From contig JAFATG010000279.1 of the NCBI GenBank assembly GCA_019244055.1, forward strand, positions 1 to 49,885: a stretch of DNA of 49,885 nt. Reading direction: 5' to 3'. Within the stretch, counting starts at the first letter, position 1; the number at the start of each line of letters is the position of its first letter. Positions 1-49,885 of the stretch are shown here, piece by piece. Source of the DNA: Acidobacteriaceae bacterium (GTDB lineage Bacteria; Acidobacteriota; Terriglobia; Bryobacterales; Bryobacteraceae). The translations under genes and the position numbers were made by a program. The notes beneath the pieces are model-generated. The model was not told the origin of the DNA. It made no database searches and worked only from the letters and a program-made list of their open reading frames with translations.

Positions 1-519
1 ATGCAGAGCCGTGATCAGGCCCTGATGATCCTGCATGGAAACGGTCACAACGTGTACGTTCGCTTCCAAACGCGCGCAGAGAATGCCTTTCGGATTGCGG
101 TAACCGGCCCGGCCATCGAGCGTAAAATCCTGGGGACAAATCTGTAAGACCTGCCGATCCTCCTCGAGCCGGACGCGAGCGGCCAGCTCGATGGCATAGC
201 GGAGGTCGTCTGGTTCGATTTCGCGGCGCCGGCCGAACTCGTAGAGTCCCCGGCTGTTCACTCCCGAGACACAGCCGCCCATACCGATGACAGCCGATTC
301 GGGCGAGACTTGGGCGCGAACTTCAGCCTCATGAAGGGCAAAGCGGATGCTTTCGGCAAGGGCTTCCTGGTCGGTGAGACGCCCGCGATTCCATGCTTGA
401 ACAGGTGCTTCGCCGTAGCCCAGGAAGCGAAGGGATTCTTCTTCGAGCGCGCAGATTACCACGCGGGTGCTGATGCTACCCAGGTCAACACCTACGGCTA
501 ATTTAGTTTTACTGCCCAC
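1..519 (-). CDS. ftsA: Cell division protein FtsA, N-terminal part (3' end outside window)
   Basis: FtsA is an actin-like ATPase that tethers FtsZ filaments to the inner membrane and links them to the late divisome. Only the first 173 codons are visible; the gene leaves the window at base 1. The N-terminus reads GSKTKLAVGVDLGSISTRVV, which fits the phosphate-1 loop of actin-fold ATPases. The start is a GTG at 519-517, directly after the ftsQ stop (CAG TAG GTG), with an AGGAG ribosome binding site inside the ftsQ tail. This zero-gap junction implies translational coupling. ftsZ would be expected next, off the left edge. Position after ftsQ supports FtsA over MreB or other actin homologues. Confidence 0.9.
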   Translation of the reverse strand, partial: MGSKTKLAVGVDLGSISTRVVICALEEESLRFLGYGEAPVQAWNRGRLTDQEALAESIRFALHEAEVRAQVSPESAVIGMGGCVSGVNSRGLYEFGRRREIEPDDLRYAIELAARVRLEEDRQVLQICPQDFTLDGRAGYRNPKGILCARLEANVHVVTVSMQDHQGLITALH

Positions 520-1329
520 CTACTGATCTCCTACTGCGGTGATGACGCCGTCGACGCGCAGGTCGAGCGTGCCCGCATCGGGGCGTTTCTGTTTGATCTC
601 CGAATAATTTGCTAGGAAGTTCTGGAGGCGATCGGAGTAGTTCTCGTCTCCTAGCATTAAATTCACAACGGTGTTGTCGACGTGTTCGGCAACAATCAGA
701 TCATTCGGATCGGCGACGTTGATTTCAGAGATCTGTCCGGCCAGCGTGCCGACTTCCCGGAGCATCCCCAGAACACGGCGAACGCGAGCGCGGCGATTCT
801 CTATCGATTCGCTTTCTCGGATTCCGGCAATGACAGGAAGGGTAAACTTTGCTGGAACCCGAGGACGCAAAATGTAGCCGTCGCGATCGATTAACGCAAA
901 GCGGGACATGCCGTCCTTATGATTCGGCGGCAAACGAACAAAAGCGACGGGGATTCGTTCATGAATCTGTACCTTCAGCGTGTTGGGCCAGATCTTCGTA
1001 ACCGTCGCGTCTTCCACCCAGTCGATCTCCAGAAGCTGAAGACGGCGGGTCTGGAGCGGTACCAGATAAAGACTGCGGCCAAAGTCCTCCGCGAACAGGT
1101 GACGGATTTGGGACGCCGACGCATAATGAATTCCCTCCACGATAAGATTTGGGCTCTGTCTCGCGAACTCCTCCGCCTCTGGGATGCGGAAGCGATCGTC
1201 CTTGATTAAGAACTCTTCGGTACTGCGCCAGGCGAACATGGTGCTCACCATCAGCAGCACACCGGCGATCAGCCAAAATGCGAATTTCGCCCAGCGGAAA
1301 CGCTCGACAGGCTGTTCGTAGCGCGCCAT
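520..1329 (-). CDS. ftsQ: Cell division protein FtsQ (POTRA domain)
   Basis: FtsQ is a bitopic membrane protein that joins early and late divisome proteins in the periplasm. The 269-residue product has a short cytoplasmic N-terminus, one membrane helix at about residues 16-35 (FAFWLIAGVLLMVSTMFAW), a POTRA domain at about 60-130 (starts LIVEGIHYAS, ends KVQIHERIPVAFV) and a periplasmic beta domain to about 250 that contains LIDRDGYIL. Length and layout match FtsQ/DivIB. Its ATG shares one base with the murC stop (TGATG) and its stop touches the ftsA start, so it is embedded in the operon. Confidence 0.93.
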   Translation of the reverse strand: MARYEQPVERFRWAKFAFWLIAGVLLMVSTMFAWRSTEEFLIKDDRFRIPEAEEFARQSPNLIVEGIHYASASQIRHLFAEDFGRSLYLVPLQTRRLQLLEIDWVEDATVTKIWPNTLKVQIHERIPVAFVRLPPNHKDGMSRFALIDRDGYILRPRVPAKFTLPVIAGIRESESIENRRARVRRVLGMLREVGTLAGQISEINVADPNDLIVAEHVDNTVVNLMLGDENYSDRLQNFLANYSEIKQKRPDAGTLDLRVDGVITAVGDQ

Positions 1330-2711
1330 CAGGCGGCCGCCTCCCGTAGCTTGTCGAGAATCCTGTCCGCGGCCTGAGAGACATTCCCCGCCCCAAGGGT
1401 GATGATCAGATCACCGCGTTGAACGGCGGCACTAATGGCAGCAACACCATCCTCCAGCGAGGGCACGTAGTGAACGGAACGATGGCCGTAGGAACTGATC
1501 TTGTCCAGCAGCGCTTCAGAGCTGACACCTTCAATGGCAGGTTCGGAGGCAGCGTAAATGTCGAGGAGAAAGAGATTGTCGGCCTGATGAAAAGCCGTCC
1601 CGAACTCATCGAGAAGGTGCTGGGTGCGCGAATACCTGTGAGGTTGAAAAAGGACGTGAATGCGGTTATACGGGCACAGCCGGGCGGCGGCGAGCGTTGC
1701 CTTTATCTCAGTTGGATGGTGGCCGTAATCGTCGATTACAGTAACGCCACCCTGTACGCCACGGATCGAAAAACGGCGATCGACACCACTGAATGCGGCG
1801 AGGCCCTCGCGGATTTCAAGCACCGGCACCTCCATCTCCAAGCAGACGGCGATGGCAGCGGTGGCATTCAGAACATTGTGCAGTCCGGGAACCGCAAGAC
1901 GAAAAACCCCGAGTTCGCCTGCGCGGCGGCGAATGGAAAAGCTGCTCCCGACGGGCGTCAGGTCCACATTCTGGATTTCAAGATCTACTTGCGCGGAACG
2001 GCCGTAAGTGATCGTGCGACGGCGAACGGCAGGGAAGATCTGCTGGATGTTCTCGTCTTCCATGCACAAGACCACGGCCCCGTAGAACGGAACTTTGTTC
2101 ACGAATTCGATGAAAGCCGATCGGATGTCTTCGAGCGAGGCGTAATGGTCGAGGTGCTCGCGGTCGATATTCGTCACGACAGCGACGATAGGCGCGAGCT
2201 TCAGAAAGGATCCGTCGCTCTCGTCGGATTCCACCACGAGGATGCTGCTCTTTCCGACACGAGCGTTCGAACCTTCGAGACCCGCGACACGGCCGCCCAC
2301 CACAACTGTGGGATCAAGCTTCGCCGCATTCAGAATAGAGGCGACCATGGAGGTGGTGGTGGTCTTGCCATGGCTACCTCCGACGGCGATGCCGAATTTT
2401 AAGCGCATCAACTCGGCAAGCAGTTCGCCTCGCGGGATCACAGGGACTTGCAGGCGGCGCGCCTCCGCCACTTCCGGATTGCCTGGATCGAGGGCAGAGG
2501 TGACCACAATCGCCCTGGCGCCAGTAACGTTCTCTGCTTTGTGGCCGAGGTGGACTGTTGCGCCGAGCCTCGACAGGCGGTCTGTGATGGCGCTGGGCTT
2601 GAGATCGGATCCGGACACCTGATACCCGAGGGTGAGCAGGACTTCCGCGATCGCGCTCATTCCGATGCCCCCTATTCCCACGAAGTGCACGTGTTGGGGC
2701 TTAAAAAACAT
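1329..2711 (-). CDS. murC: UDP-N-acetylmuramate--L-alanine ligase MurC
   Basis: MurC adds the first amino acid, L-alanine, to UDP-MurNAc using ATP in the cytoplasm. The 460-residue protein starts with the Rossmann-like VHFVGIGGIGMSAIAEVL, carries the ATP-binding GSHGKTT at residues 112-118, and has the central-domain segment VVTNIDREHLDHY and the C-terminal DDYGHHPTEI. These are typical for MurC rather than Mpl. The gene follows murG after a 65-bp gap, the longest gap in the downstream half of this operon, and runs directly into ftsQ. In many bacteria murB and ddl sit between murC and ftsQ; neither is here. Confidence 0.96.
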   Translation of the reverse strand: MFFKPQHVHFVGIGGIGMSAIAEVLLTLGYQVSGSDLKPSAITDRLSRLGATVHLGHKAENVTGARAIVVTSALDPGNPEVAEARRLQVPVIPRGELLAELMRLKFGIAVGGSHGKTTTTSMVASILNAAKLDPTVVVGGRVAGLEGSNARVGKSSILVVESDESDGSFLKLAPIVAVVTNIDREHLDHYASLEDIRSAFIEFVNKVPFYGAVVLCMEDENIQQIFPAVRRRTITYGRSAQVDLEIQNVDLTPVGSSFSIRRRAGELGVFRLAVPGLHNVLNATAAIAVCLEMEVPVLEIREGLAAFSGVDRRFSIRGVQGGVTVIDDYGHHPTEIKATLAAARLCPYNRIHVLFQPHRYSRTQHLLDEFGTAFHQADNLFLLDIYAASEPAIEGVSSEALLDKISSYGHRSVHYVPSLEDGVAAISAAVQRGDLIITLGAGNVSQAADRILDKLREAAA

Positions 2712-2722
2712 TCTTCAAAAGT

Positions 2723-2751
2723 ATTGTTTCGGCTTTCATCGGTAGTGTCAA
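2723..2751 (-). promoter_or_regulatory. Candidate internal sigma-70 promoter before murC
   Basis: In the 65-bp murG-murC gap the minus strand shows a perfect -35 hexamer TTGACA (complement of 2746-2751), a 17-bp spacer and AACAAT (complement of 2723-2728; 4 of 6 matches to TATAAT). The predicted start would lie only a few bases before the murC ATG at 2711, giving a nearly leaderless transcript. Sequence match only. Confidence 0.35.
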
Positions 2752-2776
2752 TGCGGAAAACCGGATATCCAGTGAT

Positions 2777-3889
2777 TCACGACAAATTTTTTGCGATTCC
2801 GTGTTGGAGTACCTCTTGCGGACGCTGCGCGGCTTCCTCCATGACGTCGGCAGCACGCTCGGCGGCGCCCGGGTTTGCGAACTTGCGAACGTGGTCGCGC
2901 ATCGCGCTCAGTTCGGCAGGGTTCTGGCGCAGGGATTCGATCTCTTGAAAGAGGCGCTCGCCGGTGGTTTCCGCGTCGAGAATCATGCGGACGGCTTTAG
3001 CATGAAGGAGCGCTTCGGCGTTCTTTCGTTGATGATCATCAGCGGCAAACGGGAAAGGAACCAGAACAGACGCCATGCCCGCGGCGGCGATTTCGCTCAA
3101 CCCACCCGCGCCGGACCGCCCGATCACCAGATCCGCTGCCGCAAAGGCGTTCGGCATGTCCCGGATAAAGGGGACGATTTCGCCCTCGAGGCCAGTTTCG
3201 GCGAATTCAGCCGCTAGCGCGGCATGTTCGGCAACACCGCTTTGGTGAACGATATGGATGGGAACCTGTCGGTTACGGAACAGAGGCCAGCTTTCGCGTG
3301 ACGCCCGGTTCAGAGTACGTGAGCCTTGACTGCCACCGGTGATCAGCACCGTGAAAGGGCCGCTCACCTTCGGCTGCAAGGCGAAAAATTCGGGTCGCAC
3401 AGGCAGACCGGTGACTTCGGACTTGTCGAACGGAAACCAGGCTTTTGTGGACTCGAAGCCGAGGAGCGCCCGATAGACCCGCTTGCCCATTCTTCGATTG
3501 GCGAATCCTGGAGTGGCGTTCGGTTCCATGATGACGAGCGGAATCCGGGACACGACTGCGGCAAGCATAACCGGGCCGGCTACGAACCCACCCATGCTGA
3601 AAACAGCGCGGGGCCGAAACCGATTGAGAAGTCTTCGAGCCGCTAAGATGCTGGCGGGCAGTTGCAGGGACGTATGGATTTGCCGGCGAGCGCCGGCGCG
3701 ATTGAGCGCTCCGATGCGTATGAACTCGATATCGTAGCCAACTTCGGGAACGAGGCGTGCCTCCATACCTTCACGGGTGCCGATAAATAAAAGGTGGTGA
3801 CCGCGATCGCGCAGGACGCGCCCCACGGCCAGCGCCGGAAAGACATGCCCCCCGGAACCGCCGCCCGTAAGTACGAAAGAATACGGCAT
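2777..3889 (-). CDS. murG: UDP-GlcNAc:lipid I N-acetylglucosaminyltransferase MurG
   Basis: MurG transfers GlcNAc from UDP-GlcNAc to lipid I to make lipid II at the cytoplasmic face of the membrane. The 370-residue protein shows the MurG G-loop GGGSGGH at residues 9-15, a second glycine-rich loop LITGGSQGSRTLN, and the donor-binding region IGRSGAGGLSEIAAAG. Length is normal for the GT28 family. It begins 11 bp after the ftsW stop, within the operon. Confidence 0.96.
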   Translation of the reverse strand: MPYSFVLTGGGSGGHVFPALAVGRVLRDRGHHLLFIGTREGMEARLVPEVGYDIEFIRIGALNRAGARRQIHTSLQLPASILAARRLLNRFRPRAVFSMGGFVAGPVMLAAVVSRIPLVIMEPNATPGFANRRMGKRVYRALLGFESTKAWFPFDKSEVTGLPVRPEFFALQPKVSGPFTVLITGGSQGSRTLNRASRESWPLFRNRQVPIHIVHQSGVAEHAALAAEFAETGLEGEIVPFIRDMPNAFAAADLVIGRSGAGGLSEIAAAGMASVLVPFPFAADDHQRKNAEALLHAKAVRMILDAETTGERLFQEIESLRQNPAELSAMRDHVRKFANPGAAERAADVMEEAAQRPQEVLQHGIAKNLS

Positions 3890-3900
3890 TGCTTTACTGC

Positions 3901-5043
3901 TTAGGCGGCGTGCTCACTCACGCTCAGCAGCATGCCCAAAAGCAGGAGCGTGCTGAGCAGTGAACTTCCTCCGTAGCTGATGAACGGCAGCGGAATGCCC
4001 TTATTGGGAACGAGATCGAGCGCCACGCTGATATTTATGAAGGCCTGCACGACGACACATACGGTCACGCTCAAGGCCAGATACTTGCCGAAATTATCTG
4101 TGGCGCGAACGTAGGTGCGTATGCCGCGCCAAAGCACGACGACAAATCCTAAGAGCAGCAGGGCTGCTCCGAAAAAGCCGGTCTCTTCCCCGATGACGCC
4201 GTAGATGAAGTCGGTATGTGCTTCAGGAAGATAGAGCATTTTCTGCTTACTCTCCATCAAGCCGACTCCAAAGAAACCACCCGAGCCGACGGCGATCTTC
4301 GACTGGAGCTGCTGGTAACCTGGATCGCTGGTGGAGGCGGTCTTACGCGCGTAGTTCAGGATGTGGTTACCGGGATCGATCCTGGCGAGCAGTTTGTGAT
4401 CCTTATCGAGGAAATCAATGGCGCGCGCCAGGCGATACGGCTTCATGGCAATGAAGCCGAGGCCGAGAATAAGACCAAGTATCCCGCACGGGATCAGATA
4501 TCGATATTCGATGCCGGCAACAAAGATCACGGCAATCGTGGTCGTTACCAGAACTACCGCAGTGCCGAAGTCGGCGAAGGCGACGGCAAGCGCCATGAAT
4601 GAGATTACGATGGCAATCGGCCCGAGCGTGTGCTTCTCGTTGACAGCACCCATACGACGGCAGAGGAAGAAGGCGAGGAAGAGCGCCAGAGCCGGCTTGG
4701 CCAGCTCAGACGGCTGAAGCGTGAATGGCCCGGCATGCAGCCAGCGATGGCTGCCCGAATCGGTGATATACACGACAACCAGCAGCAAGAGGACCACGCC
4801 TAGACCGGCGAAGGCGAATCTGGGACTGTTCCACTGACGGTAGTCGCGGCGCATGCAAACCAGCAGAGCAATGAACGAAAAAGCGGCCCAGCCAAGCTGG
4901 CGGACAAAAAAGTGTGTGCTGGAGACGTGATATTTGAGCTCGGCTATGAAGGAGGAGGCGCTATAAACCATCACCAGCCCGAAGCACACCAGTGTCAGCA
5001 CGGTAAGAAAGAGTATCCAGTCTGTTTTGAGGCGTTGCGCCAT
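3901..5043 (-). CDS. ftsW: SEDS peptidoglycan glycosyltransferase FtsW
   Basis: FtsW is the septal SEDS glycosyltransferase that polymerises lipid II together with FtsI. The 380-residue protein is hydrophobic throughout, with about ten membrane helices. It contains the SEDS signatures HAGPFTLQPSELAKPAL and LPEAHTDFIYGVIGEE (the Asp of HTDF is the conserved catalytic position of the family) and ends with the conserved IPLPFISYGGSSLLSTLLLL. Position between murD and murG and the partner ftsI in the same operon favour FtsW over RodA. Confidence 0.95.
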   Translation of the reverse strand: MAQRLKTDWILFLTVLTLVCFGLVMVYSASSFIAELKYHVSSTHFFVRQLGWAAFSFIALLVCMRRDYRQWNSPRFAFAGLGVVLLLLVVVYITDSGSHRWLHAGPFTLQPSELAKPALALFLAFFLCRRMGAVNEKHTLGPIAIVISFMALAVAFADFGTAVVLVTTTIAVIFVAGIEYRYLIPCGILGLILGLGFIAMKPYRLARAIDFLDKDHKLLARIDPGNHILNYARKTASTSDPGYQQLQSKIAVGSGGFFGVGLMESKQKMLYLPEAHTDFIYGVIGEETGFFGAALLLLGFVVVLWRGIRTYVRATDNFGKYLALSVTVCVVVQAFINISVALDLVPNKGIPLPFISYGGSSLLSTLLLLGMLLSVSEHAA

Positions 5044-5048
5044 TTCGA

Positions 5049-6407
5049 TTAAGACAATTCTGCCACTAAATGTTTGAACGATCTTCCACGTTGCTCATAA
5101 TCTTGGAACTGATCGAAGCTGGCGCAGGCAGGCGCAAGCAGCACGGTGTCGCCCGGCTCTGCATGGCTGCGGGCATACTGGATAGCGCGATCGAGCGTGC
5201 CGCAATCGATTAGCGGGACCGCGCCGTCCAGAGCTTTTCGGATGAGCGGGGCGGCAGCGTAGAGATAAGGCGGTTCGGCGCCGATGAGGAGTGCAGCTCG
5301 GGCGCGAGCATGCAGCGGCGAACGGAGAGGAGCATAGTCGCTGCCCTTATCCTTGCCTCCCAAAATGATCCACAGATTTCGTGGAAATGCGTCGATCGCT
5401 TTAAGAGCGGCATCTACATTGGTCGCCTTCGAATCGTTGTAGTATTCGACGCCATCAAGCGTACGTACGAATTCTATGCGGTGCTCCACGCCGGGGAAGG
5501 ACTCTACCGCCGGACCAAGCATTTCGAGATTGGCTCCGGCGAGATAAGCAATCGCAGATGCCGCCATCACGTTCTCCAGGTTGTGAATCCCGCGGAGTTT
5601 GATTTGAGAGCGGCTCATGAAGGGCACGCCGTTCCAGCAGAGGTCGGAGTGCTGCAAGGAAACGCCCGATGGGACCGGCTGCGACGCGCTAAACCAGAAA
5701 ACTTGCGCTTTAGTCTTCGAGGCGAAGCCGCGGCAGCCAGCATCGGCATAGTTCAAGACGGCGCAGTCGTCGGCCTGCTGCATCTCGAATAACCGTGTCT
5801 TGGCGGAAATGTAATTCTCGAAAGTATGATGCCGATCGAGATGATCCGGCGTGATATTCAGGCACGAGGCAATCTCAGCGCGGAAATGGGAAATGGATTC
5901 AAGCTGGAAACTGGAGAGCTCGAGTACGTTCCACTGATTCTCGGAAGATGACTTGACGAGCGAGGCAACGGCGGTTCCGATATTCCCGCCCACCTGACAC
6001 TCGATGCCGCACTGCTTTAGGAGATGACCGGTCAGAGCGGTGGTCGTGGTCTTGCCGTTCGATCCGGTGATGCCGGCGACCGGTCCTTTGAGAAAATACG
6101 ACGAGAGCTCGACTTCGCCGATGGTGGGTATTTGGCGAGCCCGCACGTCCGCTAACAGCGGCAGGTCGTAGGGTACCGCGGGCGAGAGGACAATCAGATC
6201 TGGTGTCTTGCCGTCACCCGCAAGATTGGCCGGCTCCTGCGATACAACGGGGACGCCGAGCGCATCGAAGGGAGCCCGCTCCTCGGGCGTGAGCGGGCGT
6301 TCCTCCATCGCTCGGACGCAAGCGCCACGTTCGCGCAACAGTTTGGCAGCGGCTAGTCCGGAGCGCTTCGTGCCCACGACCACGACATTCTTGCCGCCCA
6401 GTTGCAC
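5049..6407 (-). CDS. murD: UDP-MurNAc-L-alanine--D-glutamate ligase MurD
   Basis: MurD adds D-glutamate to UDP-MurNAc-L-Ala. The 452-residue protein has an N-terminal Rossmann-like start (VVVVGTKRSGLAAAKLL), the ATP loop GSNGKTT at residues 115-121, the Mur ligase central segment NITPDHLDRH and the C-terminal YNDSKATN. The start is GTG at 6407, two bases after the mraY stop, with a GAGGT ribosome binding site formed by the end of mraY. The ftsW ATG follows its stop by five bases. Confidence 0.96.
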   Translation of the reverse strand: MQLGGKNVVVVGTKRSGLAAAKLLRERGACVRAMEERPLTPEERAPFDALGVPVVSQEPANLAGDGKTPDLIVLSPAVPYDLPLLADVRARQIPTIGEVELSSYFLKGPVAGITGSNGKTTTTALTGHLLKQCGIECQVGGNIGTAVASLVKSSSENQWNVLELSSFQLESISHFRAEIASCLNITPDHLDRHHTFENYISAKTRLFEMQQADDCAVLNYADAGCRGFASKTKAQVFWFSASQPVPSGVSLQHSDLCWNGVPFMSRSQIKLRGIHNLENVMAASAIAYLAGANLEMLGPAVESFPGVEHRIEFVRTLDGVEYYNDSKATNVDAALKAIDAFPRNLWIILGGKDKGSDYAPLRSPLHARARAALLIGAEPPYLYAAAPLIRKALDGAVPLIDCGTLDRAIQYARSHAEPGDTVLLAPACASFDQFQDYEQRGRSFKHLVAELS

Positions 6408-6409
6408 CT

Positions 6410-7546
6410 TTACCTCAGCTTCAGAGTGGTGAGCGCGAATAACGCCATCACGAGTCCGGCGATCCAGAAGCGCACGATTACGGTTGATTCGGTCCAGCCG
6501 AGCGCCTCGAAATGATGGTGTATCGGCGCCATTTTGAAAATTCGTTTGCCGTGCCGAAGCTTATAGCTGCCGACCTGGAGGATCACGGATAGAGCTTCAA
6601 TGACATAGACGCCACCGATAAGGAACAGCAGAATCTCCTGCTTAATCAGCACGGCGACAATACCCAGGCCACCGCCGAGCGCAAGGGATCCGATATCGCC
6701 CATGAACACCTGGGCCGGATGGCAGTTATACCAAAGAAAGCCGAGGCTGGCGCCCACCATGGCCGCGCAGAAAATCGTCAGTTCCTGCGAGCGTGGCAAG
6801 CGCGCGAGATCGAGATAGGAGGAGAGATCCGCGTTGCTCGAAACGTAGGTAAGGGCAGTCATTGCGCCGGAAGCGATGATCATCAGACCAATGGCAAGGC
6901 CGTCGAGCCCGTCCGTCAAATTGACGGCATTCGACGAACCGACCATTACGATGACGATGAACAAGTAAAAGAACACGAACGCAAGCGGATACGTCCAGAA
7001 GTTCCTGGTCAGGGATTCGACCAGCAAATCCGGCTTGTATTGCTTAAAAAACGGGAAATTGATAGCGGTCGAATAGGCCTGTTTGGCGTGTAGCAGCAGC
7101 AGGAAGAAGCCGATGAGCATAGCCACGAAGACCTGTGCCCAAAATTTCCGGCGCACAGTGAGGCCGAGATTGCGTTTTCTTGCGATTTTGGCGTAGTCAT
7201 CAACAAAGCCGATCACTCCGAACCCGAGCAATCCGAGCAGAGCGAGCCAGACATATGGATTCGAAAGATCGGCCCAAAGTAGGGTCGGGATGACGATCGC
7301 GATCACGATGAGCAGCCCTCCCATGGTCGGAGTTCCGGCTTTTCTTTTATGGGACTGAGGACCGTCGTCTCGTATGTGCTGGCCGAAGCTCCACTCGCGC
7401 AATTTGGCAATCAGCCAGGGGCCCAGCGCAAGGGTGAGCCCAAGCGCGGTCAGGCTGGCAAGAGCGCTTCGGGTGGTGATGTAACTGAAGACTCGAAAAG
7501 CCGGAATGTATCTATGGAGGACTTGATAAAGCAGCCAGTACAGCAT
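6410..7546 (-). CDS. mraY: Phospho-MurNAc-pentapeptide transferase MraY
   Basis: MraY moves phospho-MurNAc-pentapeptide from UDP onto undecaprenyl phosphate to make lipid I. The 378-residue protein has about ten membrane helices and the family signatures: HKRKAGTPTMGGLL near residue 67, the acidic pair in GFVDDYAK (Asp116-Asp117), NLTDGLDGLAIG near 209-220, and the cytoplasmic MAPIHHHFE near the C-terminus. It starts three bases after the murF stop. It belongs to the MraY/WecA superfamily, and the murF-mraY-murD context fixes it as MraY. Confidence 0.97.
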   Translation of the reverse strand: MLYWLLYQVLHRYIPAFRVFSYITTRSALASLTALGLTLALGPWLIAKLREWSFGQHIRDDGPQSHKRKAGTPTMGGLLIVIAIVIPTLLWADLSNPYVWLALLGLLGFGVIGFVDDYAKIARKRNLGLTVRRKFWAQVFVAMLIGFFLLLLHAKQAYSTAINFPFFKQYKPDLLVESLTRNFWTYPLAFVFFYLFIVIVMVGSSNAVNLTDGLDGLAIGLMIIASGAMTALTYVSSNADLSSYLDLARLPRSQELTIFCAAMVGASLGFLWYNCHPAQVFMGDIGSLALGGGLGIVAVLIKQEILLFLIGGVYVIEALSVILQVGSYKLRHGKRIFKMAPIHHHFEALGWTESTVIVRFWIAGLVMALFALTTLKLR

Positions 7547-7549
7547 CTT

Positions 7550-8908
7550 CTATCCTTCCATAGCCGCCAGAGCGAGTTCGATGCGAGTACCGCGCGAGCC
7601 TTTAAAAAGGACGGCATCACCCGGCCGAACTGAGTGCCGAAGAAACTCACCAGCCAACTCCGGGGTCTCAAAAAAAAGCGCGGCGCTGTCAGCGAGACCG
7701 GCTCGCCTGCCTTCCTCCACCAGGAACCGGCTGGCGCCGCGCACCCCAATCAGCACATCCACACCAGAATGGGCCGCGTAAGCGCCCACTTCGCGATGCA
7801 GGTTTTCGGCCATGTGGCCTAACTCGAGCATTTCTCCGAGAACCGCGATGCGACGCTGCGCCGGCTCGTCACGCAGAACATCCAGCATGCTGCGCGCCGC
7901 CTCGGGATTCGAATTATAGGAATCGTTCAGGACCGTGACGTTTTGCCAAACGTGACGTTCCCCGCGCATTTTAGGCGCGGAGAGCTGGGCCACTGTCTCG
8001 GTGAGATCGTTGAGGTCGATCCCGAAAACGATTGCAACGGCAAGCCCGGCGAGTATGTTCGATACGCTGTGGCGTCCGGTGAGCCGGGTTTGAAAATGAA
8101 TGCCGTTCACCGTGAAACGCGAACCCGCGGAATTAGATTCAAGCTTCTTCGCGCGGATCTCGGCACAGGGTGAAACCCCATAAGTGATGGAGCGCCCAGC
8201 GTGCGCAGTCTTGAAGGTTCGGACGCGCTCGTCGTCCGCACTTAGAACGGCGGTGCCTCCGGGCGGGAGCGATTCGACCAGCTCGCGTTTGGCTGCGGCG
8301 ATGCCCTCTATCGAATCAAAGAATTCGATATGCGCGTAACCGACATTGGTCACAACGCCGACCTGCGGCTCACAGACGCGGCAGAGGCGGCGAATTTCGC
8401 CAGCGTGGTTCATGCCGATCTCGACCACCCCGATCTCGGCATCATTCGGAATACGAAGAAGGCTCAACGGAAGCCCGATGTGATTGTTCAGATTGCCCGC
8501 CGTTTTGCCTACCCGGAAGCGGACACCAAGAATTTCCGCAACAATGTCCTTGGTGCTGGTCTTGCCGGCACTGCCGGTAATCGCGACCACCGGACGGCCC
8601 CAGGTGCGGCGTGCCCAATGCGCCGTGCTTTGCAAAGCTTGCACGGTGTCGCCAACTAGAAGGACCGGTGCATTATCGAAGGAAACAGGCTCGTTTACGA
8701 CGGCAGAGACCGCGCCTCGCGCGAGCGCGGCTGACGCGAAGACATTCCCGTCGAGGCGCTCGCCTTGAATCGCGAAAAACAGATCGCCCGGATTAGTTGT
8801 GCGGGAGTCAACGCTCCAACCGCGAACACGCAAATTCGCGAGGTTGGCGTGCGCACCCGAGAGCAACGCTCCGGTCACATCGCGAACCTGCGCAAGACAA
8901 CATTCCAT
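7550..8908 (-). CDS. murF: UDP-MurNAc-tripeptide--D-Ala-D-Ala ligase MurF
   Basis: MurF adds the D-Ala-D-Ala dipeptide to complete the UDP-MurNAc-pentapeptide. From the ATG at 8908 the protein is 452 residues, with the N-terminal substrate domain (VDSRTTNPGDLFFAIQGE), ATP loop GSAGKTS at 112-118, central EIGMNHAGEI and the C-terminal-domain segment LNDSYNSNPEA. The frame stays open 53 codons further upstream, into murE, but that extension does not look like a MurF N-terminus and would overlap murE by about 150 bp. The ATG at 8908 lies seven bases after the murE stop and fits the family. Confidence 0.95.
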   Translation of the reverse strand: MECCLAQVRDVTGALLSGAHANLANLRVRGWSVDSRTTNPGDLFFAIQGERLDGNVFASAALARGAVSAVVNEPVSFDNAPVLLVGDTVQALQSTAHWARRTWGRPVVAITGSAGKTSTKDIVAEILGVRFRVGKTAGNLNNHIGLPLSLLRIPNDAEIGVVEIGMNHAGEIRRLCRVCEPQVGVVTNVGYAHIEFFDSIEGIAAAKRELVESLPPGGTAVLSADDERVRTFKTAHAGRSITYGVSPCAEIRAKKLESNSAGSRFTVNGIHFQTRLTGRHSVSNILAGLAVAIVFGIDLNDLTETVAQLSAPKMRGERHVWQNVTVLNDSYNSNPEAARSMLDVLRDEPAQRRIAVLGEMLELGHMAENLHREVGAYAAHSGVDVLIGVRGASRFLVEEGRRAGLADSAALFFETPELAGEFLRHSVRPGDAVLFKGSRGTRIELALAAMEG

Positions 8909-8915
8909 TCGACTC

Positions 8916-10457
8916 TTATGAGTTCCCGGCGTTTGTAGTAGCGGTGTGATTCCTTCTATCGCGCCCGTATCCAAATGAGCGAAGGACGCGGCGAGCGACC
9001 TCGCGATCGTCAAACGGAATCGGACCGTCTCGCAAGATTTGATACGTCTCGTGGCCCTTGCCCGCAAGAATTACCACATCGCCTGCATCCGCGGTCTCTA
9101 TCGCCTTTTGGATGGCGCGCTCGCGGTCGGGCTCGGTCAAGTGAGGCGTATCGTAGCGGCTCAGACCGACCATCGCATCATTCATAATGGCGAGCGGATC
9201 TTCGCTGCGGGGATTGTCCGATGTCAGCACCACGTAATCGCTCAGCTCAGCGGCCGCCATTCCCATCAAGGGGCGTTTCGAACGGTCGCGGTCTCCGCCG
9301 CAACCAAATAATGTGATCACCTTTCTCGGCTTCATGCCTCGCGCGACGGAAATGACATTCCGCAAAGCATCGTCGGTGTGCGCGTAATCGACAACCACGG
9401 TGAACGGCTGGCCTTCTTCCACGCGCTCAAATCTCCCCGGTACTCTTTGCAACTCCTCTATTCCTTTCTGAATTTGCTGCTCATCCAAGCCGTAAGTGAG
9501 CCCTACCGCGCAGGCAAGCAGAATGTTTTGGATATTGATGTGCCCAACAAGGGGCGAAACCACAGGAAACTGACGCTCTCCCGCTATCACAGTGAACCGC
9601 AGTCCTTCAAAGGATGAGTCCATGTCGGTAGCGCGCAGGAAGACTTGCCCGCCTTTGCAGGACGGGTCTTGCTGCATGCTGTACCAAAGGACAGTTGTCT
9701 CGGCCGAAAGAGCCAAGCGGTGTGCGCTTTCGTCGTCGGCATTCAAAACCGCGAAGCGGGGGGGAGGACCGCTGCGTGGCGTGAACAGCAACTGCTTAGC
9801 GCTAAAGTAAGCTTCCATCGTGTGGTGATAGTCCAGATGGTCGCGAGTGAAGTTCGTAAATCCGGCCGTGTGGACGTCCATCGCGTAGATGCGTCCAAGA
9901 TCGAGCGCGTGGGAAGAGGCTTCGAGCGTCGCGTGAGTGCCGCCCAGCTCTTCGAGCTCATGGAACATCCGAAACAGATCGAGCGATTCCGGAGTCGTGT
10001 TGACGGCGGGCAACACACGGCCAGCTAGATGATATTCGATAGTGCCGACCAGCGCTGTCACCTTACCGGCGGCACGCAAAATAGAATCGATCAGCAGAGT
10101 GGTGGTGGTTTTGCCGTTTGTGCCGGTAATCGCTGTGACAGCAATTCGGGTATCGGGCTTGTTGTAGAAATTTCGCGCGGCGATCGCGAGAGCTTCGCGG
10201 CCGTGGGAAACGTGAAGCCAACTACCGCTGAACCCGCCAGGGCTGGGCCGCTCACTGACCACCGCGATCGCGCCCTTCTGAATGGCAGCGCTGGCAAACT
10301 GCGCTCCGTCTATCTTGGAGCCCGAAAACACAAAAAACACATATCCGCGCTCAATTTTGCGGCTGTCGTAGGCCAGGCCTCGCACATCGGACGCGAGTAC
10401 GACTGAAGGCGCAGGGCGCATCAGCGGAACGCCCTCGAGCACGCGTTTCAGTTCCAT
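8916..10457 (-). CDS. murE: UDP-MurNAc-tripeptide synthetase MurE (meso-DAP adding)
   Basis: MurE adds the third stem-peptide residue. From ATG 10457 the protein is 513 residues, with VRGLAYDSRKIERGYVFF in the UDP domain, ATP loop GTNGKTT at 112-118, NFTRDHLDYH in the central domain and DNPRSEDP at about 414-421. The DNPR motif is the known marker of meso-diaminopimelate specificity, so this cell wall is probably of the DAP type. A TTG 24 bp upstream (10481) would add eight residues but overlaps the end of ftsI; the ATG has a GAGG-type site (TGAGG) about 11 bases upstream and is preferred. Confidence 0.95.
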   Translation of the reverse strand: MELKRVLEGVPLMRPAPSVVLASDVRGLAYDSRKIERGYVFFVFSGSKIDGAQFASAAIQKGAIAVVSERPSPGGFSGSWLHVSHGREALAIAARNFYNKPDTRIAVTAITGTNGKTTTTLLIDSILRAAGKVTALVGTIEYHLAGRVLPAVNTTPESLDLFRMFHELEELGGTHATLEASSHALDLGRIYAMDVHTAGFTNFTRDHLDYHHTMEAYFSAKQLLFTPRSGPPPRFAVLNADDESAHRLALSAETTVLWYSMQQDPSCKGGQVFLRATDMDSSFEGLRFTVIAGERQFPVVSPLVGHINIQNILLACAVGLTYGLDEQQIQKGIEELQRVPGRFERVEEGQPFTVVVDYAHTDDALRNVISVARGMKPRKVITLFGCGGDRDRSKRPLMGMAAAELSDYVVLTSDNPRSEDPLAIMNDAMVGLSRYDTPHLTEPDRERAIQKAIETADAGDVVILAGKGHETYQILRDGPIPFDDREVARRVLRSFGYGRDRRNHTATTNAGNS

Positions 10458-10470
10458 GAGAGGCGAAACC

Positions 10471-12552
10471 TCATCGCGCAAACCTCACCTGGATGTGCTC
10501 ACCGGGAAGCAGCAAAGAGCCTGCCGACGGGCTCTGTGCCCGGGCCAAGCCATCGCCCGACATATCAATTTCGATTCCGGTTTCCGCAGCTTCTTCCATT
10601 ACATCTTTGACGGTTTTGCCAACGAAATTCGGTACTTTGGGCGCGTTCGGGTCGGTGTTTTCCGCCACGACTGTCTCCGCTTCTCCGGAGGCCTGCCGCA
10701 TCTCCTCGAGCGAGGGCGGGTTGCTCAGGGCGGCGACTGTATCAGCGTCGGAATCCTTCTTATGCAGCTTGTCTTCGGCAGCTTTCTCCTTTGCCATGAG
10801 GAGCTCAATCTCCTCGGGGACATCCCGGATTACGCCTACCCTGCGCAGAGCGGTCGACATCACCTTCGTCCAAACCGGCCCTGCCGCGGAACCGCCATAG
10901 CCCGCTTCACCGGTCGTGCCGGTAATAGTTACAACCACCACGACGGCCGGGTTTTCCAGCGGCGCGAAGCCCATAAAGGAAGCGTTGTATTTGTGCGTGT
11001 AGACGTGGTGGGCGTAGTCGTAAATCTGCGCCGTTCCGGTTTTTCCCGCGATGGTGTAGCCCGCTAGGTGAAGTCGGTGGCCCGTGCCTCCCGGTTCCGT
11101 GACTACGCGCCGCATCATCGTGCGCATGGTCATGACTGTTTCCGGGTTTAAGACTTGAGTGGGCGGGGGGCTGGGGAGTTGGGTGCGGACTGGCTCCTCT
11201 CCGGGTGCCTGCCTCCAAGCCACGAGGTGAGGATGCACGAGAAAACCGCCGTTCGCGATCACGCTACCCGCTTGGGCCAACTGAACGGAGGTTACGGCGA
11301 TCTCGTGACCCATGGGCACGGAGCCGATCGAGGTCGGCTGCCATCTCTTTAAAGGACGAAGCAGTCCTGGAGCTTCGGCAGGAAGCTCGATTCCCGTCCG
11401 GTCACCGAAGCCGAAGCGGCGGATGTAGTCGTACAGGTTCTTATTGCCAACCTGCATTCCGATTCGGATGGCGCCGATATTACTGGAAAACGCGAGCACG
11501 TCCTCCATCGATAGCGCCGGATAGGGTTTGTGATCGTGCACAACGCGTCCGAAGATCGTGATGCTGCCGTTTCCGCAGTTGATGATCGTTTCGGGCCTGA
11601 GATTGGTGGTCTCAAGCGCCGCCGACAAGGTAATGACCTTAAATACAGAGCCGGGTTCAAACGGCGCGACAACCGCCAGATCCTCACGTCCGTTCGCTCT
11701 TTCGCCTGGCAGGAGGTGTTCGTTGAGATCGTAAGTCGGATAGTTTTCAAGCACCAGAATTTCGCCTGTCGTCGGGATCATCGCCACCACACTGCCGTGC
11801 TCGGCGTGATTTTGAATCACGGCATCGCGCAAGGCTTCTTTGGCGACAAACTGGACTTCACGGTCAACGGTGAGCCCGATGCTCTTGCCCATCACTGGCT
11901 GCTTGACGATTTCGGAAGCGTACGATGTTTGACGGCCGTCCCGTTCGACGCGCATCAGGCCCGGCGTCCCCGCCAGTTCTTTATCAAGCTTCAGCTCGAC
12001 ACCAGCGGCGCCCCGACCATCGCCGTTTACATTCCCAATCACGTGCGCGGCGACATCATTCTGTGGATACGTGCGAACACTGCCCTCACGGATTTCGAGC
12101 CAGTCAAGATCCATCGCCTTCAGGGTGGCTGCCTGCTCGGCATTCACGCGCTGATCGACCACGAAGTAGCCGTTATGTCGGCGGGACTGAGCCGCGGTTT
12201 CGATAGCGAGTTGGAGTTTCCGGGCGTCGAGGCCGAGAATTCTGGCGAGCAGCGCCGCCGCAAGTTCCTTGTTTGGAATGCGTTTTGGATCTACGACGGC
12301 GAAATGCGAAACGGAACTGATAGCGAGCAGTTGCCCGTTGCGATCATAAATCGAGCCGCGAGGGGCATCGATGGGTTCAACCTTCTGCTGCTGCCGGGTG
12401 GCGCGTGTGACATAGTCGTCATGCGCGAGGACCTGCAGTTGGAAGAGCCGAAATGTAACAATGAGGGCCCACCCAAGAAGGATGAGCCCTATAATCAGTG
12501 CCCGTTCAGTGGACTTCGTGAGTGGCGCGAGGGTCTGTTTTTCCGTTTCCAT
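10471..12552 (-). CDS. ftsI: Septal peptidoglycan transpeptidase FtsI (PBP3-like, one PASTA domain)
   Basis: FtsI cross-links septal peptidoglycan in the periplasm. The product (693 residues from ATG 12552; a GTG codon lies immediately upstream at 12555) has a membrane anchor at about residues 19-40, a dimerisation domain containing APRGSIYDRNG, and a transpeptidase domain with the catalytic SxxK (SVFK, about residue 302), SxN (SSN, about 356) and KTG (AGKTGTAQ, about 504). A single PASTA domain covers about the last 55 residues (from PKVPNFVGKTV). PASTA on FtsI is common in Gram-positive and acidobacterial PBPs and binds peptidoglycan. It pairs with FtsW in this operon. Confidence 0.94.
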   Translation of the reverse strand: METEKQTLAPLTKSTERALIIGLILLGWALIVTFRLFQLQVLAHDDYVTRATRQQQKVEPIDAPRGSIYDRNGQLLAISSVSHFAVVDPKRIPNKELAAALLARILGLDARKLQLAIETAAQSRRHNGYFVVDQRVNAEQAATLKAMDLDWLEIREGSVRTYPQNDVAAHVIGNVNGDGRGAAGVELKLDKELAGTPGLMRVERDGRQTSYASEIVKQPVMGKSIGLTVDREVQFVAKEALRDAVIQNHAEHGSVVAMIPTTGEILVLENYPTYDLNEHLLPGERANGREDLAVVAPFEPGSVFKVITLSAALETTNLRPETIINCGNGSITIFGRVVHDHKPYPALSMEDVLAFSSNIGAIRIGMQVGNKNLYDYIRRFGFGDRTGIELPAEAPGLLRPLKRWQPTSIGSVPMGHEIAVTSVQLAQAGSVIANGGFLVHPHLVAWRQAPGEEPVRTQLPSPPPTQVLNPETVMTMRTMMRRVVTEPGGTGHRLHLAGYTIAGKTGTAQIYDYAHHVYTHKYNASFMGFAPLENPAVVVVVTITGTTGEAGYGGSAAGPVWTKVMSTALRRVGVIRDVPEEIELLMAKEKAAEDKLHKKDSDADTVAALSNPPSLEEMRQASGEAETVVAENTDPNAPKVPNFVGKTVKDVMEEAAETGIEIDMSGDGLARAQSPSAGSLLLPGEHIQVRFAR

Positions 12553-12610
12553 CACGCACGAAATTCGTATGGCGGTCTGGCATGCTAAAGCCGGCGAGCG
12601 GAGGCCGACG

Positions 12611-13129
12611 CTAACGCGCTTTCAAATCGCTCGCCTGAAGCGGCAGCGAATTGCGCGCCTCCGCGGCTTTCGATTGCGATCCTTGAAGCATCTGGACCTG
12701 CTGTGGCTCGGGTTCGGACATGTTCAGCGTCTTCGCTAACTGCTCCAGGCGAGCCACGCTGACGAGCTCGGCCTCTTGCGCATCCAATTTCGCTCTTTGC
12801 TGTTCCAGCCGTACCTGCTCTTCTCGCAGATGCTGCATCGTAAAACCTGCAGTGGTGTTGTAAGCGGTGGGAACGAGACCGGCGATGACCAGCATGGCGG
12901 CAAGGAAGCCTGTCGCCATCGATCGGCTCCGCGCTCGGCGCGCCGCCGGATCAACTGCGCGAATCACGCCGCTATTGTCGATCTTCTTTACGAAAAGATA
13001 GACATCTTCGTTTGCGATAGGCCGCAAACGAGGGCATTCTGTGCGCGCCCAGACAGCGGGCGGCGCATCTGCCAGCTCCAGCTCTCTTACCCCTACAAAA
13101 CGATTTACGAATGTTGCGAATGACGCCAT
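12611..13129 (-). CDS. ftsL: FtsL-like divisome protein with long cytoplasmic N-terminus
   Basis: The 172-residue protein sits between rsmH and ftsI, the standard ftsL position. It has one membrane helix at about residues 72-94 (MATGFLAAMLVIAGLVPTAY) followed by a charged coiled-coil stretch (LREEQVRLEQQRAKLDAQE, about 104-125), the FtsL/DivIC layout. The roughly 70-residue cytoplasmic part before the helix is longer than in typical FtsL (20-40) and contains NEDVYLFVKKIDNSGVIR. It starts 14 bp after rsmH with an AGAGGGG ribosome binding site. FtsL sequences are poorly conserved, so the call rests on topology and position. Confidence 0.8.
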   Translation of the reverse strand: MASFATFVNRFVGVRELELADAPPAVWARTECPRLRPIANEDVYLFVKKIDNSGVIRAVDPAARRARSRSMATGFLAAMLVIAGLVPTAYNTTAGFTMQHLREEQVRLEQQRAKLDAQEAELVSVARLEQLAKTLNMSEPEPQQVQMLQGSQSKAAEARNSLPLQASDLKAR

Positions 13130-13143
13130 TGCTCAATCCCCTC

Positions 13144-14025
13144 TCAAATCCGCTCTAAAGCTCGCAGTTTTGCGCTGCGAGACGCCGCATTTTTCGAAAC
13201 CTCGTGCTCCGACGGCTTGACTACATGCTTGGTCAGGATTTTCGCCTTTCCCGCTCGCGCCAGTTGCTGGAATGACCGCTTCACCTTGCGGTCCTCGATC
13301 GACATGAACGTCAGGATCACGAACCGCCCTCCTGCTTTCAACCGCTCCGGCGCAATCCGGAGCAATGCATCCAGCTCCTCCAACTCGCTGTTTACTTTCA
13401 GCCGCAGAGCCATGAACGTTTGGGTGGCCGGGTGGAGTCTCCCCGTTCGCGGCACGGCCTCTTCGATCAGCCGGGCCAACTGTCCCGTCGTACGAAGGGG
13501 CCGCGCGCGAACGATTGCTCTGGAGATTCTTCGCGACCTCCTTTCTTCGCCAAGCTGATAAATCAGATCGGCGAGCGCCTTTTCAGGCAGTTCATTCACA
13601 AGATCCGCGGCGGTCAACTGCTGAGTGCGATCCATTCGCATATCGAGCGGGCCATCTTCCATGACCGAAAACCCGCGTTCCGCCGTATTCAATTGATACC
13701 GGCTCACACCTAGATCCGCCAACACACCGTCCACACTCGCTATCTCGTTCGCGGCCAGCGCCTCAGGCACCTTCGAGAAGGCGCCATGAAAGAACCGTAT
13801 CCGATCCGCCAGTGCCCCGCTGTTCACTCGAGCCAGTTCGAGCGACTCCGCGTCCTGATCGCACGCAATCACAACGCCCTCCGCGAGCCGCTCCGCAATC
13901 GCCCGCGTGTGACCGCCCAACCCAGCGGTCATGTCCACGTACACTCCGTTCGGTCGAATCGCCAGAAACTCGAGCGATTCGCGCAACAGCACCGAATAAT
14001 GGCGAGGGCCAGCCTCGTCCTGCAT
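13144..14025 (-). CDS. rsmH: 16S rRNA (cytosine-1402-N4)-methyltransferase RsmH (MraW)
   Basis: RsmH methylates N4 of C1402 in the decoding centre of 16S rRNA using SAM. The 293-residue protein begins HYSVLLRESLEFL, carries the SAM loop VYVDMTAGLGGHTRAI, then GVLADLGVSRYQL and GFSVMEDGPLDMRMD, all characteristic of MraW. The last part (FVILTFMSIEDRKVKRSF) is also typical, although the family usually has SFHSLEDR there, so His-Ser is replaced by Met-Ser. It follows mraZ by 12 bp and uses an AGAGG ribosome binding site formed at the mraZ stop. Confidence 0.95.
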   Translation of the reverse strand: MQDEAGPRHYSVLLRESLEFLAIRPNGVYVDMTAGLGGHTRAIAERLAEGVVIACDQDAESLELARVNSGALADRIRFFHGAFSKVPEALAANEIASVDGVLADLGVSRYQLNTAERGFSVMEDGPLDMRMDRTQQLTAADLVNELPEKALADLIYQLGEERRSRRISRAIVRARPLRTTGQLARLIEEAVPRTGRLHPATQTFMALRLKVNSELEELDALLRIAPERLKAGGRFVILTFMSIEDRKVKRSFQQLARAGKAKILTKHVVKPSEHEVSKNAASRSAKLRALERI

Positions 14026-14037
14026 ACATGGCGGCCT

Positions 14038-14535
14038 CTAACGTAATCCCTTCTTCTGCAGCGCCCGAAGTTTCTCGTCCAAATTCGACTTTGCCGCTTC
14101 CAATTTCTTCTCGTAGGTACCGCTCGGGAATATCTCGATACGCTGCTTGTAGGCGTTCAGATAGACATCCCCGTTCTCAAGGTGCAAATCACGCCGGAGA
14201 GTCGTCGGCATCAGCACCCGGCCCTGCGCATCAATCTCCATGTCCTCACCGTAATGATTCGCGATGAAAGCGATGTCGGCCCGTATGTCGGCGTCCTCGC
14301 CCGGCTCCTGCAGCATCTTTTCCGTATCGCGCCAGACCGAAATCGGGTAGATTAAGGCTGTCGAGGTATTTAAGGTCGTGACGAAAACCCTTCGTTCCCC
14401 GAGCGATTCCAGATACTGCACTACGACGGCAGGAAGCTTAAGCCGGCCTTTTTCGTCTACACGACCGCTCCGCGTGCCGCGCGGGGCTTCCACCCCGGCT
14501 GGCGACTCGGGCTGATCATTGCCGTTTTCTTCCAC
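14038..14535 (-). CDS. mraZ: Transcriptional regulator MraZ
   Basis: MraZ is a SpoVT/AbrB-fold DNA-binding protein that binds repeats upstream of its own operon. The 165-residue reading has the two family DxxxR signatures, VDEKGRLKLP and IDAQGRVLMP, about 82 residues apart, one per AbrB-like half. The start is uncertain. GTG at 14535 gives about 14 extra residues (MEENGNDQPESPAG) before the usual N-terminus, while an in-frame GTG at 14493 would give a normal length of 151. Neither has a strong ribosome binding site. It is the first gene of the dcw operon. Confidence 0.92.
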   Translation of the reverse strand: MEENGNDQPESPAGVEAPRGTRSGRVDEKGRLKLPAVVVQYLESLGERRVFVTTLNTSTALIYPISVWRDTEKMLQEPGEDADIRADIAFIANHYGEDMEIDAQGRVLMPTTLRRDLHLENGDVYLNAYKQRIEIFPSGTYEKKLEAAKSNLDEKLRALQKKGLR

Positions 14536-14564
14536 CTTGAACCAGTTTTGGCCATTTCAGGCCA
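14532..14564 (-). promoter_or_regulatory. MraZ-box-like TGG repeats (10-bp period)
   Basis: On the minus strand four TGG triplets occur exactly 10 bp apart (complements of CCA at 14562-14564, 14552-14554, 14542-14544 and 14532-14534). MraZ is known to bind direct TGGG(N) repeats separated by about 5 nt, i.e. a 10-bp period, upstream of mraZ. Here only TGG is strictly kept at each step. The last repeat overlaps the upstream candidate GTG start. Location and phasing make an autoregulatory operator likely. Confidence 0.6.
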
Positions 14565-14693
14565 CCTGATCGATAGTGGCACGACCCCTATCTGAATGCA
14601 ATAGATTTGTTTAAGGAAATTTCTGTAAGTCGTTCTATTCGCCTTTGTTACGCCTTCCCGGGGCGCAGGTCAGCACCCACCGGTGGTGTTAAC

Positions 14694-14720
14694 AGGGGAA
14701 TAAGGGGAATAAGGGGACTA
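14694..14720. repeat. Three tandem 9-bp repeats beside a 10-bp palindrome
   Basis: Three head-to-tail copies of AGGGGAATA occupy 14694-14702, 14703-14711 and 14712-14720; the third reads AGGGGACTA. A perfect palindrome CCACCGGTGG lies at 14677-14686. The segment is in the 247-bp space between mraZ and the BON gene and may be part of the dcw promoter region or an unrelated repeat element. Confidence 0.6.
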
Positions 14721-14732
14721 AAGAATGCATCG

Positions 14733-14760
14733 GAGGCCAAGCCAACGTTAGCCAGGCCTC
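14733..14760 (-). terminator. Imperfect hairpin downstream of the BON gene
   Basis: GAGGCC at 14733-14738 pairs with GGCCTC at 14755-14760, and the centre AACGTT is also nearly palindromic, giving a 28-bp imperfect inverted repeat about 22 bp after the BON stop. There is no clear T-run after it on the minus strand, so it may be a weak or Rho-assisted terminator, or a protein site. Confidence 0.35.
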
Positions 14761-14782
14761 GCGGAAGTAAAAAGCGAAGCGC

Positions 14783-15343
14783 TTACGCCCCGACAACCTG
14801 GAGGTTGTTCTGGACGCTGAACACGTTGGGAACAGTATTGGCACGGATGCCGATCAGGTTCTTGTCTCCTTGGTTTGCTACAACACCCTCGAGCGTCACA
14901 TGGCCGTTTTCGACGATGATGTGGATCGGCGGTAGAGCCTGGTGCCCGTAGCGGTCGCCGATTTGGGGATCACCATAGATCGCGCGGAATTCAGCCCGAC
15001 GGATTTGGTTATCCATCGGCGAGAGCGGAAGAACCTTAATATTGTTCACTACCTGTGAAACACCTTCTACGCTTTTCACAACGTTCTGGGCATCGGATTT
15101 CAACACGGGGTTGGTGACCGCGCCTTCTAGCGTTACAGTGCTTCCGTCGACTTTGAATCCCAGATCGTCGAAAATCGTGTAGTACGGAAGCATCACCAGT
15201 TGATGACGCACGTTTTTAATGAGTTTTCCTTCGCTGGAAGGCCCCGGTATAAACGCATCGTCGTGGTTTTTCTGGCCCGCAGTCAGTAGCGCGGGCGCTA
15301 ACAGAAGACCGGCGGTGAGCACAGAACCGAGTATCTTTCGCAT
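14783..15343 (-). CDS. Periplasmic protein with two BON domains
   Basis: BON domains are small alpha/beta modules in envelope proteins such as OsmY, thought to bind phospholipid or other envelope surfaces. From ATG 15343 the protein is 186 residues: a signal peptide (about 1-23, ending in ALLTAG), a first BON domain at about 40-108 (VTLEGAVTN, SVEGVSQVVNNIKV) and a second at about 112-184 (VTLEGVVANQGD, VFSVQNNLQVV). The start is set by a GAGGAG ribosome binding site ten bases upstream; a GTG six codons further up would contain that site. It is a single-gene unit on the same strand as the dcw operon. A role in envelope stability is inferred from the family. Confidence 0.85.
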   Translation of the reverse strand: MRKILGSVLTAGLLLAPALLTAGQKNHDDAFIPGPSSEGKLIKNVRHQLVMLPYYTIFDDLGFKVDGSTVTLEGAVTNPVLKSDAQNVVKSVEGVSQVVNNIKVLPLSPMDNQIRRAEFRAIYGDPQIGDRYGHQALPPIHIIVENGHVTLEGVVANQGDKNLIGIRANTVPNVFSVQNNLQVVGA

Positions 15344-15429
15344 AACTTGTTTTCTCCTCACTTATAAGATTGCGGTGAGGATCATAGAAGTTTCAGCGAC
15401 CTCCGACGGGAATAATTACGGTGGTTAGA

Positions 15430-15621
15430 TTAGCCTTGGCCCTTGTGACGCCAGATGCTGCTGCCGCGCTTCGAAAAGATGCTTACGAGAAGAGTTAGGA
15501 CCATAAGGAACCAGCAAAAAATACTTGGGTAGAGCGTCCAGTTCTGGCTATAAGGCCAAAAGGGTAAAAGCACAATACCCAGAACGAACAGTGCAGCAGC
15601 GATCCATTTCCAGGGGTCCAT
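15430..15621 (-). CDS. Small two-helix membrane protein (DUF3309-like)
   Basis: The 63-residue product has two hydrophobic helices (about 5-22 and 34-50) joined by LLPFWPYSQNWTLYPS, and a basic tail (SKRGSSIWRHKGQG). The linker resembles the WPYSRNWGYGPS core of DUF3309-type small membrane proteins, by eye only. The ribosome binding site is weak. The gene stands alone between the BON gene and the proline-rich membrane protein. Function unknown; coding is likely from the clean two-helix pattern but not certain. Confidence 0.55.
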   Translation of the reverse strand: MDPWKWIAAALFVLGIVLLPFWPYSQNWTLYPSIFCWFLMVLTLLVSIFSKRGSSIWRHKGQG

Positions 15622-15707
15622 CGAGTCCGATGGTTAGATCAATTTCGAGTTGCGATTGTTACCGCACCCTCCGAATGCCTGGCCAGCTCAAAAACAAAGG
15701 CAAGGGC

Positions 15708-16817
15708 TTATTGCGCGCGGGGAGCCTCTTCGTAAGCCACTAGCGCTTTGCCGCTCGAAAGCTTCTGTTTCCGGCAACGAACCACTTGACCGGGTTTGAA
15801 GGCCCACTCTTCGCCTTCGGGCATGTTATCGACGATGCGATAAAAGTCATGGCCGAGATGCTCGGCTTGGACCGAGCGCAGGACGTTCAGACCTTCACCT
15901 ACAAGATTGACGTAAATGGGAGTTACTTTGCCGGTTACCGGGATTGGTTGAGGTGCTGGGACGCTGGGAGGGGGAGATACGGTCTCCTGTTTCGGCGCAG
16001 CAACTGGTATGCGCGCGGTCGACTCTTCAAACATGGGCCGCTGCGGAGGAATACCAGTTGGGGCGGAAATCTGGGTAGCGAAATAGATTGGTGTCGGCGC
16101 GGAAGAAACTGTGTGCTCCTGATGCAGTGGAGCCTGTCTGACGGGAGGCGGAGGAGCGGGCGCAGCTTGTGGAGCCGGCCGAGGCGGCGTGGCATAGGAT
16201 GGCGGAGGAGCGGGCGCGGCTTGGGGAGGGGCCGGGGCATAGGACGGCGGCGGTGCGGACGGGGTTGCGAGGTCGGGGAGGAAGGCCCGGCTAGCCGACC
16301 GCCCTGGCACAACAAGTCGCGCCTCACTCGCCACGCGGCCGCTCATGCGAGCTCGATCAATTACCCAGAACAGGATGCTGGCGAACAGCCAGGTGAGAGC
16401 GAATCGCGTTTGCAGGTAACCCTCGCGCGCAGCCGGGCCAGCCACATTGGCGTGAGCGAGAGTGTACTCATAGAGCATGCCCAAGGCGAGCATCAGCGCG
16501 AATCCGGCCACTGCCGCAAAAGCTAGGCTTTGAAGAACGGACCGGGTGCCTTCCTGATCGTAACCAAAGAGAACGATGAGCAGAATGACACCTGCGATGG
16601 TAGTCACGAAACCGAAATTCGCCGGGGCTGCAAGGAACAACAATACTCCGCCAACGGCTAAGGCCAGCAGCAGAGCGGGCGCATCAAGTCGCGATTTGTC
16701 CATTAATTCAGGATGCCATCTCATCGCGGCGGCGTTGAGCATGCCCTGTTCGAAAACCACCACCAGTGCGCGAGAGTCACCGCTCGGGCGAACGTGCGCT
16801 CGCGTTTTCAACCACAT
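15708..16817 (-). CDS. Membrane protein with proline-rich linker and small C-terminal domain
   Basis: No established function was recognised. The 369-residue reading has about four membrane helices (roughly 45-65, 67-85, 95-115 and 133-152), a long Pro/Ala-rich low-complexity linker (about 180-300, with repeats such as APAPPPSYA and PQAAPAPPP) and a folded-looking tail of about 70 residues (VTPIYVNLVGEGLNVLRSV to SGKALVAYEEA). That tail resembles small stand-alone bacterial proteins with the pattern VY-LLDEG-VWRPV, seen by eye. The start is unclear: ATGs at 16817, 16742, 16724 and 16703 all lack a good ribosome binding site, and 16703 (MDKSRLDAP) would begin just before the first helix. It is divergent from the gene at 16895. 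Confidence 0.7.
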   Translation of the reverse strand: MWLKTRAHVRPSGDSRALVVVFEQGMLNAAAMRWHPELMDKSRLDAPALLLALAVGGVLLFLAAPANFGFVTTIAGVILLIVLFGYDQEGTRSVLQSLAFAAVAGFALMLALGMLYEYTLAHANVAGPAAREGYLQTRFALTWLFASILFWVIDRARMSGRVASEARLVVPGRSASRAFLPDLATPSAPPPSYAPAPPQAAPAPPPSYATPPRPAPQAAPAPPPPVRQAPLHQEHTVSSAPTPIYFATQISAPTGIPPQRPMFEESTARIPVAAPKQETVSPPPSVPAPQPIPVTGKVTPIYVNLVGEGLNVLRSVQAEHLGHDFYRIVDNMPEGEEWAFKPGQVVRCRKQKLSSGKALVAYEEAPRAQ

Positions 16818-16894
16818 ACAACTGGCAAGAGAGTTGCATTCATAAGGGGCAGAAATCGCCCGTGAACGAGGCGAGAAAGAAGATTGAAGCCTTT

Positions 16895-17224
16895 ATGAAG
16901 ACGAAATTGCTTGCGCTATTTTTGCTAGCTGGTTCATCGCTGTTCGCCGGACCTCGCGTATTTTTCGGGTTTGGAGTTGGGGTTGGCCCTGGATACGGCG
17001 GGTATTACGTGGCGGCTCCCCCGCCCTCGCCGGTTGTTAGCTACGCGCCTGCGCCATATGTGGCGGCTCCTGGCTACACCTGGATAGGCGGCTATTGGTA
17101 TCCATCGGGACCGCGCTGGTATTGGCGCGGCGGATACTGGGGACGCCGGCCGTATGCGGGCGCGTACTGGGTGGCGCCACGCTATTACGGACATCGGTAC
17201 TATCCGGGCTATTGGCGCCGGTAA
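16895..17224 (+). CDS. Secreted WXXGXW-repeat protein
   Basis: The 109-residue product has a signal peptide (MKTKLLALFLLAGSSLFAG) followed by a Tyr/Trp/Gly/Pro-rich mature part with the repeats WIGGYW and WRGGYW and a C-terminus of the type YYPGYWRR. This matches the WXXGXW repeat family of small secreted or outer-surface proteins of unknown function. The ATG at 16895 starts the signal peptide; an in-frame GTG at 16862 with AAGGGG upstream is an alternative giving an 11-residue longer leader. A second family member lies at 22100-22393. It is followed by a good terminator. Confidence 0.8.
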   Translation: MKTKLLALFLLAGSSLFAGPRVFFGFGVGVGPGYGGYYVAAPPPSPVVSYAPAPYVAAPGYTWIGGYWYPSGPRWYWRGGYWGRRPYAGAYWVAPRYYGHRYYPGYWRR

Positions 17225-17246
17225 ATAGGCGTGCTTTACCGGTTCC

Positions 17247-17285
17247 AGAGGCGAGGCCGAGATCATCTGCCTCGCCTCTTCTTGC
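17247..17285 (+). terminator. Rho-independent terminator after the WXXGXW gene
   Basis: AGAGGCGAGG at 17247-17256 and CCTCGCCTCT at 17270-17279 form a perfect 10-bp stem with a 13-nt loop, followed by TCTTG. It lies 23 bp after the stop at 17224. Confidence 0.75.
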
Positions 17286-17319
17286 GTTAACAGTCGACCA
17301 TCCTCCTCCGTCCTGTCCA

Positions 17320-17349
17320 CGGAACTCCAGCAGTGAGAAGCGAGTTCCG
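17320..17349 (+). repeat. Inverted repeat directly before a ribosome binding site
   Basis: CGGAACTC (17320-17327) and GAGTTCCG (17342-17349) are perfect inverted copies 14 nt apart. The AAGGAG ribosome binding site of the next gene begins at 17350, the very next base. It could be an mRNA 5' hairpin or a dimeric regulator site. Confidence 0.6.
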
Positions 17350-17362
17350 AAGGAGACAGGTC

Positions 17363-17830
17363 ATGCAATACGCAAGCAAATTTCTGACGTTGGCCGCAGT
17401 CGTGGTGACGAGCAATGTGTTGGTTGCTGGTGGGTTTGTCCTCCAAATCGGCAATCCGTCCGCAAATCCTGAGGCTAAGGCGCGGCATGCAGTTCTGGTA
17501 ATTCGCGGGTACGCCTGCGCGAATCCGGAAAAGACGACTGTTAAAGCAACCGCCGAGGGAATCACGAACGGCAAGCGCGAGACGATCCCACTGAAACTGA
17601 TCTCGCTCTCCGGCCAAAGCACTTATGCGATTACGCGCCAATGGCCGGCGCAGGGGGAATGGGTTCTGACTTTAGTAGCATCAAACCCGAGATTTCAATG
17701 GCAACCAGCCGAGATTGTCCATGTACAAGGCGATTCGGCCGATTTCGCGAATACGCAGACATTGAGCCATGCCCCGACAGCAGGGGAAATTGAGGCCGCG
17801 CTCCACACGACCGCGGTCGCTTCACGATGA
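17363..17830 (+). CDS. Secreted protein of unknown function upstream of an ECF sigma factor
   Basis: The 155-residue product has a signal peptide (MQYASKFLTLAAVVVTSNVL) and a mature part that reads like a beta-sandwich (HAVLVIRGYAC, STYAITRQWPAQGEWVLTLV). No family was recognised. The start at 17363 has a strong AAGGAG ribosome binding site eight bases upstream. The sigma factor gene begins about 30 bp after its stop, so the three genes 17363-19343 probably form one operon and this protein may be the envelope-side partner or target of the sigma system (inference). Confidence 0.7.
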   Translation: MQYASKFLTLAAVVVTSNVLVAGGFVLQIGNPSANPEAKARHAVLVIRGYACANPEKTTVKATAEGITNGKRETIPLKLISLSGQSTYAITRQWPAQGEWVLTLVASNPRFQWQPAEIVHVQGDSADFANTQTLSHAPTAGEIEAALHTTAVASR

Positions 17831-17860
17831 ACAAAAACGAGTACGCTCATAACTGAACGA

Positions 17861-18394
17861 GTGGCGGTTTCTATTACTCCCGAGCTCGATTCTACAGAGG
17901 CCGAACTGGTCTGGGCTTCAAAGGCCGGCGACCGTTCGGCCTTTGGGCAGCTCTATGAACGGTACGCACGAATGGTGCATGGCGTTCTGCTGGCCCATGT
18001 TTCGTATGCCGACGCCGAAGACCTGGTCCAGGATGTGTTTCTGCGCGCTCTGGAGCAACTCGAGTCCTTGCGCGCTCCGGGCGCTTTCGGCGGCTGGCTG
18101 GTTGCGATCGCGCGCCGCGCGGCCACGGATCTTCATCGCAAGGCTTGGCGCATCCGACCGATTAACGACATAGCGAGGACGGTCACTGCTAATAGCGAAG
18201 GGTTTGCAATTATGGGCGCGCTCCGCAAGTTGCCTGATACGTACCGCGAAACACTCATCCTGCGGTTACTCGAGGGAATGACCGGGCCGGAGATCGCCAT
18301 TCGGACAGGACTGAAACCGGACTCAGTGCGAGTGAATCTTTGCCGCGGGATGAAGCTTCTTCGTAGCGCGCTGGAGGGTAAGACCGATGAATGA
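17861..18394 (+). CDS. ECF (sigma-70 family) RNA polymerase sigma factor
   Basis: The 177-residue protein has sigma region 2 at about 25-95 (FGQLYERYARMVHGVLL, YADAEDLVQDVFLRALEQL) and region 4 at about 115-170 (LPDTYRETLILRLLEGMTGPEIA and the helix-turn-helix SVRVNLCRGMKLLRSAL). It directs RNA polymerase to a stress or envelope regulon. The start is GTG 17861 with a weak ribosome binding site. Its 3' end overlaps the next gene by eight bases, linking it to a FecR-domain membrane protein that is the probable anti-sigma or signal partner. Confidence 0.9.
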   Translation: MAVSITPELDSTEAELVWASKAGDRSAFGQLYERYARMVHGVLLAHVSYADAEDLVQDVFLRALEQLESLRAPGAFGGWLVAIARRAATDLHRKAWRIRPINDIARTVTANSEGFAIMGALRKLPDTYRETLILRLLEGMTGPEIAIRTGLKPDSVRVNLCRGMKLLRSALEGKTDE

Positions 18395-19343
18395 CGATTA
18401 TTTGTGGGATGGCCAAGGAGAAGTTGATCCGGAGATCGCCCGTCTCGAACGCGCGCTAGCACCGTTTCAATACCAGCCGGCATCCCACAAGGCGCCGTTT
18501 CAGAGGAAAACGCGGCAAAGCTGGCGGATGCCGGTTGCCTTAGCGGCGGCGGCTTTGATTCTAACCGCGGCTTCGATTGCTTGGCGGACGCGCACCGCGC
18601 ACAACCTTTCGGGCTGGACAATTTACACGAGCGATGCGTCGCCACGAGTGCTGCGGCGCGGACAGGTGATTGAGACAGGGCCGAAATCGAGCGCGCGCCT
18701 GGAATCGAGCACGATTGGCGAAGTGCACATAGATCCGCAATCGCGGATACGGCTGGTGAACGCAACGAACGCCAACCACACGCTCGCTCTTGACCACGGC
18801 ACCATCCACGCGTTCATCTGGGCGCCGCCACGGCAGTTCGTCGTGGATACGCCTTCAGCGACCACAGTGGACTTGGGCTGTGAGTACACGCTGCAGGTTG
18901 CGCCGGACGGGACGGGAGTGCTCAAGGTAGAGATGGGTTGGGTGGCCTTTCAGTGGAAAAATCTGGAATCGTTCATACCTGCGGGGGCGGCCTGCCGTAC
19001 GCGCTCAGGACGCGGGCCAGGAACGCCGTATTTCCTCGATGCGAGTGACACGTTGAAACACGAGTTGGCTCGCTTCGATGAAAGCAATGATCCGGACGCG
19101 GTCGGCCACATTCTCTCCTCGGCGCAACCGCATGATGCGCTAACTCTATGGCACCTGATGACCCGCACGCAAGGCCCTGAGCGCCTGAAAGTCTTTGCTC
19201 GATTTGCCGAACTGGTTCCGCTCCCAGCGACCGTTACGGAGGAGAAAATCGCGGCAGGCGACCCGGAAACGCTGAATGCCTGCTGGAACGCTCTTGGCTT
19301 CGGCACTACCGACTGGTGGCGCGAGTGGAAACGGCGCTGGTGA
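18387..19343 (+). CDS. FecR-domain membrane protein, probable anti-sigma partner
   Basis: The 318-residue product has a cytoplasmic N-terminus (about 1-47), one membrane helix at about 49-66 (PVALAAAALILTAASIAW) and a periplasmic FecR-like domain at about 76-190 (RVLRRGQVIETGPKSSARL, IHAFIWAPPRQFVVDTPSA, VDLGCEYTLQV). The last 100 residues are mostly helical, with no recognised domain. It overlaps the sigma gene (start ATG 18387, sigma stop 18392-18394). FecR proteins sense envelope signals and control their sigma factor. There is no zinc-binding HxxxCxxC motif, so it is not a ZAS anti-sigma factor. Confidence 0.8.
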   Translation: MNDDYLWDGQGEVDPEIARLERALAPFQYQPASHKAPFQRKTRQSWRMPVALAAAALILTAASIAWRTRTAHNLSGWTIYTSDASPRVLRRGQVIETGPKSSARLESSTIGEVHIDPQSRIRLVNATNANHTLALDHGTIHAFIWAPPRQFVVDTPSATTVDLGCEYTLQVAPDGTGVLKVEMGWVAFQWKNLESFIPAGAACRTRSGRGPGTPYFLDASDTLKHELARFDESNDPDAVGHILSSAQPHDALTLWHLMTRTQGPERLKVFARFAELVPLPATVTEEKIAAGDPETLNACWNALGFGTTDWWREWKRRW

Positions 19344-19370
19344 ATCGATTGGCGATCTCGGCTTCTCCAG

Positions 19371-20885
19371 CTACTGGCTCACCTTAATCATCACCACGCC
19401 ATGCGATTGTACGTCCGTTGAATACTCGTTGGGGACTTCACCGCGATCGGCGTGAGCCCAGAGATCTCTCACGTGCGCTTTGCCGCTGATTCCGAGGTCG
19501 CTCCATCGCGCTGTGACTTTCGCCTGCGCGCCGCCGCGATTGAATAGACCGACCGCATGAGAACCGTCCTGAAGCTGACGCGCCCACACTTCCAGATCGC
19601 CGTCTTTGGCAACCCGCGTGGCCTGTTTACCGAGGCGGTCCTGATCCACTGCGATCAGTTCCCGGTTTTCTAAGATGTCGCGAATGGCGGGCGTCATGTT
19701 TCGCTGATCGTTCCCAGCCAACAACGGGGCGGCAAGGAGGCACCAGAGGCTCATATGGGTCCGGTATTCCGTATCCGTCATGCCGCCGTTGCCGATCTCG
19801 AGCATATCCGGATCGTTCCAGTGCCCTGGTCCAGCATAGGGCGCCAGTTCCAGTTGCAGATCGAAGCCAATGTGCGACATCGATTTCCAGTTATCGCTGA
19901 TGTCGCCGGTAGTCCGCCAGGCATTGCCGCCGACCTTTTCGCCCCATTTTTCGACGTGCAGCACGCCATATTGACACAAACTGAATAGGATGGGCCGGCC
20001 GGAGTGCAGAAGGGCTTCGCCCATCTTGGCGTAGACAGCGGGCATTGAGTGATAGTCGTACACCTGCGTGGCGCTGCACCAATCGTATTTCAGATAGTCG
20101 AAGCCCCATTCGGCGTAGCTTTTGGCGTCCTGCTCTTCGTGCTGGAAGCTGCCTTCATAGCCGGCGCAAGTCTTTGGGCCTGGTGAAGAATAGATTCCGA
20201 TTTTGAAACCCTTGCTGTGCACATATGCGGTGAGCGCTTTCATGTCGGGGAACTTGCTGTTGGTCTGAATGTTCCCGTTCGCATCGCGGTTCGCTTCCCA
20301 GGTATCGTCGATATTGATGTAAACGTATCCCGCATCCTTCATGCCGTTGCTCGCCATTTGATCGGCGGTTTCGCGCACGAGCTGGTCTGACACTTTGTTC
20401 GCGAACTTGTTCCAACTGTTCCAGCCCATCGGGGGGGCCTTGGCGAGCTCGTTGTAGGCGACGGGAGCGGCAGCGGGCAAGGAAATTTTCGCTGGATTGG
20501 GCGGCATTTCAGGAGGAGCGGCGGAGGAAACCTGCTTGAATTGCACTTGGCGTCCGGGCCGGTCGCTCGGATGCGGATAGGTGAGCGTCAATTCCTGCCC
20601 GGTCAATTTACCGGTGAATTCGAGCCGTTGCTCCTCGCCAAAACGGTCTTGGACAATCGTGAAGGTGAACGCGTCTCCGGTGATCTTTCCGTCCTGAATT
20701 TTTTCGTTTCCGGCATTCGAAGACATCCAGCCGGTCAACAGGTTTTCATCTGCCTTTAGATAGAGATGTGTCTCGCGAACGGTGCCGTCCGCGTGAAAGC
20801 TGGCGACCCAGTGACCGGTTAGATTGGCCGCGTAGATCGAAGAAGCGAAAACGGCATACGCCATTGGAACAAGGGAGTGTTTCAT
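19371..20885 (-). CDS. Secreted GH27 alpha-galactosidase with N-terminal beta domain
   Basis: GH27 enzymes remove terminal alpha-galactose from galactosides. From ATG 20885 the product is 504 residues: signal peptide (about 1-20), a beta-strand-rich accessory domain (about 21-120, from NLTGHWVASFHADG to GRQVQFKQVS), a Pro/Ala linker, the catalytic barrel from about 150 (PPMGWNSWNKF) and a C-terminal beta domain. The nucleophile is Asp268 in YLKYDWC; the expected acid/base is Asp331 in DISDNWKS; GHWNDPDMLEIGNG is also conserved. The frame is open further upstream but that stretch lies inside lacI. It starts 14 bp after the LacI-type gene and probably forms a two-gene operon under its control. 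Confidence 0.9.
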   Translation of the reverse strand: MKHSLVPMAYAVFASSIYAANLTGHWVASFHADGTVRETHLYLKADENLLTGWMSSNAGNEKIQDGKITGDAFTFTIVQDRFGEEQRLEFTGKLTGQELTLTYPHPSDRPGRQVQFKQVSSAAPPEMPPNPAKISLPAAAPVAYNELAKAPPMGWNSWNKFANKVSDQLVRETADQMASNGMKDAGYVYINIDDTWEANRDANGNIQTNSKFPDMKALTAYVHSKGFKIGIYSSPGPKTCAGYEGSFQHEEQDAKSYAEWGFDYLKYDWCSATQVYDYHSMPAVYAKMGEALLHSGRPILFSLCQYGVLHVEKWGEKVGGNAWRTTGDISDNWKSMSHIGFDLQLELAPYAGPGHWNDPDMLEIGNGGMTDTEYRTHMSLWCLLAAPLLAGNDQRNMTPAIRDILENRELIAVDQDRLGKQATRVAKDGDLEVWARQLQDGSHAVGLFNRGGAQAKVTARWSDLGISGKAHVRDLWAHADRGEVPNEYSTDVQSHGVVMIKVSQ

Positions 20886-20899
20886 ATGATCTTCAGATT

Positions 20900-21907
20900 C
20901 TAATCCTGGGCACTGGCCCAGGCCTTGGCGGATTCCCGAAGGACGAGTTGCGTTGGCACGCGAAACTCTTTTCCTGCGAGATTGGGATCGGATAACATGC
21001 CCCACAAGGCTTGGAATGCAACTTTGCCGATCTCGGTTCTCGGCACTGAGACTGTGGTGAGAGCCGGTTGAGTGAATTCCGCGAACAGAATATCGTCGAA
21101 CCCTACGACTGAGAGATCATGCGGAACGCGGAGTCCGGCGTCGTAGGCCCCATGCAAAACGCCGATGGCAGTCAGATCGTTGCCCGCCAGAATGGCGGTC
21201 GGGCATTCGCCGTTGAGCAGTTTAGAGGACGCAGCATAACCGCCTTTGACGGTAAAATCCGCATCAATGGCTTGGGTTCGATTGAGGCCCAACCGTTCCG
21301 CCGTTCGTGTGAACGCTCGTTTGCGGCGTTGCGCGGATTTGAGGCTGAGCGGGCCGCCTATGTAAGCGATACTTTTATGTCCCAGAGCGCTCAGATGCTC
21401 GAGAGCTTCGACAATGCCGTGCTCGTAATCGATGAGAATGTTGCTGATGCTCTGACCGACACGCCCGAGATCAAGGTACACCGCAGCAACACGGCGATTG
21501 GCGAGCATGTCGATGACGGAGCGGTCAATCTGGGAGGTGAGGATGGCGACTCCGGGAACTTGCAATCCCATGAGCCGCCGGACTGAATTCAGGGTGCGCT
21601 CCGAATCGTAGTTCGTATTCAAGACCAACGCATCCATTCCATGCGCGAGCGCGTGATCCTGAAATCCGGCAATGATGTCGGGGAAAAACGGGTTACGGAC
21701 GTCGGAAACAATCAGGCCCAAGAGCGAACTTTTGCCCCGTGCCAGATTGCGCGCCGCTTGATTCTGCTCGTACTGGAGTTCGCGTACGGCCTCAAGGACG
21801 CGATCGCGGGTATGCGGACGAGTGACGCGGGTTCCGTTCAGGACGTGAGAAACAGTGGCAATAGAAACGCCTGCTTTTGCGGCCACATCTTTAATGCTCA
21901 CGCCCAA
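20900..21907 (-). CDS. LacI-family transcriptional regulator
   Basis: The 335-residue protein starts with a LacI-type DNA-binding head (residues 4-50: SIKDVAAKAGVSIATVSHVL, then the hinge NQAARNLARGKSSLLGLIV) followed by the periplasmic-binding-like sugar domain (VSDVRNPFFPDIIAGF, YIGGPLSL, AILAGNDLTAIGVLHG, LSVVGFDDILFAEFTQP). It probably represses its own operon with the alpha-galactosidase and responds to a galactoside or its product (inference from linkage). Confidence 0.92.
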   Translation of the reverse strand: MGVSIKDVAAKAGVSIATVSHVLNGTRVTRPHTRDRVLEAVRELQYEQNQAARNLARGKSSLLGLIVSDVRNPFFPDIIAGFQDHALAHGMDALVLNTNYDSERTLNSVRRLMGLQVPGVAILTSQIDRSVIDMLANRRVAAVYLDLGRVGQSISNILIDYEHGIVEALEHLSALGHKSIAYIGGPLSLKSAQRRKRAFTRTAERLGLNRTQAIDADFTVKGGYAASSKLLNGECPTAILAGNDLTAIGVLHGAYDAGLRVPHDLSVVGFDDILFAEFTQPALTTVSVPRTEIGKVAFQALWGMLSDPNLAGKEFRVPTQLVLRESAKAWASAQD

Positions 21908-21967
21908 CTGATCCGCCTCCGAAAATTCAAGGCCGTAAACTGACCAAAACTAACGGCCCGCATCAGT

Positions 21968-21979
21968 TTAAACGCTTAC
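21968..21979. promoter_or_regulatory. Candidate LacI-type operator
   Basis: TAAACGCTTA about 60 bp before the LacI start is palindromic in 8 of 10 positions around a central CG, as in LacI/GalR-family operators. The PmeI-like palindrome GTTTAAAC overlaps its left side. Sequence resemblance only. Confidence 0.4.
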
Positions 21980-22044
21980 GTACTGATTTTCAAGTAGAAC
22001 GAGACAAAGCAAGGTGAATCGAAGGATTGTCAAACGGGATCATC

Positions 22045-22075
22045 AATAAGAAGGGGAGCGGTGGACCCGCTCCCC
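22045..22075 (-). terminator. Rho-independent terminator after the second WXXGXW gene
   Basis: GGGGAGCGG (22053-22061) and CCGCTCCCC (22067-22075) form a perfect 9-bp stem with a 5-nt loop. On the minus strand it is followed by TTCTTATT. It lies 24 bp after the stop of the gene at 22100. Confidence 0.8.
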
Positions 22076-22099
22076 GACTTGCAATCCGGTGATGAAGAG

Positions 22100-22393
22100 T
22101 TACCCGCGCCAGTGGCCTTCCACCCAGAACCAACCGCCTGGTTGGTGCACCCAGCGCCCATCGACCCAGACAGCACGCGGCCTCGGCGGCACTACCCAGT
22201 AGCCCGGTACCCAGACATATCGCCCGTGATGCCAGCGCCAGTAGCCGTTCACCCAAACATGCCTGGGTCCTGGCCGGACGGTAATCACTTCTCTGCGCGG
22301 CGCGGGTGGTCCAATCCGCACGTACACCTGCGCATTCGCCGAACCAACAGCGAGGGCGATGCCGAACAACGTCATTGAAATTAGTTTTTTCAT
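22100..22393 (-). CDS. Secreted WXXGXW-repeat protein (four repeats)
   Basis: The 97-residue product has a signal peptide (MKKLISMTLFGIALAVGSANA) and a mature chain with four evenly spaced repeats: WVNGYW, WVPGYW, WVDGRW and WVEGHW, joined by Arg/Pro/His-rich segments. This is a clear WXXGXW repeat protein; the family has no assigned function. The start has a GGAGGAG ribosome binding site eight bases upstream. It lies 36 bp after the LTXXQ gene on the same strand, so the two may be cotranscribed, and it ends in a strong terminator. Confidence 0.85.
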   Translation of the reverse strand: MKKLISMTLFGIALAVGSANAQVYVRIGPPAPRREVITVRPGPRHVWVNGYWRWHHGRYVWVPGYWVVPPRPRAVWVDGRWVHQPGGWFWVEGHWRG

Positions 22394-22429
22394 CGTTTTG
22401 CTCCTCCACCCTCGATGGTTAGGGGGCGA

Positions 22430-22888
22430 TCAGCTATTGGAGGCGGTACCCTGAGTACCACCGTTCTGCTTCTCCTGATGGCGCTGCTGCATGCGCTCGT
22501 GCTGCTGTTGCCGCAACTGGTCATACTGCGCCTTTTGAGTATCATTCAACACAGCTTTTAATTGCGAATCAGTCTGTTCGCGAACGGCAGCCATCTTGTC
22601 GTGACGGTCTTTCTTTGAAAGAGAGCTGTCCTTCCAAATACTCTCCATTTGCTGCTGTCTAGCCGTCAAAATCGGCAAAATCTGAGTCTGCTGATCCTGC
22701 GTCAAGTTCAGCCGCTTCGTGAGCATCTGTACCTCGCGATTCAGGTCAGGCCTGTGCCCGTGGCGTTCGACGTTTGCCTGAGGCGCGGTGTTCGGATCTT
22801 GTGTTGGATCCTGAGTTTGAGGCGCAGCTAGCGCGGCGCCAAGCCCAAAAATTGACGAAAGGGCAAGTACCATCATTTGTCTCTTCAT
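22430..22888 (-). CDS. Periplasmic LTXXQ-motif protein (CpxP/Spy-like)
   Basis: Proteins of the CpxP/Spy group are small helical periplasmic chaperone-like proteins induced by envelope stress. The 152-residue product has a signal peptide (about 1-22, MKRQMMVLALSSIFGLGAAL) and a helical mature part with the first motif LNLTQDQQTQILPIL near residue 60 and a second LxxxQ-like stretch (VLNDTQKAQYDQL) near 115. The tail is Gln/His-rich. The ribosome binding site is TAGGAG, nine bases before the ATG, and its first bases belong to a strong hairpin at 22901-22930. Confidence 0.8.
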   Translation of the reverse strand: MKRQMMVLALSSIFGLGAALAAPQTQDPTQDPNTAPQANVERHGHRPDLNREVQMLTKRLNLTQDQQTQILPILTARQQQMESIWKDSSLSKKDRHDKMAAVREQTDSQLKAVLNDTQKAQYDQLRQQQHERMQQRHQEKQNGGTQGTASNS

Positions 22889-22900
22889 GTGTTTTTTCTC

Positions 22901-22930
22901 CTAGGTGGAGAGCTTTTTGTCTCCACCTAG
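22901..22930 (-). promoter_or_regulatory. Perfect 11-bp hairpin overlapping the LTXXQ gene ribosome binding site
   Basis: CTAGGTGGAGA (22901-22911) and TCTCCACCTAG (22920-22930) are perfect inverted copies with an 8-nt loop. In the transcript of the LTXXQ gene the second arm ends CCACCTAG and continues GAGAAAAAACACATG, so the AGGAG ribosome binding site starts inside the stem. It could block or tune translation. Confidence 0.6.
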
Positions 22931-22983
22931 AGAGACGAATGCGGTGCTTGGGGGTTTAACGCCGGACTCGTTAAAGTTTGTTC

Positions 22984-23003
22984 AAGCCGAATAGCCATTC
23001 GGC
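22984..23003 (-). terminator. Short hairpin after malQ
   Basis: GCCGAAT (22986-22992) pairs with ATTCGGC (22997-23003) with a 4-nt loop, 11 bp after the malQ stop. The following minus-strand sequence (TTGAACAAACTTT) is only partly T-rich, so the terminator call is tentative. Confidence 0.45.
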
Positions 23004-23014
23004 ACTAGAGTGCG

Positions 23015-24934
23015 TCACGCTTCCGCGGCATGGGCCTCGCTACTGCGCCCCAACGCCGCCGCGATTTTGCGAGGCAAATCGCTGTTCTGTAATTCCTCGA
23101 GTGTCACCGGCAAGGCTCGGGACCAGTTCGGATGCTGATCCGCTTGAGTAGCGGGCATGTTCGGCCGCACTTCGACCGCCGCAGCGTCTTCCAGCGTGGC
23201 AGTCAAGATGCGCGAGGGAGCCCTCGCCAGCACTTGGTAGGCACCGCTAATGACAAGATCCAGGGGCGCATCTCCGTCCAGTCCAGCGCTCTTTTCCAGA
23301 CGCTCGTGTATCTCTCTTGTGCTCCCCTCATTTGGTCTCAAATGAAGTTTGCGCTGTGTTTCGAGATCCGAGCCGGTCCAGAGTCCGGCTATGGTCGGCA
23401 GATCATGCGTAGTTACTGCCGCGAGCGATTCGAGTGGGTAAGTCTCCGGATCTTCCTTCTCGAACCACAGGAGGCGGTAAGACAGGACGCGATGACGCGC
23501 CAGTTTTTCTCTGGCCTGATCTTCGACGGTGCCCAAATCTTCTCCGACAATATACGCCTTTGCGCGTTCGCTCTCCAGCGCGAGTATCGCCAGCATCTCA
23601 TTCGCGTTGTGCCGGACGTAGGCGCCGTGGGTGGCGTCCGCCCCGGCTGGGATCCAGAACAGCCGAAACAATCCCATCACGTGATCGATTCGCAAGCCGC
23701 CCGCGTTCCTAAGGGCTGCGCGAATTGTCTGAATGAAAGGCAGATAGCCGGCAGCACGCAATTTGTGCGGCACGAAGGGCGGCAAGCCCCAGTTTTGGCC
23801 CTGCGTATTGAACTCGTCCGGCGGGGCCCCGACGCTCACGTCGTCTGTGAAAACGTCTTGCCAAGCCCAAGCATCGGCGCCGTCCGGATCGACACCGATC
23901 GGCAGATCTTGCATAAGAGGCAGGCTGGAGGAAGAACGCGCTAACTGGACATCCAAGAGCCACTGCAGCCATTTGTGAAACTGAACGCGACCTAAATGGT
24001 CGTTCGCGAACTGCGCCACGGCGCTATTGTCCGGATGGCGGTACTGCTCTGGCCAGCTATGCCACCCCGATTTTAATTCTTCAGCGAGAGCGCAAAATAT
24101 AGCGAATCGATGCAACGCGTCCCCATGCTTGTGGCAGAAACGGCCGAAGCCGGCATGTCCCGGGAACTGTAACCACAACAGTTCGAGTGCGCGCATTTTC
24201 AAATCGAACACGGCGTCGCGGTCGATGAGACGGTTTGCGTTCAAGGCGCGACCCGCGCTGGCGATCTCATTAAGTTGCGGGACGGAATCGGAGTTTGCGC
24301 CGGGTACCCACTCAACGTGGATCCAAAGAGGACTAAAGAAACAGCGGGAGGTCGGGTAATACGGGCTGGCTTGCTGAGGGTTCACAGGCATTGAGGCACT
24401 CAGCGGGTTCACCATAATCATTCCGGCGCCGAGCTCGGTGCCCGACCACTTCGCCAACCGCTCCAAATCTGCAAAATCCCCAATGCCCCAGCTATCTTGC
24501 GACCGAGCGGCGTATAACTGTACCGACCATCCCCAGGTTTTGAGCGCGTCCGGTAGCCAGCACTCTCCGGAACTCACGATCAGCCTGACCGGCTCATCCG
24601 CGCCATCCAATTGCATCTGGTGATAGCCGGACGGCAAATCGCCCGGCAGACGCTTTTCGGCGGTAATGGTTTCACCTGTTTCGAGCACGACGGTCCCCGG
24701 ACGAGGAAGCTCACACTGCTGACCTGTGCAGATAACCATCAACGAATCATTGGAGGAAGCAGCTACGGAGGTGGGGTCGGCGTCCATTGCGGCCAGAATG
24801 GCACGCACAGTTTCTTCGGGAACATCGTGCCATTGGCCGAGAGCGTCACAATAATTGAGGTCAATGCCCCACCCATTTGTTCGTAACAGTCCGTCAGCCT
24901 GAGTGCCTCCATGCGCCTCCGAGCGCTCAAGCAT
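23015..24934 (-). CDS. malQ: 4-alpha-glucanotransferase MalQ (GH77)
   Basis: MalQ is a cytoplasmic amylomaltase that transfers maltosyl or longer units between alpha-1,4-glucans in maltose or glycogen metabolism. The 639-residue protein has an N-terminal domain of about 130 residues and a GH77 barrel with QLYAARSQDSWGIGDFADLE, NPLSASMPVNPQQASPYYPTS-type substrate loop, the nucleophile Asp417 in GLRIDHVMGLFR, the acid/base Glu465 in VGEDLGTV, and TTHDLPTIAGLW. Length matches the longer bacterial MalQ form. It has no glycogen operon partner in the window; it lies 75 bp after the broken FAD oxidoreductase. Confidence 0.94.
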   Translation of the reverse strand: MLERSEAHGGTQADGLLRTNGWGIDLNYCDALGQWHDVPEETVRAILAAMDADPTSVAASSNDSLMVICTGQQCELPRPGTVVLETGETITAEKRLPGDLPSGYHQMQLDGADEPVRLIVSSGECWLPDALKTWGWSVQLYAARSQDSWGIGDFADLERLAKWSGTELGAGMIMVNPLSASMPVNPQQASPYYPTSRCFFSPLWIHVEWVPGANSDSVPQLNEIASAGRALNANRLIDRDAVFDLKMRALELLWLQFPGHAGFGRFCHKHGDALHRFAIFCALAEELKSGWHSWPEQYRHPDNSAVAQFANDHLGRVQFHKWLQWLLDVQLARSSSSLPLMQDLPIGVDPDGADAWAWQDVFTDDVSVGAPPDEFNTQGQNWGLPPFVPHKLRAAGYLPFIQTIRAALRNAGGLRIDHVMGLFRLFWIPAGADATHGAYVRHNANEMLAILALESERAKAYIVGEDLGTVEDQAREKLARHRVLSYRLLWFEKEDPETYPLESLAAVTTHDLPTIAGLWTGSDLETQRKLHLRPNEGSTREIHERLEKSAGLDGDAPLDLVISGAYQVLARAPSRILTATLEDAAAVEVRPNMPATQADQHPNWSRALPVTLEELQNSDLPRKIAAALGRSSEAHAAEA

Positions 24935-25009
24935 GGCCCGACATCCTCCTCATGCTTTGTGGACGATGGCTTTCGGAAAGCCATTACCAGATTGTTCAAG
25001 GGAAACGCA

Positions 25010-25978
25010 TCATCCCAGCCCGGTCCGAATGTGTTCGGGGCGCACTCCTACACCAATCATTCGTCCCAGGAGTTGCTGGCGACCGGGTAACCGCATAAGC
25101 GCTCTTAGGACTGTAGGAACTCTTACGGCAGAGTGATTCCGAAATACTCGCTGCAATAAATTGTGGATTCCACACTGTAACATTTGGGTCACGCGGACAG
25201 GGAATTCTCGGCGCTTCTGCACGCGGCGAAGCAGCATTTCCGATACTTGCTTTTGGCGCAGCGGAAGGGCGAGCAGATTCCCGGCCGCCACCGCGTCCTG
25301 AATTGCTAAATTGATACCGACTCCTCCCGCCGGAGACATTGCATGCGCCGCATCGCCGATACAGAGCAGCCCCGGCCGGTACCATTGCCGTAAGCGGTTA
25401 ATCTGAACCGAAAGCAGCTTGATCTGGGCCCAGTCTGTCAATTCATCGACCCGATCCCCAAGAAACGGCACAATTCGACGAACATTCTCACGAAATGCCG
25501 GCAGCCCCAGGCTCTTCACCGAATCGAACGAGTCCTTCGCGATGATCATCCCGGCTTGAAAATAATCACCGCGATTAATAAGGATGATAGCCTTGCCGTA
25601 ATTGAAGTTTCCGAGCCCCGCGTTCGCTTCATTTGGTCTGCGGCTAATTCGAAACCAGAGTACGTCGATCGGCACCCCGATCTCATCGAGTGCAAGTCCC
25701 GCCGCTTCTCTCATTGCCGAATGGCGGCCGTCGCAACCGACTACCAGATCGGCGTGGATCTCTGAATTACCATTTGCAGTTTTTACCTGGACGCCTCGAA
25801 TGCGGCCGTTCTCTTGAACTAGCCCGACTGCTTCATGCTCCATGAGCAGGTCGAATGTTCGAAACTTTTTCCCCTGCGAGCTGACAAAGTTCAAGAAATC
25901 CCATTGGGGCATTAGAGCTACAAAACTTGCAATGGGTGGGCACACGGCTGAAGTCGACGGCTTGAAATGTGAAGTCAC
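25010..25978 (-). pseudogene. FAD-dependent monooxygenase, C-terminal part (after frameshift)
   Basis: This frame carries the second part of a flavin monooxygenase of the UbiH/PHBH type: ALMPQWDFLNF, the DG motif VVGCDGRHSAMREAAG and the second FAD motif LCIGDAAHAMSPAGGVGINL, ending with GVGVRPEHIRT. The true coding part starts near 25925, continuing directly from the upstream frame (VPTHCKF joined to VALMPQW). The break is a run of four A on the plus strand at 25922-25925; one base fewer restores a continuous protein of about 403 residues. It could be a recent pseudogene or a homopolymer sequencing error. Substrate unknown. Confidence 0.8.
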
Positions 25979-26222
25979 CGAATACTCCGTCGAGACTTGT
26001 GAGCTTCTGGTGCGGTACTTTCAGGAGTTCGTCCAGCAGCCCGAGCTCGTAGAACAGATCCAGGGTTGAGGCATGCACTGTATCGCCGCGAAAATCACGG
26101 AAGAAATCTTTGTGCTTTTCAATTACGACCACTGGCACCCCGGCGCGCGCCAGCAGAAAACCCAGCATTACGCCAGCAGGCCCGCCGCCCACTATGCAGC
26201 AAGTGGTCTGGAGAGTTGGCAT
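25833..26222 (-). pseudogene. FAD-dependent monooxygenase, N-terminal part (before frameshift)
   Basis: This frame starts MPTLQTTCCIVGGGPAGVML, a dinucleotide-binding GxGxxG Rossmann start for FAD, followed by VVVIEKHKDFFRDFRGDTVH, typical of aromatic-ring or UbiH-like monooxygenases. Family-like sequence stops at about residue 99 (VPTHCKF); the rest (CSSNAPMGFLELC...) is out of frame until a stop at 25833. Together with 25010-25978 it forms one gene of normal family length broken by a single base. It lies 25 bp after the response regulator on the same strand. Confidence 0.8.
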
Positions 26223-26247
26223 ACGTGACTCTCGTTGACGCGCTCGA

Positions 26248-26952
26248 CTAAGTGGGCGAGCGCCCGTCTCCTAAACGGAAACGATATCCGACGCGCAACT
26301 CAGTAATCAAATGGCACGGTTTGGCAGGATTCGCTTCAATTTTCTTTCTTATCTGATTAACGAAGACATGAAGATATTCGATCTCATTGCCATAATCCGG
26401 TCCCCAGACAGTTTGCAGTAACTTCCCGTGCGGAATGGTTATATTGGGATGAGTCGCGAAGTAATGAAGCAGGTCAAACTCCTTAGGGGTCATTCGCACG
26501 TCTTTCCCCTTGACGAAGACGTGACGTGTGGCCACATTCATCTCCACGTCGCCGAAGGTGATTGAAGCGGGTCCATTCGCGGTGGAGTACGGAACGCGGC
26601 GGAGATGCGCACGAATTCGGGCCAGCAGCTCGGGCATGCTGAAGGGCTTCGTGACATAATCATCAGCTCCGGCATCAAGCGCCGCTACTTTATTCGCTTC
26701 GCTGTCCCGCACGGTCAGCATGATGATTCCTACATCAGAGGTCTTCCGGATCTCCGTGCAGGCTTCTAAGCCACTCATGCCCGGCATGTTCATGTCGAGG
26801 AGCACGAGATCATAGCGATCCTGGCGCAATTTCTCCAGTGCCTCCATGGCGGACTTGGCATCGGCAACGAAATAGTCTTCTATTGCCAATGCCGCCTTCA
26901 TCACGCGCCGGATTTGCGGTTCATCGTCGACAACTAATATTTTCGGCGTCAT
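26248..26952 (-). CDS. kdpE: OmpR/KdpE-type response regulator
   Basis: The 234-residue protein has a receiver domain (VVDDEP at 7-12, phospho-acceptor Asp53 in LVLLDMNMPG, Thr80, Lys102 in TKPF) and a C-terminal winged-helix DNA-binding domain (RMTPKEFDLLHYFATHPN, LLQTVWGPDYGNEIEYLHVF, LITELRVGYRF). The C-terminal sequence is KdpE-like. The start is ATG 26952, overlapping the kinase stop by four bases (ATGA); the frame is open upstream but there it runs inside the kinase gene. In KdpE systems it activates the potassium transporter kdpFABC, which is not in this window, so targets are unknown. Confidence 0.88.
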   Translation of the reverse strand: MTPKILVVDDEPQIRRVMKAALAIEDYFVADAKSAMEALEKLRQDRYDLVLLDMNMPGMSGLEACTEIRKTSDVGIIMLTVRDSEANKVAALDAGADDYVTKPFSMPELLARIRAHLRRVPYSTANGPASITFGDVEMNVATRHVFVKGKDVRMTPKEFDLLHYFATHPNITIPHGKLLQTVWGPDYGNEIEYLHVFVNQIRKKIEANPAKPCHLITELRVGYRFRLGDGRSPT

Positions 26953-28430
26953 CCTACCTGTTTGCTGGCCGTCTGTTTCTTGACGCGCTCGGATTGAAGA
27001 ACCGGCAGCGAGAAATAGAAGCGTGCTCCTTGGCCTGGCTTGCTTTCCACCCAAAGCCGGCCAGCATGCGCTTCGACGATCTCGCGCGTGATTGCCAATC
27101 CCATGCCGCTTCCGGCGATCCGCGAGCGTGCTTCCCGCCCGCGATAGAACTTTTCAAAAATCGCATCCTGTTCTGCGGCTGGAATCCCGGGTCCGGCGTT
27201 TGCAACCTCGACTACAACGAATTCCCCCTCTTCCTTGGCCCGGACCTCGATCTTTGACCAGGCCGGCGAGTACTTGACTGCATTACTGAGTAATTGCCGC
27301 AGCGCTAATTCGCTGAGCTTGGGATCGGCATCCATCAGCGGCAGGCCCGGTTCCAACTCCGTCTCAACCTCACGGCCTTCGAGCGACGTGCGGAGTTGCG
27401 CCATGCCTGATGAGAGAAGCAACGAAAACGAACATGGTTCACGGTGCAACTGGACCGGACCGGAGCCGATGCGAGCCAGTTCGATCGCATGGGATACCAA
27501 GCTCGTCAGATGGTCCGCCTCCTCGTCGACAACATTCAGCAGCTCGCGCGTGAGCGAATTCAGCGTGCTCCGCGACAACATGGTCGTAGTCGAGGCCTTG
27601 ATGGCTGTGAGCGGTGTTTTGAACTCGTGCGCAAGCGCATCCAGCAGAGTGGATTTGAGCTGCTCATTTTGCCGCGTGGCCTCTATTCGGCTCGCAAGCG
27701 CCTGCACACGAGCCCGTTCGATGGCAATTGCGACCAACTGAGCGATGGCCTGTAATGCGGCTTCCGGAAGCGCTGTGTTCGCGGAGACTCCCAGGCTTCC
27801 ATAGCGTTGCCCTCCTAAGCGAATCGGTACGACTAGGGCATGCGATTGCGTCTCTCTCCAGAGATCGCTGCTCCTGGCAGCTTCTCGAAGCAGCGTTTCG
27901 CTCAATGGAGACGTGGCGGCGCTGCTTCTGGCGATTGAATCGGTAGCAACGTCGTAAAACCAAACATCCTCCAGATCAAACAAAGACGAGACGTGCTGAA
28001 TTATCTGCGTACCCAGGCTATGTTCGTCATCACCCACCATTAAGGCCCGGCTGAACTCGTACATACGTTCCAGTTCCCGCCGCCGTGCTTCCCCCTCTTC
28101 CGCTTTCCTGCGCGCACTCGCTGAAAGTTGGCTCGCCGTAATTGCCGTGGCAAGAAACGCGAACAGCGCCACCCAGTTCTGCGGGTCGGAAATTGTGAAC
28201 GTGCCGATGGGCGGAAGAAAGAAGAAGTTGTACGCCAGCACGCTGGCGAGGGACGCGACGACGGACTCGCTCAGGCCGCGACGGGCGGCTAAGCCAAGAA
28301 TGAGCAGGAGGTACGTGAAAGCCGCCGTTGCGCTGTTGATGTGAGCAACGCGAAAGTCGATCACGGTTAACGCTACAACCGCAGCAAGCACGCTTAAGTA
28401 CCGAAAAACAAGAACTAAGATTTTGCGCAT
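26949..28430 (-). CDS. KdpD-like sensor histidine kinase lacking the N-terminal KdpD/Usp part
   Basis: The 493-residue membrane kinase has four closely spaced helices at about 8-105 (DUF4118-like, containing AYNFFFLPPIGTFTI as in KdpD), a GAF-like region at about 125-245, a HisKA domain with the phospho-acceptor His268 in LDALAHEFKTPL, and an ATPase domain with QLLSNAVKYSP, NAGPGIP and GSGMGLAITREIV. Full KdpD is near 900 residues and starts with a KdpD sensor and Usp domain; these are absent here. It is translationally coupled to the KdpE-like regulator. Signal unknown. Confidence 0.87.
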   Translation of the reverse strand: MRKILVLVFRYLSVLAAVVALTVIDFRVAHINSATAAFTYLLLILGLAARRGLSESVVASLASVLAYNFFFLPPIGTFTISDPQNWVALFAFLATAITASQLSASARRKAEEGEARRRELERMYEFSRALMVGDDEHSLGTQIIQHVSSLFDLEDVWFYDVATDSIARSSAATSPLSETLLREAARSSDLWRETQSHALVVPIRLGGQRYGSLGVSANTALPEAALQAIAQLVAIAIERARVQALASRIEATRQNEQLKSTLLDALAHEFKTPLTAIKASTTTMLSRSTLNSLTRELLNVVDEEADHLTSLVSHAIELARIGSGPVQLHREPCSFSLLLSSGMAQLRTSLEGREVETELEPGLPLMDADPKLSELALRQLLSNAVKYSPAWSKIEVRAKEEGEFVVVEVANAGPGIPAAEQDAIFEKFYRGREARSRIAGSGMGLAITREIVEAHAGRLWVESKPGQGARFYFSLPVLQSERVKKQTASKQVG

Positions 28431-28484
28431 GCCGAGACGGAGCTAGTTAAATTATCAGGCCAGACGTTACTTAGGGAAATCATA

Positions 28485-30461
28485 ATGGACGATATGCGAC
28501 ATGCCGTGTACCCGATAGCCCTCGCGCTCACCGTCCTAATCCCTGCTCCGGCTCAGACCACCGCTTCAGCTTCTCCCAATCCGGTAGCAAAGCATCCTTT
28601 CACCGCGAACGATTGGGCTACCATTCGCAGCGCCTCAGCTATAGCCGTTTCGCCCCATGGCAATTCGATCCTGTACCGGGTTAATTTCGGAGCAGAAAAG
28701 GGCCAGACGAATCACGAATGGCATGTAATCCATCCGGACGGATCTGACGCCCGTAAGCTCGATCTGCCGGGCGATTTCACTCCCTCAGGCTTTACTGTTG
28801 ACGGCAAAGCTCTGTATGGGTCCTACAAGCTTAATAATGTTCCTCAATTCGCAATCATTTTGCTCGAAAACATCAATGCGAAGTCGACGCCTATTACGAC
28901 CGTGATGCTGCCCAGAGGCATCAGAGGGGTGGTTCCTTCGCCTGATGGCTCGCGCTTCGCTATTCTTGCCGATCCACGACCAGCCGACGAACGGCCAGAA
29001 GTCCGCACGCTTGTCGAACCTGATCGGACGAGCATTTACGTGGTGAAATCAGATGGCACCAGTGGCCAATGGTGGTGCTCCAGCCTGAAGGACGTCACCG
29101 GCGGCATCGCGCCGGGCGGCGGCAATGCCGCAATTGCGTGGGCGCCCGACGGGGGTTCGCTAGCTGTGCTGTCAATGACACCCAAAATCGGCTATCAGTA
29201 TGTGCACTCGTTTATTGATGTCTGTTACGCATCCGGGGCGCGACGGTTGGCTGAAATTCCGAACTCCGCAGCCGACATCGCATGGACCAACGGAGGCAAA
29301 GATATTGCCTTCCTTAGCACAACTACCGCAGTGCTCACGCCCGACCATGTCTGGACCATTGCCGCTTCCGGCGGTAAGCCGGTTGATCGCACGCCCACCC
29401 TTGACGCCACGGTTGTAGGACTGGCTGACGACCCGCGCGGGCATCTCTGGGTTCAACTGAACCGCGGGCTGCAGACGGAAATCGACGAGTTCCGCGACAA
29501 CGCCCTCAGCCCGACCTTCAAGTGGCCGGATGGCTTCGTGAGCGGTCCACCCGTTTTTTCAGAATATGCGTCCGGATCTGACCGGCTGGCGTTCACAGTA
29601 GATGATCCACAACACGCCAGTAATGTCGCCGTTTCCGAGTCCAAGCAGTTGCACCGGATCACGAACGAAGGCGAAGAGCAACTTGCCAAGATTGATCTGG
29701 GTCCAGTACGGGCGGTGCATTGGACCAGCAAGGACGGTATAGCTCTCGAAGGAATGGTTACGTTTCCCGCCGGTTACATCGAAGGCAGGAAATATCCGTT
29801 TCTGGTACTTCCTCACGGCGGCCCGGAAGCAAGCGATCTTCTCGGCTTCGATCCGTTCTCGCGTATGATCGCGGGCCTCGGTTATGTCGTTCTTCAGCCG
29901 GAATACCGTGGCTCGACAGGATACGGCACCAAGTTTCTCGATGCCATTTATCAACACTTCGGCGATCGAGCGTTTCGGGACGTCGATAGTGCGACCGACT
30001 TTGCCGTCGCGCAAGGATGGGCTGATCCGAATCGACTGGCAATTTTCGGCTGGAGTGCCGGAGGCTTCCTGACATCTTGGACCGTTACACAAACAAACCG
30101 CTATCGCGCCGCGATCGAAGGGGCCGGGATTACCGATTGGGGCAGTTTCATGTGGACCAGCGATATTCAGCAAATCGATTATGACGGACGCTGGCCGGAT
30201 GAATTCCCGGAAGCTTTCCGCAAGTTTTCGGCCGTGGACTTCGCGGCCAAAGTAACTACACCGCTACTGATCCTCCACGGAGCGTCCGACCGCCGCGTGC
30301 CCACCTACCAGGGCCAAGAGTATTACGAAGTTCTCGCCGCCCGCGACAAGACTACTCGTTTCGTTGAATACCCCGGCGCGCCGCATTTTCCAATTCTGTG
30401 GGAACAACGGATCGACGTGTTTCGTGAAATCGCTGATTGGCTGAAGAAGTACAACTCTTAA
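28485..30461 (+). CDS. Secreted S9 family (prolyl oligopeptidase-like) serine peptidase
   Basis: The 658-residue protein has a signal peptide (about 1-24), a beta-propeller region built of TolB/WD40-like blades (about 40-400; ISPHG-type turns such as AIAVSPHGNSILYRV) and a C-terminal alpha/beta hydrolase domain. The catalytic triad is readable: Ser524 in GWSAGG, Asp602 in HGASDRRVP and His634 in GAPHF. S9 enzymes of this layout cleave short peptides, here probably in the periplasm or outside. It is divergent from the histidine kinase with only 54 bp between them and stands alone on the plus strand. Confidence 0.92.
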   Translation: MDDMRHAVYPIALALTVLIPAPAQTTASASPNPVAKHPFTANDWATIRSASAIAVSPHGNSILYRVNFGAEKGQTNHEWHVIHPDGSDARKLDLPGDFTPSGFTVDGKALYGSYKLNNVPQFAIILLENINAKSTPITTVMLPRGIRGVVPSPDGSRFAILADPRPADERPEVRTLVEPDRTSIYVVKSDGTSGQWWCSSLKDVTGGIAPGGGNAAIAWAPDGGSLAVLSMTPKIGYQYVHSFIDVCYASGARRLAEIPNSAADIAWTNGGKDIAFLSTTTAVLTPDHVWTIAASGGKPVDRTPTLDATVVGLADDPRGHLWVQLNRGLQTEIDEFRDNALSPTFKWPDGFVSGPPVFSEYASGSDRLAFTVDDPQHASNVAVSESKQLHRITNEGEEQLAKIDLGPVRAVHWTSKDGIALEGMVTFPAGYIEGRKYPFLVLPHGGPEASDLLGFDPFSRMIAGLGYVVLQPEYRGSTGYGTKFLDAIYQHFGDRAFRDVDSATDFAVAQGWADPNRLAIFGWSAGGFLTSWTVTQTNRYRAAIEGAGITDWGSFMWTSDIQQIDYDGRWPDEFPEAFRKFSAVDFAAKVTTPLLILHGASDRRVPTYQGQEYYEVLAARDKTTRFVEYPGAPHFPILWEQRIDVFREIADWLKKYNS

Positions 30462-30481
30462 ACGGGTTTGCTTTTTCGAGT

Positions 30482-30826
30482 TTATTCATCGCGGCCGTGC
30501 GCCTGAGCCGGTGGAGCTGTCGCTTCGACCGCCTTGAAATGTTCCTTTATCCGGTAGGTGTGCTCGGCACCCTTTGGAATAACCCACGAGTCCCCGGCTT
30601 TTAGATTCACCTTTTGTCCCTCGATCTCCAGTTCGGCCCAACCCTCGATTACGTATCCAACGGTTTCATATTCGCGGCGGGCGTGCTGTTCCCGTTGCTG
30701 GCCCGGCATTTCGTCCCATAGCCGCATCGCAACCAACTTGCCGGATGCCAGGTACTTTTGCCCCAACTTCCCCCTCGGAGAGAAGTGTGAATCCACCTTG
30801 GTAATCGTCGAATCGCCCATGCCCAT
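30482..30826 (-). CDS. Cupin-domain protein
   Basis: The 114-residue protein is a single small beta-barrel cupin: motif 1 region EQHARREYETVGYVIEGWAE and motif 2 region LKAGDSWVIPKGAEHTYRI. The metal-binding residues look only partly conserved (EHTY keeps one His). Such proteins are binding or isomerase domains with varied ligands. The start may be ATG 30826 or ATG 30820; no clear ribosome binding site was seen. It converges on the S9 peptidase and follows the GNAT gene. Confidence 0.8.
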   Translation of the reverse strand: MGMGDSTITKVDSHFSPRGKLGQKYLASGKLVAMRLWDEMPGQQREQHARREYETVGYVIEGWAELEIEGQKVNLKAGDSWVIPKGAEHTYRIKEHFKAVEATAPPAQAHGRDE

Positions 30827-30870
30827 TGGATGCGGCCCAATTCATGCACTTAACAATCGAAGATCGGATT

Positions 30871-31260
30871 CTAGAGCACCCAGGCGGACGGGTGCTTTTT
30901 GAAACCGACGCGGGGATAATACTCTACCGCCTTCGGAGCGGCGAGCAGGACCACAAAAGCATCCGGGCCAGAAAGTTCCTTCGTTTGCCGGATAAGTTCT
31001 CTGCCGATGCCCTGTCGCTGATGACTAACCCGTACCGCCAAATCAGAGAGATAGGTACAGTAGGCCCAATCCGTAAGCGAGCGGGCAATACCCACCAGGA
31101 AGCTGCGGTCCCATGCCGACACGACCAGATTCGCGTTCGCCAGCATACGGCACATTCGCTCGCGAGCCCCCACGGGGCGCCTTTCGCCTAGGGTGGATGC
31201 CAGATAAAGATCAATGACTTGATCTAAATCGAGGTCATTCCCGGTGCGATATTCGATCAT
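30871..31260 (-). CDS. GNAT family N-acetyltransferase
   Basis: The 129-residue protein matches a single GNAT domain: beta-strand DWAYCTYLSDLAVRV, the acetyl-CoA loop HQRQGIGRELIRQT (Q/RxxGxG/A) and the C-terminal AVEYYPRVGFKKH typical of YjdJ/ElaA-like small acetyltransferases. The acceptor is not predictable. The start ATG overlaps the stop of the 67-residue upstream gene by four bases (ATGA). Confidence 0.88.
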   Translation of the reverse strand: MIEYRTGNDLDLDQVIDLYLASTLGERRPVGARERMCRMLANANLVVSAWDRSFLVGIARSLTDWAYCTYLSDLAVRVSHQRQGIGRELIRQTKELSGPDAFVVLLAAPKAVEYYPRVGFKKHPSAWVL

Positions 31261-31460
31261 CGCCTAACGATCACGTTGGCGCTTTCGACCTGATATCCCT
31301 CCTCCTGCGCCGTTTTCTCGGCCGCGGCGCGGAGTCTGGGTTCGTCGGCATCGCGCGGGTCATTCGAATGCCGGCGAATCACCTCTCCACCCACTTCAAT
31401 TCGAACCAGCCACTTGCTCTTCGCTTGGTCCCACGAAACCTCGACACGATCTGCGCGCAT
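31257..31460 (-). CDS. Small conserved-looking hypothetical protein
   Basis: The 67-residue protein is charged and soluble, with predicted strand-strand-helix order: VEVSWDQAKSKWLVRIEVGG, then EVIRRHSNDPRDAD and a helix RLRAAAEKTAQEEGY. No family was recognised with confidence; the pattern is like small DUF2188-type proteins. Coding is supported by the ATGA overlap with the GNAT gene and good codon use. Function unknown. Confidence 0.65.
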   Translation of the reverse strand: MRADRVEVSWDQAKSKWLVRIEVGGEVIRRHSNDPRDADEPRLRAAAEKTAQEEGYQVESANVIVRR

Positions 31461-31565
31461 AGCTTATAGCATCTCAGATATAAAACCTCGTGTTTTGACG
31501 GCTTGCGGCCTCCGCAACCCGCATTCGGTAGTGTCAAAGTCGTATCTTTACTGTCCATATCCGTG

Positions 31566-31590
31566 GGAACTTTTCCGATTCGCCAACGTT
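31566..31590 (+). promoter_or_regulatory. Candidate ECF-sigma promoter before the second ECF operon
   Basis: GGAAC (31566-31570), 16 nt, then CGTT (31587-31590) match the usual ECF layout of a GGAAC -35 element and a CGT-type -10 element. It lies 40 bp before the sigma-factor start at 31631, which suggests autoregulation. Confidence 0.5.
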
Positions 31591-31630
31591 TTCCAAGTTT
31601 TGGCCGTCCAAAGCGTGAACAACGAAGAAT

Positions 31631-32194
31631 ATGGTGTGGGAGATCGGGTTGCCGCTCCATTTCGCCGCCAGTCTGCCAGATAACCCAACTGACGCGGAGC
31701 TCATCAAGAGCTGCCGCCAGGGGAATCTGCGCGCCTACGAGCGTTTATACGAGCTACACGCCCCAAGGATGAAGAGCCTCGCCTTTCACATGCTCGGAAG
31801 CCATGCGGATGCTGAGGACACAGTTCAGGAAGCGTTTCTTAAGGTCTACCGGGCGCTTCGCGGATTCGAGGGCAATTCATCGCTGTCGACATGGATTTAC
31901 CGCATTCTGATCAACTGCTGCCATGACACTATGCGCAAACGGCAGCGATTGGCCGAAAAGCCGGTCGAGAAGGACTTGAGAAGCGATTCAAGTCTTCCTC
32001 TTAAAATCGCACTCGAGCGCGCGCTGGCGCTGTTGAACGAACGGCAGCGGATTGTGTTCCTCATGTTCGAAGTGGAGGGTCTTAAGCACTCGGAAATCGC
32101 GGGGATACTGGAAGTCCCTGAAGGCACCTCGCGCAGTTGGCTCTTCGAAGCCAAACGCGAGCTCAAGAGATTATTGATGGAGCGCAGCGTATGA
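31631..32194 (+). CDS. ECF RNA polymerase sigma factor (RpoE-like)
   Basis: The 187-residue protein has sigma region 2 (about 25-95: YERLYELHAPRMKSLAFHML, DAEDTVQEAFLKVYRALRGF, STWIYRILINCC) and region 4 (about 125-182: LLNERQRIVFLMFEVEGLKHSEIA, VPEGTSRSWLFEAKRELKRLL). It is followed by an overlapping zinc anti-sigma factor and a DUF4097 protein, a common envelope-stress unit. An in-frame TGA 15 bp before the ATG limits the start to 31631 or a later codon. Confidence 0.92.
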   Translation: MVWEIGLPLHFAASLPDNPTDAELIKSCRQGNLRAYERLYELHAPRMKSLAFHMLGSHADAEDTVQEAFLKVYRALRGFEGNSSLSTWIYRILINCCHDTMRKRQRLAEKPVEKDLRSDSSLPLKIALERALALLNERQRIVFLMFEVEGLKHSEIAGILEVPEGTSRSWLFEAKRELKRLLMERSV

Positions 32195-32841
32195 AGTTTG
32201 AATGCGGCGATCTCGAAAGGGCACTCAGAACATCGGAGCTGATGCCCGAAGCACGAGAACACCTGAAAGAGTGCCCCGCATGCCGTCGTGAATACCGGCT
32301 TTGGAATGAAATCTCATCCGCGGCGAAAGAGCTTCATGAGGAATGGGATAGCCCGGCTCTTTGGCCGAACATTCGCAAGCAAATCGAGGCGGAGCCCAAG
32401 GAAAGAGCTCCCTGGTGGCAGGGGTGGAAGCTGTGGGCTATCGCCGCAGCCGCGATAATTGCGGCGGTTCTGATTGGCCGCCCGTGGCAGTGGGTGGTGA
32501 AAACTGGCACACAACCAAGCATTCCAACTGCTCTTGTCTCCACTAACCAGCATTTCCTGACCGAAGAGGCTCTGGGGGAAGTCGAGCGGAATGAGCAAGC
32601 CTACCGGCAATCGATAGAGAAGCTGTCGCGGCTGGCTGCGCCGAAAATCCAGAATACGAACTCTCCTCTTACCGCTTGTTACAGGGAAAAACTGCTGATG
32701 CTCGACGCAGCAATATCGGACACGCGTTCGAACCTCGAGCACAATCGATTCAATATCCGTTTACAAACTGATCTGGCTGATCTGTACCGCGAGAAACAGC
32801 AGACGTTAAAGGAGTTACTTACCGGTGGTCAGAAGAACTAG
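32191..32841 (+). CDS. Zinc-finger (ZAS) transmembrane anti-sigma factor
   Basis: The 216-residue protein starts at ATG 32191, overlapping the sigma stop (ATGA). The cytoplasmic part holds the zinc motif His24-x3-Cys28-x2-Cys31 (HLKECPAC), characteristic of ZAS domains that sequester ECF sigma factors. A membrane helix spans about 83-102 (KLWAIAAAAIIAAVLIG). The periplasmic part (about 105-216) is helical and charged. A reading from 32137 exists but lies inside the sigma gene. Release of the sigma factor probably follows an envelope or redox signal. Confidence 0.9.
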   Translation: MKFECGDLERALRTSELMPEAREHLKECPACRREYRLWNEISSAAKELHEEWDSPALWPNIRKQIEAEPKERAPWWQGWKLWAIAAAAIIAAVLIGRPWQWVVKTGTQPSIPTALVSTNQHFLTEEALGEVERNEQAYRQSIEKLSRLAAPKIQNTNSPLTACYREKLLMLDAAISDTRSNLEHNRFNIRLQTDLADLYREKQQTLKELLTGGQKN

Positions 32842-34294
32842 CCTGCTGTTTATGCTGGCGTTAGCGGGCAGCACCTTTGCCCGCGAGGAGTTCACCCGCG
32901 CTTTCAACAAGACCGTTCCGCTGCACGCCGGACAAAGCGTTTCAGTCGAACACCGCCTGGGGGACATCATTATTCGCACCCATGCGCAGCCGGAGGTCGT
33001 CCTCCACGCAGACATTCACGTTTCGGCCGAGGACATGGATCGAGCCAAAAATTTCGCCAATAACATCGAAATTGCTGTTCAACCGTCCACCAGCGGGCTG
33101 TTCGTTCGGACTCGATATCCCGAGACCGAGCGCTCTTTCTTCGGCAATCACAATATCTCCTACTACGTCCGCTACGAGATAACAGTTCCTGAAACGGCGC
33201 CTCTTCAGGTGCGCAATTCCTTCGGCGCGGTCTCCGTCGCAGGTATTAAGGCGAATAGCGATATTACAAACTCACACGGGTCACTGGAATTCCGGGACGC
33301 CAGTGGGAGTCAACATTTGGAGAACTCTTTTGGCAGTGTCAAAGTTTCCAACAATGTTGGCGACGTAGCCGTACAAACAAACAATGGAAGCGCCGAGGTA
33401 ACAGGGGTAAAGGGTTCTCTGACCTTACGCAACCGCTTTGGCAACGTGGCGGCTTCCAGCGTTAGCAACGGCGTGACGATCAGCAATGGCAATGGAGGAG
33501 TCGAGGTTACTGATTGTGGGGGCCTAGGCGATATCAGAACGTCGTTCGGCAGCGTTACCGTCCATGGATTCCGAGGCGATCTGACCGTGAATGATACGAA
33601 TGGCGTTATCGAGTCGACCAACGTCAGCGGCAACGCCGAACTAAACACTACCTTCGGAGCGGTTCACTTCTCCGATATTGGACACCAGCTTTCGATCCGT
33701 GCCAGCAATTCGAAAGTCGAGGGTCAGCGGGTGGGCGGACCGCTTATTGTGCAGAATTCCTTCGGCCCGGTGAACGTGAGTGACATTCGACAGGGGGTTG
33801 AGATCCATTCCGGAAACGGTGGTGTCTCAATTACCGGTATTCACGGGGGAGCCAATGTCAGAACCAGTTTTGCGATGGTCCAAGCATCGGATGTCAGCGG
33901 CGCCTTGAGCGTGGAGAACAATAACGGCGGCGTTAAAGTTATGAACACGCGCGGGGCGCACGTGATCACCAGTTTCGCTCCGGTTATTCTCGAGGGAATC
34001 TCCGGCCCATTGCAGATTGAAAATCAGAACGGCGCTGTGGATGCTACCAGCAGTTCCGGATCGGCGTGCGAGCCAATTACCATTCGCACTTCTTTTTCGA
34101 CGCTGCGGGTTCATTTACAGGGCAACCCCAGCTACCGCGTCAACGCGAGGACCTCTTTCGGCAAGATTCGAACCGATTTTCCTCTTAGCGTTTCGGGATC
34201 GCTGTCCAACGACAATGTAACGGGAACGATCGGCGGTGGCCGTTGCGAAATGCGACTGACGAATAATAACGGCAGCATTGAGATAGTGAAGTAA
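32825..34294 (+). CDS. Secreted DUF4097 (putative adhesin) protein with 18-residue beta-helix rungs
   Basis: The 489-residue protein has a signal peptide (about 1-20, MVRRTSLLFMLALAGSTFA), a start domain (20-125) and a long repeat region. SFG-type turns (SFGAV, SFGSV, RFGNV, SFGSV, TFGAV, SFGPV) and NG-type turns (NNGSA, GNGGV, TNGVI, GNGGV, NNGGV, QNGAV) alternate, with the turn Gly at residues 134, 152, 170, 188, 206, 224, 242, 260, 278 and so on, i.e. every 18 residues. This is the DUF4097 family, predicted to fold as a beta-helix. The start is GTG 32825, overlapping the anti-sigma gene by 17 bp. It is probably envelope-located and controlled by the sigma factor. Confidence 0.85.
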   Translation: MVRRTSLLFMLALAGSTFAREEFTRAFNKTVPLHAGQSVSVEHRLGDIIIRTHAQPEVVLHADIHVSAEDMDRAKNFANNIEIAVQPSTSGLFVRTRYPETERSFFGNHNISYYVRYEITVPETAPLQVRNSFGAVSVAGIKANSDITNSHGSLEFRDASGSQHLENSFGSVKVSNNVGDVAVQTNNGSAEVTGVKGSLTLRNRFGNVAASSVSNGVTISNGNGGVEVTDCGGLGDIRTSFGSVTVHGFRGDLTVNDTNGVIESTNVSGNAELNTTFGAVHFSDIGHQLSIRASNSKVEGQRVGGPLIVQNSFGPVNVSDIRQGVEIHSGNGGVSITGIHGGANVRTSFAMVQASDVSGALSVENNNGGVKVMNTRGAHVITSFAPVILEGISGPLQIENQNGAVDATSSSGSACEPITIRTSFSTLRVHLQGNPSYRVNARTSFGKIRTDFPLSVSGSLSNDNVTGTIGGGRCEMRLTNNNGSIEIVK

Positions 34295-34465
34295 GACTCG
34301 AAGCTCCTCAGCTCGGATTCAATCACGCTTTTGGCGATTTTGTTGAAAGTTTTTTTGTCCAGTGCTTTCAGGGGGATGACTCCGAAATCAGCAGATTCCG
34401 CCGAATAGAACTAGTTATCGCCAACCGCAGCATGGTTCCCTTTTAACCGAAAGGAGCAAGACAGC

Positions 34466-35980
34466 TTGCTGCAGTTTAGTCAAGACAGCGGTTCCCCGAG
34501 TCATCCAGCGTATAGATTAATTGGCGCCACAGAGGGAAACCATGTCGCCTGTAGAAAATACTCTTCCGTTATTCCGGCCATATGTTTTCAGGCGCTCCGG
34601 TATCTTTTTGGTGCGCTCACCTTATTGGCGCCGTGCTTTGGCCAGAATCTGGTGAACCTCGCGACTCAGAGCCGGAACGCAGATTTTGCAAACTTCTCAT
34701 TCACGCGCCCGTGGGCCGTCTCGAGCGCCTCTCCCTCCACCTGTCAGGCCGGGCAAGTGTATTTCAACAGTTCCGCGGCGGCAGGAGCCAATCTCTTTGC
34801 CTGTACCGCCACGAACATCTGGAGCCAGATCGCGGGCTACACCTTTTCCACGCCGCTTTCGCTAAGTGGGACCACCGTCTCACTGCCTGAAGCGAGCGCC
34901 TCGACGGATGGATATCTTTCGCAAGTGGACTGGAACACCTTCAGTTCTAAACAAGCAGCGGGGAGTTATCTGACCGCGCTGACCGGCGATGTGACGGCGT
35001 CCGGACCCGGCTCGGCCACGGCCACTTTGGCGACTGTGAACAGCGCCGCGGGCCAATGCGGCGATTCGACGCACGTATGTCAGATCACCAGCAACGGTAA
35101 AGGTCTCGTGACAAGTCAAACACCGGTCGCGATCGTTACTACCGCAAGCCAGTTGACGGATTTAAGCACCACTGCCACGAGTAGTTCAGCGACGATTGCA
35201 GCGGGCACCTGGGGCGTTGGGAATGCTACCTATTCGGTTTCTGGCGTCACGGTGACGGTGAATTCTCTCACCGTCAGCGGCGCTTCCAACTCCTCTCCGA
35301 TCACCTTGACAGTAAACTCCACAACCGGTCTTCACAACGGTGACACCGTGATGGTTTCAGGAGTGGCCGGGAACACCGCGGCAAACGGCACATGGACTAT
35401 CACAGTAGATAACGGCACCCAGATCGACTTGCAAGGATCAGCTGGAAATGGAGCATACACTAGCGGCGGTGTAGTGGCGGGGTCGGGTAACGGCGTCGCT
35501 TACATCGAGGCAAACGATAGCGGTGATATCAGTATTTATCATTCCTCTTCGGCTGGTCTGATCCTGACCTGCACTGGAACATGCATAACTAATCAGGCTA
35601 CTTCGCCAAGCTTTGACGCAGACGCCTCGCCTATTGCGATTCTTACTATTTCAGCGGGGCAGATTACGGCTGTAAGTGATAAACGACGTTTCATGAGTAA
35701 TCGCGGCATCACGGCAGGCCTCGGCATCGCCGTCACAGATACCGGCGGCTCAGCCAGCATAGCCGTCGATACCACAGTCGCGCGCACTACAGGAGGCAAC
35801 GTCTTCACGGGAAGCAATACGTTCACCGGTGGCTACATTCTCGTACCCGCAGGCTCGCAGCCGACTTGTAACGCCGCAAATGAAGGGTGGTTTTGGTACG
35901 CGAAGGGCAGCAGCACAACAAATGGAAGCCTTCAGATCTGTCAAAACCAGAGCGGGAGCTATCTATGGGTCACTCACTAA
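34466..35980 (+). CDS. Secreted protein with phage-tail-fibre-like modules
   Basis: The 504-residue reading starts at TTG 34466 with a strong AAGGAG site nine bases upstream. A signal-like hydrophobic segment lies at about 43-59 (ALRYLFGALTLLAPCFG), later than usual. The rest is Ser/Thr/Gly/Ala-rich beta sequence with pieces common in phage tail fibres and collar proteins: ASTDGYLSQVDWNTFSSKQ, LTGDVTASGPGSATATLATV, SDKRRFMSNRGITAGLGIAV, GNVFTGSNTFTGGYILVPAG, and a C-terminal CxxxNEGWFWYAKG region. No other phage gene is nearby. Its 3' end overlaps the next gene by 16 bp, so the two are likely coexpressed surface proteins. Function unknown. Confidence 0.7.
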   Translation: MLQFSQDSGSPSHPAYRLIGATEGNHVACRKYSSVIPAICFQALRYLFGALTLLAPCFGQNLVNLATQSRNADFANFSFTRPWAVSSASPSTCQAGQVYFNSSAAAGANLFACTATNIWSQIAGYTFSTPLSLSGTTVSLPEASASTDGYLSQVDWNTFSSKQAAGSYLTALTGDVTASGPGSATATLATVNSAAGQCGDSTHVCQITSNGKGLVTSQTPVAIVTTASQLTDLSTTATSSSATIAAGTWGVGNATYSVSGVTVTVNSLTVSGASNSSPITLTVNSTTGLHNGDTVMVSGVAGNTAANGTWTITVDNGTQIDLQGSAGNGAYTSGGVVAGSGNGVAYIEANDSGDISIYHSSSAGLILTCTGTCITNQATSPSFDADASPIAILTISAGQITAVSDKRRFMSNRGITAGLGIAVTDTGGSASIAVDTTVARTTGGNVFTGSNTFTGGYILVPAGSQPTCNAANEGWFWYAKGSSTTNGSLQICQNQSGSYLWVTH

Positions 35981-38202
35981 GGATCGGGTTCGGGCTATTC
36001 TTCACGGCTCTCTGTTTCGGTCAAGTGACGGTACGCACGATCTGTTCAGCAGGTTGTCAGTACACGCCGACCCAGATCCAGCAAGCGGTGAACAACGCGA
36101 ATCCCGGGGATATTATCACTATCGATCCGGCAACCGGAGCCAGCACCGTCACCGGGCTTGAGCTACCGGCGAAAAACAACCCGAATCACCTATACATTAC
36201 AATCCGGAGCGCGAAGATTTATAATCTGCCAGCCAATACGCGCGTCTCACCTGGAGATCCGAATCTCGCCACGATCTCCTACACTTTTCATGCATACCTG
36301 ACCATGTTTGCGGATTCTACTGCCGGCTATTACCGCTTTGAAGGAATCACGTTCACGATTCTGCAGGGTGACGCTCCCACCAACATGATCCAGTTTGGGC
36401 GAGTGGTGGCAGGCAAGACATTCGATAACCAGCCCTCCCAGCTTCCACACGATATCGATTTCGACCGCTGCGTCTTTTCGGGATGGGCCGGCTTGGCCGG
36501 GCCCTATCGCGCCATAGGAGCCAATATCGGGCGGATGAGCGTCACGAATTCCTATTTCACGGAAATTAAGGGCACCAACGCCGAGGCGCAGGACATCGGA
36601 GCGTGGAACGACATCGGGCCTTTTTACTTTCGCAACAATCATTTCGAAGCTTCCTCTATGGAGACGCTGTTTGGAGGCGCTCAGCCAAGCATGCAAGGGG
36701 TTAGAGCCAAAGATTTGACCTTCATTGGAAACGAATTCTACCGGCCTTGGGCCTGGCGCTTCAGGAAAGGCAGTGGCGCTCCTACTGGTTCGTGCCTCTA
36801 TGATTCTCGGGGCGGGGAATGGTACGCGGACAATTCAGCTGGAGGGAATCTCTGGACCTGCAACTCCTCGAATACGTGGGTTACGGCAACAGAGACTGCA
36901 TTTTTAGCTGTTTATCCGGAAGCCGGACTTAGTTCAGGAACAACAAATCCATCGGGAACCTGCTCGAGCGGCTACTACAAGAACACCGCCGGTCCCTCTT
37001 ACTGGCAATGCGTCAGCAGCGCGTGGGCGTCCATCACCATTGGGCCGTTTATCGCAGCCACTGGACAAGGGTATTACCAAAAGAACCACTTCGAACTTAA
37101 GAATGCGGAGCGGGTTCTGGTTGAAGGAAATTTCCTTCATCAATCGTGGTTACCCACTGCGCTCAATCAGCACGGCGCAGCATTTCTCTTCAATCAAGTT
37201 GACAACGCGAACAACAAGCTCCCGCCTTTCGGCGAGCCATCCGCAGTTATTTCGAATGTGACCGTGCTATACAACCGCGCGGATCAAGATCCCTGGGGCA
37301 TATCGAATGGCGTACTCGGAAATTATTTCCTGCCGATCCATGATGTAAACATCCACGACAACCTGTTCACGAATATCGGCAATGAGCCTCTATCGTTGGG
37401 CGATGCTCAAGTCATCCAGCTAGGAAATCAAGGCAAATACTCATTCGAATACAACACTGTTAGCGGGTCGCAACCGACAGCAGGATTTTCGTCCGATCTG
37501 GCCATCCCCGCTTTCCCGGGCTTACAGCAGATCGAATATGTCGGGAATATCGTTCCATTTAACAAGTCCGGATTCTACGACGAACATGGTCACGGCAGCC
37601 TTTGGGACGCGATTGACAACAACTGGCAGTTGAACCGTGCGTTCACTAAGAACGTAGTTGTCGATCAAGAAGGTACGAATGGTGTACAGAACAACATCTT
37701 CGTACACAGCGACAAGCCACCCTTCAGCGGGCTTGTGCCTTGCGCGTCGTGCGCTAGCCTGAAGTATTTTTCTAACGGCGGCACGAGCGATGTTGGATTC
37801 GTGAACTATTCAGGTGGCGACTACCATTTGAGCGCTTCCAGCCAGTATCAGGGTTGGTGGGCCCATGGTCGCTCAGCCGGCGCCGATGTGGACCAGGTAA
37901 ATTGGTCGACTGCGCAGGCTCTTACAGGCAGCCCGAACGCGTTCCTCGATTTCAAAGTTCGCTCCTTGATGGCGTCACTTACGTCGGCTTCGATCGCCTA
38001 CACATCTTATGACGCCACGGCTTGCACGGTGGCTGTAAGTACAAGGCCGGATTTCGCGAACCCCATCTTCACCGGCACGGATACCGGCGGAGATACGGAC
38101 CGAACTACGTTGATCACCGGCTTGAGCGCGGGCACTCGCTACTTCTACTCGCTGGCTTGCGCTGGACACAACCGATCAGGACAGTTCCTGACAGGCCGAT
38201 AA
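35965..38202 (+). CDS. Large secreted right-handed beta-helix protein
   Basis: From ATG 35965 (GGGAG site seven bases upstream) the protein is 745 residues: signal peptide (about 1-20, GHSLRIGFGLFFTALCFG), a start with TPTQIQQAVNNANPGDIITI as in pectate-lyase-like helices, then many Asn/Phe-rich coils (VTNSYFTEIKG, FYFRNNHFEASSM, LTFIGNEFYRPW, FELKNAERVLVEGNFLHQSW, VNIHDNLFTNIGN, FEYNTVSGS). An insertion at about 275-360 has two Cys/Trp modules. The last 80 residues look like a fibronectin-III-type domain (LTSASIAYTSYDATACTVAV, ITGLSAGTRYFYSLAC). A carbohydrate-binding or lyase role is possible, but no catalytic residues could be assigned. A related partial protein lies at 49023-49885. Confidence 0.8.
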   Translation: MGHSLRIGFGLFFTALCFGQVTVRTICSAGCQYTPTQIQQAVNNANPGDIITIDPATGASTVTGLELPAKNNPNHLYITIRSAKIYNLPANTRVSPGDPNLATISYTFHAYLTMFADSTAGYYRFEGITFTILQGDAPTNMIQFGRVVAGKTFDNQPSQLPHDIDFDRCVFSGWAGLAGPYRAIGANIGRMSVTNSYFTEIKGTNAEAQDIGAWNDIGPFYFRNNHFEASSMETLFGGAQPSMQGVRAKDLTFIGNEFYRPWAWRFRKGSGAPTGSCLYDSRGGEWYADNSAGGNLWTCNSSNTWVTATETAFLAVYPEAGLSSGTTNPSGTCSSGYYKNTAGPSYWQCVSSAWASITIGPFIAATGQGYYQKNHFELKNAERVLVEGNFLHQSWLPTALNQHGAAFLFNQVDNANNKLPPFGEPSAVISNVTVLYNRADQDPWGISNGVLGNYFLPIHDVNIHDNLFTNIGNEPLSLGDAQVIQLGNQGKYSFEYNTVSGSQPTAGFSSDLAIPAFPGLQQIEYVGNIVPFNKSGFYDEHGHGSLWDAIDNNWQLNRAFTKNVVVDQEGTNGVQNNIFVHSDKPPFSGLVPCASCASLKYFSNGGTSDVGFVNYSGGDYHLSASSQYQGWWAHGRSAGADVDQVNWSTAQALTGSPNAFLDFKVRSLMASLTSASIAYTSYDATACTVAVSTRPDFANPIFTGTDTGGDTDRTTLITGLSAGTRYFYSLACAGHNRSGQFLTGR

Positions 38203-38275
38203 ATACAAGCGCCAGGCTCTCCGGCTCAGGAGTGGAGAGCGGAGGGTCTGGCGCTATAAACATCTCCGACATGGT
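38168..38275. repeat. Direct repeat copy A (PEP-CTERM tail sequence)
   Basis: About 108 bp here match 43260-43367 with no gaps and roughly ten mismatches (offset 5092 bp). The first 35 bp are the last codons and stop of the beta-helix gene on the plus strand. On the minus strand the repeat encodes a PEP-CTERM tail. Confidence 0.85.
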
Positions 38276-38277
38276 GG
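38168..38277 (-). pseudogene. PEP-CTERM tail fragment
   Basis: The minus strand encodes SEMFIAPDPPLSTPEPESLA followed by LVFIGLSGTVLIGC, almost the same as the last part of the intact PEP-CTERM protein at 43230-43910. Upstream of it the similarity stops abruptly at about 38277 and no sorting-protein body is present, so it is a fragment. It lies antisense to the end of the beta-helix gene. Confidence 0.75.
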
Positions 38278-38340
38278 CACCTGAACCACCCTTGCGGAGA
38301 GCAAAGGACGGACCTCGTACCAAGCGCCTCTTTTTCGCGC

Positions 38341-38910
38341 TCAGAAGTCCTCCATCGCCCACATGTTGGCGTTATGGGTAAAGTTCATCATTGCCAGGTG
38401 GCGGCCATCCGGGGACGGAATGCCTAAAGATCCGGCTGACTCATTTCCTAGCGTTCCCTGCTTCTCCCATACAGTGTGCATGTTGCCCTTTAAATCGATG
38501 TATAGGCGGACCGCGCTTTCTTCTGTTCGGCTAGCAGCGAACAGCCCTTTCCCATCCGCCGCCCAGTTCAAGGTCTCGAGACTATTCCAACTGGTTGGGG
38601 TGATTTCTAGCGGGGCTCTACCGGCGAAGGCTAAGACGTGAATTGCTCCTTTCCCTGAATGAGCAAGAGCGATCTGTGTTCCATCGGGGGAGAGATCCCA
38701 CATGTAAGCAGTGTCTGGGTTAATGCCGAAGCGGCCCAACTCACGGCCGCGACCGTTCATCGGGTCGAAGGCGGTCAAGACAAGTTGTTTCTCATCTGAG
38801 GTCCGCTCCGCGATCGCACATAGGGCGGCTGGCGACTTGGCGCACCGCAACCCTTCAATGCGCCCTGACAAAACTAGCTGGGGCGCACCCCCAGTCACGG
38901 GAACCCGCAT
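38341..38910 (-). pseudogene. Kinase/TolB-propeller gene, 3' piece
   Basis: This frame (189 residues from its first ATG; family sequence runs upstream to about 39005) holds the last propeller blades: RVPVTGGAPQLVLSG, LSPDGTQIALAH, LNWAADGKGLFAAS and GIPSPDGRHLAMM, ending NMWAMEDF, the usual end of acidobacterial TolB-type propellers on membrane kinases. Just upstream in the same frame are RESAISPDGRWVLYLSRS, so the frame change with the middle piece is near 39001-39008. It is part of one broken gene spanning 38341-41466. Confidence 0.8.
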
Positions 38911-39770
38911 CAGCTGATTCGGTTCTGAAGCGCCATGTTGTTGCGAGCGGCTGAGATAGAGAACCCATCTTCCGTCCGGGCTAATGGCGGACTCACGAGG
39001 TTCTCTAAATCCGACACGACGCTTTCGGCCGTACCCTGGTGCAGTGCCTGCTTGAAAATTCCGGTTGGTCCAGTGCGATTGGACAAGAAAAAAACAGCGC
39101 TGCTATCGGCCGTCCATCCTACGGGCCGTTCGTTTTCTTCGCTTTGCGTAAGACGGCGAGGGGTGGTAATGTGCAGGCGGTCGAGATCCGCGACATACAC
39201 ACTTCGCTGGGTCCAAAATCGTTTGAACATAAGTCGCTGAGCATCAGCAGTCGCGCTCATATTATCCATGCAGAAGCCTGCCCAGTCTGTTAATCGCCGC
39301 GGACGTCCACGAGATTCACCCGTCCTGGAGTCAACCGGCTGTTCCCAGTAGTTGCAGGTATAGAAGTTGATGTCTGGCTCAGCCAACGAGTAAATCATTC
39401 GTCCCGGCAACCAGAGGAAATCCCATAGAAGATTCTTGGGTGGAACTGCGAATACTCGGGTCGGAGAGCCCCCCTTCAAGTCGCGAGTTTCGATGACCAC
39501 CTTGGCGCTGCCCTGCGCGCCCTGAATTTTATGGTAGGAAACCCGTTGGCCACCGGGTGACAAGCGGCAGTTCCAGAATCCGGCATTTTGGCCTGCGTCG
39601 TACAGCTCATGTGCCCGTTCACCATCAGCACCCATAAGCCAGAACTCGCGATCACCATATCTACCCTCGTTCGCGATAAAGGCGATCTCACCTCCATTAG
39701 GCGAGACACCGCAGGCGTAGGCATTATCTCGAAGTTTGCGCGGAGGACCACCCATCACCGAGGCGTCCAA
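38910..39770 (-). pseudogene. Kinase/TolB-propeller gene, middle piece
   Basis: The 286-residue frame carries central propeller blades: VSPNGGEIAFIANEGRYGDR, LMGADGERAHELYDAG, LSPGGQRVSYHKIQG, LMFKRFWTQRSVYVADL and VGWTADSSAVFFLSNRTG. Family sequence ends near 39005, after which the frame reads ENLVSPPLARTEDG, an out-of-frame version of RESAISPDG, and stops. At its start the sequence joins the preceding piece (39755-39982 frame, GQGDSIWT) by loss of one base near 39762-39766 (ACGCC where ACGGCC is expected). Confidence 0.8.
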
Positions 39771-39813
39771 ATGCTATCGCCCTGTCCAGCGACACCCGCG
39801 TTAGCGATGAATC

Positions 39814-41466
39814 TCACGCTATCAGGAAACCATCGAAAACCCCAGTCCACGTGCTTGTTCTTGAGGGTGTGCGGGGCCGGAAGCTTATGCACTTCGCCAG
39901 TGGACATGAGCTTGATGTGAATCCCTTGGTCGTCAGAGTAGGCGCCAGGTATTTGCCGTCGGGAGAAATCGCGCCGCCCCAAACAGGATTGTCAGTCGTG
40001 TTGGTCGTGAGTTGCCACTGGTTTAGCTCAGGCACTGTTCGTACGTGAGAAGACCGGTTCCACAAGATAACACCTGTGACCATGAGCAAGGCAACCATTG
40101 CGGCACCGAGGACACGCCAGAGTTTCGCGCCGCCGACGCTCTCGGAGCGGAAGGCGTCGGTTTCCCTTTTCAAATCGGCGGCCATCTCCGCTGCGGACTG
40201 GTATCGAGACTCACGGTCTTTGACAAGAGTTTTATCGATGATCCGTCCCAAGTTGTACGACACATCTCGATTTAGCTCCCGAACTGGCTGTGGTGCTTCG
40301 TTCAGGATGGCGGCGTGGACTTCAGCCGCAGTTTCTCCGGCAAACGCGCGTTTGCCCGCCGCCATTTCGTAGAGCACGAGACCCAAGGAAAACAGGTCCG
40401 TGCGGGCGTCCAACTTCTCGCCTCGCACTTGCTCTGGCGACATATAACCCGCCGTTCCAATCGCCACTCCCGTGCGCGTCAGATTGACGTGCGGTTCCGG
40501 GTTCGGCTGGCGTTCGCAGCCGACGTGCGCAGCCAGCTCCAAAGGTTCGGACTCCTGCAATTTGGCCAAGCCGAAATCCAGGATCTTAGCTTGTCCGCTG
40601 GTTGTCACAAAAATATTCGCCGGTTTGATGTCGCGATGGATGATGCCCTTCTTGTGTGCCGCCTCGAGCCCCTCGGCAATTTGAACAGCAATGTCAAGCA
40701 GTGTCTCTGTCCTGAGGAACTTTCTCTGACCATCGGTTCCAGCGGAGGGCTGCCCTACCGCAGAAATCAACTCGCCCAGGGGCTGCCCGTCGAGTAGTTC
40801 CATCGCGATAAAGAGTCGACTCTCGTATTCGTCCACTTCGTAAATGGTGCAGATGTTGGGATGGTTCAGTGCTGACGCAGCTCGGGCCTCCCGTTCGAAG
40901 CGCTCGATTGCAGCGTCGTCACTCGCCAACTCCTCCGGCAGGAACTTCAGGGCAACACGGCGCCCCAATTTGATGTCCTCGGCTTTGTAGACAACTTCCA
41001 TGCCTCCGCCGCCCAGCATCTCTAGCACACGGTAGTGGGAGACTCTCTTGCCAATCAGGTCGCGCGTGGCCGATTGCAGTCGCGGCGCTTGATCTTCAGG
41101 AGCCGCGACCGCAGGCCCGACGGGGCTAGCCTCGACGAACTCTACGGCCACCAGCAGCCGGTAACCGCGCCTGGCGACTGTCTCGACGTACTTCGGATTC
41201 TCAGCGGAGTCTCCCAAGACTTTCCGGAGCTTTTTGATCGCGGTGTGAATGCTGTGGTCGAACTCCACCACCGTGTCGTTCGGCCAGACCTTCTTTTTGA
41301 TCTCGGCCCTGGTGACCACTTCTCCCCGATGTTCCAGTAGCATCACAAGGATCTGGAAGGGTTGTTCCTGAAGCAGAACCTTTCGCATCCCTTTGCGAAG
41401 TTCTCCGGCCTTGAGGTTCAATTCGAATGCCCCGAATCGCGCTCGATCTGGGGGTGACACTTCCAT
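39814..41466 (-). pseudogene. Winged-helix/Ser-Thr kinase/TolB-propeller gene, 5' piece
   Basis: From ATG 41466 this frame encodes an OmpR/PhoB-type winged helix (about 10-105: RFGAFELNLKAGELRKG, TVARRGYRLL), a Hanks-type kinase domain (about 145-410: VALKFLP, IIHRDIKPANIFV, ILDFGLAK, GTAGYMSPEQVRGE), a membrane helix (WRVLGAAMVALLMVTGVIL) and the first propeller turn ISPDGKYLA. It then shifts frame near 39941-39948 and ends in out-of-frame sequence. The short frame 39755-39982 continues the propeller (YSDDQGIHIKLMSTGEVHKL). The glycine loop reads GGGGMEVVYKA, where Gly is expected instead of Glu. This architecture is typical of Acidobacteriota. At least three frameshifts break the gene. A longer start at 41541 is less likely. 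Confidence 0.82.
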
Positions 41467-41670
41467 CAGGCCACACCGTGGAGCGAGTTTACCACCATTT
41501 GTCGCAACTCTTGCGAACTCAATTGGCTTCGCATTGAACAACTTAGCTGTTCAGCGATAGTTCATCGGTAGATCAGCGCCGGTGCATTCCATCGCTCAAC
41601 CACATCGCTGCACAATCCGCAGCGAAGGTGGCTCTTGAAGGCAATCGAGGGCTAAAGAGAAGGAGCATTT

Positions 41671-42801
41671 ATGAACTTAAAAAGCTCGAGGTGTATCATC
41701 GCGACGGCGTTCGTCGCAGTAGCAATTCCGGCACAACTGGCTGCTCAGAAAAAACAGCAGCAAGTGCACCACAAATACAAACTCTTTGATTTGGGAGCGT
41801 TCGGCGGTCCGGGAAGTCAATTTTCGGATGGCAATCCGCCCTATATCAAATTGATGAATAATCGCGGGATCGCCGTGGGCGCAGCAGATAGGTCTACTCC
41901 CGATCCGTATTTTCCAAACTGTCTTACGGACTGCTTTGTGGCTCTCGGCTTCCAATTCCAAAACGGTGCCGTGACAAAATTGGGCGCGCTTCCGGGCGTT
42001 AACACCAGCTTTCCCTTCGCCATAAATGAACGCGACGTAGTCATCGGCGTTTCGGAGAACGGTACCGTTGATCCTCTGACCGGCTTTCCTGAACTCGATC
42101 CCGTCCGTTGGGTGAAAGGTACAATCCATAGTCTTGGAACACTCGGCGGAACCCAGGGAGTAGCGCTCGATATCAATGATCGCGGTCAAGTTGTCGGGGG
42201 AGCCCTGAATGCGATCCCAGATCCTTTCGCCGCCCAATTTGACTCTGCCTCGATCTTTCTCTTTCCCGGAACAACAGAAGCTCGTGGATTTCTCTGGCAG
42301 GATGGCGTAATGCAAGACTTGGGCAGCTTGGGCGGTCCAGATAGTGTTGCCTTGTACGTGAATGAGCGCGGCGAAGTGGCAGGACAATCCTTTCTGAGCT
42401 TTACCCCGAACCCAACGACGGGAATTCCAACGCAGGATCCGTTTCTCTGGCTTCCATGCGACCGTGATTATTCGGACAACGATTACAACAGCGACCGTGA
42501 AAGTGGCATTGGAAAAAATGGCAGAATGCTGGATCTCGGTACACTCGGAGGCACATTCGGCTTAGTTGCTGGCCTCAACAACCGCGGCCAGGTGATCGGT
42601 CAATCGAACCTAGCGGGAGACCACACGCACTATCCCTTTCTTTGGGAACGCGGCCATATGAAAGACTTAGGCACGCTCGGCGGTGATTTCGGATATGCGA
42701 CCTGGCTTAATGAAGATGGAGAAGTCGTGGGAGTTGCGAGCCTTCCGATTCCTTGCCCGGGCTGCGAGCAAGGTCCGCAGGTTTATCACGGGTTTTTCTG
42801 A
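41671..42801 (+). pseudogene. HAF-repeat extracellular protein, N-terminal part (ends at in-frame TGA)
   Basis: The 376-residue product has a signal peptide (MNLKSSRCIIATAFVAVAIP) and six HAF-type repeats, each with a DLGTLGG-like turn (DLGAFGG, KLGALPG, SLGTLGG, DLGSLGG, DLGTLGG, DLGTLGG) followed by an IN-RGQVVG-like segment and an FLW-like element. The start has GAAGGAG five bases upstream. It ends YHGFF TGA, where the repeat pattern (FLWQDG, FLWERG) demands Trp. The next codons KQGVMTDLGTL continue the repeat in the same frame, so TGA at 42799-42801 looks like a TGG-to-TGA change. HAF proteins have no assigned function. Confidence 0.85.
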
Positions 42802-42813
42802 AAGCAGGGAGTT

Positions 42814-43242
42814 ATGACTGATCTCGGAACCCTGGATAAATGCAGCATAACGTTTGGGATCAATTCGAAGAGTCAGATCGTAGGCTCCTCCGGATTGTGC
42901 GGCATTGCCAAACACGCATTCCTTTCTGAAAGTGGTGGCCCTATCATCGATCTCAATTCGCGGGCGGTAGGCGGTTCCGACTTGCAGTTGACACAGGCTA
43001 TTTACATCGATGATCGTGGCGAGATCGCCGGAAATGGCGTAGCTACCAACGGCGACGAGCACGCTTACGTGCTGATCCCTTGCGACCAGGATCACCCCGG
43101 GGTTGAGGGCTGTGAGTACGACACGATCCGCATTCCAACTGTGCCACCAAATATTGATTCTGCGACCGACGTTGGGACTCCGGAGACTTCGCCACGAGCT
43201 CGCAATTACAAACAGCCAAGCGCCGCCGTTCACCTGCCTTGA
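42814..43242 (+). pseudogene. HAF-repeat protein, C-terminal part (same frame, after the TGA)
   Basis: The 142-residue reading from ATG 42814 continues the HAF protein without a frame change: VMTDLGTLDKCSITFGINS then QIVGSSGLCG, FLSESGGPIIDLNS and the ending AYVLIPCDQDHPGVEGCEYD, a common end of HAF proteins (compare LPCDRDYSDNDYNSD in the first part). Alone it has no signal peptide and would not be exported. With the first part the full gene is 523 codons, 41671-43242. Its end overlaps the convergent PEP-CTERM gene by 13 bp. Confidence 0.8.
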
Positions 43243-43910
43243 TTGCGCCGGAATGAGGTACAAGCGATCAGGGCAGTTCCTGACAAACCGATAAATACAA
43301 GCGCCAGACTCTCCGGCTCAGGAGTGGAGAGAGGGGGGTCCGGCGCTATAAACATCTCCGCCATAGTGTATTGCTGATCGGTGGAGTTGTTTTCAAAATC
43401 CGTCCAAACGACTATCTGGCTGAAAGAAACTGGAGAAGTAATCCCAAAAAACCCATCGCCTGAATAGTACGCGGACTGAATGCCATCCGCGCCAGTCTGC
43501 AAGGGTACCCATTGGTTGTTGGAGCCGTTTTGAATAAGGGCCAAGCTGCCGGCAAAGCCCTCAAAATCCAAGATTGCGCCGAATCCGAACGTTGGTTTGC
43601 TGAAGGTCCAGGTAGTCGTCGCTCCGATTCCGTTGCCGAAGTAGCCGTTCAAGTTGCCGCACTGCCCGACGCAGTCGGACCATATGGTGCCGGCAATCCG
43701 TCCATTGCTCGTTGTGACGGACACTACTGGCGAGGAAATTCCGGCAGAACCAAACGTAATGGGATCAGTTTCTGACACGCCTTGGATCGTCAATACCTGA
43801 CGCTCCCAAGTGTTGAAATCCGTGAATTCTTCGTCGAAAACGCCTCCGAAAGACGGAAACGTGAATACAAAAGCGAACGCAAACAGACAGCGCATCCTCC
43901 GTGTGCGCAT
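43230..43910 (-). CDS. PEP-CTERM sorted surface protein
   Basis: From ATG 43910 (AAGGAGG site eight to nine bases upstream) the protein is 226 residues: signal peptide (about 1-22, RCLFAFAFVFTFPSFGG), a beta-rich body (ITFGSAGISSPVVSVTTSNG, WTFSKPTFGFGAILDFEGFA, ISFSQ-type strands) and a C-terminal sorting signal at about 195-226: TPEPESLALVFIGLSG, the rest of a membrane helix, and a basic tail SFRRNQGR. PEP-CTERM proteins are cut and anchored or released by an exosortase/archaeosortase-type EpsH, often with exopolysaccharide; no exosortase is in the window. An ATG at 43952 is possible but less well supported. Confidence 0.85.
   Translation of the reverse strand: MRTRRMRCLFAFAFVFTFPSFGGVFDEEFTDFNTWERQVLTIQGVSETDPITFGSAGISSPVVSVTTSNGRIAGTIWSDCVGQCGNLNGYFGNGIGATTTWTFSKPTFGFGAILDFEGFAGSLALIQNGSNNQWVPLQTGADGIQSAYYSGDGFFGITSPVSFSQIVVWTDFENNSTDQQYTMAEMFIAPDPPLSTPEPESLALVFIGLSGTALIACTSFRRNQGR
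43260..43367. repeat. Direct repeat copy B (PEP-CTERM tail sequence)
   Basis: This is the second copy of the repeat at 38168-38275, inside the 3' part of the intact PEP-CTERM gene. The two copies are in the same orientation and bracket 4984 bp that hold the broken kinase and HAF genes. Confidence 0.85.
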
Positions 43911-44067
43911 AAATGCCACCCTCCTTGGCAATGTGATGACAGTTTCGTTCAATTCGTATCGGCACAGAATACTGCAACCCCACCCTGAGTACTGGAAAAC
44001 AGGAATACAGCCGTACTATTCCCTCTAGGAATATTCACTCGCGCGTCTGTGGAATTGAGCGATCGTT

Positions 44068-45717
44068 TCACTTAGCGGAAGTCAAAGACGTGTTTTGTCC
44101 GGATGTCAAAACCGTCCAACCATCGAGCTCCGGCACTCTCACTTCGTGATTGAAATTCGGAAGATAGTTGAGCGCCGCACGCTGCTGCGCATCGCCGAAA
44201 GGTGGAGGATACGCTATCATCGTAAACTGCTTAGGAATGTCGGCTAAGTAGTGAGAGTCTGAGAGTCCGAATCCAGCTCGCTTGCGTTCGTCGACAAAGT
44301 AATCGAAGTGATAAGCGGCATGTTCCGTGAGGATGGATGCCAGCGGATTCCACGGAAAATATACCTGGTTAGGATGCTGCTCCATATACTTCACGGCTAC
44401 TGCTTGCGGGTTGTTTCCAATATGGCGAGCAATACGAGGCAGTGATTCTATGGCGCTGGTGGATTGAGACATGTAAGTTATCGTGAGCGCGCATGATATT
44501 ACGACAACGACACCGCTCAACTGGCGCCAAGATGTTGCTAATTTAACAAGACCCAGCGTAATTGAAAGCAGTAGGAAGTAGCCGGTCAGAGCCATTGCAC
44601 TATCTTCTCCTCCCGTCTTAATCCGATTTGCAACGGACAGCGGCAGCATAAATACTGCAATGAAGAGAAATATCATCCACCTATGCTCGTTCATCCAGGC
44701 GCGCAGGCCAGAGCGGGGGGAAATAATGGCGATCAGACCAAGGACGATGAGCAAGGCCGAGAGAAGAGCGAGGTGCTCGGATACATAGTGCTGAGTCATC
44801 CAAAAAGCTGTCACTATCCGATCGCTGGCCGTCTCGGCGGTTCGGCATGCAAGACCTTCCTGAAAGCAACTCACGTATTGCCATGGGTGATGAGCCGGAA
44901 ATTCAATCGTATTGAACACGAGTGCGCGGAACGGAAATACCAGAAGCGCTATAGCGGCTGTGCCGAGCACGAGAAGTGTTAATCGCAACAGAAACCAAAG
45001 AGTTTCGATCAGCCCGTCTGCTATCAGCATGAATAATGGAATCGCAAGAAATGCCGGCGCGGCCGTTTGCTTGGACCATTCCGCGAGGACGAGACAGGCT
45101 GCCGCAACCCAGAGAGCGGCTGCGCTGGGCTTCTGAGAACGGTAGATGACGCCCGCCGAAATGGCCAGTAGCCCCAAGACAAGCGCGTCGCCGCGAACAG
45201 TGAAGATCGCATAGGTAATTGGAAAGAGGTTTATTGCGATGACCGAAAACGTAACTATTCCCGCAACTTTCCAAAAGTTCCTATCCGGAACGGAAAGCGG
45301 CAACTGCGTATGGACCCAAGAGGCAGGAATTAGCGCAGCGGCAGCTCCCATTAGAGAGGCAACAATCAGCGCCATTGTGGGGCCGGGTAGAAATGTCGCA
45401 GGTAAGAAATAAAGAAAGTAAAGAGGGGAATAGTTAGTGCCAAGTAACGGGCCGCTCTGTTGGTCATAGTAGAGCGGATGGCCTTGCCTGACCCAGTACG
45501 CCACAGCGAGACGAGCGGCGGCCCAACTCGGAAACACAGAGTAGTACAGAGCGCTCCGTGCAACACACACCAAGGTGACGCCAGCGGCAATCGGAAGGAC
45601 GATATACGCCAGACGGCGGGCCGGATCTTCGCCTCTTGATCTCACGAATAGGCGAACGGCAACGGAAATAGATATTCCGAATATGACTGCAATCAGTGCT
45701 AACGTGACGGAGCTCAT
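44068..45717 (-). CDS. Polytopic membrane protein, GT-C/GT87-like
   Basis: The 549-residue protein has roughly ten to twelve membrane helices. An early periplasmic loop reads YWVRQGHPLYYDQQSGPLLG followed by TNYSPLYFLYFLPATFL, the pattern seen in GT-C and DUF2029-type lipid-linked sugar transferases. The last 120 residues are soluble (HIGNNPQAVAVKYMEQHPNQ, SDSHYLADIPKQFTMIAYPP) and could hold substrate. No catalytic Asp pair could be assigned with certainty. It lies after a GT4 glycosyltransferase and a sugar-type oxidoreductase, which supports a polysaccharide or glycan role. Confidence 0.7.
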   Translation of the reverse strand: MSSVTLALIAVIFGISISVAVRLFVRSRGEDPARRLAYIVLPIAAGVTLVCVARSALYYSVFPSWAAARLAVAYWVRQGHPLYYDQQSGPLLGTNYSPLYFLYFLPATFLPGPTMALIVASLMGAAAALIPASWVHTQLPLSVPDRNFWKVAGIVTFSVIAINLFPITYAIFTVRGDALVLGLLAISAGVIYRSQKPSAAALWVAAACLVLAEWSKQTAAPAFLAIPLFMLIADGLIETLWFLLRLTLLVLGTAAIALLVFPFRALVFNTIEFPAHHPWQYVSCFQEGLACRTAETASDRIVTAFWMTQHYVSEHLALLSALLIVLGLIAIISPRSGLRAWMNEHRWMIFLFIAVFMLPLSVANRIKTGGEDSAMALTGYFLLLSITLGLVKLATSWRQLSGVVVVISCALTITYMSQSTSAIESLPRIARHIGNNPQAVAVKYMEQHPNQVYFPWNPLASILTEHAAYHFDYFVDERKRAGFGLSDSHYLADIPKQFTMIAYPPPFGDAQQRAALNYLPNFNHEVRVPELDGWTVLTSGQNTSLTSAK

Positions 45718-45744
45718 ACGCGAGCAGCACCTGATCCGATTCGC

Positions 45745-46782
45745 CTAGCGTTGTAGGTCAGAATAGAGCGCAAATACTGCTTCCAGGTTTGTTTCTCCGG
45801 TCTGCTGCCGAGTATTCTTTTTCATGCCCGTACTAATCACGCGGCGAGTCTCTTCCTCGAGCGCGTCTAGATTTGAGATTGGAACGAGCCGCACACCCTG
45901 GGGCCGCATGCCGTTGTCCGTAGCAATAACCGGCGTTCCGAGGTGCAGAGCCTCACGCACTGATATTGCATCTCCGTCATAGAGTGTTGTGCGGAGAAAA
46001 ATGTGACACTGTGCGATCGAGCGGAGAGTTGCCGAGTGCGGCACATCGCCGCACAGCAAGACACGCGAGGCGTACTCCTTGCTGGCGATGAGTGCACGCA
46101 GCGCGCTTTCCCGGCTTCCAGATCCGATAATGGCGAGCCCGGCCTGATGAAAATCCCTGAGCAGTCGTCCCAACAGTTCAACTTGTATCGGCAGATCGTA
46201 TTCATCCTCGAGCAAGCCTACGGTCAACAGCGCGGGCGAGCGAGCAGCGAAAAAGGCGGCAAGATCTGTAGGAAGGGGTGTGTCTGTAATCCGGGCTGGC
46301 ATTGCATGGGGTTTGATAGAGTAAACCCGATCATTGGCCACTCCAAAACGACGAAACAGATCGACGATTTCTTCGTTCACTGCGATGATCCGATCGAATC
46401 TCCGGAGAACAAAGCCGGCCAATGTTCGAGGTGAAGCGGAGCGGCCTTCGGGAGAGGTCGCGTAGCCGCCAGAGTGAAAGGTCAGAACTGCCTTGCGGCG
46501 TGGCATCCAGCAGCAGAGCAAGGAGAGAGCCAGCAGGCGGAACGTAAGGTTCCCCCCGATGTGCAGATGCAAGATGTCGTAGGGCAGCTTCGCAATCAGC
46601 CACAGTGTTTCCGCTGCATTTTTTGGGAAATAGACCTCATCGCCGTTCCTTGAGCGGTGCCGCGTAAGATTGATCACACCGCATGCGGCTCCATGGCAAC
46701 GCAGATAGTGCCGGATCGCCATGAGATTCGATTGCACTCCGCCATGCGGAGGCGGATAGGGTCCGAGCTGTAGAACCCGCAT
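45745..46782 (-). CDS. Family 4 glycosyltransferase
   Basis: The 345-residue GT-B protein has the N-terminal start LQLGPYPPPHGGVQSNLMAI, the acceptor-domain strand DILHLHIGGN, RFDRIIAVNEEIVDLFRRFG and the donor-domain segments LLTVGLLEDEYDLPIQVELL, AGLAIIGSGSRESALRALI and YDGDAISVREALHLGTPVIA, the last being the EX7E-like nucleotide-sugar site. It transfers a sugar from a nucleotide donor to a lipid or glycan acceptor in the cytoplasm. Its ATG shares one base with the upstream gene's stop (TGATG), so it is coupled to the oxidoreductase. Confidence 0.9.
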   Translation of the reverse strand: MRVLQLGPYPPPHGGVQSNLMAIRHYLRCHGAACGVINLTRHRSRNGDEVYFPKNAAETLWLIAKLPYDILHLHIGGNLTFRLLALSLLCCWMPRRKAVLTFHSGGYATSPEGRSASPRTLAGFVLRRFDRIIAVNEEIVDLFRRFGVANDRVYSIKPHAMPARITDTPLPTDLAAFFAARSPALLTVGLLEDEYDLPIQVELLGRLLRDFHQAGLAIIGSGSRESALRALIASKEYASRVLLCGDVPHSATLRSIAQCHIFLRTTLYDGDAISVREALHLGTPVIATDNGMRPQGVRLVPISNLDALEEETRRVISTGMKKNTRQQTGETNLEAVFALYSDLQR

Positions 46783-48935
46783 CAGCCTGGTAAGTCAAAG
46801 GACATCGGCGCAAGATGCCTTGCCGAATCAAGCATACGCAAGCACCCCATCGTAGCGCGCGAGCCATCGCGAACCGTTACTGCTGGAGTTCGGCCTTCTC
46901 GTATGCTGTCGAAGAAGTCCTTCAACTGCTCTTCGTAGCCCTTGGCCGCCCAGAACCTTGATCTGTTTCGGCGCATGTTTCCTCGAAGCGAGAGCTTCTT
47001 GAAATCTTCCGTCGCGGCGCCAATCCCTTGTGCGAATACTTCAAGCCGCTCGCCGGCAGAAGTCCGGCTTCCGATCGTGGAATAGGAAAGATTAGCGACA
47101 GAGCCATCGGCAAAGCGAAAGATCGCAACCAGATTATTTTCACCGATCGGTTCCTGGTTTCCGCGCGGCAGCGAATACGCCGATACCGATATGGGCTCAG
47201 AACCGGTGAGCCAATAAAGCAGGTCGACAAAATGGCACGCCTCCCCGAGAATCGCGCCGCCAAGAGCCGGATCAGCCATCCAGTAGGACCCGCTGATGCC
47301 AGGCGAATTGACTCTGCACGTGATGACCGCAGGTCCGGTGCGCTTTTGCAACTGCCGGCGGACCGCAACATAGTAAGGCGCAAAACGGCGATTAAATCCC
47401 ACCGTTAGAACTAGCCTCGACTCCGCGACTGCTCGTTCTAGCGCAATGCATTCATCCTCCGTCAGAGCCATGGGCTTTTCGACGAATACATGCTTTCCGG
47501 AGCTTAGCGCGTCGAGAGCCTGTTGAGCGTGATGTTGATTTCTGGTTGCAATCAAGACGGCGTCGATTTCCGGGTCGCGCAGGATTTCGTCGTAATTCGA
47601 GGCGCAGTAATCAGCTTTGAATCGGACGGCATAACTCTTGCCGCGTGCACCGCTGGCGGAGTAAACGGCGCGCAGTCCGACATTTTGAAACTTACGGATA
47701 TCCGGCAAATGCACCCAGCGGGCGAGGTTACCGGCACCCACCAGCGCGATCTTCAATTGTTCGGCTTTGGTACATCGCGGCAGATCGATTCGATGAACGG
47801 GCCTTGACACTCCGGTGAGACTTTCAGCAGCCGGGTATTGGAGGACCACGGCAAGGCTCTGCGAGGCCCGGTCCAGAATCGTCCTGTAAGCGGCGGCGGC
47901 GTCAGACAGGGTGAAGCGGTGCGTAATTAACTGGCTAACGTCAACTGCCTTGCGGTCGAGGAGCCGAAGGAACTCTTCCATGTTGCGGTTTTCCGTCCAG
48001 CGGACGTATGGCAGCGGATAATCGTGGCCATTGCGCTCGTACTGCGGGTCATAACTCCCTGGACCATAGGCGCGAGACATGAAGAGTTGAATTTCCTTCA
48101 GATACATATCGTGCCACGGAAAATTCATCTCGACCGCGCCCAGCACGACGATTCGGCCGCGATCACGACAGATAGAAAGCGCTTGGAGGCAGGGGGCTGC
48201 CGATTTTGCCGCCGCTGCAACAATCACGCAGTCTGCCCCGCGGCCTACCGTTGCAGCCTTGACTCCCTCGAGGGCGCCGTCCCCGCCGAGGACACCCACA
48301 TCTGCACCGAGTTTGCGGGCCAGATCGGTGCGATCCTGCTTCAGATCGATCGCCACGACAACGCCCCCTTGCACGCGCACGAGTTGCGATACCAATTGAC
48401 CAACGAGGCCTTGGCCGATCACCGCGACTGTTTCGCCGATTCCGATCTGAGCAATTCGAACTGCGTTCATCGCAATGCTGCCGAGCGTTGCGAAGCAGGC
48501 TTGGTCAAGCGGCAGATCTGGAGGGACGCGTGCAGCCAATTGTCTGCCGGCGAGGATCATCTCTCCGTGCCCGGTGCCTTCGCCTCCATACGCCACCCGC
48601 TCACCCAACTCGAGGTCTTTCACCGTGGGATGCTTATCAACGATTACTCCTGCTCCGGAATAACCCAGAACTGCGTATTCACTGAACTTAGCCCGTACCT
48701 CCGCCATCGTGCGCACCGGGCCCATCGTCTTCGCCGCATCCACTATCTTTCGGATATGCGACGGGTTCTCCGATACCTGTTTCAGAACGCCTTCCTGATG
48801 GATGCTGGCGCTTTCGGTGCCGCTACTGATCAAGGAGAAGTGCGGACACACGATCACGTGGTGAGGCGTGACAAGTGGGTCGGGTAATTCCTCCACAACT
48901 ATGTCCTTGAGACCTTTGCGCACGACTTGTTTCAT
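46782..48935 (-). CDS. Bi-domain oxidoreductase (MDR dehydrogenase fused to Gfo/Idh/MocA)
   Basis: The 717-residue protein is a fusion. Residues 1 to about 370 form a zinc-type medium-chain dehydrogenase fold (HFSLISSGTESASIHQ, LGYSGAGVIVDK, GERVAYGGEGTGHGEMI, VAVIGQGLVGQLVSQLV). Residues about 395-717 form a Gfo/Idh/MocA domain (LKIALVGAGNLARWVHLPDI, AVLIATRNQHHAQQALDAL, KHVFVEKPMALTEDE, GGAILGEACHFVDLLYWLTG). Such fusions are known from exopolysaccharide and heparinase-linked gene clusters and probably oxidise and reduce a nucleotide sugar or glycan intermediate. The start is ATG 48935. Confidence 0.88.
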   Translation of the reverse strand: MKQVVRKGLKDIVVEELPDPLVTPHHVIVCPHFSLISSGTESASIHQEGVLKQVSENPSHIRKIVDAAKTMGPVRTMAEVRAKFSEYAVLGYSGAGVIVDKHPTVKDLELGERVAYGGEGTGHGEMILAGRQLAARVPPDLPLDQACFATLGSIAMNAVRIAQIGIGETVAVIGQGLVGQLVSQLVRVQGGVVVAIDLKQDRTDLARKLGADVGVLGGDGALEGVKAATVGRGADCVIVAAAAKSAAPCLQALSICRDRGRIVVLGAVEMNFPWHDMYLKEIQLFMSRAYGPGSYDPQYERNGHDYPLPYVRWTENRNMEEFLRLLDRKAVDVSQLITHRFTLSDAAAAYRTILDRASQSLAVVLQYPAAESLTGVSRPVHRIDLPRCTKAEQLKIALVGAGNLARWVHLPDIRKFQNVGLRAVYSASGARGKSYAVRFKADYCASNYDEILRDPEIDAVLIATRNQHHAQQALDALSSGKHVFVEKPMALTEDECIALERAVAESRLVLTVGFNRRFAPYYVAVRRQLQKRTGPAVITCRVNSPGISGSYWMADPALGGAILGEACHFVDLLYWLTGSEPISVSAYSLPRGNQEPIGENNLVAIFRFADGSVANLSYSTIGSRTSAGERLEVFAQGIGAATEDFKKLSLRGNMRRNRSRFWAAKGYEEQLKDFFDSIREGRTPAVTVRDGSRATMGCLRMLDSARHLAPMSFDLPG

Positions 48936-49022
48936 GTGTTTAAGCCGAAGCGAACCTCAAAGCGGACCACAACGGTTGAGTCAAGTAGACTTGCGGAATC
49001 CGTTTCCGCAGGATGAAGAAAA

Positions 49023-49885
49023 TCAACGCGCTTTGAAGCCGTCCTCGGCGGCATCTTCGGCCGTCAGAACCCCCTTCACGACGTTTGCTGTCTTGCGGTG
49101 CAGCGTATCGAAGTCTACACCGGGATCTGTTCCGTTCGTACCCTTACCTTTAAATTTACTGGAAGGGGCCAGGGAGTAAACGTGCTCAGAGGGATCAGTA
49201 AAGCCGACGTCTTCTATAGAACCTGGATAGAAGTTATGGGCCGGATAGTCGCGTGGATTCGCTCCGGCGATGACGTTGTTTCTAAACACCACATCGTATA
49301 AGTAGTATTCGATTGCGCGGTTTCCTGACCCTTTAGCATCGCCGAAAACGCCGTACTTATTGTGCGGACTGATATTGTTCGTGAACACTATGCTCGAGCT
49401 TGGCTTTCCGGCCATTACCATCACCATGCCACTTTGGAGCATCGTGTTGTGATCGATGGTGATGCGTTCGGCGCCGCTCAGCACCTGAACAGAAGCTCCA
49501 TTATCTGGCAGGTCCTCGAGCAGATTGTTCGAGATTTGTATGTCGCTTGCTTGGCCCGCAATCGGCGGGTTCATTTTGCAGGGTTGTCTGGCATCATCCC
49601 GTCCAAGTATGTTAATGCCTTGATGCGAACCCCGCAGGATGTTGTAACTGAAATTCACATCCTTTACCACGGCCCACGGCATATCTCCGGCTTCACAGGT
49701 GCGAACGGTAAACAGGACGCCGAAACCGTTTTGCGCTCCTTCCCAATTATTCTCGAGAATGTTGTATCTGATGGTGACTCGCTGCGCATCCTTGAGCTCA
49801 AAGAGGTTCTTAACGCGCCAGACCTTTTTCCAGATTAGCGGTTTGCGAAGATAGTTATACAATACCTCGATATCTGACGGAACAA
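49023..49885 (-). CDS. Right-handed beta-helix protein, C-terminal part (5' end outside window)
   Basis: The frame is open to the window edge, so the N-terminus is missing; about 287 residues are visible. The sequence shows beta-helix coils rich in Asn: VKNLFELKDAQRVTIRYNIL, FSYNILRGSHQGINILGRDD, IQISNNLLEDLPDNG, ITIDHNTMLQSGMVMVMAG, IVFTNNISPHNKYGVFGD and VVFRNNVIAGANP. The element LFELKDAQRVTI parallels FELKNAERVLVEGN in the large beta-helix protein at 35965-38202, so the two are paralogous. This copy ends in a charged helical tail (VKGVLTAEDAAEDGFKAR) and lacks the fibronectin-like end. Probably secreted; function unknown. Confidence 0.8.
   Translation of the reverse strand, partial: VPSDIEVLYNYLRKPLIWKKVWRVKNLFELKDAQRVTIRYNILENNWEGAQNGFGVLFTVRTCEAGDMPWAVVKDVNFSYNILRGSHQGINILGRDDARQPCKMNPPIAGQASDIQISNNLLEDLPDNGASVQVLSGAERITIDHNTMLQSGMVMVMAGKPSSSIVFTNNISPHNKYGVFGDAKGSGNRAIEYYLYDVVFRNNVIAGANPRDYPAHNFYPGSIEDVGFTDPSEHVYSLAPSSKFKGKGTNGTDPGVDFDTLHRKTANVVKGVLTAEDAAEDGFKAR

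Follow-up and report, generated by a model that had tools for sequence, protein, structure and literature searches.

A diverged direct repeat carrying the ends of two genes brackets a decayed gene pair between a beta-helix gene and a PEP-CTERM gene in an Acidobacteriaceae bacterium

The window, that is, the whole 49,885-nt stretch of Acidobacteriaceae DNA analysed here, carries two direct repeats, at 38168-38276 (copy A) and 43260-43368 (copy B), which bracket a block of decayed genes. Direct alignment of the copies, 109 bp each, is ungapped and gives 99 of 109 identical positions; the initial annotation had described gapless 108-bp repeats with about ten mismatches, and apart from one additional base this description stands, with exactly 10 mismatches counted. 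The right edge of the copies is sharp, and the longest exact run that they have in common is 23 bp. A longer repeat, with its left edge at 38157/43243 and a 6-bp gap, was convincing at first, but 1022 of 3000 random pairs scored equally, and the extension is not significant. G+C content is 0.558 in the block and 0.547 and 0.551 in its flanks.

The repeat had been taken for a PEP-CTERM tail, and this applies to most of its length: in both copies the portion to the right of the first 35 bp encodes a PEP motif and a hydrophobic stretch on the minus strand. The left third, by contrast, is the 3' end of a beta-helix gene. A shared origin of the copies had been made to depend on an identity higher than that between any two PEP-CTERM tails, and the difference is large. 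Specifically, the 6.2-Mb draft genome, G000 (372 contigs, 96.7% complete, 3.8% contamination), contains 21 PEP-CTERM matches, two of which are copies A and B, and the best ungapped 109-mers at the loci of the 19 others reach 43-48/109, which is background. The runner-up in the window, on either strand, reaches 50/109, and a search of the draft genome at E<=0.001 returned just copies A and B, with no third copy. Chance likeness of two tails is thus ruled out, and because the other PEP-CTERM loci give background identity only, the repeat is a specific duplication and not a family motif.

To the left of copy A, the beta-helix gene is intact, as previously annotated. It lies on the plus strand at 35965-38202, within an open ORF (35887-38202) that has homologues; its start is read here as the ATG at 35965, and its stop codon falls inside copy A. 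The name is that of the initial annotation: a profile scan matched no beta-helix model and gave weak C-terminal hits below cut-off (e.g., Pur_ac_phosph_N at residues 670-737), and the C-terminal domain is read here as FN3-like. A separate gene, at 49023-49862 by the window's end, has a beta-helix match (PF13229). In the frame of the beta-helix gene, the left 35 bp of both repeat copies read RSGQFLT(G/N)R*; the frame ends in ACAGHNRSGQFLTGR at copy A and in DCAGMRYKRSGQFLTNR at copy B, with the portion from (N/K)RSGQ onward lying within the repeat. The same C-terminal domain occurs at five loci among the matches listed. At the four whose 3' flanks were read (L063-L066), the proteins end in GEMITR*, GQFRTR*, GQFRTR*, and GQFKTH*, with stops at most one codon from that of the beta-helix gene; the fifth (L016) aligns with GEFRT, an alignment that was not read to the stop. 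Judged from these protein ends, the end at 38202 is a natural one, common to relatives. Since relatives end in a similar motif, copy B (at 43260-43294) contains the final codons of a beta-helix gene but none of the rest of that gene. This remnant is short, and likeness past the 35 bp is not significant. The opposite possibility, that PEP-CTERM DNA replaced the original end of the beta-helix gene, was judged less likely, given that relatives keep the G-[QE]-[FM]-x-T end and, where read, stop within one codon of it. At the same four loci, the ORF lists place the beta-helix homologue convergent with the next gene, the spacing of the two ends ranging from an 11-bp overlap to a 30-bp gap.

To the right of copy B, the PEP-CTERM gene (43230-43952, minus strand) is also open, as claimed, and takes its final nine residues from DNA to the left of the copy. 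The criteria for such proteins (PMC1569441) are a PEP motif, a hydrophobic stretch of ~14 residues, and basic C-terminal residues. All three are present in the 43230-43952 protein, the basic end being RRNQGR; its TIGR02595 score, 16.3 bits, is just over the cut-off of 16, and its Pfam PF07589 score, 17.0, is below the cut-off of 20.7. The genome also encodes exosortase matches (PF09721) above cut-off on contigs C133 (220 bits) and C155 (42 bits). At copy A, a remnant of a PEP-CTERM gene (38114-38276, minus strand; part of an 82-aa ORF at 38114-38362) retains the PEP motif, the hydrophobic stretch, and a basic tail, all antisense inside the beta-helix gene, and scored 20.3 bits for TIGR02595 in one search and 18.8 bits in another. 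The older PEP-CTERM tail, as represented by copy A, may have extended, opposite the beta-helix codons, as far as the stop at 38114, which would give an 89-bp overlap. Farther right of the PEP-CTERM gene are glycosyltransferase and oxidoreductase genes (45745-48935), possibly for polysaccharide synthesis.

In copy A, a strong hairpin (38208-38255) begins 6 nt past the beta-helix stop. Folded as DNA, it reaches -19 kcal/mol in copy A (z -5.9; matched by 0/200 shuffles) and -11.8 kcal/mol in copy B (z -3.0; 2/200), and recodings synonymous for the protein fold as well as the real sequence in 0 of 2000 cases for copy A and 0.2% for copy B. For the whole 120- and 126-nt stretches, z is -3.0 for A and -0.4 for B, where 69/200 shuffles fold equally well. 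The strength of the hairpin is not unique, as its windows, at -36.3 kcal/mol, rank 8th-11th among 67-nt windows taken in 5-nt steps. Foldings of -27 to -33 kcal/mol, energies calculated without a control, also follow the stop in four relatives. A terminator scan of 37900-43700 predicted 8 sites where 6.2 were expected and was therefore uninformative. Two of these sites, both minus-strand, overlap the hairpin in each copy, with TTGTATTT coming directly after them. Inspection of the sequence found no T run after the hairpin on the beta-helix side.

The ten differences between the copies change ten codons of the PEP-CTERM frame, seven synonymously and three by conservative replacement (S/A, V/A, and G/A). 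Random change would give ~6.6 replacements, and three or fewer would be expected with P of about 0.014, a pattern that would follow if the PEP-CTERM tail had stayed under selection. Four of the differences lie within the hairpin, and all four are synonymous for the PEP-CTERM protein; it is the B hairpin that is weaker. On the simplest interpretation, B is the copy that changed, constrained by the PEP-CTERM protein, and the hairpin was preserved in A; ten differences cannot fix this direction and are likewise too few for dating.

Between the copies lies a 4.97-kb block (38277-43242) that consists of a divergent pair of genes, both decayed. The first, on the minus strand at 38341-41541, is a regulator pseudogene with winged-helix (Trans_reg_C), protein kinase, and weak propeller matches in Pfam, and homologues align to its last codons. 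Relative to open homologues it passes through frames -3, -2, -1, and -3, with changes near 39.94, 39.76, and 39.0 kb, which bears out the three frameshifts of the initial annotation. All three frame changes appear at about the same places against each of four single-frame homologues (L068, L124, L128, and L129), and the last of them also against L125, which is cut by a contig end. The second, a HAF-repeat gene on the plus strand (41671-43242), has a single in-frame stop, at codon 377 of 523, again in agreement with the annotation. When the stop is read as X, homologues align across it, most clearly L127 (33% over residues 19-479). Both genes are pseudogenes, in that homologues align across the frame breaks and the stop.

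The pair is also divergent in two other genomes of the genus, G006 (L124, on G006:C35) and G014 (L126, on G014:C285, where the HAF gene is cut by a contig end), although a Pfam scan of their regulators shows no kinase domain. Because the arrangement recurs in these genomes, the block is viewed as a natural two-gene unit, now decayed. Counting this genome, the divergent pair occurs in three members of the genus; the regulator may control the HAF gene. Two related arrangements were also seen. At L129 (G000:C359, 404-3651), another such regulator and a PEP-CTERM gene are immediate convergent neighbours, with frame ends at 2695 and 2704. At L130 (G007:C21, 1587-6375), a HAF gene stands beside three tandem integrase-family genes, a trio that we take to resemble a recombinase-in-trio element.

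Outside the window, the search for the locus covered 17 genus-level genomes, 237 from the family, and 100 mixed relatives, together with two scans of genome contigs that required exact short peptides. None of the genomes searched contained an orthologous locus with the beta-helix/PEP-CTERM pair, either empty or filled, and neither contig scan found a relative. The individual proteins are sparsely represented. Of the 237 family genomes, 15 match the beta-helix protein at E<=1e-10 (27-37% identity apart from its own genome, which is included), as do 6 of the 17 genus genomes at E<=0.001, again including its own. Matches to the PEP-CTERM protein are fewer (2/237 at E<=1e-4 and 4/100 in the wider set at E<=0.001, own genome included; the others at 22-31%). 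The oxidoreductase gene (46782-48935) has relatives of 63-65% identity in three genomes of the same genus, and in the DNA downstream of these (~17, 10, and 4 kb) neither the gene at 44068-45717 nor any of the PEP-CTERM, beta-helix, regulator, and HAF genes had a match at E<=1e-4.

Taken as a whole, the repeat is best read, from its double coding content, as the stretch in which two convergent genes once overlapped, now present twice. The beta-helix and PEP-CTERM genes, today five kilobases apart, were probably convergent neighbours with overlapping 3' ends, such that the PEP-CTERM sorting tail was encoded opposite the last beta-helix codons and the hairpin. The divergent regulator/HAF pair would then have entered the junction on a 4.97-kb insert, with about 109 bp duplicated on both sides; repair of a staggered break is one way in which such a target duplication could have arisen. 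The left copy would have retained the end of the beta-helix gene; the right copy would have preserved the PEP-CTERM gene, which acquired a short basic tail in the process. Both flanking genes would thus have stayed usable and the event been tolerated, the inserted genes decaying later through frameshifts and a stop. The initial annotation had proposed an insertion or duplication that split a convergent beta-helix/PEP-CTERM pair, with subsequent decay of the inner genes: the split junction and the decay hold up, and the single insertion enters only by inference, as the genomes searched offered no orthologous site, occupied or unoccupied.

That the block arrived by one insertion with target duplication at the convergent junction is given about an even chance. 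It is favoured in that it explains both block ends in one event, where a tandem duplication with deletions needs more. On the other side, a duplication of 109 bp far exceeds the usual target duplications of transposons. No relative with an unoccupied site turned up in the genomes searched, nor any insertion machinery in the block, and tandem duplication plus deletions yields the same pattern. The search for machinery covered the larger ORFs of the block, and neither the five gene pieces nor ten further ORFs in other frames encode a recombinase or transposase. Of the 15 inverted pairs of at least 12 nt in 38150-43400, none lies at the inner edges of the block; one, a 14-nt pair (86%; 38166-38179 with 43374-43387), is at the outer edges of the two copies.

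Tandem duplication is a possible, if doubtful, alternative, in which the junction, the PEP-CTERM gene, and the regulator/HAF pair were duplicated together, after which most of the first PEP-CTERM copy was deleted and the second regulator/HAF copy lost. Tandem duplications occur commonly and do not depend on insertion machinery, and one here would directly yield the joint between the HAF end and the beta-helix remnant to the left of copy B. The mostly synonymous differences in the PEP-CTERM frame also fit two tails that were both used for a while. At least three events are needed by the present count, however, and the block shows no trace of the body of another beta-helix or PEP-CTERM gene: a search of it for either flanking gene found nothing at E<0.01 except 30 bp of PEP-CTERM tail at the right end. 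Moreover, what follows on the right is an unassigned gene, a glycosyltransferase, and an oxidoreductase rather than a second regulator/HAF pair. A search for a second, source copy of the block elsewhere in the genome, in which 40 of 50 candidates were scored, gave nothing for the HAF gene and no more than isolated 66-80% matches for the kinase, winged-helix, and propeller parts.

It is unlikely that the block is what remains of a small integrative element whose site-specific recombinase directed entry at the beta-helix 3' end, the repeats being attachment sites. Direct repeats and a restored gene 3' end typify such islands, and the HAF gene of G007 adjoins integrase-family genes, yet no recombinase or transposase is encoded in the block ORFs scanned and the draft genome has two copies only. 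Less probable still is recombination between two formerly separate, paralogous beta-helix/PEP-CTERM loci, placing a different interval between the junction copies: the 21 PEP-CTERM matches and a second, partial beta-helix homologue on contig C300 would accommodate it, but no third junction copy was found in the DNA of the draft genome and, besides the gene and its remnant, the genome has no homologue of this PEP-CTERM protein at the thresholds used. Finally, an assembly artefact is the least credible explanation, since, for all the fragmentation and contamination of the draft, G+C is even across the region and a 23-bp exact run is too short to mislead usual assembly word lengths.

The locus resembles several known arrangements in part. 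Like the PEP-CTERM/EpsH (exosortase) signal, copy B ends an intact gene with a PEP motif, a hydrophobic stretch, and a basic end, in a genome with exosortase matches; unlike it, the tail here is antisense to a C-terminus of the neighbour's type and lies over a strong hairpin. Convergent overlapping gene pairs are tail-to-tail genes with common 3' DNA, whereas here the common DNA occurs in two copies and neither gene overlaps the other any more. As in islands that restore gene 3' ends, direct repeats holding a gene 3' end flank extra genes, but no recombinase was found in the block, the repeats have diverged to 91%, and two gene 3' ends lie in the repeat.

Returning to the insertion reading, it is tempting, though decidedly tentative, to suggest that the 109-bp segment once had three uses, as the C-terminus of a surface protein, as the transcription-ending hairpin of that protein's gene, and, on the other strand, as the sorting signal of a different secreted protein, and that only an insertion duplicating the segment was tolerable. 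The overlapped genes would thereby have been freed, one copy keeping the hairpin and the other the sorting tail. The locus itself is an old, decayed rearrangement, a fairly ordinary relic for which no wider functional consequence is seen. It carries a warning that a repeat resembling a family motif, such as a PEP-CTERM tail, can be a shared gene junction and, if the proposed history is true, it would provide a clear, small case of gene overlap limiting the entry of DNA and of junction duplication lifting that limit.
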